From contig VBGP01000023.1 in the NCBI GenBank assembly GCA_005880795.1, positions 1 through 40,878 on the forward strand: a stretch of 40,878 bases of DNA, in the 5' to 3' direction. The notes beneath the pieces were generated by a model. That model worked only from the letters and a program-made list of their open reading frames with translations, did no database searches and had not been told where the DNA came from. Each line of letters starts with the position of its first letter. Position 1 is the stretch's first letter. The stretch comes from Chloroflexota bacterium. GTDB taxonomy: Bacteria; Chloroflexota; Dormibacteria; Dormibacterales; Dormibacteraceae. A program made the translations under genes and the position numbers. Shown in pieces: positions 1 to 40,878 of the stretch.

Positions 1-1
1 G

Positions 2-94
2 GGGGAGCACACTTCGGAGGTGCTGCTCGCGCTCGGGAAGACAGACGTCGAGATCTCGGAACTCAAGGCCAAAGGGGTGCTGGGCGGCGCATGA
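2..94 (+). CDS. CaiB/BaiF-type CoA-transferase, C-terminal fragment
   Basis: This is the last 30 codons of a gene that begins before the window. The readable tail starts GEHTSEVLLALGKTD and ends KGVLGGA. It resembles the C-terminus of class III (CaiB/BaiF) CoA-transferases, which typically close with a 'GEHT-x-EVL-x-x-LG' helix followed by an 'I-x-x-L-x-x-x-GV' segment. Such enzymes move CoA between acyl carboxylates. The stop codon overlaps the next start as ATGA, so the gene is translationally coupled to a crotonase-family gene. That pairing is common for CaiB-like transferases in acyl-CoA catabolism. Only the tail is visible, so the family call rests on a short motif and the substrate cannot be inferred. 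Confidence 0.6.
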   Translation, partial: GEHTSEVLLALGKTDVEISELKAKGVLGGA

Positions 95-909
95 AAGAGC
101 AGGATGCGGCGGAGCCGGTTGAGCCGGAGCTGCTCGAAGAGCGGCGCGGGGACTCTGGTGAGATCGTCTGGCTGACGCTCAACCGCCCGCGGGCGCGCAA
201 CGCGCTCACGTTCGCGATGTACGAGCGGATCGGGGAGATCTGCCTCGAGGTCAACGGCGATCCGACGGTCCGGACCGTAGTGTTCACAGGCGCCGGTGGA
301 CGCGCGTTTGCCGCGGGCACCGACATCTCACAGTTCCGCGCCTTCGACAAGGAGGAAGACGCCCTCGCCTACGAGGAGCGGATGGACCGTGTGCTGGGTG
401 CGCTGGAAAGCGTGCGGGTGCCGACGATCGCAGCCATCGCGGGGGCTTGCACCGGCGGTGGCGCCGGCATCGCGTGCGCATGTGACCTTCGCATCTGCAC
501 GCCGTCGCTGAAATTCGGTTTCCCGATGGCGCGGACTCTTGGGAACACGCTCTCCATGGCCAACTTCGCGCGCCTGACGATGTTGATCGGTGCCGGCCGC
601 GTGAAGGATCTGATCTTCACGGCTCGGCTCGTGGGCGCTGACGAGGCGTTAGCGATCGGGCTTGTGAACGAGGTGGTCCCATCCGAAGAGACGCTGGAGC
701 CGCGGGTCATGCAGATCTGCGCCACGGTCTCCGAAAATGCACCGCTAACGCTGGAGACGGCTAAGGAGGCGCTCCGCCGCATCCGCGTGCAGATGACGCC
801 GCGGGACGGGGGTTCGGACTTGCTGATAAAGGCCTACATGAGCGACGACTTCCGGGAGGGGATCGAAGCGTTCTTCGCCAAGCGCCCGGCACGGTGGAAG
901 GGCCGCTAA
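91..909 (+). CDS. crotonase-family (enoyl-CoA hydratase/isomerase-like) protein
   Basis: This 272-aa protein has the crotonase fold: the oxyanion-hole segment AFAAGTDI (residues 72-79) and the glycine-rich CTGGGAGIACACDLR helix (120-134). Family members bind acyl-CoA thioesters and hydrate, isomerise, dehydrate or cleave them. In rat crotonase the two catalytic glutamates sit in 'QPE' and 'MEM' contexts. The aligned positions here are Met146 (in GFPMAR) and Asp173 (in VKDLIF), so ordinary enoyl-CoA hydratase chemistry is doubtful. The ATG overlaps the stop of the CoA-transferase fragment, suggesting one operon and a joint role in activating and transforming a carboxylic acid, as for CaiB/CaiD. 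Family assignment is firm; the reaction is unknown. Confidence 0.88.
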   Translation: MKEQDAAEPVEPELLEERRGDSGEIVWLTLNRPRARNALTFAMYERIGEICLEVNGDPTVRTVVFTGAGGRAFAAGTDISQFRAFDKEEDALAYEERMDRVLGALESVRVPTIAAIAGACTGGGAGIACACDLRICTPSLKFGFPMARTLGNTLSMANFARLTMLIGAGRVKDLIFTARLVGADEALAIGLVNEVVPSEETLEPRVMQICATVSENAPLTLETAKEALRRIRVQMTPRDGGSDLLIKAYMSDDFREGIEAFFAKRPARWKGR

Positions 910-984
910 AGCCTGGGCCTCCCGACGAGTGGAGCTGATCCCGATCGTCAAACCGTTTGCGGCTACCCGATACCAAGGAGGGCG

Positions 985-1124
985 TCGTACCGCAACGCCG
1001 GTGGTAAACGGTGATATCTGGTGGCATTCGGCGACACGGAACGAATTCAGATCCCCGTTTTCGAACGGGCGGCAGCGATCTGTTAACCGCAAGGTTCAGG
1101 GTTCGAATCCCTGTCCCGGAGCCA
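985..1124 (+). repeat. direct repeat copy A ending in tRNA-like 3' half
   Basis: This copy is collinear, without gaps, with the sequence starting at 7301, at an offset of exactly 6316 bp. By hand I count about 20 mismatches over the first 96 positions. A block of 39 identical bases then runs from GAACGGGCGG through the tRNA-like anticodon region to GGTTCAGGG. Within copy A, CCCGTT-TTCG-AACGGG (about 1055-1070) can form a hairpin with a UUCG-type loop. The repeat and its flanks fill the 366-bp stretch between the crotonase gene and the pentapeptide protein. I see no protein gene in that stretch, only reading frames created by the repeat on both strands. Confidence 0.8.
1080..1124 (+). pseudogene. 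3' half of a tRNA-Asn-like sequence (att-site-like)
   Basis: The 45 bases read as the 3' portion of a tRNA with anticodon GTT. They comprise the loop CTGTTAA, the 3' stem strand CCGC, a variable loop, a perfect T arm (CAGGG-TTCGAAT-CCCTG), the acceptor strand TCCCGGA, a discriminator G and CCA. No matching TCCGGGA 5' acceptor strand lies upstream, so it is not a working tRNA gene as it stands. Upstream bases GAACGGGCGG would fit a tRNA-Asn D-arm/anticodon-stem region if seven bases (CAGCGAT) were removed. Integrases commonly recombine in anticodon loops and regenerate tRNA 3' halves, so an attachment-site remnant is the simplest reading. Confidence 0.6.
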
Positions 1125-1275
1125 ATTTCGAATACGATTCGCTCCTGTAGGACCGATTGCGGGCTCGGCTGATAGCAACCGGATAGCAACCCGGCGGAGA
1201 CCACTCTGCAATCAACGCTCCGCATCTCACTACCTTTCAGTGCTTCGGAGGTTCGGGGCTAGTCTCAACTATCTG

Positions 1276-2109
1276 ATGTCAGACCTTAGATTGGGCACGT
1301 CGATCTGCAAGAGGCTGAACGGCGGGGCGATTGAAAGTGAGTCGCTCGTTGGAGCGCCCTTGGGTGCCTGCCGAAGGCTGTCCCGATCGTCAATCACCTC
1401 CTGCAGTCTTCAGCGAGCAGAGTTAGACGGTCTACTGTGGACGCACTCCCGCTTTACGAGCGTCGACTTCAGCCATGCCTCTATGCGGGACTTCACAGAC
1501 CGAGCAAATCTCTTTCGCGACTGCCGTTTTGTCAGAACCAATCTCAACCAAGCCACATTCGGTTTCGAGGGCAGCCAGTTCATCGATTGCAGCTTCGAGC
1601 GCTCCCTCGCCACCACCACAGCCTTCGTGAGACCCCTCTTCGTTAGATGCATGTTCGCTGGCAACTTGCGCGATGTCGATTTTGAGGCCAGTTCGTTCTC
1701 GGAGTGCAAGTTCGTCGGCCGCATTGAAGGTGGTTGGTTTAGGAATGGATACCAACATGCGAGCCTGAATAACGAGTTTGGGACACCCGCGACAAACCCC
1801 ATGAAACGCGTCGATTTTCGAGAGGCGATCCTGTGGGGCGTGGCCTTCAGTGGCAATGTAGAACTCTCGTCGGTCAGTTTGCCCGCAGAACACTTCCTTG
1901 TTGATGAATGGCCTGAACGAGTCAAGCGAGTTGCCGAGTTGGGTCGCAACTATCCAGAATTGCGCTCGGCATCAGACCGCTTTCTCAAAGTCTTCGGTCC
2001 TGGCGCTACACGCCAGCACCAATACATTGTTTACAAAGACTTTTTGGCGCATGTCATCGGCGAGCAAGCACTGCAACCAGTGCTCGCCAGTCTGCTCGAT
2101 CAGAATTAG
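1276..2109 (+). CDS. pentapeptide-repeat-like protein
   Basis: A protein of about 277 aa. Its N-terminal two thirds carry an imperfect A(D/N)LXX / F-x-x-C-x-F pentapeptide pattern, for example AELDG, ANLFRDCRF, TNLNQATF, QFIDCSFE and SSFSECKFVG. This suggests a right-handed quadrilateral beta-helix. The last 80 residues (from about VDEWPERVKRV) are predicted helical, with no repeat and no signal peptide, so the protein is probably cytosolic. Function is unknown; such folds occur in topoisomerase-protecting proteins and many uncharacterised ones. I prefer ATG 1276, but an in-frame GTG at 1240 would add 12 residues; neither has a clear Shine-Dalgarno. GC content looks lower than in flanking genes and the gene lies inside the repeat-bounded segment, consistent with acquisition. 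Confidence 0.65.
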   Translation: MSDLRLGTSICKRLNGGAIESESLVGAPLGACRRLSRSSITSCSLQRAELDGLLWTHSRFTSVDFSHASMRDFTDRANLFRDCRFVRTNLNQATFGFEGSQFIDCSFERSLATTTAFVRPLFVRCMFAGNLRDVDFEASSFSECKFVGRIEGGWFRNGYQHASLNNEFGTPATNPMKRVDFREAILWGVAFSGNVELSSVSLPAEHFLVDEWPERVKRVAELGRNYPELRSASDRFLKVFGPGATRQHQYIVYKDFLAHVIGEQALQPVLASLLDQN

Positions 2110-2131
2110 GTCAGCTTCGGAGTAAACCTTG

Positions 2132-2151
2132 GCGTCCCACTGGCGGGACGC
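2132..2151 (+). terminator. hairpin after the pentapeptide gene
   Basis: A perfect 7-bp stem, GCGTCCC / GGGACGC, with a 6-base loop lies 22 bp past the stop codon and is followed by ATTCTTC. The U-tract is weak, so it may be an imperfect intrinsic terminator or only a hairpin. Confidence 0.4.
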
Positions 2152-2312
2152 ATTCTTCAGCAAGGGTTTCGGAGTGGGCTGGAAGGTTGTACTGGCTATC
2201 GTGGCGAATGGGATCACGATCGCGTTCTGGTCCGCGAATCGATTACCAATGGGGACTTCGCGCGTTTAGGCGCAGGAAATCCGCTGGCGACCTGTTAGAT
2301 TCTGCGACCCGC

Positions 2313-5300
2313 ATGAAGCAGTTGGTTACCGCGCGGATCGTCGGAGCTGCGGCCATCGTTGCCCTTGCGGCAGCGCTTCTGCCCAGTGCCGGGAATGCGC
2401 AGACCACCGTCACCGCGAACTGGGTCCAATCCTCGGCGCGAGGACCTTCGGCGCGGGCAGCCGCATCAATGGCCTACGACCCGACCCGCCAGCGAACCGT
2501 GCTGTTCGGCGGTTATGACGGCGGAAACTACCTCTCCGACATGTGGCAGTTCGACAGCGGCTCCTGGACACAGCTCCAGGTCTCAGGCCCTCCGGGGCGC
2601 TATCTGGCCCCAATGGTCTACGACTCGGCGCGGGGTGTCATGGTCCTGTTCGGCGGTTACAACATGGTCGGGATCCTCGGCGACACCTGGGAATGGAACG
2701 GCTCGACCTGGACCCGCAACTTCACCCTGCATACACCGCCGGCCAGGGACTGGACATCAATGGCCTATGACTCCGCCCGCCATGTGACGGTGCTGTTCGG
2801 GGGCGCGCTCAACGCCGGCTTTTACAACGACACGTGGCAGTACGATGGCACCGACTGGACGCAAGTCATTACCGCACACGCGCCATCCGCGCGCAGGGGC
2901 ACCGCGTTAGCCTTCGACTCCGCACGAGGCGTGACCGTTCTGTTCGGTGGCCAGGGAGACATCACTCTCAACGACACGTGGGAGTTCAACGGCACTGACT
3001 GGAACCAGATCGCGGCTGCCAATCCTCCGTTCCGCCGGCTATGGCATTCGATGGCATACGACCCCAACCTCGGCGGCACTGTCATGTTCGGCGGTGCTCT
3101 GGACCCGAACTCACCGCAAAACGACACGTGGCTCTACGACGGGACCGCCTGGCAGCAAATAGCGCCCGTGCTCGGCCTCAATCCGAGGTTCTGGGCGTCA
3201 GCGGCATACGACTCCGCGCATGACGACTTTGTGATGTTCGGCGGAGCTGCGAATGCAATGCCGAGTCCCGTCTACAGCGACACGTGGGTGCTGCGGGGCA
3301 TCACCACATCGCCGCTCGACTGGGCTCAGGCGAACCCGTCGTTGGCGCCGAGCGCTCGCGTCTGGTCCCAGATGGACTACGACTCGGTGCGGGGCGTCAG
3401 CGTCCTGTTCGGGGGTAGCAGCGACTCCGGTGGGGGCAACCTCCATGACACGTGGGAGTGGGATGGAGCGCGCTGGACGCAGGTGGCACCCACCGCCTCT
3501 CCACCGGCGGTCGCCGGCGGAATGATGGCTTACGACAGCTCGCGCGGTATGTCGGTGTTGTTCGGAGGATCCGGAAGCGCCGGGAACAGCTCCTCGACGT
3601 GGGAGTGGGACGGCACGAACTGGACGCAGAAAGGCCCGGCGACGTCACCCCCGGCGCGAGTCTGGGCCGCGATGACCTATGACTCCGCTCGAGGTCGCAT
3701 AGTGCTGTTCGGCGGCGACGGTCCGAGCGGTTTGCTGGCAGACACGTGGACGTACGACGGCACCACCTGGACGCAGATGAGTCCGGCCAGTGCGCCCTCG
3801 CCGCGTGACGGGTCCGCCCTGGCTTTCGATCCCTCGCGTGGCCGGGCCGTGCTCTTCGGTGGTCACGACTCGAACGGCCGCCTGGCCGACACCTGGGAGT
3901 GGGACGGTGCCAACTGGATGCAGATTCCCACGACCACCGCGCCGCACGCTCGATTCTGGGAATCGATCGCATTCGACGCACAGCGGGGCAAGACGGTCCT
4001 GTTCGGCGGGGACCACTTCCAGCCGAACGACCTCGGTGAGTCCAACGACACGTGGGAGTGGGACGGCGCACAGTGGACACACGACTTTCCGGCCGCCGCG
4101 CCCCCGATTCGCTCTGGCCAGTCGATGGCGTACGACGCAATCCGCGGACGGATTGTCGTGTTCGGCGGATGGAACGCAGCCACGTCGCCGGCGACGATCT
4201 ACGGGGACACATGGGAGCTCGGCAACGGAATCCAGACTCCTCCGGGTACGCCGAGCGCGACTCTTAACGTGTTCGGCCTCGGAACGAACTTCGGCAGCGT
4301 GAACGTCGGCTCGACCGCCAACGGCGTTGCGGCCTTCATGTTGTCGAGCACCGGCACCGGCCCGCTGGCGGTCAACTCGATCGCATTGGCCGGGCCGAGT
4401 GATTTTGCCCTCAATACGGACTGCCCCATGAACGGGGATCCGCTGCCTGCGGGCTCGTACTGCATGGCGATCGTTTCGTTCACGCCGACCGCCGCCGGCC
4501 CGCGGACCGCGAGCATCTCCTTCAACTACAACGCGCCCGGCGGCAGCCAGACGTTCCAGCTCCAGGGAACGGGAGTCGTGCATCCGACCACGCTGACGGT
4601 CTCGCCGGCGACGGCCGTGTTCAAGGGAGGCGCGATCATCAGCGCATCGCTCCAGGTCGACGGCAAACCGTTCGCCGGCCAACCGGTCACGCTGCGCCTG
4701 CTAAGCGGCCCCGGCACGACGACCCAGACCGACTCGTCGGGTGTCGCTGTATGGTTCGGCGTCAGCTTCGCCGGCATCCACGCGGGCAGCTATCCGACAG
4801 GAATCCAGGCGAGCTTCGCTGGCAGCGCGGCCTACGCGCCCAGCTCCGCGACAGCGGCCCTGGTGATCACGCAGCCCGTTACGACCGCTTACACCGGCGA
4901 GTTCTACATCGCCGACACAACTGCCGGTCACATCACGGTCCAGGTCGACCAGCGGACGCCCGCCAGCGACCCCCAGTTCATCGACTACGCGAACACCGCG
5001 GTCTGGGCGCGGTTCACGGTGATCGGGCCGGCGAGCTCAGCGGACTTGTATGCAAAGGTCACGGACGCGCCCAGCTGGTCGACCACCGGGCTTGGGGTGG
5101 CCACAGCGTCCCAGCCCGCGCTGGCCGACGGCGGATACACCGTCGTCGCCACGCTGGTCGACGGCCCATCCATTACGTCGCCTAGCAGCGCCGTATCGAG
5201 CGACGACTCCCGCGCCGGCCTTGTGTCGTCCCCCACCAAGGGCGGGTACATGAGCGGCGGTGGCGCCATCGCGACCGACCCGTCCGCCAACACGAGCGAC

Positions 5301-5684
5301 AAGCATGGCTATTTCTCGCTCCAGATGAAGCCCGGCAAGCAGCCGGTCGGGAACCTGGTCTACATCTACCGCGTCCGAATGGACGTGGGCGGCGGCAACC
5401 TGCGCGACGTGGACGTTTGGGTCAACAGCACGTCGATCACCACGCTCAGCGGCGGCTCTGCGACCGGCCAGTTTGCCGTCGAGTACGTCGATGCTGTGAC
5501 AGGCCAGCGCTACACGGCGCTCGAGTTCTCCGGTGGAACGTTCAAGCTCAACGTGGTCGGTGCGACAAGTAAATCGCCAGCGAAGTTCGGATTGGTGCTA
5601 AAGGATCCCAATAGCACACTGTTCCATTCCACCGGCAGCGCGCCGGCGCCAGTCGTGCTCGGCCTGCTCGTCAGCACACTGTAG
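2313..5684 (+). CDS. secreted multi-kelch beta-propeller protein with Ig-like domains
   Basis: This is a 1123-aa exported protein. The chosen ATG 2313 gives a clear signal peptide (MKQLVTARIVGAAAIVALAA, ending near SAGNAQ); a start 42 codons upstream would bury it. From about residue 60 to 640 there are twelve kelch-type repeats of roughly 47-58 aa, each with V-x-LFGG, then DTWEWDG-x-x-WTQ and an A-x-AYDS-x-RG turn, suggesting one or two propellers. Next come an ASPM/SPD-2/Hydin-like beta domain (about 648-754) and an Ig-like domain (about 755-856). The C-terminal part of about 260 aa was not recognised. No catalytic motif or cell-wall anchor was seen. A surface or matrix binding role is inferred from architecture alone. 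Confidence 0.85.
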   Translation: MKQLVTARIVGAAAIVALAAALLPSAGNAQTTVTANWVQSSARGPSARAAASMAYDPTRQRTVLFGGYDGGNYLSDMWQFDSGSWTQLQVSGPPGRYLAPMVYDSARGVMVLFGGYNMVGILGDTWEWNGSTWTRNFTLHTPPARDWTSMAYDSARHVTVLFGGALNAGFYNDTWQYDGTDWTQVITAHAPSARRGTALAFDSARGVTVLFGGQGDITLNDTWEFNGTDWNQIAAANPPFRRLWHSMAYDPNLGGTVMFGGALDPNSPQNDTWLYDGTAWQQIAPVLGLNPRFWASAAYDSAHDDFVMFGGAANAMPSPVYSDTWVLRGITTSPLDWAQANPSLAPSARVWSQMDYDSVRGVSVLFGGSSDSGGGNLHDTWEWDGARWTQVAPTASPPAVAGGMMAYDSSRGMSVLFGGSGSAGNSSSTWEWDGTNWTQKGPATSPPARVWAAMTYDSARGRIVLFGGDGPSGLLADTWTYDGTTWTQMSPASAPSPRDGSALAFDPSRGRAVLFGGHDSNGRLADTWEWDGANWMQIPTTTAPHARFWESIAFDAQRGKTVLFGGDHFQPNDLGESNDTWEWDGAQWTHDFPAAAPPIRSGQSMAYDAIRGRIVVFGGWNAATSPATIYGDTWELGNGIQTPPGTPSATLNVFGLGTNFGSVNVGSTANGVAAFMLSSTGTGPLAVNSIALAGPSDFALNTDCPMNGDPLPAGSYCMAIVSFTPTAAGPRTASISFNYNAPGGSQTFQLQGTGVVHPTTLTVSPATAVFKGGAIISASLQVDGKPFAGQPVTLRLLSGPGTTTQTDSSGVAVWFGVSFAGIHAGSYPTGIQASFAGSAAYAPSSATAALVITQPVTTAYTGEFYIADTTAGHITVQVDQRTPASDPQFIDYANTAVWARFTVIGPASSADLYAKVTDAPSWSTTGLGVATASQPALADGGYTVVATLVDGPSITSPSSAVSSDDSRAGLVSSPTKGGYMSGGGAIATDPSANTSDKHGYFSLQMKPGKQPVGNLVYIYRVRMDVGGGNLRDVDVWVNSTSITTLSGGSATGQFAVEYVDAVTGQRYTALEFSGGTFKLNVVGATSKSPAKFGLVLKDPNSTLFHSTGSAPAPVVLGLLVSTL

Positions 5685-5774
5685 AACCGCCGCGTCTACA
5701 GTTATCAGTCGTCGCGGACGCGTCAAACGGTCACATTCCAGCCTTGCAGATCCGCACTTTGGGCGGCCTGCGAA

Positions 5775-6347
5775 TCACCGCAGCCGGCGAAGGCACGAAT
5801 ACACCACCAGGTCGTGCCAGCCGCCGTGCCTGTACTGGGCGCCTCGGAGCACTCCCTCTCTAGCGAACCCTGCATTCTCGAGCGCACGTTGCTCAGCTAG
5901 GTTGTCAATGTCGGTCATTGCCTCGATCCGGTTGACCCGAGACGTGGCGAATAGGTGGTCGGCAAGAACGTGCTGGGCCTCACTGCCATAGCCGTGGCCT
6001 CTTGCCTCCGGTATCAGGTTGATTCCGATGTTCCATGCAACCGACTCTGGATTGGGGCCATATCGCACCTCGCGCCAGCCGACCGTACCGATTGGCTTGC
6101 GGGTCGTTTCCAACTCCACGATTAGGGTTCCACTCTGCGCACTGACCAGTCCGGTCTTTTGAATACGTCCCCTAACTGGCCCCAATTGCACGCCAAAGTC
6201 GTTGAATTCGCCGACGTACTCGGTCGAATGCCATAGTTCGAGAAGTTCCGCGTCATCTTCGGTCACTCGTCGTAGGCGCACCTTGTCGCCACCGATCGCC
6301 GGATCATCGTTCGTTTCCACAGTTCGATTGTTCCAGAGCCCCGCCAC
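5775..6347 (-). CDS. GNAT N-acetyltransferase, RimJ/RimL type
   Basis: This 190-aa protein has a GNAT fold. The acetyl-CoA pyrophosphate-binding loop is RGHGYGSEAQ (residues 116-125, the Q/R-x-x-G-x-G/A pattern). It is preceded by the conserved beta strand WNIGINLIPEARG and followed by the terminal NxxxxRxLENAGF-like segment (NLAEQRALENAGFAREG). This arrangement is typical of RimJ/RimL-like enzymes that acetylate protein N-termini or small amines with acetyl-CoA. Start is GTG; the first 20 residues are not conserved-looking, so a shorter form is possible. The gene stands alone on the minus strand, converging on the kelch gene, and has a lower GC content than neighbours. The substrate cannot be predicted. 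Confidence 0.85.
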   Translation of the reverse strand: MAGLWNNRTVETNDDPAIGGDKVRLRRVTEDDAELLELWHSTEYVGEFNDFGVQLGPVRGRIQKTGLVSAQSGTLIVELETTRKPIGTVGWREVRYGPNPESVAWNIGINLIPEARGHGYGSEAQHVLADHLFATSRVNRIEAMTDIDNLAEQRALENAGFAREGVLRGAQYRHGGWHDLVVYSCLRRLR

Positions 6348-6621
6348 GCATCAGCGTGGGTTGGCGCGGTTGATCAGACAATGCTGAAGTCCTTCCGAAG
6401 CTCGTCCGCACGCGAAAGGCGCCCGGTCTGCACACACGCCGCGGCAAGCGTCGCGCCATTGCCTCATCGTCAGTGCGCGAGGGCTAGCGACTCGCGACGA
6501 TGCGATCGACAGCATGCTGCTGATAACCCAGTGCTACCGATAACTGAGCCGTATCGCGACCTTCCGACTCGGGCTGAGTTCTCGCAACCATTTTTTCGGA
6601 ACTCGGCTTACTAGGCGCCGG

Positions 6622-7266
6622 TCAGAAAACCCCGGTACGCGGCGCCTCAATCGGAGCTGACGCCGACCAGAGCCTAAGCCCGACGACAGCGAACCAGATG
6701 ACTCGCATGCCGGCAAAGGCATATGCGATCACCACTCCCTTGACCACGTTTGCGCCCGCGAAAGCCAGCACACTCACCAGCGCCGTGCCAAACGAAAAGA
6801 GGTCATAGCCCCGCCAGAAGGAGTTACTCCGGAAGCGAAGCCCTAGCAGCACATAGCCGACCAGCGTGCCCAAGCTGGCGATGATGAAGGCCAGCGCGTG
6901 GACCAAGCCATGGAACGTGTGCGGCGGGGAGCTCACAGGCAGGTCGGTGGGGAAGAGACCGGCCACGATCGTGCATGCACCGACGATGCTGATACAGATC
7001 GGCCCGGCGGCCGAGCCTCCAGGGATGCCCTGGTGTAGGGCGTATGCGAAGCCGATCACCAGCACGCCTAGCAAGATGAAGTTGAGCGTTTGCATCCAGC
7101 CCAGAGGACCCAGCGCGTTCGCGCTCGGGAAACTGCTTTTCATCGGGTCGAAGCCGATCGAGAGCAAGAAGCTGCGCTGGAGACTCTCCTCAATTACGAG
7201 CACGACCTGGAAGAGAAGCGGGGCTAGGCTGCCCGCAAGGGCCAGCAAGCGCAGGCTCCGTGCCAT
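6622..7266 (-). CDS. DUF998-family multipass membrane protein
   Basis: A 214-aa integral membrane protein with about six hydrophobic segments. The arrangement matches DUF998 proteins: a first TM followed by an extracytoplasmic loop (SFPSANALGPLGWMQ), then GWMQTLNFILLGVLVIGFAY, a FPTD loop, and an HTFHGLVHALAFIIASLG segment with two conserved histidines. Family function is not established. Start is ATG with no Shine-Dalgarno. A TAGACT -10-like hexamer lies about 9 bp upstream of the start, which would give a very short leader. The 274 bp between this gene and the acetyltransferase hold nothing I recognise. The gene is the last one before repeat copy B. Confidence 0.8.
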   Translation of the reverse strand: MARSLRLLALAGSLAPLLFQVVLVIEESLQRSFLLSIGFDPMKSSFPSANALGPLGWMQTLNFILLGVLVIGFAYALHQGIPGGSAAGPICISIVGACTIVAGLFPTDLPVSSPPHTFHGLVHALAFIIASLGTLVGYVLLGLRFRSNSFWRGYDLFSFGTALVSVLAFAGANVVKGVVIAYAFAGMRVIWFAVVGLRLWSASAPIEAPRTGVF

Positions 7267-7300
7267 AACGTCCGCAGTCTAGTCAGAGAGCCTTTGGTAT

Positions 7301-7430
7301 TCGTACAGCAACGCCGGTGACAAACGGTGATATCTCGCGGCACCTAGCGGCACGCCGTGAATTGAGACCGCCAGTTTTGAACGGGCGGCAGCGATCTGTT
7401 AACCGCAAGGTTCAGGGCTCGAACCCAGTC
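7301..7430 (+). repeat. direct repeat copy B with degenerate tRNA-like 3' half
   Basis: Second copy of the element at 985, gap-free over at least 130 bp. The anticodon-loop core CTGTTAACCGC starts at 7396, but the T arm is broken (CAGGG-CTCGAA-CCCAG, one mispair) and the acceptor TCCCGGA-GCCA is replaced by unrelated sequence. Copy A therefore keeps the intact tRNA end and copy B does not, the asymmetry expected of two ends of an integrated element or of a decayed dispersed repeat. The 259 bp between the DUF998 gene and the next small gene hold only this repeat. Confidence 0.78.
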
Positions 7431-7525
7431 ACGTTTCGCCAGTTCGTGACACTGGCAGGGCTCGCCCTCCAGACCAATACAGCACTCGCCTCTTTGACAT
7501 AAGAAGGTCCAAGCGCACTCCAAAG

Positions 7526-7789
7526 ATGGATCATCTATCGCCAAATGCGCTGGAGATGAGTCGTGCCTATCGCGTCATGGTGTTTCGAGCGGTCGGTCGT
7601 GGCCGAGATCCGCGCCTGCACCTGGTCCGCGACGACCTGGCAGCCTCGCTGTGCGGACTCCCGAGAGAGGAGCTCGCTCCAGCCAGCCATCAGCTCGAGA
7701 TCGTTTGCCCTGAGTGCATCGAATGGCTGAGGAAGGGGAATTCGTCATCGCAGCTGAAGAAAGTCTCGAGGCCCGCTGAAGGACAGTAG
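7526..7789 (+). CDS. small protein with possible CCHC zinc site
   Basis: An 87-aa protein. Its central part reads LHLVRDDLAASLCGLP and ends VCPECIEWLRK. This recalls short actinobacterial-type proteins that have His, a 'SLCG' Cys and a 'CPxC' pair. Candidate metal ligands are His32, Cys43, Cys61 and Cys64. The remainder is polar, with no signal or TM segment. The ATG has no clear Shine-Dalgarno. It is flanked by repeat copy B and a convergent gene, so no operon context helps. Function is unknown; a structural zinc site in a small regulatory or adaptor protein is a guess. Confidence 0.5.
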   Translation: MDHLSPNALEMSRAYRVMVFRAVGRGRDPRLHLVRDDLAASLCGLPREELAPASHQLEIVCPECIEWLRKGNSSSQLKKVSRPAEGQ

Positions 7790-7799
7790 CCCCCGCTAA

Positions 7800-8102
7800 T
7801 CAGCCCTGGACTGCGACCGGATCGAGGGTCGCTGGGCTGAAATCTTCAAGGAGACCGCGGATACGCCCAACCCGGTCCTGAAAGCCGGCGCTTCCGCGCC
7901 AGGCGGCGATCGTTTGCTCATCGGGCCAGGGTCCGAAGCTGACAAAGCGGCTCGGCTGCTCGCGGTCGCGAAGGAGGGTGCCGCCAGGCTCAGCGCCCTG
8001 GACTTCTCGCATGGTCCAGTCAGCCATCTCCTGCCAAGCAGTGATGAAGTCGTCCTCACTACCGGGCTTCACTTGCCAGATCCCCATCGTGTAAACGCTC
8101 AC
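7800..8102 (-). CDS. antibiotic biosynthesis monooxygenase (ABM)-fold protein
   Basis: A 100-aa protein matching the dimeric alpha+beta barrel ABM family. It opens with YTMGIWQVKPGSEDDF, followed by a helix (ITAWQEMADWTM), a strand with TLLRDREQPSRFVSF and a helix containing IAAWRGS. Family members include quinol-forming monooxygenases, heme-degrading enzymes and many uncharacterised small proteins acting on hydrophobic substrates without cofactors. Start is GTG. The gene is convergent with the small CCHC protein (10 bp apart) and divergent from the zinc-ribbon gene. There are no diagnostic residues for a particular reaction, so the substrate stays open. Confidence 0.75.
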   Translation of the reverse strand: MSVYTMGIWQVKPGSEDDFITAWQEMADWTMREVQGAEPGGTLLRDREQPSRFVSFGPWPDEQTIAAWRGSAGFQDRVGRIRGLLEDFSPATLDPVAVQG

Positions 8103-8179
8103 CGGCAGATTCTAGGAGCCCGGTAGGGGTCGCAGCCTGCACCGGAGCTATCAGTAGCTGCCGGTTCACAATAGTTGCG

Positions 8180-8404
8180 ATGGGCCGCAATGCCCGAAAG
8201 CGAGCCGAGGAGCGCGAGGAACACCGACATCATGGCGTACCGGGCGAGGAGCCCGAACAAGCTCTCGAAGTGCCCAAGAAGTGCCCTCGCTGCGGATCAA
8301 CTGACCTCGTTGTAGGGCGCTACATGGCAGGGGTCACGACGGGCATTGACGTCATTTGCGGCAACTGCAATTGGCAAGGGATGATCCAGCCCGGCATCTG
8401 GTAG
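8180..8404 (+). CDS. small zinc-ribbon protein
   Basis: A 74-aa protein. The N-terminal 30 residues are highly charged (RKRAEEREEHRHH), followed by a compact zinc ribbon: Cys35-x2-Cys38 in KKCPRCGSTDLV and Cys60-x2-Cys63 in ICGNCNWQG. All four ligands are intact. No catalytic domain is attached. Proteins of this size and layout are usually nucleic-acid or protein-binding accessory factors, but no specific role can be assigned. The ATG lacks a Shine-Dalgarno. It stands 67 bp upstream of the large secreted hydrolase gene on the same strand and might be cotranscribed with it. Confidence 0.7.
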   Translation: MGRNARKRAEEREEHRHHGVPGEEPEQALEVPKKCPRCGSTDLVVGRYMAGVTTGIDVICGNCNWQGMIQPGIW

Positions 8405-8471
8405 TTGGCGCGGTAGCGTCGCCGCGTTCGTCGTCCTGACCCCAGCGCACCTGTATGATGCCGGCACTCAC

Positions 8472-10742
8472 GTGCTGGGAAGGGGCACTCGGTTCGCGTT
8501 TGTTGGCGTTCTCGCCTTGATGCTCAACGTCGCACCCGGTTCAATCAAGGTCGGCAATGCCGCCGGCGTGGCCAGCCCTGGTTATGCGGTCACCGACTTC
8601 GCGACCGGTTTCAACACATTTCCGCCTTACGGACCGGGACCTGTCGGGCTCGCATTCGATTCGCAAGGCAATCTGTACTCAACCGGCTACCTGGGTGGAA
8701 ATCTCTACAAGTTTCCGCCCACCGGCAACACGTTCGAAAGCTCGGTGCTCAGCAATGTCGGCTATCGCGTGACCGGCCTTGCGTTCGACAAAGGAGGCCG
8801 GCTATTTCTCGCTCGGCAAGGCGAGGGTGACATAGCGGAGCTCGATCCAAGCACGGGAAGCATCATCGGCACAGTGGCCAGTGGGATTTGCGGGCCCAAC
8901 GCAGTTGCAGTTGATCCGTTGACGAATGACCTCTTCATCTCGTCCTGCGGCACCGTGCAGCGCCTGCACGGATATCAGGGACAGCCGGTCACGCCCACCC
9001 TGTACACGTCGAACGTTGCAGTCGACGGCCTGACTTTTGCGCCCGATGGAACGCTTTATGGCGCGGGTGGAGGGCCGATCTACCGCATCACGGGAACGTC
9101 CGACGTCGCGCCCGGGACGCCGACTGTCCTCGCGAACGTCCCTCGCGGCGACGGAATAGCGCTCCTGGCACCTCAGCCTGGACGGCCGATCACGCAGCTC
9201 GTGGTCAACACCAACAACACGAACGGCTTCATCTACGACGGAGAAATCGACCTCGTCGACTTCTCTTCCAGCCCAGCAACGATCACACCGATCGTCACCG
9301 GCGGAAACCGTGGTGACTTTGTCGCCGTCGGGCCCGACAAATGCCTCTACGCGACGCAGTCCGACGAGATCGAAAAGGTCACGGCGGCGGACGGAAGCTG
9401 CCCATTCATACCGACCGGCGTCGGGACACCAAGACCGAATCCGCCGCAGCATGTCACCAACATCGGGACGGCGGCCGGAAATGTGCTGGTTGCGTGGCAG
9501 GCCCCGCAGCCTGATGGTGCGGTTATCGACCATTACGAGGTCCAACAACTCGCCCTTGATGGCACGCCGATTCGATTCATTCGGACCGTTTCAGCGACGG
9601 CCCCGCTTGAGGCTCTCATCGGGAGCCTCAATCTGTGCAGCTACTACTTCTACGGGGTCCTGGCGGTAGGGGCTGACGGTCAACGATCCAACCTCACGCA
9701 GGCAACCACTCGAGCGTTCACGCAGGCGAGTCCTGCATCACCCCCTCCTACCGTCACCATCCTGATTCAGGGCGTCAACAGTCATGACAGAGCCTCGACA
9801 TTCAATCCCCTGACTGTTTACGACTACTGCACCAGTCTCGACGGCGCGAATCCAAACGACATCGGCACAACGTACCCGCCCGCGTTGGCGGACATGCAGA
9901 GTTACTGGGACCAGGACGGCGAACCAGCTCATCAGCCGGCCTACGGTGCTGGTAACAGGTTGATCGACTCGTTGGCGAGTCACGGTGGCATCGTCCTGCC
10001 CTTCAGTTACAAAGGCGCCACGCTTACGGGAAATCCGACTGCGCCAACTTTTACATTCCACGCATATACGGGCAGTGATGTGGCGAACACGTTCCCACAA
10101 GTCGCGGCAAAGACTTTGGATGACGAGATCACGTCGATCAACAAGGTCTGGCCTTCCACCAAGATCGTCGTCGTGGGGCACTCCAATGGGGGCGCTATCG
10201 CCGAGCTCTGGTGGATCTTCTACGGATCGCAGAATGCCCATGGCGTGGTGCAGGCGTTTTCGCTTGACTCGCCGCTGAACGGCGTCGCCAACGCCGACTG
10301 CGTCAATGGCAACCCCATCTGCTCGTTCCTGGGCGTTGGCTCAGCGCTTGGGATCACCTACCAGGCGGTCTGGGCGGGCCAGGCCCAGCTGGATCCCGGT
10401 TACGTAGCGCTCCAGGCTCGTAGCCCGCTGTTTACGCCGGTGGGTACGGTCGGCGACCCCGTCTACGACCCCCCCGACCAGGGAGCGGCACACAATCCCG
10501 CCGGCATCAAGCAGATTGGGATCATTTCGCAGATCTGGTGGTCAGAGCCGGGATGCATGAATTCCGGATTCGACCTGTCGTCTTCCGCGTGCATTCCCGT
10601 CGGCAACTACTTCATCGACCCGTGTGGGCCGTTGAATGACGGCACGCCGCCTCTATTTGGAGTCCCAGGCAGCTTCTGGCTGCATGGGGTCGTTGAGAAT
10701 TGCCCCGGTGTGATCGCAAAGATCATGACCTACGCAGGCTGA
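8472..10742 (+). CDS. secreted beta-propeller / FN3 / alpha-beta hydrolase fusion
   Basis: This 756-aa exported protein starts at GTG with a signal sequence (FAFVGVLALMLN, cleavage near GNAAGV). Residues about 35-315 form an NHL/SMP-30-like propeller with repeated GLAFDSQGNLYS-type motifs. Residues about 320-416 form a fibronectin type III domain (NVLVAWQAPQPDGAVIDHYE). Residues about 425-756 look like an alpha/beta-hydrolase: VTILIQGVNSH at the start and VVVGHSNGGAIAELWW with the nucleophile-elbow Ser571. The Asp and His of a triad cannot be placed with certainty. The fold resembles secreted lipases or esterases, with the propeller and FN3 parts as likely adhesion or substrate-binding modules. 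The substrate is unknown. Confidence 0.82.
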   Translation: MLGRGTRFAFVGVLALMLNVAPGSIKVGNAAGVASPGYAVTDFATGFNTFPPYGPGPVGLAFDSQGNLYSTGYLGGNLYKFPPTGNTFESSVLSNVGYRVTGLAFDKGGRLFLARQGEGDIAELDPSTGSIIGTVASGICGPNAVAVDPLTNDLFISSCGTVQRLHGYQGQPVTPTLYTSNVAVDGLTFAPDGTLYGAGGGPIYRITGTSDVAPGTPTVLANVPRGDGIALLAPQPGRPITQLVVNTNNTNGFIYDGEIDLVDFSSSPATITPIVTGGNRGDFVAVGPDKCLYATQSDEIEKVTAADGSCPFIPTGVGTPRPNPPQHVTNIGTAAGNVLVAWQAPQPDGAVIDHYEVQQLALDGTPIRFIRTVSATAPLEALIGSLNLCSYYFYGVLAVGADGQRSNLTQATTRAFTQASPASPPPTVTILIQGVNSHDRASTFNPLTVYDYCTSLDGANPNDIGTTYPPALADMQSYWDQDGEPAHQPAYGAGNRLIDSLASHGGIVLPFSYKGATLTGNPTAPTFTFHAYTGSDVANTFPQVAAKTLDDEITSINKVWPSTKIVVVGHSNGGAIAELWWIFYGSQNAHGVVQAFSLDSPLNGVANADCVNGNPICSFLGVGSALGITYQAVWAGQAQLDPGYVALQARSPLFTPVGTVGDPVYDPPDQGAAHNPAGIKQIGIISQIWWSEPGCMNSGFDLSSSACIPVGNYFIDPCGPLNDGTPPLFGVPGSFWLHGVVENCPGVIAKIMTYAG

Positions 10743-10778
10743 GGCGTCCCAGAACCAGATCCGAAATTCGAACCGAGC

Positions 10779-11690
10779 TCAGCCGCGTTTCGGTCGTTCT
10801 GATTCCGATACTCGTGCCAGGCGGTTGATCTTCTCGCCATCCACGTCGATGGCGAAAACTTGCTCCATCACAACGGCCCAACCGTGGATGAAGTACCTCC
10901 ATCCATCCTCGACGCGCAGGTGCCGGCCGGCTTGTTGTTGTAGCGCTTGGTGGAGAAAGTCCAGCTCCCCTCGGTAATTCAGCTCCCAGACATAGCCTCG
11001 CGCGGGAAAAAGGGCAGCCTCGGTGATCGGCGAACCCGGCGTGTCCTTGCCCATCCCCGTGGCGTTGATGACCAGCGATCCGGCCGGCAAATCGCCGATC
11101 AAGCGGTCGTTGGTGCGCGGATCGCTGTTCTCGATGTAGCGGACTGAAGTGCCCGAGGCGACCTTTGCGTGAACGTCCCGCATGGCCTCGAGCCTGCCCG
11201 TCGTTCGATTGACGACCGTGATGTGCGAAGCCGATCGTTGTTGCATCAGGTGCACCGTGATTGCGACGGCCGACCCGCCTGCGCCCAGGCACAGAACCTC
11301 GCCCCTCTCCGCTAAGGGATAGAACTCAGCGAGCGCGCGGCCGCACGAGATCGGGTCCGTGGCGAACGCCCATAGCTGGCCGTTGCGTTTCGCCAGGCAG
11401 GATGTCTCCCCACAGAGCTGCGCGTAGTCGTCGACCACGTCGAAGAGGTCGCGACAGGCTTCGAAGACGTCGATCTTGTGTGTCGTGACGAGACCGCCCA
11501 GCTCGTGCTCATCGGTCTTGATCCGGGCGACCACCTCTCTATAGCGGTCGGGTGGGGCGTGGATAGGCAGGTCGCAGCCCACCAGTCGCACGTCGCCCAG
11601 ACCAAGCTCTGTGGTCCACGCCGGAAACAACCGCGTCGCGGCGGACTGGCCGGTGCTGACGCCGATGAAGGTGAATGTCTGCAGCGTCAG
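10779..11690 (-). CDS. shikimate dehydrogenase-like oxidoreductase
   Basis: Length is about 303 aa with a CTG start, or 283 aa from TTG 11630. The protein has a shikimate-dehydrogenase-type N-terminal substrate domain (LGGLVTTHKIDVFE with the catalytic-type Lys, then CGETSCLAKRNG) and a Rossmann domain (VLCLGAGGSAVAITVHL, VVNRTTGRLEAM, VINATGMGKD). Reading upstream of TTG 11630 gives TFTFIGVSTGQSAATRLFPAW, which supplies the missing first strand and the S-x-S-like substrate loop, so the longer form is probably right. The only initiation-type codons there are CTG 11690, overlapping the permease stop as CTGA, and CTG 11684. Its place at the end of a sugar-transport operon argues for oxidation of a sugar-derived polyol or acid and not for aromatic biosynthesis. 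Confidence 0.78.
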   Translation of the reverse strand: MTLQTFTFIGVSTGQSAATRLFPAWTTELGLGDVRLVGCDLPIHAPPDRYREVVARIKTDEHELGGLVTTHKIDVFEACRDLFDVVDDYAQLCGETSCLAKRNGQLWAFATDPISCGRALAEFYPLAERGEVLCLGAGGSAVAITVHLMQQRSASHITVVNRTTGRLEAMRDVHAKVASGTSVRYIENSDPRTNDRLIGDLPAGSLVINATGMGKDTPGSPITEAALFPARGYVWELNYRGELDFLHQALQQQAGRHLRVEDGWRYFIHGWAVVMEQVFAIDVDGEKINRLARVSESERPKRG

Positions 11691-12646
11691 TCGCGACCCA
11701 GCACGCGCGTGTATGCCGCCGCCAGCAAAACGATGATCGCGCCGTAAAGGACCTGCTTGACCGCATCGGGCACGTCGAGCAGCGTCAGCACGCTGTTCAA
11801 CACGGTGAGGATCAATGCCCCCACCGCCGTCCCGGAATAGCTCCCGCTCCCGCCGAAGATCGATGTGCCCCCGATCACAACGGCCGCGACCGAAGGCAGC
11901 AGCAGAATGTTGGCGAGGCTCAAGTCCGCGGCGTTCACCGTGCCGGCCAGCACGATACCTGCGACGGCGCTCAGGAGCCCGCAGGCCATGTAGTTCGTGA
12001 GCAACACCTGCCAGCCACGGACACCGGCCAGTCGGGTCGCTTCCTGGTTGTCACCCAGCGCGTACAGCAGGCGTCCGAATCCGGTGCCGCGCAGGCCGAT
12101 GATCAGCACAGCCGCCAGCACGGCCCACAGGAACAGGCTGACCGGCACGTATTCCAGCACCGTGCCGGAGCCCAGGGTGTGAATCACCGCCGGGACGCCT
12201 GGCACGCTGCGAACGGCGGCCTGGCTGTAGACGTTGAGGGTTCCGGTGACGACCAGTCCCATCGCGAGGGTCATGATCAGCGGCTGCACCCTGAACACGG
12301 CGACACCGACGCCGTTGACGAGGCCGACGACCACCCCGACCAGCAGCCCGGCAACGATGCCCCGCGTCACTCCGAACGGTGCCTGGCTCGCCATGATGTA
12401 GGCGGCGGCGGTGGCCACGTTCGCGACGGACAGGTCGATCCCGCCAGTGATGACGACGAGTGTCTGGCCGGCGGCCAGGATTCCGAGCGGGGCGGCGAAC
12501 TCCAGGATGTTCGACACCCAGTTTGCGTTGACCGCGCCGGGGCGAATCACCTCGATCAGCCCTGCGAGCGCGACGAGCAGCGCGATCAAGACGATGATGG
12601 AATTCTGCTGCACGATACGAGCGGTCGCAGCCGCCCTGGAGCTCAC
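11687..12646 (-). CDS. sugar ABC transporter permease (RbsC-like), second copy
   Basis: A 319-aa inner-membrane permease of the ribose/xylose (BPD_transp_2) class. It has about ten hydrophobic segments and the family signatures GQTLVVITGGIDLSV (near residue 60) and VVIGGTSIFGGSGSYSGT (near 245). It forms the channel with the preceding permease, energised by the RbsA-like ATPase and fed by the binding protein. The start is GTG 12646, overlapping the upstream stop as GTGA. A much longer open frame in the same phase is an artefact running antisense-like through the upstream permease. The downstream stop overlaps a CTG that probably starts the shikimate-dehydrogenase-like gene. Confidence 0.92.
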   Translation of the reverse strand: MSSRAAATARIVQQNSIIVLIALLVALAGLIEVIRPGAVNANWVSNILEFAAPLGILAAGQTLVVITGGIDLSVANVATAAAYIMASQAPFGVTRGIVAGLLVGVVVGLVNGVGVAVFRVQPLIMTLAMGLVVTGTLNVYSQAAVRSVPGVPAVIHTLGSGTVLEYVPVSLFLWAVLAAVLIIGLRGTGFGRLLYALGDNQEATRLAGVRGWQVLLTNYMACGLLSAVAGIVLAGTVNAADLSLANILLLPSVAAVVIGGTSIFGGSGSYSGTAVGALILTVLNSVLTLLDVPDAVKQVLYGAIIVLLAAAYTRVLGRD

Positions 12647-13635
12647 GCGCGCCTCAACACAACACCGAGCCCGCCGATCATGACCACGATCACGATGAGG
12701 ACCCCCTGGATCATCTGGCCGTAGTTGGGGTCGATGCCCAGGTAGATGAGCACCGCTGGGATCAGCGACAGGATGTACGCCGCAGCGACCGGGCCCAGCA
12801 TGCCGCCGCGCCCGCCCGCCAGGCTGACCCCGCCAAGCACGATGGCGGAGACTCCGCTCAAGGTGTAATAGGTCCCCGCGAGGGGTGAGCCGACGCCCGT
12901 GGTCATCGACAAAGCCAGGCCTCCGCACGCGGCGAAGAATCCGCCGACCGCGTAAGCGAGCACCCGACTCAAGCCGAGGTTCACCCCCGAACGAAACGCG
13001 GCGTTGCGGTCGCTCCCCACGGCGTAAATCGCCAGGCCAGCGCGGCTGCGGCGCAGCGGGATCCAGACCAGCGGTATCACCAGGAGCAACAGCAGCGCGT
13101 TGGGAATCCACGCCGACAGCGTCGATCCCTGCGCGAGGTTTTGAAAGTCGAACGGGACGCCCGGCGTAGGTTTGGCCAGCACCAGCAAGGCCAACCCGGC
13201 CCAGATGAAAGACGTGGCCAGCGTGATCACGATGTCCGGCACGCGCGTCAGGACGATGATCGCGCCGTTGAGTGCCCCCGCAAGGGTGACTTCGAGCAGG
13301 ACGATCAGCGCGACGATCAGCGAGTAGCCGAGGTCGTGGCCGAGCATGGCGCGCAGCGCAAGCACATTGGCAAGCGCCATCAACGGGCCGACTGACAGGT
13401 CGATGCCTCCGCTGAGGACGACTATCGTTTGTGCGGTCGCCGCGAATGCAAGCGGAAGCGCCGCCAGCGTGAGGGTGTTCCACTCGAATGCCCCGTAGTC
13501 AGGTTTGATGATGAGAGTGACAACCATCAGGACCGCGAAAAGCGCGTAGACCGCGATCGTCCAGCCGTAGCGCCTGGCCGCCCGGCCGAAACGAATGCCA
13601 GACGTCCGCGGCGCAGCCGCCGCAGCAGTCGCCAC
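12643..13635 (-). CDS. sugar ABC transporter permease (RbsC-like), first copy
   Basis: A 330-aa permease with a short Ala-rich cytoplasmic N-terminus and about ten TM segments. It carries TIVVLSGGIDLSVGPLMAL and IVLGGVSLAGGRGG, the two hallmark loops of RbsC-type permeases. Its GTG shares one base with the TAG stop of the ATPase gene, and its stop overlaps the next permease start by 4 nt, so the three membrane and ATPase genes are tightly coupled. Two distinct permeases imply a heterodimeric channel, as in several Rbs/Xyl-type systems that carry duplicated permease genes. Substrate is a sugar or sugar-like compound; sequence does not say which. Confidence 0.92.
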   Translation of the reverse strand: MATAAAAAPRTSGIRFGRAARRYGWTIAVYALFAVLMVVTLIIKPDYGAFEWNTLTLAALPLAFAATAQTIVVLSGGIDLSVGPLMALANVLALRAMLGHDLGYSLIVALIVLLEVTLAGALNGAIIVLTRVPDIVITLATSFIWAGLALLVLAKPTPGVPFDFQNLAQGSTLSAWIPNALLLLLVIPLVWIPLRRSRAGLAIYAVGSDRNAAFRSGVNLGLSRVLAYAVGGFFAACGGLALSMTTGVGSPLAGTYYTLSGVSAIVLGGVSLAGGRGGMLGPVAAAYILSLIPAVLIYLGIDPNYGQMIQGVLIVIVVMIGGLGVVLRRA

Positions 13636-15143
13636 TACTCTCCTTCCTCCGAAGGCAAGCCGTGCGCAGCGCGCAGCAACGCCCGTTCGTCCGCGTCGGA
13701 GGCGGGCATCTCGTCGACGAGCTCACCGCCGAAGAGCACGATGACGCGGTTGCACGCCAGCTGGATCTCCGGCAGCTCCGACGTGAACAGCAGCACCGCC
13801 GAGCCGTTGGCCGCCAGCTCCTTGACGAGTCCGTAGATCTGGCGCTTCGTCCCGATGTCGATGCCGCGTGTTGGGTCGAAACACAACAGTGTCTTGAACC
13901 CGCCGGCCAGCCACCGAGCGATGCCGACCTTCTGCTGGTTGCCTCCTGAGAGGCGGCGCACCTCGGATGTCACGCGCGTGTCGATCTGCAGACGTTTGAC
14001 AGCCGTCGCGACGCGTCGCTTCTCGCGCCTCGGATTGATCGGACCCCACCTCGCGATCCGGTTGACGAAGGGCAGGGCGATGTTCTCGCGGACGGATCTC
14101 TGACGGAGCAGCGCTTGCAGCCGGTCGGCCGGGATGAGCACCAACCCGGCACGGATCGCGTCCGCCGGATGCCCAAAACTGCGCGCCTTGCCGCCAACCA
14201 GGATCTGGCCGGACTCCGGCCTGCGAACACCGGCCATGCAATCGAACAGCTCTTTTTCCCCCTGGCCCTCGAGCGCCGCAACGCCCAGCACCTCGCCAAA
14301 GCGAAGCGTGAAGCTGACCCCGTTCAGGGTGCCCGCCTTCAGGTCACGCACCTCGACCGCGACTGCTCCAGTCGCCGGAGTGCTCGGCGAGGCTGCCTCG
14401 GCCGCGACCTCCTCCGCCACCGGGCCAAGCATCAGCTTGACAATGCGCTCCTCGCCGCCCTGCGCCGGTTCGACGACACCGACCGTCTTCCCGTCCCGCA
14501 GCACCGTGGCGCGGTCGCACAACGCCGAAACCTCCGCCAGACGGTGTGAGATGAAGATCACCGAGCGTCCCTCCGCGCGCAGCTGCCGCGCAACGCTGAA
14601 CACGCGAGAGGTCAGGTCTGCGGGCAGCGACGCCGTGATCTCGTCGAGCAGCAGCAGCTGCGGTTCGATTGCGAGCGCGCGTGCCAGGTCGAGCAGGCTT
14701 AGGGTTGGCCGGGCGAGCTCGCGTGGCATGGTCGAAAGGTCGAACCCGCCCAGCCCCAGATCGGCGAGATACCGCCTGAAGCTCGAGATAGGCGTGGCCG
14801 TGAGTATCAGGTTCTGCAGCACCGTGAGGTCGGGCAGCAGCGACGGGTCCTGGTAGACGCAGATGAGCCCCGCCTTGCGCGCTTCCGACGTCGAACGAAA
14901 CGTCCTGGCGCGGCCGCCGAGGCGGATGGTTCCGCCGTCCGCCGTCAAGGCTCCGGTGAGGATTTTGACCAGCGTGCTCTTGCCTGCTCCGTTGGCCCCC
15001 ATCAGCGCGTGGATCTCACCGCCGCGCACGCGTAGGTCGGCCGAACGGAGGGCGACGACAGGTCCGAAATGCTTGGCCAGCCCGCTCGCTTCGAGCAGAG
15101 AGCCGGAGTCGGTTAATGAATCGTCGTTAGGAGCCGCTGCCAT
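13635..15143 (-). CDS. sugar ABC transporter ATPase, duplicated NBD (RbsA-like)
   Basis: A 502-aa protein with two fused nucleotide-binding domains, the usual RbsA/XylG length. NBD1 has a perfect Walker A (GANGAGKST, 49-57) and Walker B LLLLDE (163-168). Its signature helix reads ARPTLSLLDLARAL (144-157), without an LSGGQ-like motif, and the Walker B is followed by IT instead of PT. NBD2 has a degenerate Walker A (LEGQGEKEL, 291-299), a good LSGGNQQKV signature (398-406) and CFDPTRGID with Asp where the catalytic Glu normally sits. The composite arrangement leaves one plausible ATP site, formed by NBD1 Walker A with the NBD2 signature. Family is certain; the asymmetry may be a subfamily trait. 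Confidence 0.93.
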   Translation of the reverse strand: MAAAPNDDSLTDSGSLLEASGLAKHFGPVVALRSADLRVRGGEIHALMGANGAGKSTLVKILTGALTADGGTIRLGGRARTFRSTSEARKAGLICVYQDPSLLPDLTVLQNLILTATPISSFRRYLADLGLGGFDLSTMPRELARPTLSLLDLARALAIEPQLLLLDEITASLPADLTSRVFSVARQLRAEGRSVIFISHRLAEVSALCDRATVLRDGKTVGVVEPAQGGEERIVKLMLGPVAEEVAAEAASPSTPATGAVAVEVRDLKAGTLNGVSFTLRFGEVLGVAALEGQGEKELFDCMAGVRRPESGQILVGGKARSFGHPADAIRAGLVLIPADRLQALLRQRSVRENIALPFVNRIARWGPINPRREKRRVATAVKRLQIDTRVTSEVRRLSGGNQQKVGIARWLAGGFKTLLCFDPTRGIDIGTKRQIYGLVKELAANGSAVLLFTSELPEIQLACNRVIVLFGGELVDEMPASDADERALLRAAHGLPSEEGE

Positions 15144-15150
15144 TTGAAGG

Positions 15151-15176
15151 TGGGGCGGGGAGACACCCCCGCCCCA
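15151..15176 (-). promoter_or_regulatory. intercistronic hairpin between binding protein and ATPase genes
   Basis: A perfect 10-bp GC stem (TGGGGCGGGG / CCCCGCCCCA) with a 6-base loop lies 13 bp past the binding-protein stop and 7 bp before the ATPase start. It lacks a U-tract. In sugar transporter operons such hairpins typically protect the 3' end of the binding-protein message or partly terminate transcription, raising binding protein over ATPase. Here that role is inference from position. The hairpin also covers the place where an ATPase ribosome-binding site would be expected. Confidence 0.7.
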
Positions 15177-15188
15177 TAGCGATGCAGA

Positions 15189-16256
15189 TTAGCTCGGACC
15201 TGCGCAGGCGATGAGGTCCTGCTTCGTGTAGGTCGTGTACGGCTTGACGTCAAATGCGACGCTGTAGTACGGGTCGAGGCTCGAGTCGTAGGTGGTCTGA
15301 AGCTTGGAAACACCGGCAGCCGTGGTGTTGTCCCACACCTGCGGCGTGAGGTGGATCACGTGGTCGTAACTGTGGGTCTTCTGCAAGATAGCAAGGCCCA
15401 CGGCCAGGCCCGCGCCTCCGATCGGCGGCGGGTTGGTCACCGCCGCGCCGATCAGTCCCTTGTCTTTAAGCGTGGCGAGCTCCTGGACGAACTTGTTGTT
15501 GTCCGCGCCCACGATGGGAACGTAGGGCTTGCCGGCGGACTGGAACTGGTCCACGACTGTCGAGTCGATGCCCGAGGTCCAGATGCCGTTGTACTGGATG
15601 CCCGAGCTGAAGATGTCCTTCATCTGCTGGGCGGCCGGGTCGAGCGACCAGTTGGTGAAGGTTTGCTTGATCACCTTGATGTTCGGATAGGCGGCCAACG
15701 CGGTGGTGAGGCCCTGGTGACGGTCGGTGTCAGCTGGGACACCGTTGATGCCGCGCATCTCGATGATGTTGCCCTTCCCTCCGAGCTGCTTCGCCAGCCA
15801 GTCGGCGCCAAGCTGGCCGTACGCGACCTGGTCGTTGCTGACCACGTACGCGGTCGGCTCGGACACCGCCTGGTCGACGGCCACGACGACGATGCCTTTG
15901 TCGGTCGCCTGCTTGATCACCGCGTTGAGCGCGTCGCGGTCGGACGGGTTGATGACGATCACGTTTGCGCCCGACGAGATCAGGTTGCGGATGTCGGCGA
16001 TCTGCCCTGCCGCGTCGGTGTTGCGGTTGGCGATGACCACCTTGGAAACCACGCCTGATGCCTTGGCCTGGGCCTTGATCGAGCAGATCATCTCCTCGCG
16101 CCAACCGTTGCCTTGCAGCGTGTTGGAGACGCCTACCACGTATTTGGTGGTGCCGCCACCACTCGGCTGGTTGCCACACGCGACCATGGCGAAGGCGCCG
16201 ACCATCAATGCGGCCACCCATCGCGCGGTCGTCAAATGGCGTTCACGACTCGTCAC
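15189..16256 (-). CDS. sugar-binding lipoprotein of the Rbs-type ABC transporter
   Basis: A 355-aa periplasmic-binding-protein-like lipoprotein. The signal sequence ends in a lipobox, AFAMVAC, with the lipidated Cys followed by a Gly/Ser linker. The mature part has the two-lobed class I layout: KYVVGVSNTLQGNGWREEM at the start, VIVINPSDRDALNAVI, VVAVDQAVSEPTAYVVSND, and IVGADNNKFVQEL in the second lobe. It captures the substrate for the downstream ATPase and permeases. The GTG start has the strongest ribosome-binding site in the operon, an AGGAGGTGATC about 5 bases upstream. Sequence resembles RbsB/YtfQ-type proteins, but binding residues are too divergent to name the sugar. Confidence 0.92.
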   Translation of the reverse strand: MTSRERHLTTARWVAALMVGAFAMVACGNQPSGGGTTKYVVGVSNTLQGNGWREEMICSIKAQAKASGVVSKVVIANRNTDAAGQIADIRNLISSGANVIVINPSDRDALNAVIKQATDKGIVVVAVDQAVSEPTAYVVSNDQVAYGQLGADWLAKQLGGKGNIIEMRGINGVPADTDRHQGLTTALAAYPNIKVIKQTFTNWSLDPAAQQMKDIFSSGIQYNGIWTSGIDSTVVDQFQSAGKPYVPIVGADNNKFVQELATLKDKGLIGAAVTNPPPIGGAGLAVGLAILQKTHSYDHVIHLTPQVWDNTTAAGVSKLQTTYDSSLDPYYSVAFDVKPYTTYTKQDLIACAGPS

Positions 16257-16260
16257 AGAC

Positions 16261-16295
16261 GATCACCTCCTATTGCATGCGGCCCGGATCGGGCC
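16261..16295 (-). promoter_or_regulatory. leader of the binding-protein gene: hairpin plus consensus Shine-Dalgarno
   Basis: On the minus strand an inverted repeat GGCCCG-ATC-CGGGCC (16281-16295) is followed 11 bases later by AGGAGGTGATC, complementary to the 16S 3' end, then GTG at 16256. The hairpin could shield the message 5' end after processing between the SIS gene and the binding-protein gene. The 87-bp gap could also hold an internal promoter, but no convincing -35/-10 pair was found. Confidence 0.5.
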
Positions 16296-16343
16296 TTTGC
16301 CGGCTTCTTCTTGCTCCCCAGATGCTTCAGTCTCCACCTCCTG

Positions 16344-17114
16344 TCAAGTAGCGAGGCTGCGCGCCGCCCGTCGGGCGTGCTCCCGGTAAGCTGCCTCGAA
16401 GAGCTCATCCGAGCGTTGCCTTCCCACCTCGGCGACGCTCGTGATCACCGGTGGCAGCTTGGACTTGGCCAGTAGAAGCTCCGCGGTCCGGACCTTGATC
16501 GCGTCGGCCACCGCGACAGCCGCCAGCGTCGATCCTGGTCCGACCGGGGTCTCGGGCAGCCCCTCGAGCCGGCAGAGCGCGTCGCCGGCCGGCGTGCAGA
16601 GGTCGATCACGACGTCAGCCTCGTCCATCAAGCGGGCGCCGCCCTCCATCTCGCCCGCCCTTGACTGCGCGATCGACGTGACCGCGATCACCGGTAGTCC
16701 CCTCCGCCTGGCGCCGCGCGCGAACTCAACGACCACAGCGCCAAGCCCGCTGGCCGAGAACACCATCACGGCGTCCTTCGGCTGAAACTGGAAGTTGGAC
16801 AGGATCACCTCGGCCAGACCAGGCGTGCGTTCGATGAACATCGCCTGGCGCTGGCCGTTCGCCCCGACAACCTGCGTATGAAAGGTCATCGACAGCTCGA
16901 CGATGGGATGGAACCCTGGGTACGAGCCATACCGCGGAAACATCTCCTCGACCGGGATGCGCGAGTGACCGGTTCCAAAGAGATGGACGAAACCTCCGGC
17001 GCCGATCGCCTCCGCGCAGATCTCGCTCGCCCGCTCGATGGCGCCCGATTGAGTGTCGCGGACCTTTTGCAGGAGCGCGATCCCAGCCTCTATCCAGTCG
17101 GAACCCTCGCGCAT
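16344..17114 (-). CDS. SIS-domain protein (UPF0309/COG4821-like phosphosugar-binding)
   Basis: A 256-aa single SIS-domain protein. The phosphosugar-binding features are GGFVHLFGTGHSRIPVEE near residues 40-57, AVMVFSASGLGAVVVEFA in the middle with the Ser-rich phosphate loop, and VIAVTSIAQSR. Similar stand-alone SIS proteins bind or isomerise amino- and keto-sugar phosphates, but the activity of this group is not settled. The gene is 3 bp downstream of the Gfo/Idh/MocA gene and 87 bp upstream of the binding-protein gene in the same operon. It is therefore probably an isomerase or sensor for an intermediate of the imported sugar. Confidence 0.85.
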   Translation of the reverse strand: MREGSDWIEAGIALLQKVRDTQSGAIERASEICAEAIGAGGFVHLFGTGHSRIPVEEMFPRYGSYPGFHPIVELSMTFHTQVVGANGQRQAMFIERTPGLAEVILSNFQFQPKDAVMVFSASGLGAVVVEFARGARRRGLPVIAVTSIAQSRAGEMEGGARLMDEADVVIDLCTPAGDALCRLEGLPETPVGPGSTLAAVAVADAIKVRTAELLLAKSKLPPVITSVAEVGRQRSDELFEAAYREHARRAARSLAT

Positions 17115-17117
17115 CTT

Positions 17118-18176
17118 TCAGCCGGCCACCTTCGCGTCGATCTGAACGGCTTCCCAGTGGCCGCTCTTCATCGATCTGTACGCGGCGTCGAGCACCGAGT
17201 TGACGATGTAGCCGTCGACGAAATCCTCACGCGGCTGCTCGCCTTTCACAAAGCACTCGACGAAGTGGCGCATCTCTTCGTGGTAGCCGTAAACACGTGC
17301 TTCGTCTGGGATCGGAAATACCCAGCCGACGTCGGCGTCTGCCTTCTCCATCAGGTAGCCGGCGGGCTGCTGGATGAAGGCCCGTATGCGAGTCGAGCTG
17401 GTGTCGGTCACGATCCGCCCCATCGTGCCGTAGACCTCGTTGCGCAGCTCCATGCCGCCTTTCGCCGTCCAGGAAGCCTCGGTCAGCGAGGTCCGGCCGT
17501 CCGCCAACCGCAGCAGAAGCACCGCGTTGTCCTCGCCGGTGGTGCGGTCCCCGTGCACCATCGTGGCACCCCACGCGAACACGTCCTTGATCTGGTGTTC
17601 CTTGCCGAAGAAATAGCGCGCCGCTTCGACCGTGTGGCACCCCATGTCGAGCAGAGCGCCGCCGCCCGCGGTTTCGGCGTCCCAGAAATGCTGCGCATGC
17701 GGACCCGAGTGTGCCTCCCGTGCGCGAACCGTCAGGACCTTGCCGATCGCGCCGCTCTCGATCATCTGCCGTGCACGCATCACGTCGGGCGAGAAGACCT
17801 CGGTCTCGGCGTAGCCGTGCATCACGCCCGCCTCGCGTGCCAGGTTGACCATCTCGGCCGCTTCGTGTCCGTTGCGCGCCAGAGGCTTGGTGCACACCAT
17901 CGCCTTGCGAGCTGCCGTGGCCACCCGGGCGGCGGGGAGGTGGAGGTGGTTCGGCAGCGCGATCACCACGAGCTCGACGTCGCGGTCGTCGCAGAGCTCC
18001 TCCATGGTCGTGAACTGACGAGGGACGCCATAGCGCCGGCCGAATTCCTTGGCTCGCTCCTCCGAGCGCGAGTAGTTGGCCACCACCTCGGTGCCGGGTA
18101 CGTCGCGCAACCCATCCATGTAGAAATCGGCGACGAAGCCGGAGCCCAGCATGCCGATCCGAACCACCCGATTCAT
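17118..18176 (-). CDS. Gfo/Idh/MocA-family oxidoreductase
   Basis: A 352-aa NAD(P)-dependent sugar dehydrogenase. The N-terminal Rossmann segment reads VRIGMLGSGFVADFYMDGL (residues 5-23). The usual EKP motif is TKP (96-98) with the catalytic Lys97. The C-terminal alpha/beta domain carries GGGALLDMGCHTVEAARYFF with the conserved Asp177 and His181. Members oxidise hydroxyls of inositols, sugars or sugar acids. The start ATG overlaps the deoC stop by 4 nt. Within the operon it is the best candidate for the oxidation step. Annotation as myo-inositol dehydrogenase would go beyond the sequence, since the other iol genes are absent. Confidence 0.9.
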   Translation of the reverse strand: MNRVVRIGMLGSGFVADFYMDGLRDVPGTEVVANYSRSEERAKEFGRRYGVPRQFTTMEELCDDRDVELVVIALPNHLHLPAARVATAARKAMVCTKPLARNGHEAAEMVNLAREAGVMHGYAETEVFSPDVMRARQMIESGAIGKVLTVRAREAHSGPHAQHFWDAETAGGGALLDMGCHTVEAARYFFGKEHQIKDVFAWGATMVHGDRTTGEDNAVLLLRLADGRTSLTEASWTAKGGMELRNEVYGTMGRIVTDTSSTRIRAFIQQPAGYLMEKADADVGWVFPIPDEARVYGYHEEMRHFVECFVKGEQPREDFVDGYIVNSVLDAAYRSMKSGHWEAVQIDAKVAG

Positions 18177-18895
18177 GAGCGAGCTGCGGCTGCGGCCGCT
18201 GCGGCCTTTCGGGCTTTGAACTCGTCGAGCATCGCCGCGGTCTGGGTGGCTCCGACGCGGGTCACGCCGATCTCGAGCACTTCGAGCAAGGCGTCAAGCG
18301 TCCGGATGCCGTGCGCCGCCTTGATCCCGATGCGCGGCGAGACCGATCGGCGCATGAGCTTGAGGTCGTCGATCGTCGCGCCGCTGGGCGCGTACCCCGT
18401 TGACGTCTTCACGAAGTCGGCGCCCGCGGCCTCGACCAGCTGACAGCCGCGCACCTTCTGCTCGTCCGTCAGGTAGGCGTTCTCGAGGATCACTTTGACC
18501 AGCGCGCCTTCCTTGTGCGCGACCTCGACCACCTGAGCGATTTGCTCCCGGACGTAACGGTCGTCGCCCGAGATGAGGCCGCCGATGTCGATCACCATGT
18601 CCAGCTCACGCGCGCCGTTCTGCAGAGCAAGACGGGACTCGAAGACCTTCGTCTCAGTCCGCGAGGTCCCGTGCGGAAATCCGATGACAGTCCCGACCGC
18701 AACGGTGCTGCCTGCCAACAGATCGCGAGCGCGTTCGACGTCGCGCGGCCGCGCGCAAACGGAAGCGACGTCGTACTTCACTGCAAGCATGCATCCGGCC
18801 TCGACAGATGCGTCATCGAGCTCAGGCTTCAGGAGCGAGTGATCGATCGTCTTGGCGATGTCGCCGTAGCTGAGCTGTTCGAAAAACGAGCTCAT
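18173..18895 (-). CDS. deoC: deoxyribose-phosphate aldolase family protein
   Basis: A 240-aa class I aldolase of the DeoC/LacD type. It contains the Schiff-base lysine Lys163 in ADFVKTSTGYAPSGAT, the second conserved lysine Lys192 in IGIKAAHGIRT, and the acidic proton-relay position Asp99 in ARELDMVIDIG. DeoC itself splits 2-deoxyribose 5-phosphate into glyceraldehyde 3-phosphate and acetaldehyde. No deoxynucleoside genes (deoA, deoD, cdd) are nearby; instead the gene sits between gntR and a Gfo/Idh/MocA dehydrogenase, overlapping each by 4 nt. A related phosphosugar aldol cleavage in sugar catabolism is therefore as likely as nucleoside salvage. The C-terminus is an Ala-rich tail. Confidence 0.9.
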   Translation of the reverse strand: MSSFFEQLSYGDIAKTIDHSLLKPELDDASVEAGCMLAVKYDVASVCARPRDVERARDLLAGSTVAVGTVIGFPHGTSRTETKVFESRLALQNGARELDMVIDIGGLISGDDRYVREQIAQVVEVAHKEGALVKVILENAYLTDEQKVRGCQLVEAAGADFVKTSTGYAPSGATIDDLKLMRRSVSPRIGIKAAHGIRTLDALLEVLEIGVTRVGATQTAAMLDEFKARKAAAAAAAARS

Positions 18896-19659
18896 CCATC
18901 CCTCCTCACGACTTTCGTCCCCTGGCGTTCGACGACAAAATCGACGTCCAGGGCGTAGCGGTCAGCCGGGTAGCGCGACTCGGTGAACTCGAGGGGCCGT
19001 CCCTGCTGGTCGAGGATGATCCGCCGTTCCACGAGCATGGGGTCTCCCTTGCGCATCTGCAACCAGCGCGCGTCATCCGCCGCGGCGGGTTCTGCGCTGA
19101 TCGTGGCCCGACCCCTTGTCGGAAGACAGCCGGCGCGGACGAGCACCGCGTGGAGCGATTCTCTCTGCAGGTCGGCCGCGAGGACCGCGACCGCTGTTCG
19201 CCGATGGAGGCGCGTCGACTCCACTGCGATCGGATGGCCGTCCGCCAGGCGAATCCTCCTGAGCCACAACACCTTTTCGCTGTCCTTGAGTTGAAGCCGC
19301 ACGGCCTCTTCACGGGTTGGCGCGCGCAGCGCCCGCCCAAGCAGTCGCGAGCTCGGCACCCTGCCCTGGCGGCGCATCTCGTTCGAGAAGCTGAGGAGGC
19401 TGTTGGCGCGGCGGTGGGTGGGCGGCTCGCCCACGAACGTGCCGCGGCCCCGAACGCGGAAGACCAGTCCTTCCTGCGCGAGGCGGTTCATGGCGTGGCG
19501 GGCGGTCATCCGGCTGACGCCGAACTCCTCGCATAGCTGCGCGTCAGATGGAAGGTCAGCGCCGGGCTTCAGCCGGGCGAGACGCTGCCGGATCGCCTGC
19601 TCGATCTCGCGATACCGCGGCCTGTACGTTTCCTCGACAGATGTCTCCGCCAGGACCAT
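18892..19659 (-). CDS. GntR-family regulator, HutC/UTRA subfamily
   Basis: A 255-aa transcription factor. The winged helix at about residues 15-80 contains LPSDAQLCEEFGVSRMTARHAMNRLAQEGLV followed by the wing VRGRGTFVGEP. The C-terminal UTRA ligand domain (about 95-240) includes LLGRALRAPTREEAV and MLVERRIILDQQGRPLEFTESRYPADRY. HutC-type GntR proteins usually repress sugar or amino-acid operons and are released by a phosphosugar or related effector. It is the first gene of the operon, overlapping deoC by 4 nt, with a palindromic site immediately upstream, which implies autoregulation together with the sugar genes. The effector is probably an intermediate of the same pathway. Confidence 0.92.
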   Translation of the reverse strand: MVLAETSVEETYRPRYREIEQAIRQRLARLKPGADLPSDAQLCEEFGVSRMTARHAMNRLAQEGLVFRVRGRGTFVGEPPTHRRANSLLSFSNEMRRQGRVPSSRLLGRALRAPTREEAVRLQLKDSEKVLWLRRIRLADGHPIAVESTRLHRRTAVAVLAADLQRESLHAVLVRAGCLPTRGRATISAEPAAADDARWLQMRKGDPMLVERRIILDQQGRPLEFTESRYPADRYALDVDFVVERQGTKVVRRDG

Positions 19660-19667
19660 CGGCTAAA

Positions 19668-19685
19668 TGTATAGCTATCTAGACA
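19668..19685 (-). promoter_or_regulatory. GntR operator and leaderless promoter of the sugar operon
   Basis: The site TGTATAG-CTAT-CTAGACA is an inverted repeat (7-bp arms, one mismatch) 9 bp before the gntR start. It resembles HutC-subfamily operators, which carry GT-x-TA...TA-x-AC half sites. On the minus strand TTGCAT and TACATT hexamers, 16 bp apart, embed the operator. The -10-like hexamer is followed by six bases and then the ATG, so the message would begin at or next to the start codon. Confidence 0.65.
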
Positions 19686-19698
19686 AAATGCAAGCAAA

Positions 19699-19784
19699 GC
19701 CCCCTCTCCCCTTCAGGGGAGCGATCAATTGGCGCGGGTACCGCGTCCTTAACGGGCTTGTCCCGTAGGGTCGGGGAGAGGGGC
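19699..19784. repeat. REP-like palindromic element at the 3' end of the ROK gene
   Basis: Outer arms GCCCCCTCTCCCC and GGGGAGAGGGGC enclose two smaller perfect hairpins, CTCCCC-TTCA-GGGGAG and ACGGG-CTTGT-CCCGT. The nested layout and G/C arms are typical of extragenic palindromic repeats. It reaches into the ROK gene, so the last residues of that kinase (LPDPTGQAR) are encoded by the element. It lies between the ROK and gntR genes, both on the minus strand, and could act as a terminator or message-end stabiliser for the ROK transcript. Confidence 0.65.
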
Positions 19785-20687
19785 GTGGCTCGGTACTGGA
19801 GAGGAGCCGTGCAACGCTGCCCCAATCGCCCCGGCCCAGATCCCCAGCTCGCCGCATACGACCTTGATGCGCGAGACGTCGGTGACATGCACGCGGCGCT
19901 CGAGCTCCTGTTGAATCGGATCGAGCAGCATGTCGCCGGCGGCAGCGACCCCGCCCCCGATCACAACTCGATCCACCGACAACAGCACGATGACATTGCT
20001 CGCTCCGATGCCCAGGTATCGCCCCGCGTCGCGCAGCCCTTGCTGTGCGCGGTGGTCGCCGGACCGGGCGGCGGCCACCGCCTCCTCCACACCAGGTTGC
20101 CCGCAGGCGGCGGCGATGGCGTCGGCTCGAGCCAGCGCCTCGAGGCACCCGTGGTTGCCGCAGTTGCATCGCGGCCCGTCGGGAAGGATGGTCTGATGCC
20201 CGAACTCGCCGGCGGTCCCTTCATGGCCGAAGTAGAGGTGCCCGTCGAGGATCAGCCCTCCACCCACCCCTGTGCCGAGCGTGATGCCCAGCATCGAAGT
20301 TGCACCGCGACCCGCACCCAGGCCGTGCTCCGCCAGCGTGAACGCGCGCGCGTCATTGATCAGGCGGACCGGATGCCCGATCGCATCGGTCATCGCGCGG
20401 GTGACGTGCACGCCGTCCCAATCACCCGGAATATTGGGAATGAAACGGGTCACACCCGCGTCGGGATCGAGGACGCCTGGCATGCCTACCCCCACCGACT
20501 CGATGCCTTCGATGTCGCTGAAAACGGTTCGCGCAACGACAAGCAGCTGCCGCACCACGCTCTGCTCGCCGCCGGCCGTGTCGGTCGGAAGCCGGCCCGT
20601 CTTCAGAAGGCGCGGTTCCCGGTCGCGCTCAACGACCGCCCACTTCAGATTCGTCCCGCCCACGTCAAGACCGAGGTGACGAGACAT
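19749..20687 (-). CDS. ROK-family sugar kinase
   Basis: A 312-aa kinase of the ROK family. ATP-binding GLDVGGTNLKWAVVERD is at the N-terminus, followed by VRLINDARAFTLAEH with the catalytic-type Asp and then ITLGTGVGGGLILDG. The ROK signature GHEGTAGEFGHQTI is followed by the zinc cluster CNCGNHGCLEAL. There is no helix-turn-helix, so it is an enzyme and not a ROK repressor. It probably phosphorylates a hexose, amino sugar or related polyol as it enters the pathway encoded next door. The extreme C-terminus (LPDPTGQAR) comes from a REP-like element and is not expected to matter. It is divergent from the lactonase-like gene, with only 35 bp between starts. Confidence 0.92.
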   Translation of the reverse strand: MSRHLGLDVGGTNLKWAVVERDREPRLLKTGRLPTDTAGGEQSVVRQLLVVARTVFSDIEGIESVGVGMPGVLDPDAGVTRFIPNIPGDWDGVHVTRAMTDAIGHPVRLINDARAFTLAEHGLGAGRGATSMLGITLGTGVGGGLILDGHLYFGHEGTAGEFGHQTILPDGPRCNCGNHGCLEALARADAIAAACGQPGVEEAVAAARSGDHRAQQGLRDAGRYLGIGASNVIVLLSVDRVVIGGGVAAAGDMLLDPIQQELERRVHVTDVSRIKVVCGELGIWAGAIGAALHGSSPVPSHAPLPDPTGQAR

Positions 20688-20722
20688 GGCGCTTATAGTG
20701 CCGCTGATGAGCCGATCGATGC
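20688..20722. promoter_or_regulatory. compact divergent promoter with overlapping -10 hexamers
   Basis: The 35-bp gap holds the bases CTTATAGT at 20692-20699. Rightward this gives a TATAGT -10 hexamer. Leftward it gives CTATAA or TATAAG, 4-5 bases before the ROK ATG, so the two -10 elements share most of their bases. Symmetric -10 elements that fire both ways are known in bacteria. No clear -35 was found either way. The ROK message would be leaderless or nearly so, and the rightward message would have a leader of about 15-20 bases. Confidence 0.45.
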
Positions 20723-21664
20723 ATGACTGAGGTGGTCACGGTTCTCGGCTCGATCAGGCCGGACGAGCTCGGCGTCACCGACGCTCATGACCACCTGTTC
20801 CTCCGCAGCCCCGCGCTTCCCGGACAGGAGTTCGAGGACCTGGACCGCGCGGTGGAAGAGGTTTCCGGCGCGGCTCGCGGTGGGCTGCAGGCGGTGGTCG
20901 AGGCGACGCCGATCGGCCTCGGCCGAAATCCCGCGAAGCTGAGGGCAGTTGCCGAAGCGACCGGCGTGCAGATCGTGGCGGCGACCGGCTACCACCGCGA
21001 CGCTCACTACGGAGACGGTCACTGGGTGCGCAAGGCGCCAGTCGAGCAGCTGGCGACGCGGATCCTGTCTGACCTTCGGCGGGGGATGCACCCCGACGAC
21101 TGGCTGACCGAAGCGCCCCCCGATCCGGCGCGCGCGGGCGTGATCAAAGCCGGGGCGTCTTACCAACGCATCAGCGTGCTTGAGAGACGGAGGCTGGTTG
21201 CCGCCGCGATTGGCAGCCGCGAGACCGGCGCGCCGATCCTCGTGCACACAGAGATCGGCACATGCGCCCACGAGATCATCGATCTGCTCACGCGCGAGGG
21301 AGTGAAGGAGGATCGCATCATCCTGGCGCACCTCGACCGCAACCCTGACCTCGAGCTGCACGCCGGGATCGCAGCCCGTGGCGTGACGCTTGAATACGAC
21401 ACTCCGGGTCGTATCAAATACCGGCCCGACAGCCAGCTGCTAGACCTGGTCGAGGCTATGGTGCACGCAGGACACGCGGGCTCGATGATGCTCGGTCTCG
21501 ACCTCGGTCAGCGCGATTACTTCCGCTCCTATGGCGGCGGCCCCGGCCTTACGTATCTGATGGACACCTTCGCTCCGCGCCTGCGCAGCCGCGTGGGAGA
21601 GGATGTGCTGCACAGGATCCTGGTCGAGACCCCCGCCCGCGTTTTTGCGATCCCGACGCAATGA
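20723..21664 (+). CDS. phosphotriesterase-family hydrolase, probable sugar lactonase
   Basis: A 313-aa amidohydrolase-superfamily protein of the phosphotriesterase (COG1735) group. All binuclear-metal ligands are visible: His22 and His24 (TDAHDHL), the carboxylated-type Lys142 (GVIKAGASY), His175 (LVHTEIG), His203 (LAHLDRNPD) and Asp260 (LGLDLGQRDYF). Characterised bacterial relatives hydrolyse furanose lactones, some of them phosphorylated, so a sugar lactonase is more plausible than an organophosphate hydrolase. It is divergent from the ROK kinase and overlaps the FAD oxidoreductase as ATGA, fitting an oxidise-then-open-lactone pair. The exact lactone cannot be read from sequence. Confidence 0.88.
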   Translation: MTEVVTVLGSIRPDELGVTDAHDHLFLRSPALPGQEFEDLDRAVEEVSGAARGGLQAVVEATPIGLGRNPAKLRAVAEATGVQIVAATGYHRDAHYGDGHWVRKAPVEQLATRILSDLRRGMHPDDWLTEAPPDPARAGVIKAGASYQRISVLERRRLVAAAIGSRETGAPILVHTEIGTCAHEIIDLLTREGVKEDRIILAHLDRNPDLELHAGIAARGVTLEYDTPGRIKYRPDSQLLDLVEAMVHAGHAGSMMLGLDLGQRDYFRSYGGGPGLTYLMDTFAPRLRSRVGEDVLHRILVETPARVFAIPTQ

Positions 21665-22959
21665 GCAAGCGGTACGACGTCGTGGTGGTGGGCGCCGGCT
21701 CGGCTGGAAGCTCCGCCGCCATCAGCGCGGCGCGACTCGGCGCGCGCACGCTGCTGCTCGACCGCCTCCCTTTTCTGGGCGGTACCTCCACGGCGGTGCT
21801 CGATACGTTCTACGCGTTCTACACGCCTGGCGAAAAGGCACGTCGCGTCGTGGGCGGGATCGGCTGGGAGGTCGCCGAAAAGCTCAAGGCCGAAGGCATG
21901 GCGTTCGAACGCCCGAACACCTACGGCGCGGGGACCGGGGTTACGTACGACCCCGAAGTCCTGAAGGTCGTGTGGGAGCACCTTGCCGACGACGCCAGGG
22001 TCGACGTGCTCCTGCACACGTGGGCCACCGGGGTTCAGATGAGCGATGGGCGCATGCACGCCATCCGGATCTGGAACAAGGGTGGCGAGTCGGTCATCGA
22101 GGCCGGAGCATTCATCGACTCGTCAGGCGATGCAGACGTGTCTGCGATGGCCGGCGTCCCGTACGAAGATGCCCGGTCGACGCCCAACCTGCAGTCGCTG
22201 TCCACGATCTTCCGCCTCGCAAACGTCGACGTCGAGAAGGCGTCGGCACTTCCCAAGACCGAGCTGTGGGCGATGATGCGCGGCGCTGCCGAGTCGGGCG
22301 ACTTCATGCTTCCGCGACTCGAAGGCTCGTGGCACCGCACGCCGCACGTCGGTGTCGTCACCGTGCACATGACGCGGATCCCGAACGTTGACGCCACTGA
22401 TCCGGAGCAGCTCACTCACGCGGAGATCGAGGGTCGTCGCCAGGTGCGGGAATACCACCGGTTCCTTCGGGACAGAGTGCCTGGCTTCGAACGCTCGGTC
22501 CTTGTAGCGACGAGCCCTGCCATAGGCGTGCGCGAGAGCCGTCGCGTCATCGGCGATTACCGTCTCACTCGTGATGACGTGCTGGATGCGCGCCGATTTG
22601 ACGATGAGATCGCGCTGTGCGGGGCGCCCATCGAGGACCACGCCGTTGGCCCCGACACGAGGTGGACGTACGTGCCGGAAAGCGGAGTGTATGGAATCCC
22701 TTATCGGTGCCTGCTGCCGAACAGCGTCGAAGGAATGCTTGTGGCGGGCCGGTGCTTCTCGGCCACCCACGACGCCCACGCATCGGCGCGCTCGATGGCC
22801 ACGTGCATGGCGATGGGCCAGGCGGCGGGCATTGCGGCTGCGCTGTCGATCACGTCGCAGACCACGCCGCGAGCGGTAGACCTGGCGGCGCTCAGGCGTT
22901 GCCTGCTAGAGAATCACGCTCTCCTCGACCCGATCGACGTCGTCACTACGTCCAGCTGA
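21661..22959 (+). CDS. FAD-dependent oxidoreductase (FAD_oxidored family)
   Basis: A 432-aa flavoprotein. The dinucleotide-binding fold YDVVVVGAGSAGSSAAISAA opens the protein and is followed by LLLDRLPFLGGTST, the G-G-x-(S/A)T loop typical of the PF12831 group. A second conserved block near the end, PYRCLLPNSVEGMLVAGRC followed by ATCMAMGQAAGIAAAL, closes the FAD site. There is no signal peptide and no second domain. Members often lie in sugar or sugar-acid gene clusters, but their reactions are mostly uncharacterised. The 4-nt overlap with the lactonase-like gene suggests that this enzyme makes or consumes that enzyme's substrate or product. Confidence 0.85.
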   Translation: MSKRYDVVVVGAGSAGSSAAISAARLGARTLLLDRLPFLGGTSTAVLDTFYAFYTPGEKARRVVGGIGWEVAEKLKAEGMAFERPNTYGAGTGVTYDPEVLKVVWEHLADDARVDVLLHTWATGVQMSDGRMHAIRIWNKGGESVIEAGAFIDSSGDADVSAMAGVPYEDARSTPNLQSLSTIFRLANVDVEKASALPKTELWAMMRGAAESGDFMLPRLEGSWHRTPHVGVVTVHMTRIPNVDATDPEQLTHAEIEGRRQVREYHRFLRDRVPGFERSVLVATSPAIGVRESRRVIGDYRLTRDDVLDARRFDDEIALCGAPIEDHAVGPDTRWTYVPESGVYGIPYRCLLPNSVEGMLVAGRCFSATHDAHASARSMATCMAMGQAAGIAAALSITSQTTPRAVDLAALRRCLLENHALLDPIDVVTTSS

Positions 22960-22981
22960 TCGCCGCCGCCAGACAAGCGAT

Positions 22982-23473
22982 TCAGGTGGTGTCGATCGTT
23001 AACTTGATCTCGCAGCAGATGAAACCTAGATCTGGCGTCCATCGCAGAGTGAAAGGTGGTGTCGTATCGGCTACGTGGAAGCAGATGGCGGTCGGCCCGA
23101 ACGTCGCGCCGTTGTTGAACTCATGTCGCTGCCAGGTATTGCAGTTGGGGGCATCCGTGGCAAGCGCCGATTGGTGATTGCCACCATCGATGAGGTGCAG
23201 GTCTTCGGGTGATGCATGCGTCGCGTCGCTCGAGTTCTTGAACTTCACCTCCATTCGCACCAGGTTGCCGTCAACCTTCACACTCGAAACCCAGAGGATG
23301 TAACCCTGAACATTCGCACAGGGCATCGGTGAGCAGGGCTCCGCGGACGGTGGTGCGACGCCAAGCGACGTTTCCAATGGCGCACGCAACGCCTGAAAGG
23401 CGACAATCGCGACTACCGCGGCTACAAGCAGGCAAGCGCCGATAGCCAGGCGAAAAGACCAGGATCTAGCCAT
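22982..23473 (-). CDS. small secreted or membrane-anchored protein, DUF4352-like
   Basis: A 163-aa protein with one N-terminal hydrophobic segment (LAIGACLLVAAVVAIVAF) that would serve as signal or anchor. The extracytoplasmic part has an immunoglobulin-like beta pattern: VQGYILWVSSVKVDGNLVRM, then VKFKNSSDATHASPEDLHLI, and a closing PFTLRWTPDLGF. This recalls DUF4352/telomeric-repeat-factor-like extracellular domains. Six cysteines (CSPMPC, NC, IC and a CC pair) could form disulphides. No enzymatic motif is present. It converges on the FAD oxidoreductase gene (22 bp). A CACAAT -10-like hexamer lies five bases before the ATG, so a leaderless message is possible. Confidence 0.6.
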   Translation of the reverse strand: MARSWSFRLAIGACLLVAAVVAIVAFQALRAPLETSLGVAPPSAEPCSPMPCANVQGYILWVSSVKVDGNLVRMEVKFKNSSDATHASPEDLHLIDGGNHQSALATDAPNCNTWQRHEFNNGATFGPTAICFHVADTTPPFTLRWTPDLGFICCEIKLTIDTT

Positions 23474-23988
23474 GCTCGATTGTGAAACGAGTCTCGCCCG
23501 GCTCGGTTACCTACCCAGTTCGATCGCAGCGACCTACTTCAAAGTGCAAGACGCCTTTCAATCCAGACGAGCTTTCCGAACAGTGGCGTGAGAGGGTCAG
23601 TCCAAATCGCGCCTGTATGGTGCGCGACGATCCAGCGGGCCTCGGCGAAACTCGATTCGGCGGAGTGCTCCCCGGCGCTCGAGTGTGAAGACTTCTTTAA
23701 CAAGCGCAAGGATCTTGATGCCCCTGTGAAGGTCCGCCCTCCGCTCGTTTCCGCGACGATCACTGTCGGACCGCCGGGCACTGGACCTCTTGTTTTCCGT
23801 TCGGGCCACCATTGCCTCCCGCCTTTATCACTTTGATCCTCCTTTTGGTTCGAGTCAAGTGCCGTCCGGAGCCCGGTCGGGGGCCCGAATCGTGGGCAGA
23901 ATGTCGCCACATGCTCACCGGAGCTAACAACGCTTAACGGCGGGCGTTCCAGGAATTCGCGACGCGCTCCGTTACGACCAACGGGGAA
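23474..23988. other. gene-poor interval upstream of ftsE
   Basis: These 515 bp separate the small secreted protein (minus) from ftsE (plus). They must contain the promoter for the ftsE run, but I could not pick a convincing -35/-10 pair. The only possible gene is a 71-codon minus-strand frame described separately. A purine-rich AAGGAGGATCAA on the minus strand near 23838-23849 looks like a ribosome-binding site but leads only to a 23-codon frame. No repeat or tRNA was seen. Confidence 0.5.
23597..23812 (-). CDS. possible small basic protein
   Basis: A 71-codon frame, very rich in Arg, beginning MVARTENKRSSARRSDSDRR. It includes GNERRADLH, KEVFTLERRGALRRIEF and DRRAPYRRD. A GGGAGG lies two bases before ATG 23812 and five before the GTG that forms codon 2, a usable spacing for the latter. 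RR-rich segments of this kind occur in small nucleic-acid-binding or PilZ-linked proteins, but the pattern can also arise by chance in GC-rich DNA. No neighbour supports it. Treat as tentative. Confidence 0.25.
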   Translation of the reverse strand: MVARTENKRSSARRSDSDRRGNERRADLHRGIKILALVKEVFTLERRGALRRIEFRRGPLDRRAPYRRDLD

Positions 23989-24702
23989 GTGCGCCCAATC
24001 ATCGAGTTCAGCGCGGTAAGCCGGCTCTACGGATCTCGGCGCGCCCTCGATACTGTCGATCTGAGCCTCCAGCCGGGTGAGCTCGCCTTCCTCGTCGGTC
24101 CCAGCGGCGCTGGCAAGACCACCCTTTTGAAGCTGATCAACCGCGAGATCCGGCCGTCGAGCGGCGAGGTCTGGGTTGCGGGCATCGCGGCCCACCAGCT
24201 GAAGGCGTCCCGCGTGGCCCAGCTGCGTCGCCGGGTTGGCGTCGTGTTCCAGGACTACAAGTTGCTGGCGCGGCTGACCGCGATCGAAAACGTCGCCTTC
24301 GGACTGCAGGTTGGCGACCTTCGAATTTCGGAGGAGGAGGCTCGGGACCGCTCGCTGGACGCGCTCGAGGCGGTGGGTCTAGGCGACCGCGCCGGCGCGT
24401 TTCCGCATCAGCTGTCCGGCGGCCAGCAGCAGCGAGTTGCGGTGGCCCGAGCGGTGGTTGCCCAGCCGCCGCTTCTGATCGCGGACGAGCCAACCGGCAA
24501 TCTCGACCTGGAGACGGCCTGGGGGATCATGGACCTCTTCGAAGACATCGCCGCGTGGGGCACGGCCGTGCTCGTGGCGACGCACAACGTCGAGATCGTC
24601 ACCCGGCTTCAGCGCCGAGTCCTGACGCTGGTCGACGGCAGGCTTGTGCGCGATCAACCCGCCGGGAAGACAGGCAGGATGGCATGGCTGGCCACCTCGT
24701 AA
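23989..24702 (+). CDS. ftsE: cell-division ABC ATPase FtsE
   Basis: A 237-aa ATPase with all motifs intact: Walker [10 protein letters not shown] (37-45), Q-loop in [11 protein letters not shown], signature LSGGQQQRV (142-150), Walker B LLIADE (162-167), D-loop NLDLETAW and the switch His in VATHNVEIV. The FQDYKLL segment and the overlapping ftsX gene make this FtsE and not a generic lipoprotein exporter. FtsE works with FtsX at the septum, using ATP cycles to switch on peptidoglycan hydrolases. The start is GTG 23989 after a purine-rich ACGGGGAA. Downstream, ftsX begins inside the last 19 bases, showing translational coupling. Confidence 0.93.
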
Positions 24703-25631
24703 AGGGGCGCTTCCCCCGACGCAGGCTCGTCCAGACGGCGGTCGCGAATCTCCTCCGGCGCGTTTTCCAGAGTGCTGCTCGGAGCTGGGCTCGGAACATC
24801 GCCAGCAACGCGCCCGCCCTCGGTTCGATGACCCTGCTGCTGGTGATGTCCGGCCTGATCGGGCTGACCGGATTTGCCCTCCACAACCTGGAGCAGACAG
24901 AAGCGAGCCAGGCCTCGTTGCTGCACGTCTACCTTCGCGACGATGCCGCCGGCGCGGACGTCGTCTCGCTGATGAATCAACTATCGGCCGATCGCCGCGT
25001 CTCCACAGTCGTCTACGTGACCAAGGAAGATGCGCTCAAGCGCGCCCAGCGCATCCCGGGACTACCTGAGCTGGCTCAAGCGAGCGACAGCAATCCATTC
25101 CCGGCCAGCCTCGATGTGCAGGTCAAGAACATCGACGACGTGTCAGCGATCGATGCCTCGGTGCGAGGCGACGTATCCGTCGACCCCGTGTATCCGACGT
25201 CGTACGACCGGGGGGCCTACCAGCGAATCCAGGCCGTCCTGTTTGGAGCGGCGGTGGCGGGCGTCGCATTCCTGGCATTGCTTGGATTCGTGGCCGTGAT
25301 GGTGACGATGAACAGCATCAAGATCGCGATTCATTCTCGTCGGGACGAGATCACGATCATGCAGCTGGTTGGCGCGCCCCGCTGGATGGTGCGCGGGCCG
25401 TTCGTGGTCGAAGGTGCGATCACAGGAGTGCTGGCAGGCGCCGTCGCGGGGCTCGTCACATTCAGCCTGACCATGACCGGAATCTCGTTGGCGTCGGGAA
25501 CGTTCACCCAATTTGCCCCCGGTATCAGCATCTCGGTCGCGGCCGTCGCGGCCGCTGTCGTCGTTCTGGTGGGGCTGGGTCTGGGCTCCGGGTCGTCGCT
25601 GATCAGCTTGCGGAGACATATGGAGACATGA
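24684..25631 (+). CDS. ftsX: cell-division membrane protein FtsX
   Basis: A 315-aa FtsX with the usual layout: a cytoplasmic basic N-terminus with RSWARNIASNAPALGSMTLLL entering TM1, an extracellular domain (about residues 70-190, with the sequence YLRDDAAGADVVSLMNQLS), and three C-terminal TM segments. The cytoplasmic loop IAIHSRRDEITIMQLVGAP is the family's coupling-helix region that contacts FtsE. ATG 24684 was chosen because it gives the expected N-terminus; earlier in-frame codons lie deep inside ftsE. The extracellular loop probably docks the LytM-domain protein encoded immediately downstream, whose ATG overlaps this stop. Confidence 0.93.
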   Translation: MAGHLVKGRFPRRRLVQTAVANLLRRVFQSAARSWARNIASNAPALGSMTLLLVMSGLIGLTGFALHNLEQTEASQASLLHVYLRDDAAGADVVSLMNQLSADRRVSTVVYVTKEDALKRAQRIPGLPELAQASDSNPFPASLDVQVKNIDDVSAIDASVRGDVSVDPVYPTSYDRGAYQRIQAVLFGAAVAGVAFLALLGFVAVMVTMNSIKIAIHSRRDEITIMQLVGAPRWMVRGPFVVEGAITGVLAGAVAGLVTFSLTMTGISLASGTFTQFAPGISISVAAVAAAVVVLVGLGLGSGSSLISLRRHMET

Positions 25632-26890
25632 GGGCCACCCTGGTGGCTTTGGTGCTCGCGCTGCTCGTGCTCGGCGCGGACCGAACTGCGGCCACCGCCG
25701 ATTCCACCCCGAACGATCCACAGCAGCAGCTGGCGATCATCGAACAGATCCGGGCGCAGCTCGGGAGCAACCTGGCCGATGCCATGGCGGCCCAGCAGCA
25801 GCTGCGGCAATCGCTGGAGGACAACGCGGCTCAGCAGCAGGTCCTGAAGGGCAAGATCAGCGAGGTCGAAGCGAAGATCGCCGATCTCAACACGCAGATC
25901 GCCGACGCAATGCGGCGTGAGGCGATCCTGGCGCGGCAGATCGATGCCGAGCGCGCGCAGCTGCGGCAGCTAAGCCATGCAATCTATGTTGCGCCAGGCT
26001 CGGTGCTGGTCGTGCTTGCCGAGTCGCAGAGTCTGAGCGATCTGATCACGCGGATTTCCGACCTCAACGTGGCCGGTGCGCGCGCGGGCGAAATCAAGGG
26101 CCGGCTGACCACCGATCTCTACGAGCTGCAGAAAGTGCGCCACAAGGAAGAGGTTGCTCGAGCCGAGCAGGTCAAACAACGCGATCTGCTTGACACCGAG
26201 CTGGCGCAACTGCAGGCGCTGGAGGCGCAGCAAGAAGCATCGATGGCCCAGCTGCAGGTGAAGATCGCTCAAACGCAATACGAGCTGAGGCAGCTGAACA
26301 CCCAATCGACGCGGCTGGCCCAGGCGGTGACCGACATGCTGCAGCAACAGCAAGACGCCATCATCTCGGCTGCGATGCAGGCCGTTTGGACTCAGGTGGA
26401 GCTGTGGGCCCAATCCAACAACGTCGGCCAGATTCCGGCCAGCAGCGGCCATTCGACCAAGTACCGTTTCATCTGGCCTGAGCCGCAGGCGCAGATCTCG
26501 CAGCCCTTCGGCCCGAGTACATATTGGTTTGAGCCACCCTTTGGGAGCTACCCGCACTTTCACACGGGCATTGACCTGGTTGAGCCGTTTGGCTCCCCCG
26601 TGTTCGCGGCGGATGACGGGGTGGTCGCGTTGGTCGGAAGCACGAGCAGCGGCTATGGCAACTACGTCGTGATTGCTCACTCGGGAGGACTCGACACGCT
26701 CTACGGACATCTCTCGACGTCGTTGGTCAAAGTCGGGCAAACCGTCACGCAAGGCACGCCGGTCGGGCTCGAAGGATCGACTGGAAACTCGACCGGTGCC
26801 CACCTGCACTTCGAGCTGCGAATCAACCAGACGCCGATCAACCCGGCGCCCTACCTGCCGCCGGGCGGGCCCTCACCATTCCGAGGCTAG
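25628..26890 (+). CDS. EnvC-like coiled-coil M23 (LytM) peptidoglycan peptidase
   Basis: A 420-aa exported protein with a signal peptide (ALVLALLVLGADRTAAT). Residues about 35-260 form long, Gln- and Ala-rich coiled coils (QQQLRQSLEDNAAQQQVL and similar). The LytM/M23 domain (about 300-415) keeps every zinc-peptidase residue: His312 and Asp316 (HTGID), the YGHLS histidine, and His392/His394 (AHLHFEL). EnvC of E. coli has a degenerate LytM domain and only activates amidases. This one looks catalytically competent, like PcsB/CwlO-type partners of FtsEX that cut peptidoglycan directly. The coiled coil would bind the FtsX extracellular loop. The ATG overlaps the ftsX stop. Confidence 0.9.
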   Translation: MRATLVALVLALLVLGADRTAATADSTPNDPQQQLAIIEQIRAQLGSNLADAMAAQQQLRQSLEDNAAQQQVLKGKISEVEAKIADLNTQIADAMRREAILARQIDAERAQLRQLSHAIYVAPGSVLVVLAESQSLSDLITRISDLNVAGARAGEIKGRLTTDLYELQKVRHKEEVARAEQVKQRDLLDTELAQLQALEAQQEASMAQLQVKIAQTQYELRQLNTQSTRLAQAVTDMLQQQQDAIISAAMQAVWTQVELWAQSNNVGQIPASSGHSTKYRFIWPEPQAQISQPFGPSTYWFEPPFGSYPHFHTGIDLVEPFGSPVFAADDGVVALVGSTSSGYGNYVVIAHSGGLDTLYGHLSTSLVKVGQTVTQGTPVGLEGSTGNSTGAHLHFELRINQTPINPAPYLPPGGPSPFRG

Positions 26891-26959
26891 GCCGGAACAC
26901 ATATATAGAGGACGCGCGAAGGCGGTCGTCAGGCCGGGCGACCCGATCTGAATCCGCGC

Positions 26960-27724
26960 TCACGCAGCATTCAGGCCGATGGCGAACGCCGCGGCGTATC
27001 CGGCACCACTTGGTGTGAGAGTTGCCAGGAGCATTGCGCCGCTGTTGCCGTTCGATGTGTAGACCATGTCTGTCTGGTTGCGCGTATCCCTGCTCGGCCG
27101 CCCGCTGTACGGGGCGTTCTTGTAGACGAGGTCTGTGGTCGTGTCATCGAAAAACAGCTGCGACGTGAACTCGTAGGTCTTGGATGTGCCCGCGAACGTA
27201 CGGATCTTGAAGTGGATGTGCACCGCGCGGCCGGAGTACCAGCCCGGGTAAATGGTGGTGAACTTCGCCACGCCGCCGGCGTCGGTCACCTGATAGCCGC
27301 GCAGAAAGCGTTTGCCAACGCTTGACTGTGCGGAGACGTCCGAGTAGACGCCGGATGCGTCGCAGTGCCAGACGTCGACCTGCGCGCCGCTCAAAGCCGT
27401 GCATCCGCTCGTGCCCATTCGCGCCACATTGAAAGTCAGGGCCAGCGGCATGCCGCTCTGGGCCGAACCGTTTGAGGGGTCGGTGGTGATGTCGGAGCGA
27501 TTGAGGCGCTCGTCGACGAAATAGGGACCCTCGGTCTCTGCGGGAGTGACGACGCAAGCAGGCGTCGCGAGGGAGCTCGATGAGGCTGAGGCTGAGGCTG
27601 AAGGTGAGCTGAGCGCGGAAGGGTTGCGGCCAGTGCACGCGGCTACCAACACGCCGAACCAAAGCCCGAGAGTCCCGAGCAGGAGCGTGCGGCGCGAGAT
27701 GAGCGGCTCAGCGAGCTGAGTCAT
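26960..27724 (-). CDS. secreted intradiol ring-cleavage dioxygenase-like lipoprotein
   Basis: A 254-aa protein with an export signal combining a twin-arginine-like motif (SRRTLLLG) and a lipobox (GVLVAAC, Cys30), then a Ser/Ala linker. The rest is an intradiol dioxygenase barrel. All four iron ligands are visible: Tyr127 (SGVYSD), Tyr163 (YPGWYSG), His169 and His171 (RAVHIHF), with the upstream ETEGPYFVDERLNRSDI. Cytosolic relatives split catechols between the hydroxyls; exported versions may attack lignin- or polyphenol-derived aromatics outside the membrane. ATG 27724 was chosen to place the signal at the N-terminus; an ATG at 27763 is also possible. No aromatic-degradation genes are adjacent. 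Confidence 0.85.
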   Translation of the reverse strand: MTQLAEPLISRRTLLLGTLGLWFGVLVAACTGRNPSALSSPSASASASSSSLATPACVVTPAETEGPYFVDERLNRSDITTDPSNGSAQSGMPLALTFNVARMGTSGCTALSGAQVDVWHCDASGVYSDVSAQSSVGKRFLRGYQVTDAGGVAKFTTIYPGWYSGRAVHIHFKIRTFAGTSKTYEFTSQLFFDDTTTDLVYKNAPYSGRPSRDTRNQTDMVYTSNGNSGAMLLATLTPSGAGYAAAFAIGLNAA

Positions 27725-27817
27725 CGCTCCAGTCCGGTGGAGCCCATTGACAGTGGGGCGCATGGCCGAAGAGTGCCTCGCCAACCTTAGATCAGGCTGA
27801 GAACGCCTCCAACGATT

Positions 27818-27871
27818 GCTCCTCCCCATTCACGGGGGCCGCGCCCCTGCGGGGCACGGAGGGGGAGGGGC
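27818..27871. repeat. REP-like hairpin between cyclase and dioxygenase genes
   Basis: A central perfect hairpin GCCCC-TGC-GGGGC is flanked by imperfect outer arms GCTCCTCCCC and GGGGGAGGGGC. Its C/G-arm style is similar to the element at 19.7 kb, but the sequences are not the same copy. It sits between two minus-strand genes and probably acts as a terminator or message-end structure for the cyclase gene. Confidence 0.55.
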
Positions 27872-27892
27872 TTGGTGACCACCATCACTCCC

Positions 27893-30736
27893 TCAATGGG
27901 GCCCGCGCAGCTCCGCGTCCCTGGACCGCTGCAGCAGCTCCTCTGCGGCCGCCTTGTCGCCGCGAAGCTCAGCGACTTTGGCCAGATTCCGCCAGGTCCA
28001 GGCCGGCAGCTGCCGGTCGCCCAGCTCTTCGGCCGTTCGGATCGCGAAGCGAAGGTCCTCCTCGGCTTCGTCGAGCCGGCCCACGTTTCGCTTGGCGATG
28101 CCCCGCGCCGCCCTCGCATCCGCCATCTCCCAGCGCGCACCGAACTCGGCGAAGATCGACACCCCACGGTCGAACCACGGCAGGGCTTCCTCCCCGCGAC
28201 CAAGGTCGTCGAGCACGCGACCTTTCTGTACGGAGGTGTTGGCGACGCTGAACTGGTCGCCCGACTCTTCGGCCAAAGCGCACGCTTCTTCGATCAGCTG
28301 CAGCGCGCCGTGGGGATCGTCCAGGTCGCCGCGGTTGATCGAAAGTGCCGTCAGGGCGCGGACGCGAGCCCAGTAATCCTTCGGGTCGACCAGGGCCAGA
28401 GTCCCCTGCCAGATCGCCTCCGCTTCGTCGAATCGTTGCCTCGTCCACGGAACCCAGCCCGCGAACAGCCGAGACCGGACGATTGCCCAGGAATCGCCCA
28501 GCTCTTCAGCCGCAACCAGCGAGCGACTCAATAGGCGCTCGGCCTTGTCGACATCACCTTCGAAGTTGATGGCTATGTCGCCCAGGTACCGGGTGGCGAG
28601 CGCCAGCGCGAATGGATCGGCCTGTGCCTCACCCAGCTCCACAGATCGGTTCAGGGCCTGGGTGGCGGCGGGATAGTCGGCGAGCCAGTAATAGGATTCG
28701 CCCATGCCGGCCAGAATCCTTGCCTCGCGCACCCCCCATCGCGACTCCGGACCGGCAATGGCCAGCGCTCGCTCGTACCGATCGATCGCGGTGCGGCTCT
28801 CCATGCGCCGGCGTGCGCGATCACCCGCGACGAGCAGAGCGTCCACCGCGCGATCTGGCAGCCGCCGGTCGCCCGGATCGAGGTCGAGGGAGGCGAGCGC
28901 CCCAAGCTCGAGGTGATCGGCGGCGAGGGATCGGTGTTCCCGATCCATCAGAAACTGAGCCACCAGCTCATGCAGCCGCACGCGCTCTCTCTTGGCGACG
29001 CTGGCATAGACGACTTCCTTCAAAGTGGCGTGGCGCAACCGCCAGCGTTGCGGTTCGCCTGGCTGCGGGTCCCGAACGACGATCTCTGCGTCCTCGAGCT
29101 CCTGCAGCTCCAGCGCGGTGACCTCTTTGTCGACGACCGCCAGCTCCGTCAGGTCGAAGGCGTACTTGAACACTGATGCGTGGCGCGCCAGCTCACGCAG
29201 CCTCGATGGCATCGCGTCCAGCCTTGCGCTGACCACCGCCTGAACGCTGGGCGGCACCCTTCGGGAGCGCTGGCCGTCCGCGCCGTCCCGTGACGGCATC
29301 AGCATGCCGGTGGTCTCGATGATGAAGTACGGATTGCCGCCAGCTCGCTCCGCGATCTCCAGCGCCTCGGCGTCGCCGATGCGCCCTCCGCCGGCGTGGC
29401 GGGCCAGCTGCACCGACTCGTCGCGGGACAGTGCGTCGAGCCGAATCAGCACCGAGTTGTCGCTGCTCGACCCCCACGTCGGCCGCTGCTCGATGAGCTC
29501 GTCTCGGGCCAATGTCAGGATCAGTGCCCGGCGAGGACCCTGTCCGTGCACGCCCAAACGCTCGATCAGGTCGAGCATCGGAGCCTTCAAGGTGTGCGCG
29601 TCCTCGAACATGATCAGCACCGGGTGATCCCGAGCAAGTCCATCGATCACGGAGAGGAACCCGGCCTGCACGTCATGTACGAACGTGGTCTCGTCGCGGC
29701 TCTCGCCCTGTCCGAACAACCGGGCCAGACGCTGCACCGTTCGGGCCGAGTTGGGTGTCCCTTCGATGCGGTCGACAAGCTCACTGAGCCGGGCCCGGAT
29801 CGTGGCTGGATCGTCGCCCGGGCCGATGCTCGCGAGGTCGCCGATGATCGCGGCCGCTGGGGAGAAGGTCGCGGTGTCGGTGTGGGCGCGTGTCTGTCCG
29901 CGGAGGATCATGACCGCCGCGCTCACGCCCGCCGCGAGCTCGTCGGCCAGGCGCGACTTGCCGATGCCGGCCTCACCTATGACAGTCACGAGCACCGGAC
30001 GGCCGTTCGTGCTTGCGAGGCCAAGGCTCTGTCCCACGATGGCCTGCTCGCTGGCACGACCGACGAATGGAATCGTCCGCCGGACTGAGCGCGCCGTGAT
30101 CTCTTCGACCGGGTATGCCTCGAGGACCGAATCAAAACCTTTCGCGCGGATTCGTCGGCGCCGGCCGTAGGACACGTTGGGGGCGGTCAGAAGGTGGGTT
30201 GTGTGTCCCACCAGGACGTGCCCGACCTGAGCGGCGGACTGCAGCCGTGCGGCCATGTTCACGACGAGACCGGTGACGAGCAGCTCGCCGGTGGGCGAAC
30301 GGCCGACCGCCGCTTCGCCTGATTCGATCCCGATCCGTACCTCCAGAGGCTGGTCCAGCCCAATCGACTCGGCAAGGCGACGAACACGCTCGCGGATCGC
30401 TAGTCCGGCGCGGACGGCGCGAAGCGCGTCGTCCTCGTGCACATGGGGCAGACCGAAGACGGCCATCACCGCATCACCGATGAACTTCTCGGGCCGGCCA
30501 CGCAGCGCGATCAGCTCTTCAGACGCCGCATCGAAGAAACTGCCCAGCAGCTCGCGGGCCCGCTCGGCATCGATCCGCTGAGCGAGGCCTGTCGAATCGG
30601 CGAGGTCCGCAAAGAGAACCGTCACCATCTTGCGTTCCTCGGTGTCGATCAGAGGGCCCGCCGACGCCCCGCAATTCGGGCAGAAACGAGCACCCTCGGG
30701 GATGGGGAGCCCACAGACGGCACAAGCCCTCACCAT
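27893..30736 (-). CDS. class III nucleotide cyclase fused to AAA-type ATPase and TPR repeats
   Basis: A 947-aa signalling protein. The N-terminal zinc ribbon has Cys5/Cys8 and Cys19/Cys22 (CAVCGLPIPEGARFCPNC). The class III cyclase domain (about 30-200) has both metal aspartates (Asp44 in FADLADSTG, Asp88 in KFIGDAVMAVFG), Lys84, and the transition-state pair Asn160/Arg164 (VNMAAR). The Asp that usually fixes adenine specificity is Leu153, so the product is uncertain. Then comes an AAA_16/STAND-type NTPase (Walker A GEAGIGKS, 254-261) with a winged-helix region, and TPR-like helices from about residue 600 on. There is no DNA-binding domain. It may couple ligand or protein sensing to cNMP production. 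The ATG has no Shine-Dalgarno, and a TATTCT hexamer six bases upstream suggests a leaderless message. Confidence 0.88.
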   Translation of the reverse strand: MVRACAVCGLPIPEGARFCPNCGASAGPLIDTEERKMVTVLFADLADSTGLAQRIDAERARELLGSFFDAASEELIALRGRPEKFIGDAVMAVFGLPHVHEDDALRAVRAGLAIRERVRRLAESIGLDQPLEVRIGIESGEAAVGRSPTGELLVTGLVVNMAARLQSAAQVGHVLVGHTTHLLTAPNVSYGRRRRIRAKGFDSVLEAYPVEEITARSVRRTIPFVGRASEQAIVGQSLGLASTNGRPVLVTVIGEAGIGKSRLADELAAGVSAAVMILRGQTRAHTDTATFSPAAAIIGDLASIGPGDDPATIRARLSELVDRIEGTPNSARTVQRLARLFGQGESRDETTFVHDVQAGFLSVIDGLARDHPVLIMFEDAHTLKAPMLDLIERLGVHGQGPRRALILTLARDELIEQRPTWGSSSDNSVLIRLDALSRDESVQLARHAGGGRIGDAEALEIAERAGGNPYFIIETTGMLMPSRDGADGQRSRRVPPSVQAVVSARLDAMPSRLRELARHASVFKYAFDLTELAVVDKEVTALELQELEDAEIVVRDPQPGEPQRWRLRHATLKEVVYASVAKRERVRLHELVAQFLMDREHRSLAADHLELGALASLDLDPGDRRLPDRAVDALLVAGDRARRRMESRTAIDRYERALAIAGPESRWGVREARILAGMGESYYWLADYPAATQALNRSVELGEAQADPFALALATRYLGDIAINFEGDVDKAERLLSRSLVAAEELGDSWAIVRSRLFAGWVPWTRQRFDEAEAIWQGTLALVDPKDYWARVRALTALSINRGDLDDPHGALQLIEEACALAEESGDQFSVANTSVQKGRVLDDLGRGEEALPWFDRGVSIFAEFGARWEMADARAARGIAKRNVGRLDEAEEDLRFAIRTAEELGDRQLPAWTWRNLAKVAELRGDKAAAEELLQRSRDAELRGPH

Positions 30737-30765
30737 TTAAGGAGAATATGCTGCATTCTCGATGA
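30737..30765. promoter_or_regulatory. divergent control region with inverted repeat and 5-codon leader frame
   Basis: The 25 bp between the cyclase and the CNB gene contain GAGAAT-(7)-ATTCTC (30742-30760), an operator-like inverted repeat. On the plus strand AAGGAGA is followed by ATG 30748, which opens the five-codon frame MLHSR. The stop of that frame overlaps the CNB start as ATGA (30762-30765). The CNB gene has no other ribosome-binding site at normal distance. Leftward, TATTCT lies six bases before the cyclase ATG. Confidence 0.5.
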
Positions 30766-31178
30766 GCGACCCCAAGCTCAAGGCTCTCGGCCAGGTTCCG
30801 CTCTTTGAGCACTGTTCGAGAAAGGAACTGGAGTTCATTGCGACCAGGGGCGACGAGGTGGCCGTCCCGGCGGGGCAGACGCTCACGCGTGAGGGTCGCC
30901 CTGGCGACACCTTTTATGTGCTTCTCGACGGCGAGGCCGAGGTAAAGATCAGCGGCCGGCGAAGACGCGTCTTGAAAGCAGGCGACTTTCTTGGGGAGAT
31001 AAGCATGGTCGATCGTGGGCTCGCCACCGCCACGGTGACGACCCTGAGCGATGCCCGAATGTTCGTGATGAGCCACGCCCAATTCCGGGATGCCATCAAG
31101 GGAAGCGATGGGTTGATGCTCAAGGTGCTCAAGGCGATGGGCGAGCGGCTGAGAGCCGATGCCACGGCCCGTCGCTGA
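30762..31178 (+). CDS. cyclic-nucleotide-binding-fold protein lacking the phosphate-binding Arg
   Basis: A 138-aa stand-alone CNB (cNMP-binding) beta-barrel domain. It begins LGQVPLFEHCSRKELEFIA, continues TREGRPGDTFYVLLDGEAEV and closes with a C-terminal helix (LMLKVLKAMGERLRADA). In the phosphate-binding cassette DFLGEISMVDRGLATATV (75-92), Glu79 is kept, but the position normally held by Arg (P-R-x-AT) is Ala88. It has no HTH or kinase partner domain. It faces a class III cyclase across 25 bp, so it probably belongs to that signalling unit. The missing Arg means it may bind another ligand or act without one. Start depends on the overlapping leader frame described separately. Confidence 0.82.
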   Translation: MSDPKLKALGQVPLFEHCSRKELEFIATRGDEVAVPAGQTLTREGRPGDTFYVLLDGEAEVKISGRRRRVLKAGDFLGEISMVDRGLATATVTTLSDARMFVMSHAQFRDAIKGSDGLMLKVLKAMGERLRADATARR

Positions 31179-31398
31179 GCGCTTGGACCTCACCAACCAG
31201 AGCTACGTCATCCTGATCAGGACCAAGACCTCCTCTGAGCGCTACTACCGAGACAAGGCCGGCTGGGTGAAGGTGTCGACACGTGGGCGAACTTTTCGGG
31301 CGACTGCCGACCAGGTGCTGAACCACGTGTTGCCGGCGCTCGCCGGCGTCAAACCAAACGTAACCATCGACGTCGAGCACAACGACCCCACTTCGTGA
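31159..31398 (+). CDS. small conserved-looking protein of unknown function
   Basis: A 79-aa protein starting inside the last 20 bases of the CNB gene and therefore probably coexpressed. Sequence features are SYVILIRTKTSSERYYRDK, AGWVKVSTRGRTFRATADQ, then VLNHVLPALAG and a short acidic tail. The pattern suggests a small alpha/beta domain. There are no Cys, TM or signal segments. I do not recognise the family. Position after the CNB gene makes it a candidate partner in the cyclase unit, but that is only context. Confidence 0.55.
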   Translation: MPRPVAERLDLTNQSYVILIRTKTSSERYYRDKAGWVKVSTRGRTFRATADQVLNHVLPALAGVKPNVTIDVEHNDPTS

Positions 31399-31408
31399 GC
31401 AATTTGGG

Positions 31409-31433
31409 AGCCACCGGCGGAAGAGGGGTGGCT
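31409..31433. terminator. bidirectional hairpin between convergent genes
   Basis: Arms AGCCACC and GGTGGCT (7 bp, extendable with one bulge) enclose 11 bases between the small gene on the plus strand and a lipoprotein gene on the minus strand. There is no U-tract. Position between converging stops suggests termination in both directions. Confidence 0.45.
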
Positions 31434-31462
31434 TCCGCGCGGTGACTGTCGGGAGTGGATGT

Positions 31463-31996
31463 CTAGCGGATCTGCATCCCCGAAGGTGAGACGACGTACC
31501 AGGGTCCGCCGAACGCGTCGATGTTCTGCCCGGTGACATCGCCTGGCTTCCTGTCCGCGATGAAGTAGTAAAGGGGGTGGCCGGCGTACGTGACCTCGAT
31601 GGTGCCGTCGCCGCGCGTCGTCGTGCCGAGCAGTGACGCGTTCACGCCGCTCAGCGCCTGTGGCGTGCCATTGGTGAGGAAGGGCGGCCAGTTCTGCACG
31701 CAGCTCGCGCTGTTGCAGGTCGACGCAGTGCCCGAATCGGCGACGAACAGGTAGAGGGTTCTGCCGCTCGAGTCGACCAGGATCGATCCGAGCCTGCTGC
31801 TGCCGACTGCGATCGCCGCGCCCGCAGCCTGCGGGCTGGCGGTGGTGCTCGGCGACGCCACAACCGGCGCGGTTGACGGCTGCGCGGTCGGTGTCGTGGC
31901 GGGCGCGGCGCCGTAGGGGCCGGTGCCCGTACCGCAGGCCGCGGTGATGAAGGCGACGGCCGCAAAGCCGCCCAGGAGTACGAGTTTGGAGTGCAT
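31463..31996 (-). CDS. secreted-repeat lipoprotein (Lipoprotein_15/COG4315 type)
   Basis: A 177-aa lipoprotein: signal MHSKLVLLGGFAAVAFITAAC, with the lipobox Cys followed by a Thr/Ala/Pro-rich linker. The mature part has two copies of the 'secreted repeat of unknown function': ILVDSSGRTLYLFVADSG with a CNSASCVQNWPPF Cys pair, and VTYAGHPLYYFIADRKPGD ending NIDAFGGPWYVVSP. Such proteins are abundant in soil bacteria; a redox or electron-transfer link has been suggested but the function is not established. ATG 31996 has AAAGGAGAG upstream at good spacing, so longer frames are not needed. It is divergent from marR and paralogous to the gene at 37.8 kb. Confidence 0.85.
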   Translation of the reverse strand: MHSKLVLLGGFAAVAFITAACGTGTGPYGAAPATTPTAQPSTAPVVASPSTTASPQAAGAAIAVGSSRLGSILVDSSGRTLYLFVADSGTASTCNSASCVQNWPPFLTNGTPQALSGVNASLLGTTTRGDGTIEVTYAGHPLYYFIADRKPGDVTGQNIDAFGGPWYVVSPSGMQIR

Positions 31997-32050
31997 CGGC
32001 GGTCTCTCCTTTTTGAGCTTACTAGCTGACGAGATACTCGAGGTCAAGAA

Positions 32051-32081
32051 TCTCGCTCGCGAGAGAGCTATTCCGTATACT
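32051..32081 (+). promoter_or_regulatory. putative marR operator and promoter
   Basis: TCTCGC-TC-GCGAGA (32051-32064) is a perfect inverted repeat in the 102-bp divergent region. It is followed by TATACT (32076-32081), a near-consensus -10 for marR. GGAAGG serves as ribosome-binding site five bases before ATG 32099. MarR proteins usually autorepress from such palindromes, and the site is also placed to affect the divergent lipoprotein gene. No clear -35 is visible. Confidence 0.5.
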
Positions 32082-32098
32082 GCGCCCGGAAGGCTCAG

Positions 32099-32596
32099 AT
32101 GGATTGGACCGATACGCTGCTGGACAGACTCGCCGCGAATCACTCGCGCGAAGACGTCGAGCCCTACCAGGTCACGGCCCGGATCGCGCGGGTCGGTGTC
32201 CACATCGCCCACCGGCAGGAAGAGGCTTTTGGCCGGTTCCGCCTCAACCGGGGCGAGGTCGGTGTCCTCGGCGCGCTGCTGCTCGCAGGCTCGGCCCAGC
32301 TGTCCCCGACCCAGCTGTTCAAGGGGTTGATGCTGTCATCGGCCGGCATAACGAGCAGGCTCGACCGCCTGGAGCGTGCGGGCTACGTCAAACGCACCCG
32401 GCACCCAAAAGACCGGCGCGGCGTCCTGGTCAGCCTGACCGGCGCGGGCCGGAAGATCTTCGAGCAGGCGTTCGAGGCAGACCTGGCAGGCGAGAAAGAT
32501 CTGCTTACCGCGCTCACCAGAGCCGAGCGGCGCTCGCTAGTGTCATTGCTGCGAAAGCTCCTGAGCGCGCTGGAGCCACCCGAGCCGGCGGTGTAG
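32099..32596 (+). CDS. MarR-family transcriptional regulator
   Basis: A 165-aa winged-helix regulator. The DNA-binding part reads LSPTQLFKGLMLSSAGITSRLDRLERAGYV, followed by the wing RHPKDRRGVLVSLT, both diagnostic of MarR. N- and C-terminal helices (EDVEPYQVTARIARVGVHI and RSLVSLLRKLL) would form the dimer interface. MarR proteins generally repress neighbouring enzymes or exporters and release on binding phenolic or oxidative ligands. Twenty-five bp downstream is an FAD monooxygenase gene on the same strand, its most likely target. Start ATG follows GGAAGG at 5 bases. Confidence 0.92.
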   Translation: MDWTDTLLDRLAANHSREDVEPYQVTARIARVGVHIAHRQEEAFGRFRLNRGEVGVLGALLLAGSAQLSPTQLFKGLMLSSAGITSRLDRLERAGYVKRTRHPKDRRGVLVSLTGAGRKIFEQAFEADLAGEKDLLTALTRAERRSLVSLLRKLLSALEPPEPAV

Positions 32597-32621
32597 GAGT
32601 CCAAAGGAGACCGACAAACGG

Positions 32622-33737
32622 TTGGCCAGCGCAATCGTTGTGGGCGGCGCGGTCGCCGGGCTGGCCGCGGCGCGAGCACTGACTCTCGCCGGGGCAAAAG
32701 TTACAGTGCTGGAGCGCCGATCGGCCGGAGCCCCTGAAGGTGCCGGGCTGCTCATCTATCCGGCAGCCGCGCGCGCCCTGGAACGGCTTGGCGCGATCGA
32801 CGCCTTTCGATCGGTGGCGGTACCCCTGAAAGGCATCGCCACATTCGACCAATCGGGAAGACTCCTGAACTCGCTCGACGCCGGCGATTTTGAGCGGCGG
32901 TACGGCTTCCCGATAGCAGGCGTGCACCGTGGGGACCTCCTGAATGCACTGCTCCACGAACTGGACGCCGAGCTCCGCCACGGATTCGAGGTCACCGGCC
33001 TCGAGGTAGGAGACCGCGTCAAGGTTCTGAGCGGATTCGATCCGCTGGAAGCCGACGCGCTGGTCGGCGCGGACGGTATCCGCTCCCGAGTTCGCAGCGC
33101 GCTTGGCTTCGGGGCCGAGCCACGCAGGTCCGGCTACGTTGCGTGGCGCGGGGTAGCCCGGAAGGCACTTCCGCAGCACTCACCGGACACCGCCGCCATC
33201 GTCGTAGGGATCGGACGCCATGGCGGTTGGGTTCCAGTGGGCGCCGGGCGGGTGTACTGGTTCCTGACCGGCGACGAAGGCGAATCGTCTGGCCGCGAGC
33301 GGGCCCTCGAGGTGTTGCGAGGATGGAGTGGTCCGCTGGCTGGCTTCGTCGCGGCGACCGAGCCGGGAGATGTTTTGTTCAACGATCTGATCGACCGCGA
33401 TCCTGATGTTCGGTGGGGAAGGGGACCGGCGACCTTGGCGGGCGACGCCGCTCACGCAATGCTGCCGAGCATGGCCCAGGGCGCCAACCAGGCGCTTGAG
33501 GATGGGTCGGCGCTGATGGCGGCGCTGCGGCAGCACGGCCTGAATCCATCCGGGTTCCGCGCCTACGAGGCGGCTCGCCACCAGAGAACGGCGCGTCTGG
33601 TGCGCATGTCGCGCCAGATCATGCCGGTGTTCCAGTGGCGGAGGGCATCCGCGCGCCTCCTACGAGCTGCCCTCCTGGCCTTACCGCCGGCGCTGAGCCA
33701 ACGCCAGATGGAATGGCTTTACCGCGTCGACAGCTGA
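32622..33737 (+). CDS. FAD-dependent aromatic-type monooxygenase
   Basis: A 371-aa class A flavin monooxygenase. The N-terminal ADP-binding fold IVVGGAVAGLAAARAL is a GGAVAG variant of GxGxxG and is followed by VTVLERR. The DG motif is DALVGADGIRSRVR. The GD motif is LAGDAAHAMLPSMAQGANQALEDG (internal part only). Such enzymes hydroxylate aromatic or polyketide-like substrates with NAD(P)H and oxygen. The TTG start is supported by AAAGGAGACC at suitable spacing and by the fold starting four residues in. Probable operon with marR. The substrate is unknown; salicylate- or 6-hydroxynicotinate-type chemistry is possible. Confidence 0.88.
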   Translation: MASAIVVGGAVAGLAAARALTLAGAKVTVLERRSAGAPEGAGLLIYPAAARALERLGAIDAFRSVAVPLKGIATFDQSGRLLNSLDAGDFERRYGFPIAGVHRGDLLNALLHELDAELRHGFEVTGLEVGDRVKVLSGFDPLEADALVGADGIRSRVRSALGFGAEPRRSGYVAWRGVARKALPQHSPDTAAIVVGIGRHGGWVPVGAGRVYWFLTGDEGESSGRERALEVLRGWSGPLAGFVAATEPGDVLFNDLIDRDPDVRWGRGPATLAGDAAHAMLPSMAQGANQALEDGSALMAALRQHGLNPSGFRAYEAARHQRTARLVRMSRQIMPVFQWRRASARLLRAALLALPPALSQRQMEWLYRVDS

Positions 33738-33850
33738 CCGTCGCTGACGGGCCAGACGCGCGCAATCACACGACCTGAAGCGCACCGCTGAGGCCAGACG
33801 TGCGAAATCGGACCGCGCGCCCGCCGTCAGTGAGTCGCGCTCGCAAGTTC

Positions 33851-33894
33851 GCACGGGCAGGGCCGTTCTGCTAACCGCCACGTTAAAGGGTCGA
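33851..33894 (+). repeat. third, diverged tRNA-like element
   Basis: About 28 of 39 positions match the conserved core of the repeats at 985 and 7301: GCACGGGC, then CTGCTAACCGCC, then GTTAAAGGGTCGAT. The loop reads CTGCTAA (GCT anticodon-like) instead of CTGTTAA, and no T stem or acceptor can be completed. It lies in the 269-bp interval between the monooxygenase and the large secreted protein, which otherwise holds only a short CCGTC-GCT-GACGG hairpin just after the monooxygenase stop. Confidence 0.4.
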
Positions 33895-34006
33895 TCCGTC
33901 CCCAAGCGTCGCGGTGCATCTTGAGCCGGCGCAGGCGGTAACCGTGGGCCATAATCGGGGCTCTACATCAGGCTTCCGTCCGCCGTCACCTCGCATGGAG
34001 GGTTTC

Positions 34007-37000
34007 GTGGGCCGAACAAGGGTCACGCGGCGGATGGCGGCGGTCGCCCTCGCGCTCGGTGTGACGTTTTTCGCCCCTGTCACAGCGGGGGCGACCCCCT
34101 CGAGCAATCCCTCCGCCTCCCGTCCGCTCGCCGGCAGCACTGTGACCCCTGCCGGCCAGTTCGAGGCCATCCTGCTTACCCCTGGCAAGTCGCATCAACC
34201 GATCAAAGCCAAGTCCCGGCCATTTCTCACCATGAACCCCGCGGCGCTTCGGAAGGCAAAGCTCGAGGCGGCCGCCGCTTCGTCGGACCCGGGCGCTGCC
34301 GCGGCCACGGCGACCACCCCCTCGGCGGCGGCCCTCTACAACGGGCTCGACAGCCCCGGGTTGTCCGCCGCGGACCAGGGATACCAGCCCACGCCGCCCG
34401 ACTCCACCGGGGCGATCGGCCCCACCCGCTACATGGAGTTCGTCAATCAGGTCGTCGCCGTCTACGACCGGAGCAACCTGGCCCTGCTGAGCTCGACCGA
34501 CCTTGGGACCTTCACGGCCGTGGCGTCCGGCCTGGCGACCAGCGACCCGCAGATCCAGTGGGATCCACAAGGCAACCGCTGGTTCTACGCGGCGGTCGCC
34601 TTCAACTCGACGCTGACGAACGACTACCTGCTTTTCGGATGGTCGAAAACCGCGGACCCGAGCGACCTGGCAGGGGGCTGGTGCCGTTACGCAACCCCGA
34701 CCGGCAGCAACATCCCGGACTACCCAAAGCTTGGTCACGACTCGCACTTTGTGATGGTCGGAACGAATGTCTACGACGGCAGCAAGTCGTCTCTTCCCTT
34801 CGTCACGGCCGACATCTGGGCCATGGCCAAACCAGCCTCCGGCCAATCCACCTGCGGCGGGTCTGTGACCACCACCCTCTTCGGTGACGCGGCGCACGTC
34901 CTGAAAAACTCCGACGGCTCGGGAGCTTTCACGCCGATTCCGGCGAACACCGCCGACGCCGCGGCAAACGGTTACATCGTCGCCGCACACGACGTCTCGA
35001 CGACCTCCCAGTCGAAGGTGATGGTGTGGCACATGACTCCGGGCCCCGCTCTCATCGCGGACGGGGACGTGTCGGTCGGCACGTACAGCGCTCCCCCCAG
35101 CGTGCCGCAGCCAGGCACCACTTATCTGCTGGACAGCCTCGATGGCCGCCTCACGCAGGCGGTCGCCCACTTCGATCCGAGCGCCGGGGCGGAAGCGGTG
35201 TGGACGCAGCACACGGTGGCCGGCTCCGGCCGGTCGATCGTCCGCTGGTACGAGTTCCTGCCCGGCTCCTTGACCATTCGCCAGCAGGGCCAGCTCTCGA
35301 GCGCGACCGACTTCTACTGGAACGCCGCCATCTCACCGTCCTCAGCGGGCGACGACGCGATGATCTCCTACAACCGCGCAAGCTCCTCGCTCCTGGCGGT
35401 GATCGGCGCACAGACGCGGACCAAATCGACACCGCTCGGCCAGATGGACGCCGGTGAGGTCCTCCTGGGTTCGAGCAGCGCCGCCGATCAGGAGACCGCG
35501 TTTCAGGGCAACTGCACGTCCAATCCATGTCGTTGGGGTGACTACTCGGCGGCCTCGCCCGACCCGGTCAACCCGGGGGTGGTGTGGGGCAGCAACCAGC
35601 TCAGCGGCGGGTGGATCTTCGGCTTCGCGCAATGGACCACGCAGAACTTCGCCATCACCACCGGCGGCACGCCTCTTCCGCCCCCGGCGGCGCCAACAGG
35701 GCTGAGCGCGAGGGCTGTCGACGCAACCGATATCAGCCTCAGCTGGACCGCCTCCAGCGGAGCCGCCTCCTACAAGGTCCAGCGTTCGGCCGACGGCAGC
35801 GCCGGATGGATCCAGGTTGGGACCAGCACCGGCACCGCGTTCACGGACACAGGGCTCACCCCGACCACCACCTACTTCTATCGCGTCGTGGCGAGCAACA
35901 GCGCGGGCGACTCCGCGCCCTCCAACGTTGCCTCCGCCACCACACCAGGCGCGCTCACCTACAGCCAGGCGCCGCAGGGCAGCTGGGTGGGCAACTATGG
36001 AGCGGACGGCTACGCCCTGCTCGGCTGGACCGGCAGCAGCGACATCGTCTCGCTGCCGCAGTCCAGCCTGGTCCTCGACCAGGGCAACCGGTTCCAGTGG
36101 GTCAGCGCGACGACGGCGGCCCGGGCTCTGCAGAGCCCCGACGCAACCACCCGCAACGCCGCCTGCTGGTACGACGCCAACCAGCTCCGCCTGCACCTCA
36201 CCTTCACCACCGCCTACAGCGGAACCCTCCATCTCTACGCGATGGACTGGGACACCACCGACCGGCGGGAGACCATCACCGTCAACGACGGATCCGGTCC
36301 GCGGACCGCCAATCTTTCCACCGACTTCTCGCAGGGCGCCTGGGTCGGCGCGGCTGTCAATGTCGTGGCCGGCGGCACCGTGAGCGTGACGGTGACGCGG
36401 ACCGCCGGGCTCAACGCCGTCCTGTCCGGCATCCTGCTGGGCGGCGGTCTCCCGCCGCCGGCTGCGCCGACCGGCCTCACCGCCAGCCCTCTCGATGCAA
36501 CCGACATCAGCCTGGGCTGGACCGCCTCCAGCGGAGCCGCCTCCTACAAGGTCCAGCGTTCAGCCGACGGCAGCACGGGCTGGACCCAGGTCGGGACCAG
36601 CACGAGCACCGCCTTCACCGACTCCGGTCTCGGCGCCTCGACGACCTACTTCTACCGCGTCCTGGCGAGCAACAGCGTGGGCGACTCGGCGCCCTCCAAC
36701 GTGGCTTCGGCCACCACACCCGGCGCGCTCACCTACAGCCAGGCGCCGCAGGGCAGCTGGGTCGGCACCTACGGAGCGGACGGCTATGACCTGCTGGGCT
36801 GGACCGGCAGCGGCGACCTGGCCTCGCTGCCCAGGTGCAGCCTGGTCACAGACCAGGGGACGCGATTCCAGTGGGTCAGCTCGACCAATGCGGTGCAGGC
36901 CCTGGAGAGCCCGGACACCACGACCCGCCTGGCCGCCACCATCTACGACCCCAACCAGATCCGCCTCCACCTCAGCTTCCCTGCCGCCTACAGCGGCACG

Positions 37001-37219
37001 CTCCACCTCTATGTCCTGGACTGGGAGGGCGCCGGCCGGCGGGAGAGCATCAGCGTCAACGACGGCTCCGGTGTGCGGAGCGCCAACATCAGCACCGACT
37101 TCTCGCAGGGCGCCTGGGTCAACGTCCCGATCAACGTCGCGGCGGGCGGCTCGGTGACCATCACCGTGACTCGAGTCGCCGGCCCCAACGCGGTCCTGTC
37201 CGGCATCTTCCTGCGCTGA
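34007..37219 (+). CDS. large secreted protein with duplicated FN3 plus unnamed module
   Basis: A 1070-aa exported protein. GTG 34007 is preferred because GGAGGG lies four bases upstream and it places RRMAAVALALGVTFFAPVTA as signal peptide; ATG 33995 would add four residues. Residues about 90-550 form a propeller-like region (YQPTPPDSTGAIGPTRYMEF, IQWDPQGNRWFYAAVA) with no catalytic motif recognised. Two tandem 258-residue units follow. Each is an FN3 domain (ISLSWTASSGAASYKVQRSA) plus a module of about 165 residues beginning QGSWVGNYGADGYALLGWTG and ending NAVLSGI. The unnamed module looks like a beta-sandwich often attached to surface proteins, possibly carbohydrate-binding. Role inferred: extracellular binding or adhesion. 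Confidence 0.82.
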   Translation: MGRTRVTRRMAAVALALGVTFFAPVTAGATPSSNPSASRPLAGSTVTPAGQFEAILLTPGKSHQPIKAKSRPFLTMNPAALRKAKLEAAAASSDPGAAAATATTPSAAALYNGLDSPGLSAADQGYQPTPPDSTGAIGPTRYMEFVNQVVAVYDRSNLALLSSTDLGTFTAVASGLATSDPQIQWDPQGNRWFYAAVAFNSTLTNDYLLFGWSKTADPSDLAGGWCRYATPTGSNIPDYPKLGHDSHFVMVGTNVYDGSKSSLPFVTADIWAMAKPASGQSTCGGSVTTTLFGDAAHVLKNSDGSGAFTPIPANTADAAANGYIVAAHDVSTTSQSKVMVWHMTPGPALIADGDVSVGTYSAPPSVPQPGTTYLLDSLDGRLTQAVAHFDPSAGAEAVWTQHTVAGSGRSIVRWYEFLPGSLTIRQQGQLSSATDFYWNAAISPSSAGDDAMISYNRASSSLLAVIGAQTRTKSTPLGQMDAGEVLLGSSSAADQETAFQGNCTSNPCRWGDYSAASPDPVNPGVVWGSNQLSGGWIFGFAQWTTQNFAITTGGTPLPPPAAPTGLSARAVDATDISLSWTASSGAASYKVQRSADGSAGWIQVGTSTGTAFTDTGLTPTTTYFYRVVASNSAGDSAPSNVASATTPGALTYSQAPQGSWVGNYGADGYALLGWTGSSDIVSLPQSSLVLDQGNRFQWVSATTAARALQSPDATTRNAACWYDANQLRLHLTFTTAYSGTLHLYAMDWDTTDRRETITVNDGSGPRTANLSTDFSQGAWVGAAVNVVAGGTVSVTVTRTAGLNAVLSGILLGGGLPPPAAPTGLTASPLDATDISLGWTASSGAASYKVQRSADGSTGWTQVGTSTSTAFTDSGLGASTTYFYRVLASNSVGDSAPSNVASATTPGALTYSQAPQGSWVGTYGADGYDLLGWTGSGDLASLPRCSLVTDQGTRFQWVSSTNAVQALESPDTTTRLAATIYDPNQIRLHLSFPAAYSGTLHLYVLDWEGAGRRESISVNDGSGVRSANISTDFSQGAWVNVPINVAAGGSVTITVTRVAGPNAVLSGIFLR
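35678..36451 (+). repeat. tandem in-gene repeat, unit 1
   Basis: 774 bp, 258 codons: FN3 domain followed by the GSWVG module. It is highly similar to unit 2 at the DNA level, with long identical runs such as CTCACCTACAGCCAGGCGCC in both, indicating recent duplication or ongoing homogenisation. Confidence 0.85.
36452..37216 (+). repeat. tandem in-gene repeat, unit 2
   Basis: 765 bp, running to the stop codon. It repeats the FN3 plus GSWVG layout of unit 1 without the short linker at its end. Most differences from unit 1 lie in the GSWVG module; the FN3 core is nearly unchanged. Confidence 0.85.
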
Positions 37220-37312
37220 CGCTGACTGGGCGGCGTGGCATCCTTCAAAGGCGCACGCGTGGACGTGCGGCATGGGCCGGAGTTGCCACGGATGTTCAAA
37301 CTGGAGGGCGGC

Positions 37313-37699
37313 ATGAAGATCACGACACGTTCAGAGGCGATGAAGAGTCTCACGCCGGCAGATAGGCAGCATTTCACGGGCACAGCTGGTTTGCACGGTC
37401 TGATCCAGGCGTCACCGAAGACATCTGACATGTTTGCGGCGATGGTTCGGTTTGAGGCCGGAACGCGCAACCACTGGCACTCGCACGCGGGGGGCCAGCT
37501 GCTGCACGTTGTGGAAGGCGAGGGTTGGGTCCAGTCCCGCGGGCAATCCCCGCAGCGGATCCGGCCCGGGGACATCGTCACCGCAGATCCCGGCGAGGAG
37601 CACTGGCATGGCGCGGGTGGCAACGGTCCGATGGCACATCTGGCTGTAGCGGCCGGCGAGACGTATTGGCTGCAAGAGTCGCCGCCGCCCCCCGATTAG
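37313..37699 (+). CDS. single-domain cupin protein
   Basis: A 128-aa cupin. Motif 1 is GTRNHWHSHAGGQLLHVVEG with His56/His58 and Gln62 in the usual Glu position, as in one common cupin subgroup. Motif 2 is RPGDIVTADPGEEHWHGA with His97. These would hold one metal in a small beta-barrel; relatives include quercetinase-like and carboxymuconolactone-associated cupins, most without known reactions. ATG 37313 has GGAGGG five bases before it; a GTG 26 codons upstream has none. It follows the large secreted protein by 93 bp and is probably expressed separately. No substrate can be proposed. Confidence 0.85.
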   Translation: MKITTRSEAMKSLTPADRQHFTGTAGLHGLIQASPKTSDMFAAMVRFEAGTRNHWHSHAGGQLLHVVEGEGWVQSRGQSPQRIRPGDIVTADPGEEHWHGAGGNGPMAHLAVAAGETYWLQESPPPPD

Positions 37700-37791
37700 C
37701 CGTCCTGCCTGGGGCATCCGCTGAGGTTGGGTAACAGGGAGGGGTATACCTCGTAACCCGCGGCGGAGAATGTTCCCCAGGAGGTTATTTG

Positions 37792-38259
37792 GTGAACCGA
37801 CGATCGATAGCCCGACTGGCGTCAGCGTTGGGGTTGCTCATTACCGCGTGTGGAACTTCCGGCTCACCCACAGCTGCATCGTCTCCGACCCCCGCCGTGT
37901 CACCTGCCGTCATCGTTGCGACGGTGACCGTCGCCGGAACCTCCCAGCAGGTGCTGACCACACCGGCTGGATTGACCCTCTACTACCTCACCTCGGACAC
38001 CACGACGGCTCCCAAGTGCACCGCGACGTGCCTGACCCACTGGCCGGCCCTGCTGTCCACCGGCCAGCTCGCTCTTCCATCCGGCGTGACGGGCTCGCTG
38101 ACCGCCGTCCAGAACGCCAACGGAAACCAGGTCGCGTACAACGGTCACCTGCTGTACCAGTTTGCCAACGACAAAGCGCAGGGCGATTCGAAGGGCGAGG
38201 GGATCAACGCCTTCGGCGGGACATGGCATGCGGCCACGCCCGGCTTGACCCCGATGTAG
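37792..38259 (+). CDS. secreted-repeat lipoprotein (COG4315 type), second copy
   Basis: A 155-aa lipoprotein paralogous to that at 31.5 kb. Signal RLASALGLLITAC ends in a lipobox Cys, followed by a Ser/Pro/Ala linker. The mature repeats are LTTPAGLTLYYLTSDTTTA with the Cys pair CTATCLTHWPAL, and VAYNGHLLYQFANDKAQGD followed by INAFGGTWHAATP. GTG 37792 was chosen because AGGAGG lies seven bases upstream; the TTG one codon earlier is less likely. It converges on a small membrane-protein gene (8 bp). Function as for the paralogue is not established; the conserved Cys pair and Tyr-x-x-x-Asp pattern hint at a redox or metal role. Confidence 0.85.
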   Translation: MNRRSIARLASALGLLITACGTSGSPTAASSPTPAVSPAVIVATVTVAGTSQQVLTTPAGLTLYYLTSDTTTAPKCTATCLTHWPALLSTGQLALPSGVTGSLTAVQNANGNQVAYNGHLLYQFANDKAQGDSKGEGINAFGGTWHAATPGLTPM

Positions 38260-38267
38260 GAAAGGCC

Positions 38268-38723
38268 CTACTCGACGACCGGCTGTTTGACGTGGTCGCG
38301 GCCGCGCCTGGTGATCGGAACGAGGGCGGCTGCGATCGCCGCGACCTCGACCACCTTCACCGTGAGGCCGACATAGTCAGCCTGGTGCACCTGAAACGCG
38401 AAGTAGAAGTACGCCAGGACAGAACCGAAGGGCAGCAAGACGGCGCCCAGCCTCCAGATCGACAGGCCGACCATCGCAAAGATGACGGTCCCGATCAGCG
38501 CTGCGAAATACAGGCCGAAAAGCAGTTGGCGGCGTGATTCGACAACTGGAATCAGCACCAGATGCGCCCCGGCCGCAGCCAGCAGGAGTGGGATGGTGAC
38601 TCGGGCGTCCCATCGCCCGAGCCGCGCCCGACTGTACGCAGCGGCAGCGATGAGTCCAACGGCCGCGCCAACGGCGAGGCCGAGCAGCGCAATCAGGTAC
38701 GCCCTTTCGAACTGAACTGTCAT
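38268..38723 (-). CDS. four-TM membrane protein of unknown function
   Basis: A 151-aa protein with four clear TM segments (LIALLGLAVGAAVGLIAAAA, TIPLLLAAAGAHLVLIPVV, LYFAALIGTVIFAMVGLSIW and VLLPFGSVLAYFYFAF), plus a weaker fifth hydrophobic stretch (VKVVEVAAIAAALVPI). The C-terminus is basic and cytoplasmic. No family was recognised. The inverted repeat TAACC-AACGG-GGTTA lies 33-47 bp upstream of the ATG and could be its operator. It is downstream of the flavoprotein gene on the same strand by 60 bp, so cotranscription is possible. Confidence 0.65.
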   Translation of the reverse strand: MTVQFERAYLIALLGLAVGAAVGLIAAAAYSRARLGRWDARVTIPLLLAAAGAHLVLIPVVESRRQLLFGLYFAALIGTVIFAMVGLSIWRLGAVLLPFGSVLAYFYFAFQVHQADYVGLTVKVVEVAAIAAALVPITRRGRDHVKQPVVE

Positions 38724-38755
38724 GTCAGCGGTTGCACTCCTTCATGACAAGTAGC

Positions 38756-38770
38756 TAACCAACGGGGTTA
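38756..38770. promoter_or_regulatory. inverted repeat upstream of the four-TM gene
   Basis: TAACC-AACGG-GGTTA, perfect 5-bp arms, lies in the 60 bp between the flavoprotein stop and the membrane-protein start. It is too short and without a U-tract for a terminator, so an operator is more likely. No known regulator is matched. Confidence 0.35.
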
Positions 38771-38783
38771 CACCGGCCTCTTC

Positions 38784-40025
38784 TCACAGAACGTCTGGAT
38801 CCCGGTCCTCGTCCCCAAGGATGTGCGGGTCCGGCAGCGCCCGTCTCGCGATCAATCGCGAGGCCGCCGCCATCTCACCTTGTTCATCCAGCTCTGGATC
38901 CCCGCCTCGATTGAGACCCACCGCCGCCCGCAACACGCCGTCCACGAGGTAGAAACCCAAAAGCTTTCGGTCTTTGGCCGATCCGCGCACGATGAATTGA
39001 TCCCATTTGCGGACGTGGCCGGCGTACTCGATCTTGTGCTCGTACTGGTCCGACCAGAAGGTGTGCACGTAACCGAAATGGGCATCTGAGCCCAGCATCG
39101 ACCTGGCCGCCGCGGCGCCTTGCTTCTCGGCGTTGTTGTAGTGCTCGACTCGAATGCGGCCGAACAGCGGATGAAGATGGTTGGCCACGTCGCCCGCCGC
39201 GAATATTCCGGGCACGTTGGTCCGGCACATCGCATCGACGAGGAGGCCGTTGTCAATGGCAAGTCCGGTTCCCTCGAAGATCTTCACGTCCGGTTCAATG
39301 CCCACCGCAACGACCGCGAGGTCGCATTCCAGGTCGCGTCCTGCACGGGTGGTTGCCTTTTCGACCCGATTCGCGCCTTCGAACCGCACGACCTGATCGC
39401 CGGTCACGAGCTCCACGCCCGCGTCCCGATGGATCGCGCCCATCACCTCGCCGATCTCGGGGCCGAGCACGGATTCGAGCGGAGCCACGCCAGGGAGGAC
39501 AGCGCTCACCCGCGCACCGAGCTGAGTGAGTGACGCGGCGACCTCGGAACCGATGAACCCCATGCCAACGACAAGCGCGCGGGCGCCGGGGTGGACCGCG
39601 TGCTTGATCGCATCGCAGTCGGCCACTGTGCGGAGCTGAAAGATGCCCGGGAGCTCGGCGCCACGCACATCGAGTCGCCGGTTGTGGCCGCCTGTCGTGA
39701 TAAGGAGCTTGCCGTACGAAACGGGCTTCGCGGCGTCGAGGTGGACCTGCCGGGTGTGAATGTCGATCCCGGTGGCGGTGCCGGCGACGCGGTCGACACG
39801 GTTGTCCTCGTACCAATCCTCGGGGTTGACGAGCCAGCCCGCCAGCGTCTCTTCGCCGCGCAGGTACGTCTTGGAGAGCGGCGGCCGGCCAAAGGGAGGC
39901 GTGGGCTCATGGCCGATCAGGATGAGTGGGCCGTCATAACCCTCCTGGCGGAAAGTTTTGGCCGCGACGCCCCCTGACATTCCCGACCCGAGGATGACGA
40001 TCGCCTCTTCGGACACCAGGACCAC
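38784..40025 (-). CDS. ferredoxin-reductase-like FAD/NAD(P)H oxidoreductase
   Basis: A 413-aa flavoprotein of the BphA4/rubredoxin-reductase/AIF group. FAD site: AIVILGSGMSGGVAAKTFR and PPFGRPPLSKTYLRGEE (the P-x-x-RPPLSK motif). NAD(P)H site: ALVVGMGFIGSEVAASL. Second FAD block: GIFAAGDVANHLHPLFG and RVEHYNNAEKQGAAAARSML. A C-terminal reductase domain follows (VHTFWSDQYEHKIEYAG). It passes electrons from NAD(P)H to a ferredoxin, rubredoxin or similar acceptor; no ferredoxin or oxygenase gene is adjacent. Start is GTG, either 40025 or 40016. It is divergent from the DPH6-like gene with about 60 bp between starts. Confidence 0.9.
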   Translation of the reverse strand: MVLVSEEAIVILGSGMSGGVAAKTFRQEGYDGPLILIGHEPTPPFGRPPLSKTYLRGEETLAGWLVNPEDWYEDNRVDRVAGTATGIDIHTRQVHLDAAKPVSYGKLLITTGGHNRRLDVRGAELPGIFQLRTVADCDAIKHAVHPGARALVVGMGFIGSEVAASLTQLGARVSAVLPGVAPLESVLGPEIGEVMGAIHRDAGVELVTGDQVVRFEGANRVEKATTRAGRDLECDLAVVAVGIEPDVKIFEGTGLAIDNGLLVDAMCRTNVPGIFAAGDVANHLHPLFGRIRVEHYNNAEKQGAAAARSMLGSDAHFGYVHTFWSDQYEHKIEYAGHVRKWDQFIVRGSAKDRKLLGFYLVDGVLRAAVGLNRGGDPELDEQGEMAAASRLIARRALPDPHILGDEDRDPDVL

Positions 40026-40084
40026 AGGGTCTCATGGCGGTGGTTGAGCTGGAGTCACCTCCGCGACAAAATTACTCTCAGCGT

Positions 40085-40750
40085 ATGAGGCGCCCTTATG
40101 CGTTGATGTGGTCGGGCGGCAAGGACAGCGCCCTGGCCCTGGACCGGGCCAGGCGAGCTGATCTTGACGTCTCGCGGCTCATCACCTTTTATGACTCCGC
40201 CACGTGCCGCGTGCGATTCCATGCCACCCGGGTCGAGATGCTTGAGGCGCAGGCGGCGGCGATTGGAATCGCCCTGCGCTCAATCCCGACCACGTGGGCA
40301 GAGATGGAAGGAAAGCTCAACGAGGAGCTGTCGGCGCTCCGCGATGCGGGATTCTCTGGCGTTGTTTTCGGAGATATTCACCTGGCTGATGTTCGGGCCT
40401 GGTATGAAGACCGGGTCACCTCGGCCGGGTTGGAGCATGTAGAGCCGATCTGGGGCGAGCGGCCTCATCTCCTGCTCCGGGAATACGTCGCGACCGGCGG
40501 CCGAGCGGTGATCACCTGCGTCGACCTGGCAAAGCTCGACGCAGCCTGGCTCGGTCGCGTCATAGACGAGCGATTCGCGGCCGACATCGCCACGACCGGC
40601 GTCGATGCCTGCGGCGAAAACGGCGAGTATCACTCGTATGCGTTTGCAGGTCCGATCTTCAAAAAGCAGGTCGCCTGGACGATTGGGGAGCGTCGCTTCG
40701 ACGGTGGCTTCGTCCAGCTCGATCTGATCGAGGAAAGTCCCACGCTCTGA
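40085..40750 (+). CDS. DPH6-like PP-loop ATP pyrophosphatase
   Basis: A 221-aa enzyme of the adenine-nucleotide alpha-hydrolase class. The PP-loop SGGKDSALAL is at residues 10-19, and the C-terminal signature VDACGENGEYHSYAFAGPIF matches diphthine-ammonia-ligase (Dph6/MJ0570) relatives. In eukaryotes and archaea these amidate diphthine on EF2. Bacteria lack diphthamide, so the bacterial members have another, unestablished, ATP-dependent amidation or adenylation role. ATG 40085 puts the PP-loop close to the N-terminus as in the family; ATG 40034 would add 17 residues with no conservation visible. The 128 bp after it hold no recognisable feature. Confidence 0.85.
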   Translation: MRRPYALMWSGGKDSALALDRARRADLDVSRLITFYDSATCRVRFHATRVEMLEAQAAAIGIALRSIPTTWAEMEGKLNEELSALRDAGFSGVVFGDIHLADVRAWYEDRVTSAGLEHVEPIWGERPHLLLREYVATGGRAVITCVDLAKLDAAWLGRVIDERFAADIATTGVDACGENGEYHSYAFAGPIFKKQVAWTIGERRFDGGFVQLDLIEESPTL

Positions 40751-40878
40751 CCCACGCTCCTGGGCCATCCGGCAGAGATTCAGGCGATGGTAGATTTAAT
40801 TAGTTTTGGTGAGAAACGATAGGGGTGCCGCCAGACCACCCGACCCCAGTCGCTGGCTAACCCTCGGACAGGCGAGCC

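Follow-up and report, generated by a model that had tools for sequence, protein, structure and literature searches.

The locus examined here raises the question of whether a stretch of about 6.3 kb lying between two direct repeats is an integrative element seated at a tRNA gene, and of how such an element could move when it encodes no integrase. The window, that is, the whole 40,878-nt stretch of DNA that was analysed, belongs to a soil Candidatus Dormibacterota MAG (3.22 Mb in 217 contigs, 95.5% complete). The initial annotation, made from the letters of the window alone, had described collinear copies at 985 and 7301 with a constant 6316-bp offset, and a repeat search of the window returned exactly this offset: copy A (985-1110) and copy B (7301-7426) form a single ungapped direct-repeat family with 83% identity. 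The 39 identical bases that it had placed across the anticodon-loop core were likewise recovered as the run GAACGGGCGGCAGCGATCTGTTAACCGCAAGGTTCAGGG, which passes through the anticodon loop and is the same in both copies. When used as a BLAST query against the genome, copy A recovered copy B at E=1.8e-31, and therefore the repeat pair is not due to chance. As for the proposal to look through the rest of the genome for further copies and for the intact tRNA-Asn gene, sequence searches, on which all genome-wide figures rest, recovered the former (five copies in full, several more in part), while the latter is absent from the assembly, so the array cannot be linked to the tRNA within this genome.

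The claim that the repeats end in the 3' half of tRNA-Asn held up as well, as 45 nt of copy A (1080-1124) are fully identical to nt 32-76 of an intact tRNA-Asn(GTT) gene from a relative (G001). As had been annotated, only copy A keeps the T arm, acceptor and CCA; copy B has an intact anticodon part, and beyond about 7416 its T arm and CCA are gone. ARAGORN detected no complete tRNA in the window, which is the expected outcome because the copies are half genes, and Rfam detected no known RNA family there. In an alignment of 70 sites, similarity to tRNA-Asn sets in precisely at CTGTTAA, in the anticodon loop, and extends to the CCA. The ~95 nt to the left of the tRNA half are putative integrase arm DNA and not tRNA, and copies A and B are both right-end (attR-type) sites, neither of them being the tRNA locus itself.

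All full copies carry this common ~95-nt arm (TCGTACAGCAACGCCGGTGGCAAACGG..GGCGGCACTCAGCGGCACTCAGCGAATTC) to the left of the core, and it is absent from the tRNA gene. The left ends of the elements differ in sequence, but a tandem pair of 9-mers (period 10-11) is present in 22 of 66 copies, located 44-62 nt past the CCA and mostly at 44-47. Controls gave such a pair in 4 of 198 cases for downstream windows, in 25 of 660 for random windows and in 19 of 1320 for shuffles (control windows overall were put at 2-4%). The pair of the element in the window (1171-1192) occupies a position typical of other elements of the family. An arm, a core and phased arm sites are the expected attP layout for a tyrosine integrase with an arm-binding domain. 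The element ends probably form such an attachment site, composed of a P arm, the core, the tRNA 3' half and putative P' arm sites. The layout therefore sets the element at 1080-7395 and assigns the arm of copy A to the neighbouring upstream element, which ends with an enoyl-CoA hydratase gene followed by this arm as its right end. The segment proposed in the initial annotation stands, with its bounds refined from 1124-7396 (Table 1). The four enclosed genes it had named were all confirmed by Pfam domains, and the two of lower GC are indeed below the 0.659 of the window between 10.8 and 40.9 kb. Its observation that the segment contains no integrase extends to the entire window, in which PF00589 is absent.

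Table 1. Features of the element and its left neighbour (window coordinates)
Feature	Position	Strand	Evidence
Enoyl-CoA hydratase, last gene of upstream neighbouring segment	91..909	+	PF00378 E=2.9e-43
P-arm copy A, right end of upstream element, with short direct repeats GGYGGYAMW..	985..1079	+	profile from 42 full copies; 5 full copies within the window genome
tRNA-Asn 3' half copy A, CTGTTAA to CCA; core of the element's left attachment site	1080..1124	+	identity to G001 tRNA-Asn
P' arm-type sites at element left end: 11-bp repeats GATAGCAACCG GATAGCAACCC, 46 nt past CCA	1171..1192	+	sequence pattern
Element, 6316 bp core to core	1080..7395	+	core CTGTTAACCGC at 1080 and 7396
Pentapeptide-repeat protein, cargo, GC 0.549	1240..2109	+	PF00805 E=8.9e-10
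Kelch-repeat protein, 1165 aa, cargo	2187..5684	+	PF24681 E=1.7e-54, PF13415 E=2.5e-39
GNAT acetyltransferase, cargo, GC 0.593	5775..6347	-	PF13302 E=6.2e-18
DUF998 membrane protein, cargo	6622..7266	-	PF06197 E=1.5e-16
P-arm copy B, right end of element	7301..7395	+	att profile 5-144 matches 7295-7433
Degraded tRNA-Asn 3' half copy B; T arm, acceptor/CCA lost	7396..7430	+	alignment

The arrangement of these sites in relatives is that of an array. An intact tRNA-Asn stands at the array start in G001 and G018, with the first site following at 17.5 kb and 0.9 kb, respectively, and neighbouring sites were co-oriented in every multi-site contig profiled. Upstream of tRNA-Asn, gene order is common to eight relatives and stops exactly at the tRNA; downstream, the relatives have hardly anything in common except an integrase module. 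Together with the att architecture and the tRNA identity, this orientation supports the proposal in the initial annotation that the repeats are integrative-element ends at a tRNA. Closed segments (n=26, 871 bp to 17.5 kb, 169 kb in total) contain whole ORFs, and no pair among their 169 cargo ORFs is >40% identical. Among the cargo are acyl-CoA synthetase, enoyl-CoA hydratase, LuxR and ECF regulators, as well as eCIS-core, RTX/FG-GAP, BNR and TPR proteins, and PF00589 was found in none of the 26 segments.

Candidate sources of an integrase are present at the same target. One integrase family (59-70% identical) adjoins tRNA-Asn in G003, G004, G013 and G022, and in G022 a second integrase of this family adjoins an att. 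Three of these elements encode, after the integrase, two membrane proteins, the second of them small, then a coupling protein of the VirD4 type (PF02534, E 1e-40 to 1e-36) and a putative relaxase, for which the MobP-type matches are weak. The distance from tRNA-Asn to the next site is 63 kb in G013 and 73 kb in G022. The integrase tested against the integron integrase model scored 45.7 bits, the cut-off being 265 bits. The window genome has a single PF00589 match, which is on contig C9 and not on the window contig; an integrase beside its own tRNA-Asn could be missing from the assembly as well, since the tRNA-Asn locus itself is absent.

Our favoured reading, which we regard as likely, is that 1080-7395 is a non-autonomous, cis-mobilizable, integrase-less cassette in a tRNA-Asn accretion array, moved by the integrases of co-resident elements. 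Crossover would take place in the tRNA-Asn anticodon loop, such that elements would accrete as an array at this gene in Dormibacterota. The integrases of the larger elements would bind the arms and core of the cassette, which could then be excised as a circle or moved jointly with a neighbour, and be reinserted at tRNA-Asn or at a resident att. This mobility is something we infer from sequence comparison. Because its right tRNA half has decayed, the copy in the window may now be fixed.

The initial annotation had named a decayed and a trans-mobilised element as possibilities, and these proved to be the right pair of alternatives. A decayed origin, in which old ICE/IMEs at tRNA-Asn, stripped of integrase and transfer genes, have become fixed and are no longer mobilised, has a sizeable though lesser chance of being correct. 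It would accommodate the missing T arm and CCA of copy B, as well as erosion seen at other sites: L184 lacks 62 bp of arm that are present in the near-identical strain L085, and the tRNA half of G000:C101 has lost its end. Against such an origin, tblastn with the integrase, both small membrane proteins, VirD4 and the relaxase gave no match in the 26 closed segments, so that the module leaves no remnant in 26/26 apart from two weak matches (E=0.002) to a 388-aa protein of unknown role, both in one segment. Long att sites are nonetheless kept in most closed segments, different segments have nearly no cargo in common, and a pair of near-identical strains shows a switch at the att core. In this pair, L077 (from the window genome) and L182 (a contig from another bin, 98-99.5% identical) match in both flanks and are identical to the right of the core, whereas the 190-296 bp to its left differ.

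Reshuffling of the array members through homologous recombination at the ~140-bp repeats, with no integrase involved, seems improbable, even though a RecA-type exchange would likewise put different downstream DNA after the same upstream gene. Such junctions do recur. In G001, G003, G007 and G058, the enoyl-CoA hydratase gene has an att as its neighbour, either complete or partial, and the DNA beyond differs; the hydratase-att junction recurs in G000 and G007, again with DNA past the att that differs, and in G058, where the arm is broken, another att comes next and the DNA beyond is different. However, homologous recombination leaves the origin of the tRNA half, the arm sites and the synteny break at tRNA-Asn unexplained, and the L077/L182 exchange point lies at the core instead of being spread over the repeat, which is weak evidence from a single case. 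A further comparison concerns a module (N) that lies after intact tRNA-Asn in G016, with an insert of ~190 bp between them; in G000 its 94% identical counterpart comes after an att, which is the order that accretion would give. A reading of N as the ancestral right flank of tRNA-Asn was rejected, since G004 and G006 carry N in different surroundings, and only the comparison between its tRNA and att junctions is used. Similarly, position 7956 of the window was rejected as a strain breakpoint relative to L174, where it corresponds to an N gap. A search of relatives within the genus found no clean empty site for the window segment and none with its flanks joined, since to the left of 10.78 kb each relative has a different gene order, and a comparison of the G026 copies with the congener G035 gave no readable site owing to flanks that are too rearranged. 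It should be noted that gene order is highly plastic throughout, and rearrangement shapes these regions as well.

The distribution of the repeat family bears upon whether the repeats are mobile ends at all. Matches were found in 36 of the 61 genomes searched, from 15 of 26 genera, with up to 13 matches per genome among relatives; some of these are the tRNA alone, and the short matches (query 106-151) fetched from relatives were mostly intact tRNA-Asn(GTT). The matching contigs place the repeat family in Candidatus Dormibacterota, where it occurs in several families of the class. Several matching contigs were binned with other taxa, probably in error (L182, in a Verrucomicrobia bin, L174 and G058). 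Some copies lie tens to hundreds of kb away from tRNA-Asn, and those of G026 are on two contigs of >400 kb each, which cannot share one short array. A search with the core pattern for a viral origin gave no match in IMG/VR. Among 57 copies, divergence of the tRNA 3' half was 0.059 within and 0.113 between genomes, a difference reached by 0 of 500 label shuffles, while arm divergence was 0.304 within and 0.324 between genomes (2 of 500 label shuffles). Judged by these divergences, the tRNA halves follow their host and the arms hardly do, as predicted by mobile ends joined to a host tRNA and not by a repeat amplified whole. Thus, we rejected a small dispersed tRNA-derived repeat (MITE- or SINE-like) flanking ordinary chromosomal DNA, which would make the segments no mobile units and is highly improbable despite the many contigs with copies, some of them far from tRNA-Asn, given the uniform orientation of neighbours, the host-matched tRNA halves, the putative arm sites that flank the core left and right, the cognate integrases adjoining sites and the whole ORFs within segments. 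The suggestion of two independent insertions of a small repeat fails likewise on the spread over several families of the class, the co-oriented neighbours and the host-matched tRNA halves.

Elements of the kind favoured here, integrase-less cassettes mobilised by their neighbours, have precedents. Tandem accretion of integrase-less cis-mobilizable elements (CIMEs) with ICE/IMEs has been described, and like the present cassettes these have att sites at both ends, lack integration and transfer genes, and lie in tandem with elements whose integrase has the same specificity (PMC5704250). The element in the window retains both attL and attR, although the core of copy B is partly decayed; it has no integration or transfer genes, and the int-VirD4-relaxase elements of relatives use the same target. 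Unlike CIMEs, the cassettes here mostly consist of cargo only, without module remnants, and occur at high copy number in several genera of one candidate phylum. Dehalococcoides ssrA islands are arranged in tandem downstream of one RNA gene and bounded by its 3' repeat, 15 of them without and 16 with an integration module (PMC3146451), but these involve a serine recombinase (DsiB) and tmRNA/ssrA instead of a PF00589 tyrosine integrase and the tRNA-Asn anticodon loop, and the present element is not of the ssrA-island type. The additive islands of Methylopumilus at tRNA-Lys are similarly repeat-bounded, by 20-bp tRNA 3'-end repeats, with units of 330 bp-42 kb and 1-63 genes (PMC10872708); here, the boundaries add a conserved arm of ~95 nt and, in many cases, putative P' arm sites. 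Crossover in the anticodon loop (A) is a standard class of tRNA islands, and Islander-type islands have this crossover, a displaced 3' tRNA fragment and a tyrosine integrase in autonomous members, as is the case here (PMC4383910). The element in the window has the direct repeat of the tRNA 3' end at both ends (cores at 1080 and 7396), whereas a tyrosine integrase is encoded neither in the window nor in any closed segment. Islander demands an integrase in every array member, and the integrase-less segments here would escape it. Integrons resemble these arrays in that their cargo units are unrelated, co-oriented and delimited by a shared recombination site, but this is a resemblance only, as there is no IntI found and no fixed attI, and arm/core sites on a tRNA take the place of attC. 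From these comparisons, we conclude that the kind of element is already known (CIMEs, additive islands), the new details being its lineage and the full arm architecture. The case is set apart by the arm architecture at boundaries that lack an integrase, by the near-absence of an element backbone in 26/26 segments, and by the lineage.

In a soil phylum that is still uncultivated, the att profile serves to mark out mobile genes, giving cassette limits exact to the base even where an integrase is lacking; integrase-based island finders would therefore miss these cassettes. We may speculate, although we consider it rather unlikely, that Dormibacterota capture genes on tRNA genes in an integron-like manner, with the integrase of resident elements acting in trans on cargo-only arm-core-arm cassettes that would be continually added to and exchanged in arrays, and with a parallel array at tRNA-Lys. 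If the cassettes do move in trans, this would amount to integron-like gene acquisition built from ordinary tRNA integrases.

A second cassette array, independent of that at tRNA-Asn and without an integrase, is present in the window's own genome at tRNA-Lys. On one contig (G000:C168), the intact tRNA-Lys(CTT) gene is followed by two displaced copies of its 3' half, both in the orientation of the gene, with intervening segments of 1166 and 537 bp and arm repeats of their own, TGACAGC-type kind.

The relative G025 carries an extra tRNA-Asn 3' end 3.4 kb beyond the intact gene that lacks the P arm of the window's att family, and it probably marks an element that shares this target but relies on another integrase. 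In several genomes, an IS481-like element lies immediately 3' of the CCA of tRNA-Asn or of att, as if it preferred the 3' end of this tRNA. Its left end bears TTCGGCTGATG repeats, and its transposase is also found in L036, while two further stretches (L068 and L092) hold short remnants only. In G016, a repeat of CCGGAGCCA comes after this insert. The att copies of G026 occupy two contigs, each >400 kb, at a spacing too large for one short array, to be explained by rearrangement or else by integration at a second locus.

Coordinates of features in the own genome (G000) and relatives (other G-numbers; C, contig; L, fetched stretch)
Feature	Location	Strand	Domains
Intact tRNA-Lys(CTT)	L081 (G000:C168) 12757-12832	-	
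Displaced tRNA-Lys 3' half, first	L081 (G000:C168) 11557-11590	-	
Displaced tRNA-Lys 3' half, second	L081 (G000:C168) 10986-11019	-	
tRNA-Asn sites, intact gene and second 3' end	L206 (G025:C23:14000-33000) 7138-7188 and 10531-10571		
IS481-like transposase	L047 194-1360	-	rve domains, LZ_Tnp_IS481
att copies	G026:C26:387167-390349; G026:C29:50906, 96593		

In the window, a stretch of ~225 bp (8170-8404) is 76-81% conserved in four relatives (G002, G007, G009, and G011), where its contexts gave no further match to the queried part.

Several near-identical Dormibacterota contigs (L182, L174, and L087, as well as those of G018 versus G033) were placed in the bins of other taxa, including one Verrucomicrobia MAG and other families and genera. 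This is likely due to mis-binning, which calls for caution in claims of horizontal transfer.
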